DNA of 37,572 bases, taken from contig JAEESG010000004.1 of the NCBI GenBank assembly GCA_016286245.1, positions 1 through 37,572 of the forward strand, given 5' to 3'. The position numbers and the translations under genes were made by a program. This document shows, piece after piece, positions 1 to 37,572 of the stretch. This DNA comes from Clostridiales bacterium (GTDB lineage: Bacteria > Bacillota > Clostridia > Oscillospirales > CAG-382). A model generated the notes under the pieces. The model was given only the letters and a program-made list of their open reading frames with translations, had not been told where the DNA came from and made no database searches. Numbering within the stretch: the first letter of the stretch is position 1; the number at the start of each line of letters is the position of its first letter.

Positions 1-1823
1 GCGGCGCTCACCTCTTTTTCGGCATCAACGTTTATATCGCGCATTTGCGCGTCAAGCAGTTCGGGGGAAAGAGAAACCGACTTTGCGCCCTCGTTTTCAA
101 AATATTCAGCGGTATACGAATTGAAGATATTCAAAAAGCGTCCCGCGTAAAAATCGAGTCCCGATTCTTTTATAAGCGGTATTTCGCCGATATTTTCGGC
201 AACGGCGTACTTCATTCCGACGTTTTTTGCCTTTTTGAGCAATTCCGATGCCTTTTCCGTCTCCCCGTCGAACAGCACGTTCGGCATTCGCACGCCGAGC
301 GGAATTCTCTTTTCCTTTGCGTTTTTTACAACCTCGTCAATTTTTTCGTCTTCAAGCGCGTCGAGCGCAACGCACACGCTTTCGGTCGGGAAACTATCGC
401 AATACGGCGCGTTTTTCAGCGTTTTCAGTGCGCTCTTACATGTTTGCGCGTAATATCTGCACTTTATTTTCTTTTCTTTTTTCGCTGTCGAGACGCTCTT
501 TTTCTCAAGCGCGGTTTCATCGAAGGAATAAGTCCTTTTGTCCGACAGAATTTTGTCCTCGAGCGCGCTTGCGGCGCGTCTTCGCAGTTCGTTTATTTCG
601 GCTTTCGGTGCAAAAACGTCTCCCTTTAATTCCACTCTTACGTTTTCGGCCTCAAAAGGCGTATTTCCGAATTTTACGAGGGATTTTTGCAGTTCCTCTT
701 TTGAAAGCGGTGCGTTTTTTGCCTTTTTGAGTATATTTTCGCCGCATACGTTTACTTTCGTTACCTTTCCCGCTTCGTCCATCAGGGTAAGCGTCATTTC
801 TGGCTTTTCGCCCTCGCAGAAACTTGCGCAAACGTCGATTTTCCGCTTTGTTTTTACGGTTTTTTCGTTTTCCGCGTTTTTCGATTTTTGTTTATCGTCC
901 GCCGTTCGTATTCCGTACATATCCTTATTGTTTTCAAGGTATTTTTTTGTAAAATACGCGTCGGTAAAGCCGCTTCTCGAAAACAGGTTTGCAAGGCGTC
1001 CGGTTTCCTCGTTATTTGCGTTTCTGTTCTCACACACGAGATTTTTAAGTATTTTCGTTGTTCCGTAAACGTATTCCGCGGGCTTCATTCTGCCCTCGAT
1101 TTTAAGGGCGGCAACGCCGAGCTTTATTATCTCTTTTATATGATTTTCCAATGACAAATCCTTTAAGCTCAGTGGGTATCCCTTTTCGTTTCTTGAAAAA
1201 TCTTTTTCATCCGTTATTATTTCGTAGGGAAGTCTGCACGGCTGTGCGCAAAGTCCTCTGTTTCCGCTTCTTTTTCCGATAACCGAGCTCATAAGGCACA
1301 TTCCCGAGTGGCACACGCAAAGCGCGCCGTGAACGAAAATTTCCGTCTTGATTCCCGTCTTTACAATATTTTCTATGCTTTCCTTATCGAGCTCCCTTGC
1401 GAGCACGATTCGGTCAAAACCCGCATCAACCAGCATTTTTGCGCCCGAAACGCTATGGCAGGCGCACTGCGTGCTTGCGTGAAGCGTAATTTCGGGGATT
1501 GCCTTTTTGAGCGTCAGAGCTGCTCCCATGTCCTGCACGATAAAGGCGTGCGCGCCCTCGCAGGCGGCAAAATACGCCATTTCGCACACGTCCTTCATTT
1601 CTCTGTCGGAAACGAGGGTATTCAGCGTTATAAGCGGCTTTACGCCGTAAAGACGGCAGAGTTTTATTGCCTCCTTCGCCTCGTCTTTGGTAAAATTCTT
1701 TGCGTTTATTCTCGCGTTATGGGAAGAAAGTCCGAAATATACCTCGTCCGCTCCTGCGTCTATTGCCGACGTAAGCGATTCAAACGAGCCCGCGGGGGAA
1801 AGCACGAGCGGCCTTTCGTACAT
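1..1823 (-). CDS. Peptidase U32 family protein (with C-terminal DUF3656-like part), 3' end truncated by window start
   Basis: Reverse-strand reading from ATG at 1823 (MYERPLVLSPAGSFESLTSAIDAGADEVYFGLSSHNARINAKNFTKDE...GALCVCHSGMCLMSSVIGKRSGNRGLCAQPCRLPYE...LKIEGRMK) stays open to base 1; absent from ORF track because it runs off the edge. U32 signature motifs recognised. Confidence 0.93.
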   Translation of the reverse strand, partial: MYERPLVLSPAGSFESLTSAIDAGADEVYFGLSSHNARINAKNFTKDEAKEAIKLCRLYGVKPLITLNTLVSDREMKDVCEMAYFAACEGAHAFIVQDMGAALTLKKAIPEITLHASTQCACHSVSGAKMLVDAGFDRIVLARELDKESIENIVKTGIKTEIFVHGALCVCHSGMCLMSSVIGKRSGNRGLCAQPCRLPYEIITDEKDFSRNEKGYPLSLKDLSLENHIKEIIKLGVAALKIEGRMKPAEYVYGTTKILKNLVCENRNANNEETGRLANLFSRSGFTDAYFTKKYLENNKDMYGIRTADDKQKSKNAENEKTVKTKRKIDVCASFCEGEKPEMTLTLMDEAGKVTKVNVCGENILKKAKNAPLSKEELQKSLVKFGNTPFEAENVRVELKGDVFAPKAEINELRRRAASALEDKILSDKRTYSFDETALEKKSVSTAKKEKKIKCRYYAQTCKSALKTLKNAPYCDSFPTESVCVALDALEDEKIDEVVKNAKEKRIPLGVRMPNVLFDGETEKASELLKKAKNVGMKYAVAENIGEIPLIKESGLDFYAGRFLNIFNSYTAEYFENEGAKSVSLSPELLDAQMRDINVDAEKEVSA

Positions 1824-1851
1824 ATCAAAACTTCCTTTCCGTAAAAAAATA

Positions 1852-1880
1852 TTGCAATTATCCGCATTTACTATTATAAT
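1852..1880 (+). promoter_or_regulatory. Sigma-A type promoter for mreC (TTGCAA-N17-TATAAT)
   Basis: TTGCAA 1852-1857, 17-nt spacer, TATAAT 1875-1880, ~70 nt upstream of mreC ATG. Confidence 0.65.
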
Positions 1881-1901
1881 ATATTAAAGAGGAATTGTAA
1901 A
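1873..1901 (-). promoter_or_regulatory. Sigma-A type promoter for U32 peptidase (TTTACA-N17-TATAAT)
   Basis: On minus strand TTTACA (1901-1896), 17-nt spacer, TATAAT (1878-1873); interleaves with the plus-strand -10. Confidence 0.65.
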
Positions 1902-1949
1902 CCGCTTTTTTATTAAAGCGGCTCAAAAACGTCGAAAGGAAAGCTGAAA

Positions 1950-2828
1950 ATGAAGATATCTTATTCCGGCAAAAAAAACAGATTTTTCATAACGATGCTC
2001 GTTTTGTCGGTATTATTATGCGTTCTCACGACAACCGCGTACAACACCGGAGTTTCCTCATTTGCGGCAAGCGCTTTCGGCATTATCCTCTCGCCCGTAA
2101 GGACTCTTGCGGCAAACACGCACGGTTTTATTGAAAGCAAAGCCGCGTATTTCAAAAACGTCGACGATATAATTGCCGAAAACAAGGCGCTCAAGGCGCA
2201 GGTTTCTTCCCTGCGGCGCCGTCTTTCCGAAATCGAGCCTTCAAGAGAAGAAAACGAGATGCTTTACCGTTTTCTTGAAATAAAAAAGGAGCGCTCCGAC
2301 ATAAAATACGCAAGTGCGAAAATTATTTCGCGCTCGGTTTCAAACTACACCTCCGATTTTACGATTGACAAGGGCTCTGTACACGGCATTTCAAAGGACA
2401 TGGCGGTGGTAACGGGCGACAACAGTTTACTCGGAATAATAGTCGAAGTGGGTGCGACGTATTCGCGCGCAAAATACCTCACTTCGTACGATTTAAGCAT
2501 CGGCGTGAAGAACGAGCGTTCGGGAATACCCGGAATCCTTTCCGGAAATTACGAATTAAGCCTTAAAAGGCTTTGCGAAATATGCGATTTGTCGGAAAAC
2601 GCCGACTACATCCCGGGAGACATCATAAGAACGTCGGGGCTTGGCGACCTTTACCCCGCAGGCATTTACATAGGCACGGTAAAGGAGCTCTCCGCCGACA
2701 AGCTTGCGCACACGATGAGCGCCGTCGTCTCTCCCGACGCAAATTCGTTTGAATCGGATCTTGTCATGGTAATCACCGATTTTGACCGTTCGTTTGAGGC
2801 GGAACTGCCCGACGCCGAGGAAGAATAA
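1950..2828 (+). CDS. mreC: Rod shape-determining protein MreC
   Basis: 292 aa; N-terminal TM, coiled coil (IIAENKALKAQVSSLRRRLSE), then beta domain with DKGSVHGISKDMAVVTGDNSLLGIIVEVG and SGLGDLYPAGIYIGTV typical of MreC. Confidence 0.93.
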   Translation: MKISYSGKKNRFFITMLVLSVLLCVLTTTAYNTGVSSFAASAFGIILSPVRTLAANTHGFIESKAAYFKNVDDIIAENKALKAQVSSLRRRLSEIEPSREENEMLYRFLEIKKERSDIKYASAKIISRSVSNYTSDFTIDKGSVHGISKDMAVVTGDNSLLGIIVEVGATYSRAKYLTSYDLSIGVKNERSGIPGILSGNYELSLKRLCEICDLSENADYIPGDIIRTSGLGDLYPAGIYIGTVKELSADKLAHTMSAVVSPDANSFESDLVMVITDFDRSFEAELPDAEEE

Positions 2829-2892
2829 TTTATTTTTACATACAAAAAGCATTCCGCAAAAGTAAGGTACTATTAAGGACAGTTAATGAAAA

Positions 2893-2937
2893 CCGGCTGA
2901 GTAAGGAACAAAATCCTTATTTCAGCCGGCCTTTTTT
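2893..2937 (+). terminator. Rho-independent terminator of mreC
   Basis: CCGGCTGA-gTAAGGA-loop-TCCTTAt-TCAGCCGG followed by CCTTTTTT. Confidence 0.85.
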
Positions 2938-2947
2938 AGTATATCGG

Positions 2948-3189
2948 AACAGGCAGGGAATTTGTACTGCAAATTCCATAGTGAAATCTTTTGCCCTTCG
3001 GCAAAAGGTGAAATCAACGGTTTGCGCCGTTGATGAAATCGAACGCTGATGCGTTCGGTGAAATAAAATCCACCCACTCGCCGTAAAGGCGAATTTCACT
3101 GTCCGCAGGGCAATTTCACCGCCGCAGGCGATTTCACCCACCCTGAAAGGGTGGATTTCGCTGCCGACTGTCCTTTGGAACAGTCGGCA
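2948..3189. repeat. Mirror-symmetric hairpin array 1, linker TGAAATC (4 forward / 4 reverse linkers, 9 hairpins)
   Basis: Hairpins 2957-2977, 2988-3007, 3015-3032, 3040-3057, 3078-3092, 3100-3112, 3120-3130, 3138-3154, 3162-3189; linkers TGAAATC/TGAAATA at 2982, 3009, 3034, 3059 then reverse (G)ATTTC(A) at 3093, 3113, 3131, 3155. Long-range arm AAATCCACCC (3066-3075) / GGGTGGATTT (3149-3158). Confidence 0.85.
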
Positions 3190-3217
3190 AATGCTGAATG
3201 CTTTCTTTTTTGCTTTT

Positions 3218-3928
3218 TTATTCTCCGAGGTACGCTTTTTTTACGTTTTCGTCGTTTATAAGGTCGGACGCCTTTCCTTCAAGCGATATTCTTCCCGCTT
3301 CGAGAACGTACGCTCTGTCTGCGATGGACAGCGCCTTTTTTGCGTTCTGTTCAACGAGAAGCACCGTCGTGCCGTCCCTCGAAACCTCGCCTATGATATG
3401 GAATATCTCATTTACGAAAATCGGGGAAAGTCCCATGGACGGTTCGTCCATAAGCAGCATTTTCGGGTTTGTCATGAGCGCTCTGCCCATTGCGAGCATC
3501 TGCTGTTCTCCGCCCGAAAGAGTACCTGCTATCTGCTTTTTACGCTCGGCAAGCACCGGGAAATGATGGTACACGTACTCGAAGTTTTTCTCAATTTGCT
3601 TTTTATCGGTCAGCGTGAAAGCGCCGAGTCTGAGATTATCGTAAACAGACAGCTGCTGGAAAATCCTTCTTCCCTCGGGAACGTGCGACATACCGAGCGA
3701 CACTATCTTATGCGCCGGAGTCTTTACAAGGTTAATTCCTTCAAATTCGATTTTTCCCGATTTGGGTGTGATAAGTCCCGTTACCGTATGGAGAATTGTC
3801 GTCTTTCCCGCGCCGTTTGCGCCGATAAGCGCGATTATTTCGCCTTCGTTTACTTCAAAAGAAACGCCTTTTATCGCATTGATAAATCCGTAATAAACCT
3901 GAAGGTTTTCTATTTTCAACATTGCCAT
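3218..3928 (-). CDS. livF: Branched-chain amino acid-type ABC transporter ATP-binding protein LivF
   Basis: Walker A GANGAGKTT, signature LSGGEQQMLAMGRALM, LLMDEPSMGLSP; LivF-like. Confidence 0.93.
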   Translation of the reverse strand: MAMLKIENLQVYYGFINAIKGVSFEVNEGEIIALIGANGAGKTTILHTVTGLITPKSGKIEFEGINLVKTPAHKIVSLGMSHVPEGRRIFQQLSVYDNLRLGAFTLTDKKQIEKNFEYVYHHFPVLAERKKQIAGTLSGGEQQMLAMGRALMTNPKMLLMDEPSMGLSPIFVNEIFHIIGEVSRDGTTVLLVEQNAKKALSIADRAYVLEAGRISLEGKASDLINDENVKKAYLGE

Positions 3929-3942
3929 TTCATTCCGCCCCC

Positions 3943-4728
3943 TTAATCTTCATCCTGGCCGAGGTAGGCGGTTATAACGTCGGGATTGTTGAGAACGTCC
4001 GACGTCTTGCCCTGCGCGAGTACTTCGCCGAAATTCAGCACCGTAAGCTCCTCGCAGATACCGGCAACAAGTTTCATATCGTGTTCTATGAGCAAAATCG
4101 TCATATTCAGCTCGTTCTTTATGAATTTTATCGTCTTCATGAGCTCCGCCGTCTCCTGCGGGTTCATGCCCGCCGCAGGCTCGTCCAGAAGCAGAAGCTT
4201 CGGATTTGTCGCAAGAGCTCTTGCGATTTCGAGTTTTCTCTGATTTCCGTAGGAGAGGTTGCATGCAAGCAGGTTTCTTTCCTCCTCGAGTCCGAAAATC
4301 CTGAGCAGTTCCTTTGCCCTGTCTCTCATCCTGTTTTCGCTGTCGAAATGGCGCGGAAGTCTGAACATGCTCTCAAACGGCGTGCACTTATATTCGGCGC
4401 TGTTATGCAGTCCGACGAGCACGTTTCTTATTACCGACATATTATTGAAAAGCCTTATATTCTGGAACGTTCTCGCAATTCCCTTACGGTTTATTATTTC
4501 CTGTCTCTGTCCCGTAAGGTCCTCGCCGTCGAGATAAAATCTTCCCGTAAGAGGCGTATACACGCCTGTAAGAATATTGAACACAGTCGTTTTTCCCGCG
4601 CCGTTCGGGCCTATAAGTCCGTAAAGCTGATTTTTGCGTATTTCAATATTTACGTCATGCGCGGCCTTAAGTCCGCCGAACGATATGCCGAGGTTCTCGG
4701 TTTTAAGCATTATATTGTTATCTGACAT
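3943..4728 (-). CDS. livG: Branched-chain amino acid-type ABC transporter ATP-binding protein LivG
   Basis: GPNGAGKTTVFNILTG, GIARTFQNIRLFNNMSVIRNVLVG, LSYGNQRKLEIARALAT; LivG-like. Confidence 0.93.
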   Translation of the reverse strand: MSDNNIMLKTENLGISFGGLKAAHDVNIEIRKNQLYGLIGPNGAGKTTVFNILTGVYTPLTGRFYLDGEDLTGQRQEIINRKGIARTFQNIRLFNNMSVIRNVLVGLHNSAEYKCTPFESMFRLPRHFDSENRMRDRAKELLRIFGLEEERNLLACNLSYGNQRKLEIARALATNPKLLLLDEPAAGMNPQETAELMKTIKFIKNELNMTILLIEHDMKLVAGICEELTVLNFGEVLAQGKTSDVLNNPDVITAYLGQDED

Positions 4729-4774
4729 ATATCTTATTTCCTTTCAAAACCTAACCGTACAATTCCCGGACTTT

Positions 4775-5956
4775 TCAGTCGTTTTTCTTATCGGCGTTTT
4801 CCTGCTCGCCGGAGATTTCGGGGTTTATATCGGTTGAAAGAATCGCGTCCATATCGATTTTCGTGGGTATTCTGTCCCATGAGCCCTCGTCCTCCTTGAC
4901 GGCGGCGGGGTCAAACGGCTTCTTTTTCTTGAAAAGCTTCTTTATCTTTTCCGAAAGCGCCGAAATACCGTATTTTTCCTTGAACGGTCTGAGCGCGGGC
5001 GCGTTGCCGAATATTATTATGAATATCAGCACGAGCGCGTAAATTAAATATCTGAGCGCCGCAAGGTCGCCCGAAAGTCTGCTCTGCAGGAAGAAGTTGA
5101 CGCAGGAAATGAGGGTTGCCGCTATTATCGAGCCTGTGATATTTCCCATTCCGCCGAGCACTACCATTACGAGTATTTCTATCGAATAATTATATGAGAA
5201 GAATGTATACGAAACGGGAGTCGTATAATGAGCGTAAATTACTCCCGCAACGCCCGCAAAAAATGCGGCGACGATAAACGCAAGCAGTTTATAGAACGTT
5301 ACGTTTATACCCATGGCTTTTGCGGCGATTTCGTTATCTCTTATCGCCGTTATAGCGCGTCCGTGCTTGCTTCTTATGAGATTCTGCGTTACGAAAAGCA
5401 TAATCAGCGCGATTACGAAGGTTATTATATACAACGACATATTATTTCTCGTGTCGTACTGTATGGGTCCGGTCGAAAGTCCCATCGCTCCGCCGAACGC
5501 CTTCTGGTTTTTGAATATGTTTCTTACGATTTCTCCGAAGGCAAGCGTTACTATTGCGAGATAGTCGCCTTTAAGTCTTAGCGACGGAAGGCCTATTACA
5601 AATCCGAAAACCGACGCAATGACGCCGCCGATTATCATTGTGATAAGCAAAACCAGAAATTTCGAGCCTATATAGTTTGACAGCGCGTTTGCGCAAAATC
5701 CGCCGATATACGCGCCTATACACATAAATCCCGCGTGTCCGAGGCTAAGTTCTCCCAAAAAGCCTACGACGAGGTTCAGCGACACCGCAAGGATTATTGA
5801 AAATCCTATCTGGGTTAAAAGGCGGGCAAACGACATTTTAAGACCGCCAGTGAACATCATTACCATTCCGACAAGCAAAAGAACAAGTACAAGGCAATAA
5901 TTTATGAGATATTTCAGTTTGAATTCGTTTTTCACGTTTGAAGTAATTTTTCCCAT
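4775..5956 (-). CDS. livM: Branched-chain amino acid-type ABC transporter permease LivM with long C-terminal tail
   Basis: GFLGELSLGHAGFMCIGAY, LRLKGDYLAIVTLAFGEIVRN, MVVLGGMGNITGSIIAA; order livHMGF. Confidence 0.92.
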   Translation of the reverse strand: MGKITSNVKNEFKLKYLINYCLVLVLLLVGMVMMFTGGLKMSFARLLTQIGFSIILAVSLNLVVGFLGELSLGHAGFMCIGAYIGGFCANALSNYIGSKFLVLLITMIIGGVIASVFGFVIGLPSLRLKGDYLAIVTLAFGEIVRNIFKNQKAFGGAMGLSTGPIQYDTRNNMSLYIITFVIALIMLFVTQNLIRSKHGRAITAIRDNEIAAKAMGINVTFYKLLAFIVAAFFAGVAGVIYAHYTTPVSYTFFSYNYSIEILVMVVLGGMGNITGSIIAATLISCVNFFLQSRLSGDLAALRYLIYALVLIFIIIFGNAPALRPFKEKYGISALSEKIKKLFKKKKPFDPAAVKEDEGSWDRIPTKIDMDAILSTDINPEISGEQENADKKND

Positions 5957-5959
5957 TGC

Positions 5960-6829
5960 TTATACCTTCTCTTTCGTCGTCCTGCCTAAGAATCCCGTGG
6001 GTTTTACAAGCAGTATCAGTATGAGAAGCGAAAATTCTATCGCCGTGGTATAAGGGGATATTACTTCTATACTGAGGCAGATTTTTTCTATTACTCCGAG
6101 CACCATTCCGCCGAGCATTGCTCCGGGTATCGAGCCTATTCCGCCTATTACGGCGGCGGTAAACGCCTTTATACCCGGCATTGCGCCGAGCGTGGGTTCC
6201 GCGTTCGGTATCTGCAAAAGATAGAACATACTTGCAAAAGACGCAAGTGCGGAGCCTATGGCGAAGGTTATCGTTATTATTTTATTTACGTTTATTCCCA
6301 TCAGTTTTGCGGCGCCCTTATCTTCGCTTACGGCAAGCATCGCGCTTCCCGTTCTCGTAATATTGATGAAAAGCGTAAGGGCAACCATTATAAGTATTCC
6401 CGCGATGAGCGTTACAACCGCGCCCGTGGTAATGCCGAACTGATTCAAAAACTCGATTTTCGGCAGTTTCCATCCGCTTACGGGTTTAGGCTGCGAGCCG
6501 AACACTATCTGTGCGACGCTCTGCAAAAAATAGCTTACGCCTATTGCGGTTATCAGCACCGCAAGAGGAGACGCTCCTCTGAGCGGCTTATATGCAAATT
6601 TTTCGACGAACACACCGAGCAACGTGCATACAATTATTGAGCTTATAAGCGCAATTACGGGATTCGGATTTGCAAACGACATGGCGACGTATATCGCATA
6701 CGCGCCCACCATTATGATATCTCCGTGCGCAAAATTAAGCATTTTCGCTATTCCGTATACCATTGTATATCCCAGCGCTATAAGGGCGTATATACTGCCT
6801 AAGCTGAGACCGTCTATAAGTGTGATCAT
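5960..6829 (-). CDS. livH: Branched-chain amino acid-type ABC transporter permease LivH
   Basis: Start chosen at MITLIDGLSLGSIYALIALGYTMVYG (CAT 6827-6829) with AGGAG upstream, internal to the listed ORF 5960-6916. Confidence 0.92.
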   Translation of the reverse strand: MITLIDGLSLGSIYALIALGYTMVYGIAKMLNFAHGDIIMVGAYAIYVAMSFANPNPVIALISSIIVCTLLGVFVEKFAYKPLRGASPLAVLITAIGVSYFLQSVAQIVFGSQPKPVSGWKLPKIEFLNQFGITTGAVVTLIAGILIMVALTLFINITRTGSAMLAVSEDKGAAKLMGINVNKIITITFAIGSALASFASMFYLLQIPNAEPTLGAMPGIKAFTAAVIGGIGSIPGAMLGGMVLGVIEKICLSIEVISPYTTAIEFSLLILILLVKPTGFLGRTTKEKV

Positions 6830-6941
6830 CTTTTGTTTTCTCCTGTCTTTTTGGGTTTTTGATTTGTTCCCAAAATACGCAATTTTGGTTGGACGCAGTT
6901 TTATCCCTGCGCCCAACCATTGCTTTTTTTAAAAAGTATGA

Positions 6942-8069
6942 TTATTTCTCGATCGTAACGATCTGAGGAACCTTCGTGCATGCACCGGATGCATCCCATG
7001 TCATTTCGCCGGTTGCACCGTTGTACTTGAAGCTCGAGCTTGTAATCGCTGCGATTACCTTGTCTGCAAGCGTCGACGGATCGATTTTAACGTCGTTTAC
7101 GCCTGCTGCCTTCATTGCTTCGAATATAACCTTTACTGCGTCGTAGCCGTCAGCTGCGAACTGGTCGGGTGTTTCGCCGTATTTTTCCTTGAACGCCTTA
7201 ACAAACGATGCCGTAGCGGCAGCGTCGCTGTTAACGTCGAAAGGAGTTATGTACTTAATCGTGTTGGTAACCGTGTCGTCGATCTGACCTGCAACGCCGT
7301 CAAGACCGTCGCATCCGAAGATGAGCGCGTCGCTTCCCTTTGCAACGGCAGCTTTTGCTATAAGGCCTGCTTCCGTGTAGTAAATCGGAAGGAAGATAAC
7401 GTCGCAGTCTTTGAGAGCTTCAACCTGAGTCGAGAAGTCCTTCTTGTTTTCAGCGTCGAACGTCTGAACCTTGAAGGATGCGCCGAGGTTATCCATTTCA
7501 GCCTTGAATGCGTCGAATATACCCGACGAATAAGGATCGCTCGTATCGTATATAACGCCTACGTTTTCGTACTTATCAACGAATTCCTGTGCTGCGAGAA
7601 CGCCCTGGTCAGGGTCGCCGAAGCATACTCTGAATGCGTTTGCGTTTTCAATTACGTTTGCCGCGGAAGCGGAAGGCGTAATGAAGAATACGTTGTCGTT
7701 CTTGGATTTTTCAGCGAACGATGCGCATGCGCCCGACGTTACCGAGCCGAGAGAAATCTGCATGCCTGCTTCGTAAAGCATATCGTAGCCGGAAGCTGCG
7801 TCTGCGGGTTCGGCTTTGTCGTCTTTCATGTCGAACTTGAAATTAACGCCGTTAAGTCCGCCTGCCGCATTGATTTCTTCAATTGCAAGTGTTGCGCCCT
7901 TCTGTACGGAAATGCCGTAGCTGGAAGCTCCGCCCGTAAGAGGACCCGTTGCGCCGATAAAATATTCGGTGTTGTTTGCCGTGTAGGAATTACCCTGTTC
8001 TTTTCCGCATGATGCAAAGCAGCAAGCTACCATTGCCAATGCGAGAACTACCGCAAAAATTTTTTTCAT
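6942..8069 (-). CDS. livJ: ABC transporter substrate-binding lipoprotein (LivJ/LivK family)
   Basis: Signal peptide plus lipobox ending FASC; periplasmic binding type-1 fold GPLTGGASSYGISVQKGATLAIEEINAAGG; first gene of liv cluster. Confidence 0.9.
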   Translation of the reverse strand: MKKIFAVVLALAMVACCFASCGKEQGNSYTANNTEYFIGATGPLTGGASSYGISVQKGATLAIEEINAAGGLNGVNFKFDMKDDKAEPADAASGYDMLYEAGMQISLGSVTSGACASFAEKSKNDNVFFITPSASAANVIENANAFRVCFGDPDQGVLAAQEFVDKYENVGVIYDTSDPYSSGIFDAFKAEMDNLGASFKVQTFDAENKKDFSTQVEALKDCDVIFLPIYYTEAGLIAKAAVAKGSDALIFGCDGLDGVAGQIDDTVTNTIKYITPFDVNSDAAATASFVKAFKEKYGETPDQFAADGYDAVKVIFEAMKAAGVNDVKIDPSTLADKVIAAITSSSFKYNGATGEMTWDASGACTKVPQIVTIEK

Positions 8070-8129
8070 TGTTTTTTTCCCCCAAAATTTTAATAAATTT
8101 TCAGTTTTTTCTGAAATATTATGTTAATA

Positions 8130-8158
8130 ATATTACACAATTTTTAGTGATTTGTCAA
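8130..8158 (-). promoter_or_regulatory. Sigma-A type promoter for liv operon (TTGACA-N17-TAATAT)
   Basis: Minus strand TTGACA (8158-8153), 17-nt spacer, TAATAT (8135-8130). Confidence 0.7.
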
Positions 8159-8254
8159 GCGTTTATTTAATATTTCTACAATATTAATGATAAAATTTTA
8201 ATTTGTCTGTAAATTTTATTCACATTTTTCGTGATTTATGCCATTTTTTATAAA

Positions 8255-10342
8255 TCACACCTTGAATATTATGTCCTTATACGCGGGCACCGGCCACATT
8301 TCCGACGGCATGATCTCTTCTGCGGAGTCGATATACGTTCTCATCGATTCCATGAGCGAAAGCACGTTATTCTTGAAATATTCCGCCTTTTCCTTCGGCG
8401 TATTTCCGGGAAGTGCCGAAAGTGCGAGCGAAAGCTTCTCCGAGTCGGCGTACAGCTTTTTGAGCATCGTATTGAGCTTCTTGAAAATCTCGGTTTCGAA
8501 CTTTACGTCAGCTTTTTCGAACGCCGCCTTCTTTTCGGAGACGGTTTTTGCGAGAATTGCCGTATATTTGCTTATCGCGGGCAAAATCAGCGTTTTCGTC
8601 ATATCGTTGAGCGTTCTTGCTTCGATATTTACCGTTTTTGAATAGGTTTCGAGAAGTATATCCGCTCTCGAGAACATCTCTTTTCTCGTGAAAACTTTAT
8701 GCGACGTGAAGAGTTTTACGTTCTTTTCGTCGGTAAAGTGCGGAATAGCGTCTACCGCTGTCTTATAGCAGAGCAGACCTCTCTTTTTCGCCTCTTCCTT
8801 CCATGCGTCCGAGTATCCGTCGCCGTTGAATATGATTCTCTTATGCTCTTTTATCGTTTTTCTTATGAGAGCGTTGAGTTCCTTTGTGAAATCCTTCGCT
8901 TTTTCAAGCTCGTTTGCAAACTGACTCAGTTCTTCCGCAACTATCGTGTTAAGAACGACGTTTGCGTCGGAAATCGACTGGCTGGAGCCTATCATTCTGA
9001 GTTCAAACTTGTTTCCGGTGAACGCAAACGGAGACGTTCTGTTCCTGTCGGTCGTATCCTTCGGGAAATTCGGCAGCACGTGGACGCCTATTTCCATATT
9101 TTTCTTTGCGTTTCTCTTATAAACCGTTCCCGCCTCAATGGAATCCATTATCGCGGTAAGCTCGTCGCCCAGAAACATCGAAACAACCGCCGGAGGCGCT
9201 TCGTTTGCGCCGAGTCTTCTGTCGTTTCCCGCGCTTGCGACCGATATTCTTATGAGGTCCTGATATTCGTCAACCGCTTTTATCACTGCAACCATAAACA
9301 GCAGAAACTGTGCGTTTTCGTCGGGCGTGGTGCCGGGATCGAGCAGATTTTGTCCCTTATCGGTGGAAATCGACCAGTTATTGTGCTTTCCACTTCCGTT
9401 GAGCCCCGCAAACGGCTTTTCGTTGAGCAGGCACACGAGTCCGTGTCTTTCGGCGACCTTCTTCATAACCTCCATGGTGAGCTGATTATGGTCGCAGGAA
9501 ATATTCGCCGTCGTATACACGGGCGCAAGCTCGTGCTGCGCGGGCGCCGCCTCGTTATGCTTTGTTTTTGCGAGCACGCCGAGCTTCCACAGTTCGGTAT
9601 CGAGGTCCTTCATATATTCGGCAACCCTCGTCTTTATGGTGCCGAAATAGTGGTCGTCCATTTCCTGACCCTTGGGCGGTTTTGCGCCGAAGAGCGTTCT
9701 TCCCGTGAATATAAGGTCTTCTCTCTGTTCGTAATATTTTTTATCTATAAGGAAATATTCCTGTTCCGCTCCGACGGTCGTAATAACTCTCTTTACGGAA
9801 GTGTTTCCGAAGAGCTTCATTATTCTGAGCGCCTGCGCGCTCAAATCCTCCATCGAGCGCAGAAGCGGCGTTTTTTTATCAAGCACCTCTCCGCCGTACG
9901 AGCAGAAAACAGTCGGTATGTAAAGCGAGTCGTCCTTTATAAACGCATAAGACGTCGGGTCCCACGACGTATATCCGCGCGCTTCAAACGTGGATCTCAG
10001 TCCTCCCGAAGGAAACGACGACGCGTCGGGCTCGCCCTTTATGAGCTCTTTTCCCGAAAAATCCATAATAACTTTGCCGTCGGCTGTGGGAGAGATAAAA
10101 CTGTCGTGTTTTTCGGCGGTAATGCCGGTAAGCGGCTGGAACCAATGTGTATAGTGCGTTGCGCCTTTTTCGACAGCCCAGTCCTTCATGGCGCTTGCTA
10201 TGACGTTGGCAAGATTAATATCGAGATCGTTTCCTCTGTCGATCGTTCTGCGCAGCGATTTATACACGTCCTTGGGAAGTCTTTCTCTCATTACCTCATC
10301 ATTGAAAACGAGACTTGAAAATATTTCCGGTACGTTCGTCAT
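8255..10342 (-). CDS. glnA: Glutamine synthetase type III (GSIII/GlnN)
   Basis: 695 aa, GSIII size and motifs: GGLRSTFEARGYTSWDPTS, TVGAEQEYFLIDKKYYEQREDLIFTGRTLFGAKPPKGQEM, KHNEAAPAQHELAPVYT, NEKPFAGLNGSGKHNNWS. Confidence 0.95.
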   Translation of the reverse strand: MTNVPEIFSSLVFNDEVMRERLPKDVYKSLRRTIDRGNDLDINLANVIASAMKDWAVEKGATHYTHWFQPLTGITAEKHDSFISPTADGKVIMDFSGKELIKGEPDASSFPSGGLRSTFEARGYTSWDPTSYAFIKDDSLYIPTVFCSYGGEVLDKKTPLLRSMEDLSAQALRIMKLFGNTSVKRVITTVGAEQEYFLIDKKYYEQREDLIFTGRTLFGAKPPKGQEMDDHYFGTIKTRVAEYMKDLDTELWKLGVLAKTKHNEAAPAQHELAPVYTTANISCDHNQLTMEVMKKVAERHGLVCLLNEKPFAGLNGSGKHNNWSISTDKGQNLLDPGTTPDENAQFLLFMVAVIKAVDEYQDLIRISVASAGNDRRLGANEAPPAVVSMFLGDELTAIMDSIEAGTVYKRNAKKNMEIGVHVLPNFPKDTTDRNRTSPFAFTGNKFELRMIGSSQSISDANVVLNTIVAEELSQFANELEKAKDFTKELNALIRKTIKEHKRIIFNGDGYSDAWKEEAKKRGLLCYKTAVDAIPHFTDEKNVKLFTSHKVFTRKEMFSRADILLETYSKTVNIEARTLNDMTKTLILPAISKYTAILAKTVSEKKAAFEKADVKFETEIFKKLNTMLKKLYADSEKLSLALSALPGNTPKEKAEYFKNNVLSLMESMRTYIDSAEEIMPSEMWPVPAYKDIIFKV

Positions 10343-10483
10343 TATGGGGTACTTCCTTTCTTTTAATTATGTAAACCTGCTTTTGTGCTTAAAACACACG
10401 AGAAATTCGGAAAATATGCTTTTCGGCGCCAGTCATTTCTGAGCGCAATCTTTTAATTATGATACCGCAGAAACGGCAATTTG

Positions 10484-11590
10484 TCAAGTATTATTTGGCT
10501 GTGCGTGCTTTTCGTCTCTCTGCATTTTACGTTTTTTATGCATTAATTTTATGAAATTTGCGTATATTACCGCAACGATCACTATCGAGACGTAGCCGAA
10601 AGCCGAAAAGACGGTTGCCACGAGATTTGAAAAGCCGAAACAGCTTATGACAAACGCTATGAAGCTGAAAGAGAAGGCGGAAAGTGCGTTATGTTTCTTT
10701 ATAAGCGAAAAATGGTCGGAAAAATACACCAGCACAGGCACAAGGCATGAAAGCGACGCGCCGCTCATCGCGATAAAGAGCAGCGACGCGTAAACGTACA
10801 TGAAAGGCACGGATATTCTCTGCGCCGCTTCGAGCATGGGAAGCTCGGCGCTCATGGACGCGGGATTTACCGCCATGCAGTAAAACACGCACAGCGCGAT
10901 AATTAAAAGCACGACGCATCCTATAACTATTCCCCACACGGTATGGGAGTCTTTTTTTGCCATTTTGCTTACCGGGCACAGCACGCCTATCCCACAGAAC
11001 AAATTATATGATGAAAACAGAAACGCTCCGAGCACCCAGCTTGAAAACAGCGCATTTTTGCTTTCATTCGACACAAAAACGACGTCGGACGGCGCGTAAA
11101 AAAAGGCGTTCAGTACCGCCGTTGCAACCGTCATCACCGCAAGCAGCGGCACGATATACGAAAACACCTTGACAAGCCCGTCGATTCCCTTTATTGCGAT
11201 ACATGCGATAACCGCGCAGAAAATGAAGCTACCCCCGATATACGAGCGGCCTATTCCCGACAGCTTTTCAAAAAGCGCGCCGGCGCCCGCCGCCATGACG
11301 ATATACGTGCCGAAATACATTACCATTTCAACCGCCGCAACCGTTCTGCCGAAAATCGCGTTTCCGCCCGCTATTACCGTATCTATCTTATCGTTTTGCG
11401 TTTCGCGCACGTATTTTGCCATCACTATGCCCGTAACTCCGAGGAACGTTATTGCAAGCATTATGCCGTATATCCCGTTAATCCCGAAGCGTGCGAAAAA
11501 CTGATAAAGTTCTTGCCCCGATATATATCCCGCGCCGAGAAAACTTCCTATAAACGAAAAACAGTATGCCGCAAGAGATATCTTCTTCAT
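10484..11590 (-). CDS. YkvI-like integral membrane protein (putative APC-superfamily transporter)
   Basis: 368 aa polytopic; SFIGSFLGAGYISGQELYQFFARFG start typical of YkvI family. Confidence 0.75.
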   Translation of the reverse strand: MKKISLAAYCFSFIGSFLGAGYISGQELYQFFARFGINGIYGIMLAITFLGVTGIVMAKYVRETQNDKIDTVIAGGNAIFGRTVAAVEMVMYFGTYIVMAAGAGALFEKLSGIGRSYIGGSFIFCAVIACIAIKGIDGLVKVFSYIVPLLAVMTVATAVLNAFFYAPSDVVFVSNESKNALFSSWVLGAFLFSSYNLFCGIGVLCPVSKMAKKDSHTVWGIVIGCVVLLIIALCVFYCMAVNPASMSAELPMLEAAQRISVPFMYVYASLLFIAMSGASLSCLVPVLVYFSDHFSLIKKHNALSAFSFSFIAFVISCFGFSNLVATVFSAFGYVSIVIVAVIYANFIKLMHKKRKMQRDEKHAQPNNT

Positions 11591-11731
11591 AGTTTCCTCC
11601 GAAAATCATTAATTCATTATATCAAATCCGATAATTTTAGTCAACAATTATTTGTATTTAATATATTTTGCAAAACGGCGCATACTATTCACGGAGTTTT
11701 CTCCGAAAAAAATATTGAAAGGTATGATTTT

Positions 11732-12052
11732 ATGGCAAGAATTTCATGCGACGTCGCTCACTGCGAATACAACTGCGGCGGCGGATGCAGACTTTCCGTT
11801 ATCAGCGTTGAGGGCTCCGACGCCTACGCTTCCGACGAGACGCTCTGCGACAGCTACACCGACAACAGCGAAAGCGGCTGCGTAAACTGTATTCCCGAGG
11901 ACTGCGCCTGCCAGAACAGCGACATAGAATGCGACGCGGAGGAGTGCAAATACAACGAGGATTTCCGATGCTGCGCCGACAGAATATCGATAGGTGAAAA
12001 CGACGCCTGCACCTGCACCGAAACGTGCTGCAGAACGTTTAATCTGAGATAA
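11732..12052 (+). CDS. Cys-rich protein with two DUF1540-like motifs
   Basis: ATG at 11732 with GAAAGG upstream, 106 aa; 17 cysteines: ISCDVAHCEYNCGGGCRLSVISVEG... and IECDAEECKYNEDFRCCADRISI. Confidence 0.8.
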   Translation: MARISCDVAHCEYNCGGGCRLSVISVEGSDAYASDETLCDSYTDNSESGCVNCIPEDCACQNSDIECDAEECKYNEDFRCCADRISIGENDACTCTETCCRTFNLR

Positions 12053-12058
12053 ATTTTT

Positions 12059-12096
12059 CTTTTGGGATATGCTTTTGCATATCCCAAAAGATTTTT
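12059..12096 (+). terminator. Rho-independent terminator after DUF1540-like gene
   Basis: Perfect 14-bp stem CTTTTGGGATATGC-TTTT-GCATATCCCAAAAG followed by ATTTTT. Confidence 0.85.
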
Positions 12097-12116
12097 CAAT
12101 TAATTTGAAAAAACAC

Positions 12117-12145
12117 TTGACAAAACAGCCCTTATATGATATTAT
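12117..12145 (+). promoter_or_regulatory. Promoter for tRNA-Lys (TTGACA-N17-TATTAT)
   Basis: TTGACA 12117-12122, spacer 17, TATTAT 12140-12145, 18 nt before tRNA. Confidence 0.7.
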
Positions 12146-12163
12146 AATAAAGCTGTTCTATAT

Positions 12164-12239
12164 GCCCCTGTAGCTCAGTAGGTAGAGCACATGACTTTTA
12201 ATCATGGTGTCCGGAGTTCGACTCTCCGCAGGAGCACCA
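12164..12239 (+). tRNA. tRNA-Lys (anticodon TTT)
   Basis: Cloverleaf GCCCCTG-TA-GCTC..GAGC-CATGA-CTTTTAA-TCATG-GTGTC-CGGAG-TTCGACT-CTCCG-CAGGAGC-ACCA; encoded CCA; one C-A mismatch at position 3:70. Confidence 0.95.
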
Positions 12240-12264
12240 AACCGGCTGTGCCGGATTATTTTCG

Positions 12265-12294
12265 CATGCCGAACGTGTTTCGGCATGTTTTTTT
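12265..12294 (+). terminator. Rho-independent terminator after tRNA-Lys
   Basis: CATGCCGAA-CGTG-TTTCGGCATG followed by TTTTTTT. Confidence 0.85.
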
Positions 12295-12333
12295 GTTATC
12301 ACGCGCCCTTTTGCGCACATTTCCATTATTTTC

Positions 12334-12362
12334 TTGACAACGCACTGTTTTTAGAGTATTAT
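12334..12362 (+). promoter_or_regulatory. Promoter for birA (TTGACA-N17-TATTAT)
   Basis: TTGACA then 17-nt spacer then TATTAT, ~35 nt upstream of GTG start. Confidence 0.65.
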
Positions 12363-12396
12363 TTTATTATAAATGATATGCAACGGAGGTGCAGCC

Positions 12397-13167
12397 GTGA
12401 ACATTACGTCAATACAGAATCTTCTCGAAACGGAAAGTCTCGGAAGGAATTTTGCGCTTCTCAATTCGGTCGATTCAACGAACAATTACATAAAAGACAG
12501 ATGGCAGTATCTGAAACACGGTTTCTGCGCCGTTTCGGAAATGCAGCTCTCGGGCAGGGGAAGATCGGGAAAATCCTTTTATTCTCCCGCAAAAACGGGG
12601 CTTTACATGAGTTTTCTGCTCAAAGGCAGAAAATACGCGTCCGACCCGCTCATCACGGTAAAAATCAGCTACGCGCTGTGCAGGGCGGCAGACAAGCTCA
12701 CCGGCACCACGCTTTGCGGCATAAAGTGGGTAAACGACATATACGTTTCAAATAAGAAAATCGCGGGAATTCTGTGCGAAAAGGTAAAAAGCGACACGGA
12801 AGAAGCGGTAATCGTCGGTATAGGCGTTAATTTTTCGCTTGACAAGGGAGCTCTTCCGTCCGACATCAAAAACACGGCGGGAAGCCTTCGCGACATCACA
12901 AAGAAAAAACTGCGCAGATCGGACCTGTGCGCATATATTCTGAACGAGACGGAAAAACTGCTTTCTCTGAATTTAAGCGATAAAAGCTTCATTTCGGAAT
13001 ACAGAAGCCGTTCGGTCGTTCTCGGAAAGGAAATTACCGTGCTGAAAGGCGGCGAAAAGCGCAGGGCCGCCGCCGTCGACATTGATAAAACGGGCGCGCT
13101 TGCGGTAAGATACGAGGACGGCTCCACCGAAAAGCTGTCGTCGGGCGAAATAAGCATTATAGTCTGA
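12397..13167 (+). CDS. birA: Biotin--[acetyl-CoA-carboxylase] ligase, no N-terminal HTH
   Basis: GTG start preceded by GGAGGT; STNNYIKD, GRGRSGKSFYSPAKTGLYMSFLL, GIKWVNDIYVSNKKIAGILCE, VIVGIGVNF motifs. Confidence 0.9.
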   Translation: MNITSIQNLLETESLGRNFALLNSVDSTNNYIKDRWQYLKHGFCAVSEMQLSGRGRSGKSFYSPAKTGLYMSFLLKGRKYASDPLITVKISYALCRAADKLTGTTLCGIKWVNDIYVSNKKIAGILCEKVKSDTEEAVIVGIGVNFSLDKGALPSDIKNTAGSLRDITKKKLRRSDLCAYILNETEKLLSLNLSDKSFISEYRSRSVVLGKEITVLKGGEKRRAAAVDIDKTGALAVRYEDGSTEKLSSGEISIIV

Positions 13168-13185
13168 ATTCAATTTAACAAAAAA

Positions 13186-13208
13186 CGCGGATTTTAACAA
13201 AATCCGCG
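13186..13208 (+). other. Perfect 10-bp hairpin between birA and tRNA-Gln (weak terminator or processing stem)
   Basis: CGCGGATTTT-AAC-AAAATCCGCG followed by CGTTATT; 6 nt before tRNA. Confidence 0.5.
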
Positions 13209-13214
13209 CGTTAT

Positions 13215-13289
13215 TGGGGCGTCGCCAAGCGGTAAGGCACCGGACTTTGACTCCGGCATTCGCTGGTTCGAATCCAGCCGTCCCAGCCA
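13215..13289 (+). tRNA. tRNA-Gln (anticodon TTG)
   Basis: TGGGGCG-TC-GCC..GGC-CCGGA-CTTTGAC-TCCGG-..GCTGG-TTCGAAT-CCAGC-CGTCCCA-GCCA; encoded CCA. Confidence 0.95.
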
Positions 13290-13478
13290 TGCAAAATGCA
13301 CTGCGAAAGCAGTGCCTTTTGCAATGAAGACGCCCGCAAGCGGGCTAATGAAGGAATGAAGACGCTTCGCTAATGAAGGAATTAAAACGAGGAAACGGGA
13401 AAAACGGGCGTCTTTACTTCATCAGCTGCGAAGCAGCGACTTCATTTTGCTTCATAAGGGCGGTACGCCCGACTTCAT
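13290..13478. repeat. Mirror-symmetric hairpin array 2a, linker ATGAAG (4 forward / 4 reverse)
   Basis: ATGAAG at 13324, 13348, 13356, 13373; CTTCAT at 13417, 13440, 13450, 13473. Hairpins 13298-13315 (inside TGCAAAA/TTTTGCA), 13332-13345, 13425-13437, 13458-13470. Long-range arm AAGACGCCCG (13327-13336)/CGGGCGTCTT (13405-13414). Confidence 0.85.
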
Positions 13479-13500
13479 TATTTCTCTAAATAATAAAATA

Positions 13501-13528
13501 AAAACCCTGCCTTTACGGCAGGTTTTTT
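13501..13528 (+). terminator. Terminator-like module copy 1 (AACCCTGCCTTTACGGCAGGTTTTTT)
   Basis: CCTGCC-TTTAC-GGCAGG plus T-run on plus strand. Confidence 0.75.
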
Positions 13529-13530
13529 CA

Positions 13531-13684
13531 ACGAAATCCGTCTTTAAGGACGGGAGAAATCGCATTCGCGGTGAAAACGCTTACGCGATGAAATCCGCAC
13601 TTCGTGCGGGTTAAAAGGACGGATTTTATTTCACCGGGCGTGAAACGCCCGATTTCACCAAAGACGCAAGTCTTTGATTTCACC
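13531..13684. repeat. Mirror-symmetric hairpin array 2b, linker TGAAATC (3 forward / 3 reverse)
   Basis: Forward GAAATC-type linkers at 13556, 13572 (TGAAAA variant), 13589; reverse ATTTCAC/GATTTCACC at 13628, 13651, 13676. Hairpins 13538-13553, 13561-13570, 13578-13587, 13595-13609, 13636-13650, 13660-13675. Long-range arm AAATCCGTC / GACGGATTT. Confidence 0.83.
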
Positions 13685-13717
13685 TGAGGACAAAGGCCGA
13701 AGATTTAACTATAAAGC

Positions 13718-13742
13718 AACCCTGCCTTTCGGCAGGGTTTTT
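13718..13742 (+). terminator. Terminator-like module copy 2 (AACCCTGCCTTTCGGCAGGGTTTTTATT)
   Basis: CCCTGCC-TTTC-GGCAGGG plus TTTTT on plus strand, abutting stop codon of the minus-strand gene. Confidence 0.75.
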
Positions 13743-13743
13743 A

Positions 13744-14211
13744 TTATTCGTCGAAATTATAAAAGTCTGTATCTACGCCCGCCGTTTCCATGGCTTTTTT
13801 CAGCTCTCGGGGGCTCATAAGTTCAAGGTCGGCGCTTTTATAGCCGGCTTTGCTCAAAAGTTTCACGTCGTCGGCATTTACAAGGTTTGAGCCGATAAAC
13901 GTATCGACAAACGGCTTCATTTCCGTTTCGACAGTCGTGATTGTGAGTTCGTCTAAAATTGAATCTTCGTCGCCCAAGTATATTCCTTCCGTAATGTAAA
14001 AATCCTCATCATCTTCAAACGCGCCGGACGCTCTGAGCATGTGTATGAGCATCATCTTTTCTTCAAAATCCGGATCGTCGGGGTCCGGAAAAAATCCGTG
14101 CGGTTTTGCTCCGGATTTGCCTTTTTGGGTGCGGCGGATTTTATTATCGGCATTCGTATCAAAAAAGCCGCCGATATTTTCAAACAATCTGCCGAAAAAG
14201 CCTTTTCCCAT
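13744..14211 (-). CDS. Hypothetical acidic protein, 155 aa
   Basis: Full ORF with GAGGAATCAGT before ATG and TTGACA-N17-TATCAT promoter upstream; no family recognised. Confidence 0.7.
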   Translation of the reverse strand: MGKGFFGRLFENIGGFFDTNADNKIRRTQKGKSGAKPHGFFPDPDDPDFEEKMMLIHMLRASGAFEDDEDFYITEGIYLGDEDSILDELTITTVETEMKPFVDTFIGSNLVNADDVKLLSKAGYKSADLELMSPRELKKAMETAGVDTDFYNFDE

Positions 14212-14300
14212 ACTGATTCCTCACTCTTCAACGTTTTTTCGCTTACGTTACGTATTTTCAAGGATACCGAAAGCGAACGCAACGGTACGTTACAGTTAAA

Positions 14301-14329
14301 ATGATATATCAAACGGCTCAAATTGTCAA
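14301..14329 (-). promoter_or_regulatory. Promoter copy A (TTGACA-N17-TATCAT)
   Basis: Minus strand TTGACA 14329-14324, TATCAT 14306-14301; part of duplicated promoter/leader block. Confidence 0.7.
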
Positions 14330-14386
14330 GGAAGGAAAGAAAAAACCAAATACTTATTAAACCGACCGGAGAAACAAACCCGGCGT

Positions 14387-14416
14387 ACTGAAAACATACA
14401 TCAGTACGCCGGTTTT
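14387..14416 (+). terminator. Hairpin terminator at 3' side of 14430-15002 gene, T-run on plus strand
   Basis: CCGGCGTACTG-aaaacatacat-CAGTACGCCGG followed by TTTTTT on the plus strand. Coordinates approximate. Confidence 0.6.
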
Positions 14417-14429
14417 TTAAATTAGTTTC

Positions 14430-15002
14430 TCAATCATCCAATGGTTCAAAAACCTCGTTCAAAGCATCATTCACTTTGTCTTCCGTGTCCTTTTTTTCTT
14501 TTAAGTCATTAAGGATTGCCTGTTCATATTCCGTAAACTCGTCAAAAGAATCAATATATACTATACCTTTGAATTCCTCGCCGACAAGCTCGCCGATTCT
14601 GTAATTGTTTTCTTTTTTTCTTATCGAATACTCCAAATCATGTTCAGTTACCAATTCTTCGGGAAAATCAGTTATGAGAACCTTACACAGATTACTCTTT
14701 GCGTATACAACGGCATACCCGTCCGCAGAATAGAAATATAAATCATGACCGTCAAATTTATGATTATATTCATAAGTTAGAATTACAGGTAACGAATCGG
14801 GATTTTCCGCCATCAGCAATTCGTCAACACCGGCACGATGCATCATTAAAAACTTTCCGTCCCCGACACGCCCGCGATAATCTCTGCCATAGTGATTGCC
14901 GTATTTTTCCTCGTTCAATGTATATGATTCGTCGTCAAACGAAAAAGCTGCCAAAACCAGAAAACACGTTATCAGAATCCACAACCACAAATACCTTTTC
15001 AT
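14430..15002 (-). CDS. Hypothetical secreted or membrane-anchored protein, 190 aa
   Basis: ATG at 15002 with ACGGAGGAAATC upstream; MKRYLWLWILITCFLVLAAFS signal/TM; no family recognised. Confidence 0.7.
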   Translation of the reverse strand: MKRYLWLWILITCFLVLAAFSFDDESYTLNEEKYGNHYGRDYRGRVGDGKFLMMHRAGVDELLMAENPDSLPVILTYEYNHKFDGHDLYFYSADGYAVVYAKSNLCKVLITDFPEELVTEHDLEYSIRKKENNYRIGELVGEEFKGIVYIDSFDEFTEYEQAILNDLKEKKDTEDKVNDALNEVFEPLDD

Positions 15003-15089
15003 GATTTCCTCCGTATTTTTAACGTTTACCTTATGTTTCTTAAAGGATATATAAACGTTTCGCGAACGCAACGATATATTGCAATTAAA

Positions 15090-15118
15090 ATGATATATCA
15101 AACGGCGCAAATTGTCAA
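15090..15118 (-). promoter_or_regulatory. Promoter copy B (TTGACA-N17-TATCAT)
   Basis: Minus strand TTGACA 15118-15113, TATCAT 15095-15090; near-identical to copy A. Confidence 0.7.
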
Positions 15119-15132
15119 GGAAGAAAATAAAA

Positions 15133-15157
15133 ACCTGCCTTTCGGCAGGGTTGTTAT
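15133..15157 (+). terminator. Terminator-like module copy 3 (AAACCTGCCTTTCGGCAGGGTTGTTATT)
   Basis: Same CCTGCC-TTTC-GGCAGG hairpin as copies 1 and 2, next to stop of minus-strand gene. Confidence 0.55.
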
Positions 15158-15172
15158 TTCAAATACGGATTT

Positions 15173-15865
15173 TCAATTTTCCCCGGCGGATTCGGTCTCG
15201 GCGGGCTCGGCAGATTCATCAACTTCATCAACAACCGCCGCTTCTCTTACTATGCAGTGATAAGTCTGATTTTCTATTCTTATCTGAACTTCAACGGGCG
15301 TATCCGTTTCGTCGGCAATAAATTTCGGCATTTCTGCAAAATAATAAATCTTTTCATTTGTTAATGGATCTATACTTTTCCAAGCTAAACTTTCAAAGCC
15401 GTCATCCAATATTCTCGAAAAACTTCCATATTTGTACTTATCATCATATATTGCTTTTACCATTGCTGCTTCATCGGGGCTTAAAGAAATAGTGGAAATG
15501 TTTTTGCAGTTCAAAATACAATATAAATAAGTTTTATCCGAATCATCTACTTGATAGTATGATGTTCCAAAGCTAAAAAGGCCCTCTTTTTTCGGTGAAT
15601 CGACTCTTTGAGAAAATTCAATATGCTCTATTGTTATTTCCCAGTCTTTCCCGGTAATCGTATCTCCGACGTTGACAACGTTTTCCAAAACACCCTCTCC
15701 CTCTGTTACCGAAGGGGTTGTCATGTTGTTTCTTTTTACGGTTTGCGTTGTTGTTGTGGTGGTGGTAGGAAAGCATCCTGTAAAGGCCAAACTGCAAATT
15801 GCAATTAATAATAAAATAATAATAGTTTTTCTGCCGCATTTAGGGCATTTTTTGTTAATAGCCAT
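15173..15865 (-). CDS. Putative lipoprotein / DUF4352-like exported protein with poly-Thr linker
   Basis: MAINKKCPKCGRKTIIILLLIAICSLAFTGCFPTTTTTTTQ; lipobox-like FTGC after TM; beta-rich body. Confidence 0.65.
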   Translation of the reverse strand: MAINKKCPKCGRKTIIILLLIAICSLAFTGCFPTTTTTTTQTVKRNNMTTPSVTEGEGVLENVVNVGDTITGKDWEITIEHIEFSQRVDSPKKEGLFSFGTSYYQVDDSDKTYLYCILNCKNISTISLSPDEAAMVKAIYDDKYKYGSFSRILDDGFESLAWKSIDPLTNEKIYYFAEMPKFIADETDTPVEVQIRIENQTYHCIVREAAVVDEVDESAEPAETESAGEN

Positions 15866-15983
15866 AATAAAAACCTCTCTTTTGACAAATTTTTTAAAAT
15901 TATAATCTTATTTTATACTACTTTATCCGATTTGTCAATATTTTGTCGTAATTTAGGCTATAATTATTTTGCGAGGTGATTTT

Positions 15984-16127
15984 ATGAGACCGCTTAAAGA
16001 AAAAATAAGCATTACCGTTGACGGCGACATTTTGCAAAAAATCAAGGAAAAAGCCGAAAATGACGACCGCTCGCTTTCACAATATATAAATCTTATATTA
16101 AAAGAGCACCTGAAAGAAAAAAAGTAA
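15984..16127 (+). CDS. Ribbon-helix-helix-like small protein, 47 aa
   Basis: Not in ORF list (<60 aa). ATG 15984 with GCGAGGTG upstream: MRPLKEKISITVDGDILQKIKEKAENDDRSLSQYINLILKEHLKEKK*, matching RHH pattern. Confidence 0.75.
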   Translation: MRPLKEKISITVDGDILQKIKEKAENDDRSLSQYINLILKEHLKEKK

Positions 16128-16165
16128 CCGCCGAACAGTTTTTACTGTCGGCGGATTTTTTATTT
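16128..16165 (+). terminator. Rho-independent terminator of RHH gene
   Basis: CCGCCG-a-ACAGT-TTTT-ACTGT-CGGCGG followed by ATTTTTTATTTT. Confidence 0.8.
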
Positions 16166-16167
16166 TC

Positions 16168-17646
16168 TCAAAGCAATATACAAATAAGTCCGTTTGAGCC
16201 CTCGTTTATGATTTTCTGCAAGGTGCTTGTGAGTTTCATTCTCGCGTCATACGGCATATGCGCAAGTTTAGCGTTAAGGCCTTCGTTTACGAGTTCATGG
16301 AGCGATTTTCCGAAAATATTCGATTCCCATATACTTGCGGGGTTTTCCTCAAATTCTTTAAGCAGGAATTTTACTATATCCTCCGACTGTTTTTCGCTTC
16401 CGACTATCGGGCTTACTTCGGTTTGTATATCCGCCCTTATCATATGTATCGACGGCGCGGACGCGCGCAGTTTTACTCCGTAGCCGCCCGGCTGTTTTAC
16501 GATTTCCGGCTCCTCGAGCTTCAAATCCTCCACCGACGGCGTTACGATTCCGTATCCCGTCTCGTTTACCTGTTTCATTGCCGACGAGAACTTATCGTAT
16601 TCCTTTTTCATTTCCGCAAGCTCGCTCATTACGTAAAGAAGCGACTCTTCGCCGTCAATTTCAAATCCCGTCTTATCCGAAAGTATCTTATAGAACGATT
16701 CATCCGGCACGTCGATTTTAAGCGTCGCCTTTCCGCACGACAAATCTATTTCCTCAAGCTCGACGGACGCGTTATACTCGTCTTCAGTGAGGTCGTCGAA
16801 ATTTTTCTTCACTTCGCCGACTTTACTTATATTTTCCGCCCTCTTCAATATATCATCGAATATCTTCTTTTTGAGCGGGTGCTCGTCTTCTAGCGAATTC
16901 ATCCATTCGGGAAGTGCAAATCTGAGTTCCTTTACGGGAAATTCCAGAAGCACGAGTTCAAGTATATTCTTTATATCCTTTTCGTCGAGTTCAACGCAGC
17001 TTACGAGTGCGACGGGGACGTCGAATTTCTCCTCAAGTTCAAGTGCCGCGTCTATCGCGCTTTTTTCGTTGGGAAGTGCGGAATTGAGCACTATTACGAA
17101 CGGTTTATTCTGCGCTTTGAGTTCGTTTATGGCCCTCGTTTCCGCCTCGATATAGTTTTCCCTCGGTATTTCGCCTATACTGCCGTCGGTTGTAACGAGT
17201 ATTCCTATTGTGGAGTGTTCGTTTATGACCTTTTTTGTGCCTATTTCCGCCGCTTTTTCGAACGGCACCGGCTCGTCTGACCACGGAGTCATGACCATTC
17301 GCGGTTTATCGTCCTCTATATGCCCCATGGCGCCGGGCACCATATATCCGACGCAGTCTATCATCTTTACCTTGAAGGTTGCGTTATCTGCCAGATGAAG
17401 CTCAACCGCGTCGTTCGGAATGAATTTCGGTTCCGTCGTCATTACCGTCTTTCCGGCGGCGCTCTGCGGAAGTTCGTCTCTTGCCCTGTCTCTGTTGTTT
17501 TCATCTGTAATATTCGGAAGCACGAGTGTATCCATAAACTTCTTTATAAACGTTGATTTTCCCGTCCTTACGGGCCCTACGACGCCTATATAAATATCTC
17601 CGCCCGTTCTTTCGGCAATATCTTGATACAGCTTTGTATGAGTCAT
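16168..17646 (-). CDS. spoIVA: Stage IV sporulation protein A
   Basis: 492 aa; IYIGVVGPVRTGKSTFIKKFMDTLVLPNI, ELPQSAAGKTVMTTEPKFIPNDAV, CVGYMVPGAMGHIEDDKPRMVMTPWSDEPVPFEKAAEIGTKKVI: SpoIVA hallmarks. Confidence 0.97.
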   Translation of the reverse strand: MTHTKLYQDIAERTGGDIYIGVVGPVRTGKSTFIKKFMDTLVLPNITDENNRDRARDELPQSAAGKTVMTTEPKFIPNDAVELHLADNATFKVKMIDCVGYMVPGAMGHIEDDKPRMVMTPWSDEPVPFEKAAEIGTKKVINEHSTIGILVTTDGSIGEIPRENYIEAETRAINELKAQNKPFVIVLNSALPNEKSAIDAALELEEKFDVPVALVSCVELDEKDIKNILELVLLEFPVKELRFALPEWMNSLEDEHPLKKKIFDDILKRAENISKVGEVKKNFDDLTEDEYNASVELEEIDLSCGKATLKIDVPDESFYKILSDKTGFEIDGEESLLYVMSELAEMKKEYDKFSSAMKQVNETGYGIVTPSVEDLKLEEPEIVKQPGGYGVKLRASAPSIHMIRADIQTEVSPIVGSEKQSEDIVKFLLKEFEENPASIWESNIFGKSLHELVNEGLNAKLAHMPYDARMKLTSTLQKIINEGSNGLICILL

Positions 17647-17727
17647 AAAATATCCTCCCGGTCCTTATTATGAATCGTTTCTTTGTATCAATATATTTTG
17701 CCCTCTCCCGATTTATTCCTTTTTTGC

Positions 17728-17762
17728 GCAAAAAAAGACACGGATTTTTTCCGTGTCTTTTT
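17728..17762 (-). terminator. Terminator of the S10-spc-alpha supercluster (bidirectional-looking)
   Basis: AAAGACACGGA-loop-TCCGTGTCTTT with A-run/T-run on both sides, just 3' of rplQ. Confidence 0.8.
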
Positions 17763-17775
17763 TATCTTTATTTTA

Positions 17776-18120
17776 TTACTTTACGAGCTCGATTATCGCC
17801 ATTTCGGCGCCGTCTCCGCGTCTCGGGCCTATTTTGAGCACTCTCGTATAGCCGCCGTTTCTGTCAGCATATGACGGTGCTATTTCATTGAAGAGTTTTA
17901 CTACGACTCCTTCTTTTGTTATAAACGAAAGGGCCTGTCTCTTTGCCGCAAGCGTGTTCTTTTTGCCTAAAGTAATCATTTTATCGGTAAGCGAGCGCAC
18001 TTCCTTTGCTCTGTACACCGTCGTTTCGAGTCTGCCGTTTTCAAGCAGGTACGTAACAAGGCCTCTGAGCATCGACATTCTTATGTCGGTAGGACGTCCG
18101 AGCTTTCTTGTTCCTGGCAT
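17776..18120 (-). CDS. rplQ: 50S ribosomal protein L17
   Basis: [42 protein letters not shown]. Confidence 0.97.
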
Positions 18121-18182
18121 TTTTACTCCTCCTTTTTGAGTAGATTACACCGATTTTGCATTATCGGTAAAACAGTATTGGT

Positions 18183-19136
18183 TCAGTCTTCATCCTTTTT
18201 AAGCGCAAGTCCGAGCGAATGAAGCTTCTGGATTACTTCCTCCATCGACTTCTTTCCGAGGTTTCTTACCTTTCCGAGCTCTTCCTCCGTCTTATTTACA
18301 AGGTCTTCGACTGTATCTATGCCGGCGCGCTTCAAGCAGTTGAATGAACGCACTGACATGTCAAGCTCCTCAATAGTCATCTCCAACACTTTTTCTTTTA
18401 CCGTCTCGTGTCTGTCAATCAATATTTCGGTTTTCTTTGCGTCATCTGACAAGTCTATGAACAGACTGAGATGCTCATTGAGAATCTTGGCAGCTAAAGA
18501 TATAGCTTCTTTTGCCGAAATTGTTCCGTCCGTAAGAACTTCAAGCGTGAGTTTATCGTAGTCGGTCATGTTTCCCACACGCGTATTTTCTACCGTGTAA
18601 TTTACCTTATATACCGGCGTATATATGGAATCCACGCAGATCAGCCCTATCGGCGGGTTCTGAAGCAGCGTCTTATTCTTTTCGCCCGATACGTAGCCTC
18701 TTCCGTGTCCGAAGGTGAGCTCCATTTTAAGAGATCCGCCTTTTTCCACGTACGCTATATGCTGGTCCTTATTCAATATTTCAATATCGCCGTCGCATTT
18801 GATGTCTCCCGCCGTTACTTCGCCCTCTTCGGTCGCTTCAAGATATACCGTTTTGGGTGCGTCGGTGTGAAGTTTCGCCGTAATGCCCTTGATATTGAGT
18901 ATTATCTCGGGAACGTCTTCTTTTACATTGGGGATTATTGAGATTTCGTGCAACACTCCGTCTATCTTTACGCTTGTCGCCGCTACGCCCGGAAGTGAGC
19001 TGAGCAATACTCTGCGAAGTGAATTTCCGAGTGTTGTGCCATATCCTCTTTCCAACGGTTCGATGACGAATTTGCCGTATGAGCCGTCAGATTTTAATTC
19101 TACTGTTGTTATATTTGGTCTTTCTATTTCTATCAT
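18183..19136 (-). CDS. rpoA: RNA polymerase subunit alpha
   Basis: [28 protein letters not shown]; alpha-[42 protein letters not shown]. Confidence 0.98.
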
Positions 19137-19186
19137 TGCCTGAAACCTCCCCTTTTTTATAACTTTTTTCCTTTTCGTTCAAAAGG

Positions 19187-19819
19187 TTACGAATTCTTTG
19201 AGTACAACTCAACGATGAAGTGTTCTTCAAACGGGAAGTCGATATCCTCTCTTGTCGGAAGCTTTGTTACCGTTGCGGTTACGTTCTGCTTATCGACATC
19301 AATCCATGCGGGGAACGTGCGGTTATCGAGGTTCTCAACAAGCGACTTTATCTTTTCGGATTTCTTGCTGGATTCCTTTACCGATATTACGTCTCCGGCT
19401 TTTACTATTATCGAAGGTATATCTGCCTTTTTGCCATTGATGAGGAAATGTCCGTGAGTTACAAGCTGTCTTGCGTCTCTTCTGCTTTCTCCCATACCCA
19501 TTCTGAATACTACGTTGTCAAATCTGCGTTCTATAAGCGTCAGAAGATTTTCGCCCGTCATTCCTTCTTTTGCGTCTGCTATCTTGAAGTAATTTCTGAA
19601 CTGTCTTTCGGATATTCCGTAGTATCTCTTTGCCTTCTGCGATTCACGCAGCTGACGTGCATATTCGCTGTTCTTCTTACGTGCCGCGCCGTGCTGTCCG
19701 GGTGCTCCCGTACGTCTGTTTATAGCGCACTTCTCCGTATAGCAGCGTTCGCCCTTTGCAAACAGTTTTACGCCTTCTCTGCGGCACAGTCTGCATGCAG
19801 GACCTGTATATTTTGCCAT
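19187..19819 (-). CDS. rpsD: 30S ribosomal protein S4
   Basis: [26 protein letters not shown]...; S4 domain. Confidence 0.97.
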
Positions 19820-19852
19820 GAGTTTTTCTCCTCCTTGTTTTTTTCTTTCGGA

Positions 19853-20254
19853 TTATACGCGTCTTCTCTTGGGAGGACGGCATCCGTTATGCGGAATAGG
19901 TGTTACGTCTTTTATCGATACGATTTCAAGACCTGCTGTCTGAAGCGCTCTGATCGCGGATTCTCTTCCCTGACCGGGACCCTTTACGAATACTTCGACA
20001 GTTTTAAGTCCGTGTTCCATTGCCGCTTTTGCTGCCGTTTCGGCTGCCGTCTGTGCGGCGTACGGCGTAGATTTTCTCGAGCCTCTGAAGCCCATTTCTC
20101 CGGCTGAAGCCCACGAAATCGTATTTCCGTTGGTATCGCTTATCGTTACTATCGTATTATTGAAAGATGAACGGATATGCGCCGAGCCCTTTTCTATATT
20201 CTTACGTTCACGGCGTTTTCTCGTTGTCGTCTTTTTTGCTGCAACCTTTGCCAT
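19853..20254 (-). CDS. rpsK: 30S ribosomal protein S11
   Basis: [43 protein letters not shown]. Confidence 0.97.
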
Positions 20255-20314
20255 ATTTTAGTTTTCCACTCCTTCCTTTGCGGTCGTGATACGTTCACTC
20301 CGCAACAAAGTCAA

Positions 20315-20683
20315 TTATTTCTTCTTATTTGCTATTGTCTTTGCGGGACCTTTACGCGTTCTCGCGTTTGTCTTCGATCTCTGTCCTCTTACGGGAAGTC
20401 CTTTACGATGTCTGGTTCCTCTGTAAGAATCGATTTCAACAAGACGCTTTATGTTCATTGCTACTTCTCTTCTGAGGTCGCCTTCTACCATATATTCATG
20501 TTCGATGGCTTCACGGAGTTTTGCAACGTCTTCTTCCGTCAGATCCTTTACTCTTGTATCGGGGTTTACACCCGTTTTAGCAAGTATTTTATTAGAACTT
20601 GTACGGCCTATTCCGAATATATAAGTGAGTCCGATTTCAACTCTCTTTTCTCTCGGAAGGTCTACACCTGCGATACGTGCCAT
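20315..20683 (-). CDS. rpsM: 30S ribosomal protein S13
   Basis: [34 protein letters not shown]. Confidence 0.97.
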
Positions 20684-20731
20684 TCTTTTTTTACACCTCG
20701 TTTTCTCGTCTTTCGACGTTTTTGCCTTTTA

Positions 20732-20845
20732 TCAGCCCTGTCTCTGCTTATGCTTCGGATTCTCGCAGATAACCATTACGACTCCGTGTCTCTTGATTAT
20801 CTTGCATTTTTCGCATATTTTCTTTACCGAAGGTTTAACTTTCAT
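20732..20845 (-). CDS. rpmJ: 50S ribosomal protein L36
   Basis: Not in ORF list (37 aa): [37 protein letters not shown]. Confidence 0.97.
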
Positions 20846-20881
20846 CTTAAAATCCTCCTGTTTAGAGCTTTTCGCATGCGC

Positions 20882-21106
20882 TTATTTTGCTCTCCATGTA
20901 ATTCTTCCTTTTGTAAGGTCATAACTCGAAACTTCGACCGTTACCTTATCGCCCGGAAGAATTTTTATAAAATTCATTCTGAGTTTTCCCGATATATGCG
21001 CCGTTACGACGTGTTCGTTCGGGAGCTTTACCAAGAAGGTCGCGTTCGGAAGCGCTTCCGTTACGACTCCTTCAAATTCAATTACATCGTCTTTCGACAA
21101 GTTCAT
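20882..21106 (-). CDS. infA: Translation initiation factor IF-1
   Basis: [50 protein letters not shown]. Confidence 0.97.
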
Positions 21107-21411
21107 CCCTCCGTCTTCATGTATTTTTCGAGCAACTGAATTATTTGTCCGTCATCTACGTTGTTTACTGTCTCTTTTCCTATTATTTCAAGGTGAAAAA
21201 CGCTTTTTTTCTTTGCGTTTTCGACTTTTCTGTCCGTTCCGTTTGCGATTTTTGCGAAAACCTTTCCTTTTCCGTCGGTTTGCGTGTCAATCACTGCGTA
21301 AACTCTGCCGCGGCTTCTGCCGCTGCGCGAACGCACGACGCTTCCCGGACATATTTCGGCATACGTATTATTTACGGGCCTTTTCAATTTCCTTTTTTTA
21401 TCAAAACTCAT
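21103..21411 (-). CDS. KOW domain-containing RNA-binding protein (L14e-like)
   Basis: [22 protein letters not shown]; positioned between map and infA with ATGA overlaps at both ends, as in many Clostridia. Confidence 0.85.
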
Positions 21412-22154
21412 ACGGCAGTCAGAATTTCGGCTCCGTTTGCCGTTATCAAAACAGAATTTTCATAATGCGCCGACAATTTTCCGTCCGCGGTTACCACGGT
21501 CCAGTCGTTATCGAGCACGTAAACGGCGTCTTTTCCGTAATTGACCATAGGTTCTACCGCAATCGTCATTCCCTCGTACAGTCTCGTGCCGCGTCCGGCC
21601 TTTCCGTAGTTCGGAACTTCGGGGTCTTCGTGGAGTTCTGCACCCACTCCGTGTCCGACAAATTCCTTTACCACCGTAAAGCCCGCGTCTTCAACGTGTT
21701 TCTGTATCGCGTATGAAATATCACCGAGTCTGTTTTCGGGCGCTGCGTATTTTATGCCTTCAAAAAAGCTCTCTCTGGTTATTCTTTCCAGACGCTTTGC
21801 CTCGTCTGACACGTTTCCGCAGAAAAACGTCCTTGCGGCGTCGCCGTGATAGCCTTTATATCTTGCTCCTACGTCAACTTTCACTATATCTCCGTCAAGA
21901 AGTATTCTCTTTCCGGGGATTCCGTGAATTACCTCGTCGTTTACGCTTATGCACGCGCTTGCAGGAAAACCGTTATAGTGCAGAAACGACGGAATCGCGT
22001 CGTGAGCCGTGATAACCTTATGAATCTCTGCGTCTATATGCTGCAGCGACACTCCCGGTTTTACGAGTTCCTTTGCGGTTTCCAGCGCCAGCGCCGTTAT
22101 TTTTCCCGCCTCGCGCATAAGTTCTATTTCTTTGTCATTTTTGATTTTGATCAT
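21408..22154 (-). CDS. map: Methionine aminopeptidase type I
   Basis: VSLQHIDAEIHKVI..PSFLHYNGFPASACISVNDEVIHGIPGKR. Confidence 0.97.
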   Translation of the reverse strand: MIKIKNDKEIELMREAGKITALALETAKELVKPGVSLQHIDAEIHKVITAHDAIPSFLHYNGFPASACISVNDEVIHGIPGKRILLDGDIVKVDVGARYKGYHGDAARTFFCGNVSDEAKRLERITRESFFEGIKYAAPENRLGDISYAIQKHVEDAGFTVVKEFVGHGVGAELHEDPEVPNYGKAGRGTRLYEGMTIAVEPMVNYGKDAVYVLDNDWTVVTADGKLSAHYENSVLITANGAEILTAV

Positions 22155-22158
22155 TTAT

Positions 22159-22797
22159 TCAGTCCTCGATTCCGAGTGCCTGTGCAGTAAGTCTTGTCGT
22201 ATCGGCCAGTTTTTCCTGTCCGATTACCGTCTTCAGCACGCCTTTTTCTTCATAAAAGGCTTTAAGCGGCTCGGTTTCGCTATGATAGACCGCAAGTCTG
22301 TTCTTTACGATTTCCGGATCGTCGTCCTTACGTATTGTAAGCTGCGCTCCGCAATTATCGCAAATTCCTTCGGTCTTGGGGGGATTGTAATCGATATGAT
22401 AGGTTGCGCCGCACTTTGCGCAGGTTCTTCTGCCGCTCATGCGTCTTACTATCGTTTCGTCGGGCACCTCGATATTGAGAACGACGTCTATTTTTACGCC
22501 CATATCTTCAAGCGCCTGCGCCTGAGGAATGGTTCTCGGAAATCCGTCGAGGATAAATCCGTTATTGCAGTCGTCTTTATCGAGTCTGTCCTTTATGATT
22601 CCTATGACAACCTCGTCGGGAAGGAGTAAACCTGCGTCAATGTAGCTTTTCGCCGATTTTCCCATTTCCGTTTCGTTTTTTATCGCTTCGCGGATCATAT
22701 TTCCCGTCGAAATTGTCGGAATATTCAGTTTTTTGCTTACTGTTTCTGCCTGTGTTCCTTTACCGGCGCCCGGGGAACCGAAAAATATTATTTTCAT
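22159..22797 (-). CDS. adk: Adenylate kinase, Zn-lid type
   Basis: [43 protein letters not shown]. Confidence 0.97.
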
Positions 22798-22835
22798 AAT
22801 AACTGCTCCTCTTTTTTCTGCGAAACACCAAAGGA

Positions 22836-24110
22836 TTATTCAAGGAATCCCTTATAATGACGAAGCGTCATCTGTGCTTCAATTTCCTGTACCGTTTCAA
22901 GAACAACGCTTACAAGAATGAGAAGTGAAGAACCTCCGAATGCAAGTCCCGAAAGTTTTGTGCTTATCATTCCGAGTATAAGCGGAAGTGTTGCGATTAT
23001 TCCAAGGAATATCGCGCCGATAAGGGTGATTCTTCCGAGAATTTTGGATATATAATCCACCGTCGGTTTGCCGGGACGGATACCCGTTATGAATCCGCCG
23101 TTTTTCTTTAAGTTATTTGCCACTTCCACGGGGTTGAAGGATATTGCAAGATAAAAATACGCAAACGCTATAATCAATACGAAGTAAATTACCATATAAA
23201 GCGGTGATTTCATCGAGAATATATTGACTATATTGTACCACAGTCCGCTTGTTTCTTTAGGCGGGAATATCGACGCTATCGTCGTCGGTATTGCGGCAAG
23301 CGAGCTTGCGAAGATTATCGGCATAACGCCCGACATATTGAGCTTCATGGGAAGGTACGTGCTCTGTCCGCCGTATACCTTTCTTCCCACCTGGCGCTTT
23401 GCATACTGTACGGCAAGTCTGCGTTCCGCTTCCGTTACGTGTACTATCAGAAGTACCATGCACAGCGTTATTACTATGAAGAGCAGGAATATCGGAAGTC
23501 CGTTGTTCCATGCCGTCGTTACCATGGTCGGGAACGATGCCGCGATGTTTACGAACAGTATGATGGATATTCCGTTTCCTATACCGAATTCGTTTATCTT
23601 TTCGGCCAGCCACATGATTATTGCGGCGCCCGCGCAGTAACACGAGATGATGACTATTTTGTCAAACAGCGTGTCGTGTCCGGGGATTATCCAGCCGAGC
23701 GCGTTTATATACGCGCAATATCCTATACTTGTCAGAAGCGCGAGTCCCACAGTTGCAAGTCTCGTTATCTGAGTCAGTTTCTTTCTTCCTTCTTCTCCTT
23801 CTTTTGACAATCTCTCGAGTGCGGGGATTGCTATGGTGAGAAGCTGGATTACGATTGATGCCGTGATATAAGGTGAAATGGAAAGTGCAAATAAAGTGGC
23901 TTTAGAAAAAGTTTCACCCGAGATTATATCAAAATACTGAAACAATCCCTGAAGTCCGCTTGCGTTTACGCCTGACTGTGCAAGTCCCGCATATACGAAC
24001 GGTACCGGGATAACCGAGCCGATTCTGAAAAGTACCACTATAAACAGCGTGAACAGCAGTCTTCTTCTCAACTCGGGGATTTTCCAAGCGTTCTTAATTG
24101 TCTGCAGCAC
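22836..24110 (-). CDS. secY: Preprotein translocase subunit SecY
   Basis: 424 aa polytopic; [36 protein letters not shown]. Confidence 0.97.
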
Positions 24111-24111
24111 C

Positions 24112-24558
24112 TTAAATCACCTCTGCCTTTCCGCCTGCGGCTTCTATCTTTTCCTTTGCGGATTCCGATATCTTAGCTGCTTTTACGGTGAGCTTCTTTG
24201 TGATTTCGCCTCTTCCGAGCACCTTTAATCCGTCAAGTTCTTTTCTTATTACTCCTTTTTCAAGAAGCACTTCAACCGAAACCTCGTCGCCGTCGTTAAA
24301 GAGCTTATCGAGTGTTTCAAGGTTTACTATTGCATATTCCTTCTTAAAGAGGCTGTTTGAAAATCCTCTTTTGGGAAGTCTTCTGTAAAGCGGAATCTGT
24401 CCGCCTTCAAAACCGGGTCTTACTCCTCCGCCGGATCTGGCTTTCTGTCCTTTATGGCCGCGTCCGCCCGTCTTTCCGTTTCCGGAGCCCGGACCGCGTC
24501 CTCTTCTCCATGCGCCCTTTGCTGAGCCGGCAGCGGGTGAAAGTTCATGTAATTTCAC
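24112..24558 (-). CDS. rplO: 50S ribosomal protein L15
   Basis: [43 protein letters not shown]. Confidence 0.97.
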
Positions 24559-24560
24559 TT

Positions 24561-24743
24561 TTAACCCTCCTTTACTGCTATCAGGTAATCGATAAGCTTT
24601 ATCTTTCCCTGTGTGGCTTCGTTATTTTCCTGTACCGTTACATCGCCTATTTTACGTAAGCCCAAAGAGTGTGCGGTGGCGATGTGGTTCTTTTTGCAGC
24701 CGATAAGGCTCTTTTTAAGTGTTATTGTTACCTTTGCCATCAC
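24561..24743 (-). CDS. rpmD: 50S ribosomal protein L30
   Basis: [38 protein letters not shown]. Confidence 0.95.
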
Positions 24744-24753
24744 TGTTTCCTCC

Positions 24754-25260
24754 TTATTTGCTTACTATTTCTTCTTTTGTCTTTCCTCTCGTTTTTGCGA
24801 CTTCTTCAGCCGTTCTGAGATTTTTAAGACCTTCAAACGTTGCTTTTACAACGTTGATTTTATTGTTGGATCTTAAGCTCTTCGCTCTTATATCCTTGAT
24901 TCCGGCCATCTCCACTACCGAACGCACCGTGCCTCCGGCGATTATACCGGTTCCTTCCGACGCCGGCTTGAGAAGTACTCTGGCTGCGCCGAATTCTCCG
25001 ATTATATCGTGAGGAATACTTGTGTTCTTGAGTGATACCGTTATCATACTCTTTTTCGCGTCTTCAAGCGCTTTTCTGATTGCTTCCGGCACTTCGGCTG
25101 ATTTTCCGATTCCGTAGCCTATATGACCGTTGCGGTCTCCTACTACAACTACTGAAGCGAAACGCATGATTCGTCCGCCTTTTACTGTTTTGGATACACG
25201 TCTTGTTTCAATAACCTGTTCCTCAAGTTCAAGTGTTGCAGGATCTATATTGAATGCCAT
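24754..25260 (-). CDS. rpsE: 30S ribosomal protein S5
   Basis: Start taken at MAFNIDP (25260); [28 protein letters not shown]. Confidence 0.96.
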
Positions 25261-25276
25261 ATTACCCCTCCTATTT

Positions 25277-25636
25277 TTAGAACTTGAGTCCGGCTTCGCG
25301 CGCCGCCTCTGCAAGTTCCTTTACGCGTCCGTGGAAAATGTATCCGCCTCTGTCGAATACGACTTCGTTTATACCGTTTTCAACCGCGCGCTTTGCAACA
25401 AGCTCGCCGACCTTTTTCGCCGCGTCCTTGTTTCCGCCGTATGCGCCGAAATCCCTTTCGGTGCTCGATGCGCTTACCAGTGTCTTTCCGCACGTATCGT
25501 CTATCACCTGCGCGTAAATGTTTGCAAGCGAGCGATATACGCAAAGACGGGGGCGGGAAGCAGTACCGCTTACCTTGGCACGTACTCTTGCGTGTCTTTT
25601 CTTACGCTGAATATTGCTGTCTTTTCTCGATACCAT
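25277..25636 (-). CDS. rplR: 50S ribosomal protein L18
   Basis: [34 protein letters not shown]. Confidence 0.97.
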
Positions 25637-25656
25637 TTTACTGCACTCCCTTCCTG

Positions 25657-26196
25657 TTACTTGCCGGCCTTACCGGATTTACGTCTGATTCTCTCGTCGG
25701 AATACTTGATTCCCTTGCCGAGATACGGTTCCGGCGGACGTTTCTTTCTGATTTCGGCCGTTATCTGACCTACCTTCTGCTTATCCGCTCCGGACACGAT
25801 TATCGTGTTGGGATCCGGCACTTCAAACGTGATTCCGTCGCTCTCTTCGATATTTACGGGATGTGAATATCCGATTGTGAGCACGAGCTGTTTGCCCTGC
25901 TTTGCCGCACGGTATCCCACGCCGTTTATCTCAAGCTTCTTGCTGAATCCGTTCGTTACGCCTTCTACCATATTTGAAATCAATGAACGTGTAAGTCCAT
26001 GAAGTGCTTTTTGCTGTTTTTCCTCACCGGGACGTTCTACCGTCAATACACCGTCTTCAACCTTGAGTTTCATCTCGGGATTGATTTTCTGTGTAAGCGT
26101 GCCCTTCGGGCCTTTTACGGTAATGCAGTTCTCTGCATCAATTTTAACGTCAACACCGGCAGGAATTGTAACAGGCATTCTACCTATTCTTGACAT
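25657..26196 (-). CDS. rplF: 50S ribosomal protein L6
   Basis: [17 protein letters not shown]...RRKSGKAGK. Confidence 0.97.
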
Positions 26197-26299
26197 GATG
26201 TTTCTCCTTCCGTTAATTACGCTTCTTTTTTCTGTATGTGTTTTTCACCTTACAGAATCAACATTAAATTAACATTTTTGTTGCATTAAATTGAAGCAA

Positions 26300-26698
26300 T
26301 TACCAAACATATGCGAGTACTTCGCCGCCCACGTTGTTAGCCTTAGCTTTCTTGTCCGTCATGATGCCTTTCGACGTCGAAATGATCGCGATTCCGAGAC
26401 CTTTCATTACGTTCGGCATATCTTCACAGCTCGTGTAGATTCTGAGACCGGGCTTTGATACTCTGCGAAGTCCCTGTATTACCTTTGTCTTATTTGCTCC
26501 GTATTTGAGTGTTACACGGATTACGCCCTGTTTTCCGTCTTCTATTATCTGATAACCGTTTATATATCCTTCTTCCTGAAGTATTTCGGCGATTGCTTTC
26601 TTTACTCCCGATGCAGGAATGTCAACTGTTTCGTGTTTCGACGAATTTGCGTTACGTATACGTGTGAGCATATCTGCAATTACGTCTGTAATCTGCAT
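26300..26698 (-). CDS. rpsH: 30S ribosomal protein S8
   Basis: [33 protein letters not shown]. Confidence 0.97.
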
Positions 26699-26731
26699 AA
26701 ATTGTGACCTCCTTACTTATTCTGATAAGTT

Positions 26732-26917
26732 TTACCAGCTTGCTTTCTTTACGCCGGGGATTTCTCCCTTATATGCAAGCTCTCTGAAACAGATACGGCA
26801 TATTCCGTATTTGCGAAGATAAGCGTGGGGACGGCCGCAAATCTTACATCTGTTATATTCACGAGTAGAGAACTTCTGCGCTCTCTGCTGCTTTAATATC
26901 ATAGCTTTCTTTGCCAT
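26732..26917 (-). CDS. rpsN: 30S ribosomal protein S14 type Z (Zn-binding)
   Basis: 61 aa, [38 protein letters not shown]. Confidence 0.97.
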
Positions 26918-26935
26918 TATTTTTACCTACCCCTC

Positions 26936-27478
26936 TTACTGCTTTGCAAACGGCGCGCCCATGAGAGAAAGAAGCTCTCTTGCGTGTTCGTCGTTTGTCG
27001 CTGTTGTTACGAATACTATGTCCATACCTCTGATTTTTTCTATCTTATCATACTCTATTTCAGGGAATATGAGCTGTTCCTTGATACCTACGGAATAATT
27101 TCCTCTGCCGTCGAACGCGTTGGGATTTATTCCCTTGAAGTCTCTTACTCTCGGAAGTGCGAGATTGAAGAATCTGTCCATGAATTCGTACATTCTCTCT
27201 CCTCTGAGCGTTACTTTTGCGCCTATTTTCATTCCCTGACGGATTTTGAAGTTCGCCACGGATTTTCTTGCGTAGGTGGGAACCGCTTTCTGTCCCGTTA
27301 TGATTCCGAGGTCTGCGATTATATTGTCGATAACCTTCGCGTTGTCCTTTGCGTCTCCCGCGCCGATATTGATGATGATTTTATCAACCTTCGGTATCTG
27401 CATGGGGCTTTTGTATTCGAATTTCTTCATAAGAGCGGGAGCTACTTCGTTTTTATAGTATTCACTGAGTCTTGACAT
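26936..27478 (-). CDS. rplE: 50S ribosomal protein L5
   Basis: Start [20 protein letters not shown] (27478); [29 protein letters not shown]. Confidence 0.97.
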
Positions 27479-27495
27479 TTCTTTTCCTCCCGTCA

Positions 27496-27822
27496 TCAAA
27501 GAATTTCGCCGCACTTGGCGCAAACTCTTACCTTTTTGCCGTCTTCAAGAGTTTTATGAGCAACTCTTGTGCCTTTGCCGCACTTTGCGCAGAATATGTT
27601 GGCTTTCGATGCGTAAAACGCGCCTTCCACCTTTACTATTCCGCCTTCTTCGCCCTGTTTTCTCGGGCGGACGTGCTTGCTTACTATATTTACACCCTCG
27701 ACAATTATTTTGCCTTCTTTGGGAGATACTTCAAGCACTTTTCCTTTTTTGCCCTTTTCGTCGCCGGATATTACTATTACCGTATCATCCTTGCGAAGAG
27801 CGAGCTTTTTTCTTTCTGCCAT
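27496..27822 (-). CDS. rplX: 50S ribosomal protein L24 with CxxC pairs
   Basis: [41 protein letters not shown]. Confidence 0.97.
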
Positions 27823-27837
27823 TTTCTTATCCTCCCA

Positions 27838-28206
27838 TTAAAGTACTTCCGGCGCGAGTGAAAGTATCTTGAGATATTCCTTCTCACGAAGCTCTCTTGC
27901 TACCGGGCCGAATATACGTGTACCCTTGGGGTTCTTATCCGGGTTTATTATTACTGCCGCATTCTCGTCGAATCTTATATAGCTTCCGTCTGCTCTGCGA
28001 AGGCTCTTGACCGTTCTTACCACAACTGCCTTTACCACGTCGCCTTTTTTAACGACGCCGCCCGGCGTTGCTTTCTTTACGGAACATACTACTACGTCTC
28101 CGATACGGGCATATCTTCTGCCTGTACCTCCGAGAACACGGATGCACATAAGTTCTTTGGCGCCTGTATTATCGGCTACCTTCATGAACGACTGCTGTTG
28201 TATCAT
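27838..28206 (-). CDS. rplN: 50S ribosomal protein L14
   Basis: [27 protein letters not shown]. Confidence 0.98.
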
Positions 28207-28262
28207 TTTTATGTTGCCTCCTTGAATGTGTCCTTTTTGTCTTCATCGAACACAGAATCTTT

Positions 28263-28517
28263 TTATTTTGCCTTTTCGATTATTCTTACAAGACGCCAAT
28301 TCTTGTCCTTGGACAGCGGTCTTGTTTCCATTATTTCCACTTTGTCGCCGATTCCGCACTCGTTGTTTTCATCGTGAGCCTTGAATTTTACGGTTCTCTT
28401 GATGACTTTTTTGTATAGCGGGTGCTTTACGCTGTCGATAATGGATACTACGATCGTCTTATCCATCTTATCGCTGGAAACGATTCCTACTCTCGTTTTT
28501 CTGAGATTTCTTTCCAT
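28263..28517 (-). CDS. rpsQ: 30S ribosomal protein S17
   Basis: [32 protein letters not shown]. Confidence 0.97.
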
Positions 28518-28538
28518 TTCTTTTTACTCCTTTCCCGC

Positions 28539-28727
28539 TTACGCTTTTTTCTCTGTCATCACCGTCATTATCTTGGCGATGTTCTTTTTGGTTTCGACGA
28601 TTTTCTGAGGATTGTCGAGCTGATGTATTGCGTGCTGAAAACGCAAATTGAAAAGTTCTTCTTTTTGTTCCTTCAGAAGTTCTGTAAGCTGTTCGGAGGT
28701 TTTTTCTCTGATTTCGGTAATTTTCAT
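28539..28727 (-). CDS. rpmC: 50S ribosomal protein L29
   Basis: EIREKTSEQLTELLKEQKEELFNLRFQHAIHQLDNP. Confidence 0.97.
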   Translation of the reverse strand: MKITEIREKTSEQLTELLKEQKEELFNLRFQHAIHQLDNPQKIVETKKNIAKIMTVMTEKKA

Positions 28728-28731
28728 TTAC

Positions 28732-29151
28732 TTACGCCTCCATTTCTTCTTTTTTCACAAACTTGCATTTGATGGGAAGCTTGTGAGAAGCAAGACGCAT
28801 TGCTTCACGCGCCTGGTCTTCAGGTACTCCGTCCATTTCGAAGAGAATTCTTCCCGGTTTTACAACCGCTACCCAGTACTCGGGTGAACCTTTACCGGAT
28901 CCCATACGGGTTTCGGCGGGTTTTTCCGTTACGGGTTTATCGGGGAATATTTTTATCCATACCTGGCCGCCACGTCTGATGTATCTTGTCATCGCTATAC
29001 GGGCTGCTTCTATCTGGTTGCTTGTTATCCAAGCCGGTTCAAGCGCCATAAGTCCGTACGTTCCGTTGGAAATTTTGTTGCCTCTTGTTGCAACGCCTTT
29101 CATACGGCCTCTCTGCACTCTTCTGTATTTTACTCTTTTAGGCATTAACAT
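28732..29151 (-). CDS. rplP: 50S ribosomal protein L16
   Basis: [27 protein letters not shown]. Confidence 0.98.
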
Positions 29152-29154
29152 GAT

Positions 29155-29847
29155 TTATCTTGCTCCTCCTTCTGCCTTAGAAGGCGCATTGTTGTGTCTT
29201 TTTACTGCTTTTGCGGCGTTTGCGAGCACTTCTCCCTTATAGATCCATACTTTTACGCCGATTTTTCCGTAGGTCGTATCTGCTTCCCAGAATCCGTAAT
29301 CGATGTCCGCGCGGATTGTCTGAAGCGGAATGGTACCTTCGTGGTAGTGTTCGGTTCTTGCGATTTCGGCGCCGTTAAGACGTCCCGAAAGCTTTATTTT
29401 GATTCCCTTTGCGCCGAGTTTCATCGTTCTGCCTATCGCCTGTTTCATTGCGCGGCGGAACGCGATTCTTCTTTCAAGCTGTGCCGCAACGGATTCCGCT
29501 ACGAGCTGCGCATTGAGATCGGGCTGCTTGATTTCAACTACGTTTACGAGAGCGGGCGTTCCCGTGAATGCCTCTATATCTCCCTTAAGCTTATCTATTT
29601 CCGCACCCTGTTTTCCGATTATCATACCGGGTTTTGCACAGTGTACAAATACCTTTACTCTTTTACCGTCGCGTTCGATTTCTATTTTCGGAACGCCGGC
29701 TCCCTGAAGCTTTTTCTTCAGCCAAGTTCTGAGTTTATAGTCCGCAACGAGCGTATCTCCGAATACTTCGTCTTTTGCAAACCATCTTGAATCCCAGTCT
29801 TTTATTACGCCTACACGCAAGCCGTGAGGATTAACTTTCTGACCCAT
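29155..29847 (-). CDS. rpsC: 30S ribosomal protein S3
   Basis: [26 protein letters not shown] domain. Confidence 0.98.
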
Positions 29848-29913
29848 ACTTCGTAATAAGCCTCCTTTAATTTTTTTCCGACGTTTTCACGTCTTTTGTA
29901 TATCTTTGCGGTA

Positions 29914-30246
29914 TTACTTTTCTTTTACCGCAAGTGTTATATGAGAACTTCTCTTTAAAATTCTGTATGCTCTGCCCTTATCGCGCGCCATTATTCTTTT
30001 GGCGGTTCTTCCGGGTGTTACAAAGCATTCTGAAACGTAAAGCTTGGACGTATCCATGCCGTGATTGTTTTCAGCGTTTGCAACAGCCGATTTAAGCAGC
30101 TTTGCTACCGGCTCGCTTGCCGACTTTCTCGTGTTCGCAAGTATTCCCACAGCCGTCGCAACGTCCTTGTTTCTTATGAGATCAAGGACAATCGAAACTT
30201 TTCTGGGAGATATTCTCAAATCGTACAAATACGCTTTGGTTTCCAT
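29914..30246 (-). CDS. rplV: 50S ribosomal protein L22
   Basis: ISPRKVSIVLDLIRNKDVATAVGIL; ARDKGRAYRILKRSSHITLAV. Confidence 0.97.
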   Translation of the reverse strand: METKAYLYDLRISPRKVSIVLDLIRNKDVATAVGILANTRKSASEPVAKLLKSAVANAENNHGMDTSKLYVSECFVTPGRTAKRIMARDKGRAYRILKRSSHITLAVKEK

Positions 30247-30317
30247 TATGAGTTTTGCCTCCTTTCACGTTCTTACCGTTTTTGCCACGGTATAACTGTG
30301 TTCATGCAAAATTTTTA

Positions 30318-30593
30318 TCAGCTGTTTGTTGTCTTTGATCCCGAATGTCCTCTGAACGTTCTTGTGGGAGCAAATTCACCTAATTTATGTCCTACCATAT
30401 CTTCCGTAACGTATACAGGCACATGCTTTCTTCCGTCGTGAACGGCTATTGTATGTCCCACGAATTCGGGAAATATCGTAGAAGCTCTTGACCATGTCTT
30501 AAGAACTCTTTTTTCGCCCTTTTCGTTCATTTCGCTTATTCTCGCGAAAAGCTTTGCTTCGACGAAAGGTCCTTTTTTAACACTTCTGCTCAA
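30318..30593 (-). CDS. rpsS: 30S ribosomal protein S19
   Basis: [35 protein letters not shown]. Confidence 0.98.
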
Positions 30594-30613
30594 TTTTATG
30601 CCTCCTTTACGGT

Positions 30614-31447
30614 TTACTTATCGTTTCTTCTCTTTACGATGAATTTGTTTGTGCGTGCTTTCTTATCGCGCGTCTTATAGCCCAGTGTAGGTTTGCCCCA
30701 AGGCGTTACCGGTGTCGGACGTCCGATAGGCGATTTGCCTTCGCCGCCGCCGTGCGGGTGGTCGCACGGGTTCATTACGGAACCTCTTACCGTCGGTCTT
30801 ACGCCGAGATGTCTCTTCTTTCCGGCTTTACCGAGGTTTATGTTTTCGTGCTCGAGGTTTCCTACCTGACCGATTGTTGCCTTGCAGTCAAGTCTTATCA
30901 TTCTTACTTCGCCCGAAGGAAGTCTTACCTGGGATATTCCGTTTTCCTTTGCCATAAGCTGTGCTGCCGCTCCGGCGCTGCGAACGAGCTGTCCGCCTTT
31001 TCCCGGATACAGTTCTATGTTATGGATAAGCGTACCTACCGGTATTTCGCTTATGGGAAGCACGTTGCCCGGCTTGATGTCGGCTTTTGCGCTGTTTATT
31101 ACAACGTCTCCGACGTTAAGTCCCACAGGCGCTATGCTGTAAGTCTTTTCGCCCGTCTCGTACTGCATGAGTGCGATATAGGCCGTTCTGTTGGGGTCGT
31201 ATTCTATTGAAAGTACTTTTGCGGGGACGTCTTCAATGTTCTTTCTGAAGTCCATTATTCTGTACTTTATTCTGTTTCCGCCGCCGTGATGACGAACGGT
31301 TATTTTACCTGTATTATTACGTCCGGCATGCTTTTTGAGCACTGTTACCAGGCTTTTTTCGGGTTTGGATTTCGTTATTTCATCAAAACCCGGAACCGTC
31401 ATTTGTCTTCTTGCCGGAGTAGTAGGTTTGAATGTCTTTACTGCCAT
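30614..31447 (-). CDS. rplB: 50S ribosomal protein L2
   Basis: [52 protein letters not shown]. Confidence 0.98.
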
Positions 31448-31502
31448 AATTACTCCATTTCCCGGAATCCATAAAGGATTGCCGTGTATATTTTGTATTT
31501 GA

Positions 31503-31796
31503 TTACATCATACTGTCGAAGAACTCTATAGTCTTTGAATCGGGTTTAAGCGTTACTATCGCTTTTTTCCATTCCGAAGTCCTGCCGAGCTGGTAACGTA
31601 CTCTTTTTTCCTTGCTTTTTACGCTTATCGTGTTTACCTTGTCGACCTTAACCTTGAATATTTCCTCAATCGCCTTCTTGATTTCTATCTTGTTGGCGTC
31701 GGAAGCTACTTCAAAAGTATACTTCTTGTCTGCGAGTCTTGACATGCTTGCTTCTGTTATAATCGGACGGATTATTACGTCATGTGCAGTTTTCAT
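31503..31796 (-). CDS. rplW: 50S ribosomal protein L23
   Basis: [46 protein letters not shown]. Confidence 0.97.
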
Positions 31797-32419
31797 TATG
31801 CGTATACCTCCTCGATTACCGATACGGCGTCTTTCGCGACTACGAACATATCGCAGTTGAGTATGTCGTACACGTTAAGAGTGCCGGGAGTTGCCGTCTT
31901 TACGCCCGGTATATTGGACGCGGACTGTGCAACAAATTTATCGTTTTCTGCAGTAACTATGAGCGCTTTTTTATCTGCGCCTATGCCTTTAAGCATATTT
32001 ACTATCGTTTTGGTTTTGAATTCGTTCATGGTAAGATTTTCTATTACAGCCATTTCGCTGTCAGCCACCTTTGAGCTGAGCGCCGACTGCATAGCTATTC
32101 TCTTTACCTTTTTGTTTATCGATACTCTCCACGAACGCGGCTTGGGTCCGAATGCAATTCCGCCGTGCGTCCACTGAGGCGAACGGGTCGAGCCCTGTCT
32201 TGCTCTGCCGGTGCCCTTCTGTCTCCACGGCTTTATTCCGCCGCCGGATACTTCCGCGCGTGTTTTGGTACTCTGCGTACCCTGTCTCTGATTCAAAAGA
32301 TATGCTCTGACAACGCTGTGGAGGACGGGTTCATTCACTTCGCATCCGAATACTTCGGCCTTAAGCTCAATTTCGCCCTTCTTGTTGCCTGCCATATCGA
32401 ATAATGCAACGTTTGGCAT
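31796..32419 (-). CDS. rplD: 50S ribosomal protein L4
   Basis: [41 protein letters not shown]. Confidence 0.98.
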
Positions 32420-32436
32420 TTGTATTCCTCCTTCGC

Positions 32437-33066
32437 TTATTTAACGGTTGAGCGAATAAACACTATACCGCCTTTTGCTCCGGGAACCGCTCCCTTTACC
32501 GCGATAATGTTTTTCTCAACGTCGATTTTTACTACGTTTAAGTTGAGCATTGTTACCTGCTCGTTACCATACTGTCCTGCCATCTTCTTGTTCTTATAGA
32601 TTCTGGAAGGCGAGGAGTTTGCTCCCATGGAGCCTGCCTGACGGTGTACGGGGCCCGTGCCGTGCGTCATTCTCAGTCTGTGGCTTCCCCAGCGCTTGAT
32701 TACGCCGGAAAATCCGCGTCCTTTTGTAATGCCCGTTACGTCTACGTATTCTCCCGCCTCAAAAACGTCCGCCTTGATTTCGTCGCCTACGTTCATGTTT
32801 TCGGCGTCGTCAAGTTTGAACTCTTTCAGATATTTTTTAAGCGTAAGATTTGCTTTTGCAAACTGTCCCTTTGCGGGTTTTGTGAGTTTTCTTTCGGCTA
32901 CGTCTGAAAATCCGAGCTTTACAGCCGAATAACCGTCGTTTTCAACGGTCTTTTTCTGTACTACCGTGCAAGGGCCGGCTTCGATTACGGTTACGGGAAT
33001 TATGTTTCCGTTTTCATCGAAAACCTGCGTCATGCCGAGTTTCTTTCCTATTATACCTTTTTTCAT
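32437..33066 (-). CDS. rplC: 50S ribosomal protein L3
   Basis: [57 protein letters not shown]. Confidence 0.98.
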
Positions 33067-33169
33067 TTCTTTTCCTCCTTAGGTTATTGGTTGGCCGTTT
33101 GAATTACCTCTGCGGCACGGTCAACATGACCTGTTACGGTCTCATATCAATTCACAAGGTATCGGTGAA
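33067..33169 (-). promoter_or_regulatory. Candidate structured rpsJ-rplC intergenic RNA element
   Basis: 103-nt spacer; minus strand GACC-gtaaca-GGTC hairpin then GTTGaCCGT...ACGGcCAAC stem before AAGGAGG. Confidence 0.4.
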
Positions 33170-33481
33170 TTATAATACGATTTCTGATTCTACTCCGGTC
33201 GGGAGCTCGAGGTCAACGAGTGCTTCTATCGCCTTCTGTGAAGGTTTCAGAATGTCGATGAGTCTCTTGTGTGTGCGGAACTCGAACTGTTCGCGGCTGT
33301 CCTTATATTTATGAACCGCGCGAAGGATGGTTACGATTTCCTTTTCGGTCGGAAGCGGTATCGGTCCGGACACTTTCGCGCCGTTGCGTTTTGCCGCTTC
33401 TACGATCTTTTCGGCCGCCTGATCTATAAGAGTGTGATCATACGCCTTTAATCTTATTCTGATTTTTTCCTTTGCTGCCAT
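33170..33481 (-). CDS. rpsJ: 30S ribosomal protein S10
   Basis: Start [47 protein letters not shown] at 33481 with AAAGGAGGC upstream. Confidence 0.98.
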
Positions 33482-33611
33482 ATTTTTTGCCTCCTTTAAA
33501 ATTTTTGCCCTCACATATACCACGCCACTCCGCATAATATATATGAAGAAAACTTTAATGCGGCACAGTGAATTTTTTGAACACGCGTCCGGGTGTTTCT
33601 TTACTTTCCCG

Positions 33612-33650
33612 AATTAAAAACCCGATTTTTTCTCTTTTGAGAAAGTCGGG
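33612..33650 (-). terminator. Minus-strand intrinsic terminator inside S10-operon leader (candidate attenuator)
   Basis: Minus strand CCCGACTTTCTC-AAAA-GAGAAAaaATCGGG followed by TTTTTAATTC, ~130 nt 5' of rpsJ start. Confidence 0.65.
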
Positions 33651-33874
33651 CAGCTATCATTTCCCATTCCGAAAAAATCCGCAAGAAATCTTTCCGGCAC
33701 ATATTGCGAGGCCTTCCGGCAGCATTACCGGCGGTTCCACGACCGATGTTTAAGAAGTGATACCGTTTGAATACGGTTTTCAATATTCGCTGTCGCCCGT
33801 TTATCGGACATACTCCACGGAAATTCCCGGCATTACGCCGCAACCTCCCGCTTCATCGCACATCAAGCTTGAAT

Positions 33875-33903
33875 ATTCTACCATTATAATTCCTTTTTTG
33901 CAA
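33875..33903 (-). promoter_or_regulatory. Candidate S10-operon promoter (TTGCAA-N17-TAGAAT)
   Basis: Minus strand TTGCAA (33903-33898), 17-nt spacer, TAGAAT (33880-33875). Confidence 0.5.
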
Positions 33904-33972
33904 TAGTTTATGTCAAATTTATTTGTAAATTATTTGTGAACTCGGTATTTTTCTCCGTTTTTTTCTTTGAAA

Positions 33973-34001
33973 TTGACAAATTTCTTTATTTCTGTTATAA
34001 T
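33973..34001 (+). promoter_or_regulatory. Consensus sigma-A promoter (TTGACA-N17-TATAAT)
   Basis: TTGACA 33973-33978, spacer 17, TATAAT 33996-34001, upstream of 34036 gene. Confidence 0.8.
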
Positions 34002-34035
34002 AATAAAAATTTTTCATGTTTTTCGGAGGTTTTTT

Positions 34036-34332
34036 ATGCGCAAGTATACCGCACTCAAAGTTTTATCCTATATTCCGTTTTTATTTATCATAAGTCTGCT
34101 TGTCGAAGGCAGGGACACGCCTTCCGTGCGTTTTCACTGCGGTCAGGGCATGCTGGTTACGCTTTTGCAGGTAATTCCGGCGATTCTCGGCTGGCTTCCG
34201 CTTGTAGGATGGATTATTTCAATCGTTTTCGGCCTTGCGGAACTTATATACATTATAATAGGTATAGTAAACGTCGCAAACGACAGAGACGAGGAGCTTC
34301 CGTTCATCGGAAAATACGCTTTTTACAGATAA
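34036..34332 (+). CDS. Small membrane protein, Tic20/DUF4870-like
   Basis: 98 aa; ATG 34036 after GGAGG; VRFHCGQGMLVTLLQVIPAILGWLPLVGWIISIVFGLAELIYIIIGIVNV resembles DUF4870/Tic20 proteins. Confidence 0.65.
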   Translation: MRKYTALKVLSYIPFLFIISLLVEGRDTPSVRFHCGQGMLVTLLQVIPAILGWLPLVGWIISIVFGLAELIYIIIGIVNVANDRDEELPFIGKYAFYR

Positions 34333-34344
34333 ATACAAACAAAC

Positions 34345-34380
34345 AAAAAACGCGAAACAAAATGTTTCGCGTTTTTTATT
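34345..34380 (+). terminator. Bidirectional-looking terminator between convergent genes
   Basis: AAAAAACGCGAAACA-AAA-TGTTTCGCGTTTTTT. Confidence 0.85.
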
Positions 34381-34410
34381 TTTTTTAATACCGTTTCTTT
34401 GAAGAGGGAA

Positions 34411-37400
34411 TTACTCTTCTTCCTTGCGTTTTTTGCGCTTTATTACAGCCGCTGTCATCGCAAGAGAAGCACCCACGCCAAAGAGCAGGATAAACGGACG
34501 CATATTTACGTGGTAGTCGGTAGGTGCAATATAAGTATCACCCGTGTTTGTGAACAAAACCCTTAAGCTGTTATGTGCATCCCCGACATACCCGTTGCTG
34601 ACCGGAGTAAAGTTTGCACGCGTACCTTGTTTTACCGAAAAAGTAAATGTACGTGTCGTGTTGTCCGAACTGTAAACAATACTTCCGCTCGGGTCCATCT
34701 GATCCACCGAAACAGTCGTAGCAAATCCGGGTTTGTCTTCCTGTGAAATCTTCAAGGTATATTTATAATCCGATACAAAATTCAAATAGGTATTCTTATC
34801 GCAATATATTACCTGTCCGTGCTTGATCACGACTCCGTTCCGGTCGATTACGCTGATTTCGACGCCATATGCTCCTCCCCAGTTCGTTATATACGATACC
34901 ATAACAAGCACCGTATATTGCTGATTGTTTTTAAGCATAGTGGACACAGAACCCCATCTCTGATCGGGCAGTCCTTCTCTGTTGGCGTTGATGCCTCCGA
35001 TTTTACCGTAGACCAGTTCTTCCGTAACAGATATTGTGTAAAGGAATTCATCATTGTCGCTGCCGCCTACAACGTTGTTTTCTACCAGGAAGGTAAAATA
35101 CTGCGGAGAATACGTTGTCCATGAAGTTACCAGCGTAACGTCGTTCATAACATGCTGCGCAAAATCAAATGCATACGTCGTAAGATTACTATCCGACATA
35201 ACTTTTGAATTAGATCTGTACGAGTCCGTGGTTGAGTTCAGAACAAGCCACCGGATAAAACTCCAGCCGTTTGTCCTTGCCTCAGAATAAGCAGTAGGAT
35301 TGTCCGGCATAGGAACTCTGTCGCCCTTTGCTATCATATAGGATATTTCCCCGTCTGCGCTGTCATAGAAAACGTATGGTCCCTGCGGAGACGTACTCGG
35401 ACCCTCCCAGGTATGCAGCTTGCTGCCGGAATAATTGTAGTCAAACGTTATCGTAACGGTATCACTCCACACGGCATACAAGGTATCAATATAGCTCGGC
35501 GGCTGCGTAAAGTCCCAAAGATATTCTCTTCTAATCTTATCGAGCACAATGTCTCCGGCATCCGGGGTAATCGTTGTACTTCCCCAGGTTACGGGGCTTC
35601 TCGAACTGAAATTCGTCTGTGCCGCGATATCCGCGTTTGTCGTCCAACCGATAAACATCTTTCCGGCACGGGTTGGGTCGGATGGATGATACTGATTGTT
35701 TATGATACGATCCTGGAATATACCGTACAGATCATCAACCAGATACTCGTAATCCGGAGAAGACTCTGTCCAGACTCCGCCATTTACGTCAAACATCTGT
35801 TGCCGGGCAACTTCCTCTGTATATGTGACTATGATGCCGTCCGCATCGGTAACAAGCGTTCCTGTATAGGTTGCGTTTTCATAGTATTTAACATTGGAAC
35901 TTCCGGTACCGTACGGCGTTCCGTTCGGATACTCGCCGCTTACGCTCATAATCTTATGAGCATGATCGTTCGTTGCCGTGGCAATAATTTTGTCTGTTCC
36001 GGCAACCGCACCGGGCAGAACAACTTTTACAGTGCCGTTCACTCCTCCGGATTCCGCGGGGATGGTTATGGATGTCGTAACCGCTTCTCTGCTGAATTCT
36101 CCGGTTACCATGTTCACAATATTAACGGTGCTTGCTACGGTTCCGCTCAGACTAACCGTGATTGGTTCGCCCGTGGTGTTTACAAATGTTACGTACAACA
36201 TCGGCTCCCATATTGCATAGAGCGTTACGGCTTCGTCTCTCGTAACAGCCGCCACGGAATCCGCGGCAAATGTCGGAACATAGGGATGACCCGAGCGCAG
36301 TCCGTTGGTCGCTGTTGTTTCATTATATGCTCTGTTTGGATTGGAGCCCTCATCAAAGCCTATAAGCAGATATCCGTTTTCATTTGTAAAGAATTTCGTT
36401 CCCTGCACAGAGTTAAAAGTCTTATTCGTAGCATACTGATACAGGTGCAGCGCGATATTCGATTGGAAATCGCCGAAGAGAATCTGCGTCGGATTTCCGT
36501 TATAAAGTTCGGTTGTCGTATTGATACTTAAGCTGCCCGGACCGAACAGTGCGGGAAGACTTGTTGAGTCCGTCGTATTTACATAGCCGCCGTAAGCGTC
36601 GTTTGCGTCAAGAATCAGGTTTGTAACGTCCGGACGGCGATACGTTGTAGCCTCCGGCTCATAATACGCCTGCATGTGGATAGCTTTTCCGGTACCCGTA
36701 ATCTCCGTTACAAGATCCGCATCAACAGTGAAATTATCACCCGGCTGATAATAGTTCATATCGCCGAACGGTTCCCAGTTGATATAGGTATGCTCTCCGC
36801 TTCCGTCTGTATACGTTCTTGTTCCGTTCTCACGGACAACGCGCCAGCCGCGGAATACCCATCCGGAAGTAACGTTTGTCGGAGCTTTCAGAATATGCGT
36901 AGGCGACTGATCGGCATAGAGCTGCATTGTGGAGTTTTCCGGGTCGGTCCATTGCTGCACTTCACCGATAATCGCCGTGATGACGCCGTTTTCCTCCGCA
37001 AAGAAATATGGATTATACTGAATGTAATATCCGCCGTCAAGACGCCACTGTGCGCGGAGTTCCAACGGTCCCGTTACCGGATCGTTGAAGTTATAGGGCA
37101 TTGAAGCAACGCTGTCGCCTATTACCTGGTACCAGCCCATAAACGTATAATGCTCGCCGTTAACCGGACGATACGGGTAACTTGTATATTTATCAATAAA
37201 CTCTGATTTGCTCAGCTCGCTTATTCCGGTCCACCACGACATATCGGCCGTACGTATTACATTGCAATACCAGTTATAGTATGTATCCAGATCATTCTCG
37301 GACACGTACACCGCGTTGCGCAGTTCCGTCGGAAGACCCCAATCGCCTTCGGACGGGATTCCGAGGCGCTGAGTATTGATATAATAGTATTTTGTGCCGG

Positions 37401-37572
37401 AATAGTAGTTTGCTCCCGGTGTCAGTTCTTTATCCGTAAGCTTGATATAGGATCTGTTGACAGAATACTCGCCGACCGGCGTTCCGTAATCCGCTGTGAA
37501 ATAAGTTGAAACGGAGGAATTGGCTCTGTGGTCGAGCACACCGCCGTTAGGGTCGATTTTTACGGGATATTG
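34411..37572 (-). CDS. Large cell-surface protein with InlB B-repeat-like (Listeria-Bacteroides repeat) units and C-terminal TM/basic anchor; 5' end beyond window
   Basis: Frame stays open to window end (QYPVKIDPNGGVLDHRAN...); repeated YTFMGWYQV.., WVFRGWRVV.., YLLIGFDEG.., LYAIWEPMLYVTF, KMFIGWTTN.., LYAVWSDTVTITFDYN; C-terminus APTDYHVNMRPFILLFGVGASLAMTAAVIKRKKRKEEE. Confidence 0.85.
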   Translation of the reverse strand, partial: QYPVKIDPNGGVLDHRANSSVSTYFTADYGTPVGEYSVNRSYIKLTDKELTPGANYYSGTKYYYINTQRLGIPSEGDWGLPTELRNAVYVSENDLDTYYNWYCNVIRTADMSWWTGISELSKSEFIDKYTSYPYRPVNGEHYTFMGWYQVIGDSVASMPYNFNDPVTGPLELRAQWRLDGGYYIQYNPYFFAEENGVITAIIGEVQQWTDPENSTMQLYADQSPTHILKAPTNVTSGWVFRGWRVVRENGTRTYTDGSGEHTYINWEPFGDMNYYQPGDNFTVDADLVTEITGTGKAIHMQAYYEPEATTYRRPDVTNLILDANDAYGGYVNTTDSTSLPALFGPGSLSINTTTELYNGNPTQILFGDFQSNIALHLYQYATNKTFNSVQGTKFFTNENGYLLIGFDEGSNPNRAYNETTATNGLRSGHPYVPTFAADSVAAVTRDEAVTLYAIWEPMLYVTFVNTTGEPITVSLSGTVASTVNIVNMVTGEFSREAVTTSITIPAESGGVNGTVKVVLPGAVAGTDKIIATATNDHAHKIMSVSGEYPNGTPYGTGSSNVKYYENATYTGTLVTDADGIIVTYTEEVARQQMFDVNGGVWTESSPDYEYLVDDLYGIFQDRIINNQYHPSDPTRAGKMFIGWTTNADIAAQTNFSSRSPVTWGSTTITPDAGDIVLDKIRREYLWDFTQPPSYIDTLYAVWSDTVTITFDYNYSGSKLHTWEGPSTSPQGPYVFYDSADGEISYMIAKGDRVPMPDNPTAYSEARTNGWSFIRWLVLNSTTDSYRSNSKVMSDSNLTTYAFDFAQHVMNDVTLVTSWTTYSPQYFTFLVENNVVGGSDNDEFLYTISVTEELVYGKIGGINANREGLPDQRWGSVSTMLKNNQQYTVLVMVSYITNWGGAYGVEISVIDRNGVVIKHGQVIYCDKNTYLNFVSDYKYTLKISQEDKPGFATTVSVDQMDPSGSIVYSSDNTTRTFTFSVKQGTRANFTPVSNGYVGDAHNSLRVLFTNTGDTYIAPTDYHVNMRPFILLFGVGASLAMTAAVIKRKKRKEEE

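Follow-up and report, generated by a model that had tools for sequence, protein, structure and literature searches.

On comparison of its copies, positions 2861 to 3188 of the window (the whole stretch of 37,572 nucleotides that was analysed) are a 328-bp non-coding mobile element, one copy of many, in which the Gut-1 RNA lies on the minus strand. The reading that we consider very probable is that of a non-autonomous transposable element that inserts into the loop of a terminator with a 3-bp duplication, and whose body is a structured module of ~182 nt that acts in the folded state.

The starting point was an array of hairpins (array 1) between two convergent genes, mreC and a livF-like gene; the former matched above its NCBIfam cut-off, and livF was the best match for the latter, below that model's cut-off. 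The original prediction described nine consecutive hairpins at 2948-3189, with linkers that invert at the centre, and the linkers are indeed found in these positions: TGAAATC starts at 2982, 3009 and 3034 and TGAAATA at 3059, followed by the inverted forms ATTTCA from 3093, 3113 and 3131 and ATTTCG from 3155. The pattern TGAAATC-gap-TGAAAT occurs seven times in the window, against 0.11 expected. RNA folding of 2940-3195 gave -111.3 kcal/mol on the plus strand, compared with -72 ± 5.1 kcal/mol for shuffled sequences (z -7.75), and -116.0 kcal/mol on the minus strand, compared with -73.4 ± 4.5 kcal/mol (z -9.5); the fold thus lies 7.8-9.5 SD below shuffles and 0 of 200 shuffles equalled its stability on either strand. 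The proposed non-coding and highly structured nature of the region is borne out, as no ORF of at least 100 aa is present in 2861-3188. A CRISPR array was considered and rejected, since the repeats invert at the centre and the intervening segments are palindromes common to the copies.

The array itself was placed properly but its limits were too narrow. The genome contains a second copy, G000:C122, which is 96% identical to array 1 and shares with it both the hairpins and the left flank up to GGTACTATTAAGGACAGT; both ends recur in copies from other genera at unrelated loci, so the unit is 2861-3188. The terminator-like hairpin at 2893-2929 (CCGGCTGAGTAAGGA/TCCTTATTTCAGCCGG, then CCTTTTTT on the plus strand), which had been taken for a separate mreC terminator, belongs to the 3' shell of the element, because it is common to copies at unrelated loci (G000:C122, L063, L119, L140 and L185-L187). 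A further shell hairpin, GGAATTTG/CAAATTCC, occupies 2957-2977, where other copies have GACGTTTGGCACACAAACGTC, and one shell was found with four different interiors. On the minus strand, the 5' terminal inverted repeat (3162-3188) is itself a hairpin (GCCGACTGTTCC/GGACAGTCGGC) and aligns with the 3' repeat at 2861-2883 (core AAGGACAGT); these repeats of ~23 bp are imperfect, with 10-18 of 24 positions identical across 17 copies and 12 of 24 in the window copy.

The sister-genome comparison that had been proposed for the mreC-livF junction yielded an empty site. In one genome of the same genus, G003 (contig C152), the junction lacks the element and an intact bidirectional terminator, AAAGCATTCCGATTTTTCGGAATGCTTTTTT, is found; in G001 mreC is not adjacent and the livF terminator is intact there too. 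The two arms that adjoin in G003 still stand on either side of the element in the window, the left arm AAAGCATTC at 2846-2854 and the right arm GAATGCTTT, followed by CTTTTTT, at 3196-3204, and can pair with each other. It is apparent that the array does not replace a conventional livF terminator, as was suggested, but that a bidirectional terminator was split by the insertion. In the 17 copies for which both ends are available, the mean stem formed by the flanking arms is 8.7 bp, compared with 6.5 bp, and 0 of 2000 permutations reached this value. A perfect flank stem of at least 7 bp is present in 12 of these copies, but also in 44% of mismatched flank pairs on account of A and T runs, and the evidence for arm pairing is therefore the permutation and not this count. 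The element is bounded by AAA at 2858-2860 and, as read off the sequence, at 3189-3191. In the 17 copies, the three bases ahead of the element recur behind its other end at this single register, with matches at 36 of 51 positions, compared with 19.8 when permuted (0 of 1000); of the 48 combinations of length and offset examined, the nested windows at this register alone stood out. Some of the copies are kin by descent (L186, L263), so that the permutation figures overstate their independence, and searches for the empty sites of L185 and L186 revealed deletions or an orthologous insertion instead of clean empty sites. Judged by its sequence, 2861-3188 has the anatomy of a DNA transposable element, for which we infer the enzyme, and comparison of the copies makes its mobility well supported.

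We propose that a DDE-type transposase supplied in trans would move the element, and that terminator loops may be a safe site for its insertion because it carries terminator-like hairpins itself. In about 1.3 Mb of DNA that was searched, neither an autonomous copy nor a transposase gene with the ends of the window element was found. A pattern search for autonomous copies matched 4 of 396 genomes; the pattern used corresponds to the related GCAGTGTCC ends and not to those of the window element. Among the matches, G099 contains two related elements with arrays, and in G078 a related 5' end is accompanied by a degraded array; reading of the flanks, without a profile search, revealed no transposase next to the hits. 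The recurrent protein families near arrays included no common transposase, being transporters, XRE regulators and the like, and the arrays had no match in plasmid and phage collections. The genome's sole Y1/IS200 transposase was rejected as the mover, its ends being unrelated. The related elements of G099 (L225, L319) have the ends GCGCAGTGTCCTNAAGGACA and carry a TGAAAT-class module, and L225 again lies between terminator arms.

Insertion into palindromes has precedents. IS1397 targets palindrome loops and generates a duplication of a few bases. The window element also inserts in the loop of a hairpin-forming target, but its targets are intrinsic terminators of varying sequence and not REP elements, and, being non-coding, it lacks the IS3-family transposase of the IS1397 type. 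IS1397 and ISKpn1, of the IS3 family, and IS621, of the IS110 family, are the insertion sequences described in REP elements (PMC1525189). The element resembles a MITE in being short and non-coding, with terminal inverted repeats, a target duplication and several copies at unrelated loci, but differs in its interior, which is an exchangeable, ordered structured module and not an evident deletion product of a transposon.

That interior contains a known RNA. The Gut-1 covariance model (RF01706) scores 67.4 bits at 3088-3163 on the minus strand, above its gathering cut-off of 50, and 41.3 bits at 2979-3069 on the plus strand, below it. (Elsewhere in the window, 33793-33865 on the minus strand is an S10-Clostridia ribosomal protein leader, RF03136.) The original description of Gut-1 is of a 77-nt RNA, seen in environmental sequence only, to which no function was assigned (Weinberg et al. 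2010, PMC2864571). The window match is a member by score, with hairpins that have UGAAAU between them, but here those 77 nt are the first part of a mobile two-half module of ~182 nt. In the window the module spans 2981-3162 (minus strand), with seven hairpins and the linkers GTGAAAT in the first half and ATTTCAC in the second. The same layout, in which hairpins alternate with a linker X in one half and its reverse complement X' in the other, was found for seven linker classes, represented by TGAAAT, TTATGA, TGATGA (with a TGATG form), GCGATAT, GTGATATT, TATATCATCA and TGAAGT, with X at about 1, 24, 43 and 63 and X' at about 98, 122, 146 and 170; two classes have three full copies in the first half, not four, and in the L187 copy the second half is partly degraded. 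The classes were chosen by eye and afterwards checked by script. On two of them, GCGATAT and TGAAGT, the Gut-1 model scores barely above its cut-off (50.8 and 50.2). Many of the loci, having been retrieved by their TGAAAT centre, do not form a random sample, and the host genomes are mostly fragmented metagenome assemblies in which many copies stop at contig edges.

Among 34 distinct interiors of the TGAAAT class, most hairpin positions retain a stem while its sequence changes: stems are 4.1-6.0 bp, compared with 2.1-3.4 bp for shuffled sequence, and at each position 12-24 different stem sequences occur. Selection may thus act on pairing and not on sequence. The left arm of the first hairpin (CCACCC-loop-GGGTGG on the minus strand, 3138-3154) has two complementary partners, its own right arm and a segment at the centre; in the window this central copy of the right arm, GGGTGGATTT at 3066-3075 on the minus strand (inverted repeat I6), can pair with 3149-3158. 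The first arm was found again at the centre in 30 of the 34 elements, compared with 1 and 3 of 34 for controls, and the three arms change jointly, as in CCACCC/GGGTGG/GGGTGG, TTGCCC/GGGCAA/GGGCAA, CCGTCC/GGACGG/GGACGG and AAATCCC/GGGATTT/GGGATTT. Unlike the first, the second and third hairpins display no joint change with a central copy.

Since the linkers of the two halves are reverse complements, the halves could zip together by pairing of X with X', which would leave a hairpin projecting at every junction; an alternative fold would close the first arm on the central copy of its partner. The predictions for five elements favour pairing of the linkers without proving the exact ladder, because unpaired linkers cost 19-31 kcal/mol relative to the best fold, and the zipped ladder is itself 0-12.5 kcal/mol less stable than that fold. 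The ladder is the predicted minimum in just one of the five, and 12.5 kcal/mol above it in the window copy. A compensated linker pair, GTGAGAT/ATCTCAC, is found in L062 at the predicted register, and linker variants are compensated in some elements only. The module would work as a folded single strand, either as RNA produced by readthrough from the gene upstream or as single-stranded DNA; the strand comparison of stem mismatches gave 5 G.T versus 2 A.C.

The same interior classes are also found in elements whose insertion point lies precisely between a tRNA gene's CCA end and the terminator of that gene. Of 67 such TGAAAT elements, 40 start 0-1 nt after a tRNA in the sense orientation, with 16 isotypes represented. 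An empty site is present at tRNA-Gly, and the dinucleotide CA is common to both ends of these elements. The right end of this second vehicle was found in 45 of 297 genomes of the order, from 30 genera. Since it also follows closely on serine recombinase genes in L300 and comes after an apparent recombinase remnant in L299, these elements are probably moved by a large serine recombinase, a conclusion that does not apply to the window's element. The latter shares the interior module but sits between mreC and livF and not after a tRNA CCA end, without CA bounds, and the right end GAATTCATACGC..ATATCTTTTT..TAG has no match in its genome, G000. These comparisons indicate that in many gut Clostridia the same structural module is found in two or more kinds of vehicle that are unrelated to each other.

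Further observations concern the window and other loci. Directly behind the tRNA at 13215-13286, two elements stand apparently in tandem: an array with TGAAG linkers at 13287-13500, and at 13529-13712 a second TGAAAT-class array (Gut-1 strand plus), which is 70% identical to array 1, has different terminator-like end hairpins and resembles the second-vehicle type. At the tRNA-Gly loci L237, L238 and L249 the stretches downstream of the tRNA finish with a repeat of that tRNA's 3' end (for example TCCCGTCGCTTGCTCCA), which would fit a further tRNA-targeting element at these sites. Positions 1-8000 of L300 (G179:C28) form a larger element that ends with the second vehicle's right end; it contains three serine recombinase genes, identified by Pfam, as well as genes that on reading resemble regulators and MazF. 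Upstream of the same right end, L122 2789-7350 encodes a TOTE primase-helicase and a DUF6036 nucleotidyltransferase, and L160 2030-4905 a 459-aa protein without a Pfam match and a DUF2513 protein, possible defence cargo in both cases.

The module could instead be cargo with a function, as a small RNA or RNA switch, and not merely the body of a selfish element, a reading to which we give a substantial chance, somewhat short of even. It draws on the entry of Gut-1 in Rfam as an sRNA, on the single layout kept in two unrelated vehicles and seven linker classes, on the two mutually exclusive partners of the first arm and on the protein cargo, such as the TOTE primase-helicase, of the second vehicle's relatives, whereas no sigma-70-like promoter was found near the module. 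Rather unlikely, in our view, is that a DNA-binding protein, for example a transposase, binds at the linkers, whose inversion between the two halves would recall the subterminal repeats found in some transposons; the hairpins would then be incidental. The linkers are nearly invariant within a class (GTGAAAT in 208 of about 228) and inverted towards the centre, and pairing by itself needs no such uniformity, but incidental hairpins do not fit with stems that are kept with many different sequences or with the joint change of the first arm, its local partner and the central copy, and several linker classes share one genome and also one shell. A stack of ordinary terminators or a REP/BIME-like cluster without mobility, which the hairpin make-up and the position between convergent genes might suggest, is very improbable given the empty site, fixed ends, inverted repeats and duplication register; in addition, REP/BIME would be expected to have one conserved palindrome, not the variety of stems seen at each hairpin position. 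A decayed coding gene can practically be dismissed, in view of the missing ORF, a fold far beyond shuffles and a layout that is retained while the sequence is replaced.

In the literature searched, there was no description of these arrays, nor of Gut-1 as part of a mobile two-half module. Beyond the transposable element itself, we suggest tentatively, and with more doubt than confidence, that the Gut-1 module may be a new class of portable folded nucleic acid, in which two halves recognise each other via a class-specific linker, with a bistable first arm and at least two unrelated vehicles across gut Clostridia, perhaps as an RNA with a class-specific partner. By the present analysis the Rfam orphan Gut-1 is reassigned to a widespread mobile element, which indicates that its curated 77-nt model is a fragment, and the loops of intrinsic terminators join the known palindromic targets of mobile elements. 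The seven linker classes, with one plan and nearly every base replaced, may be regarded as a natural experiment on the purpose of the fold.
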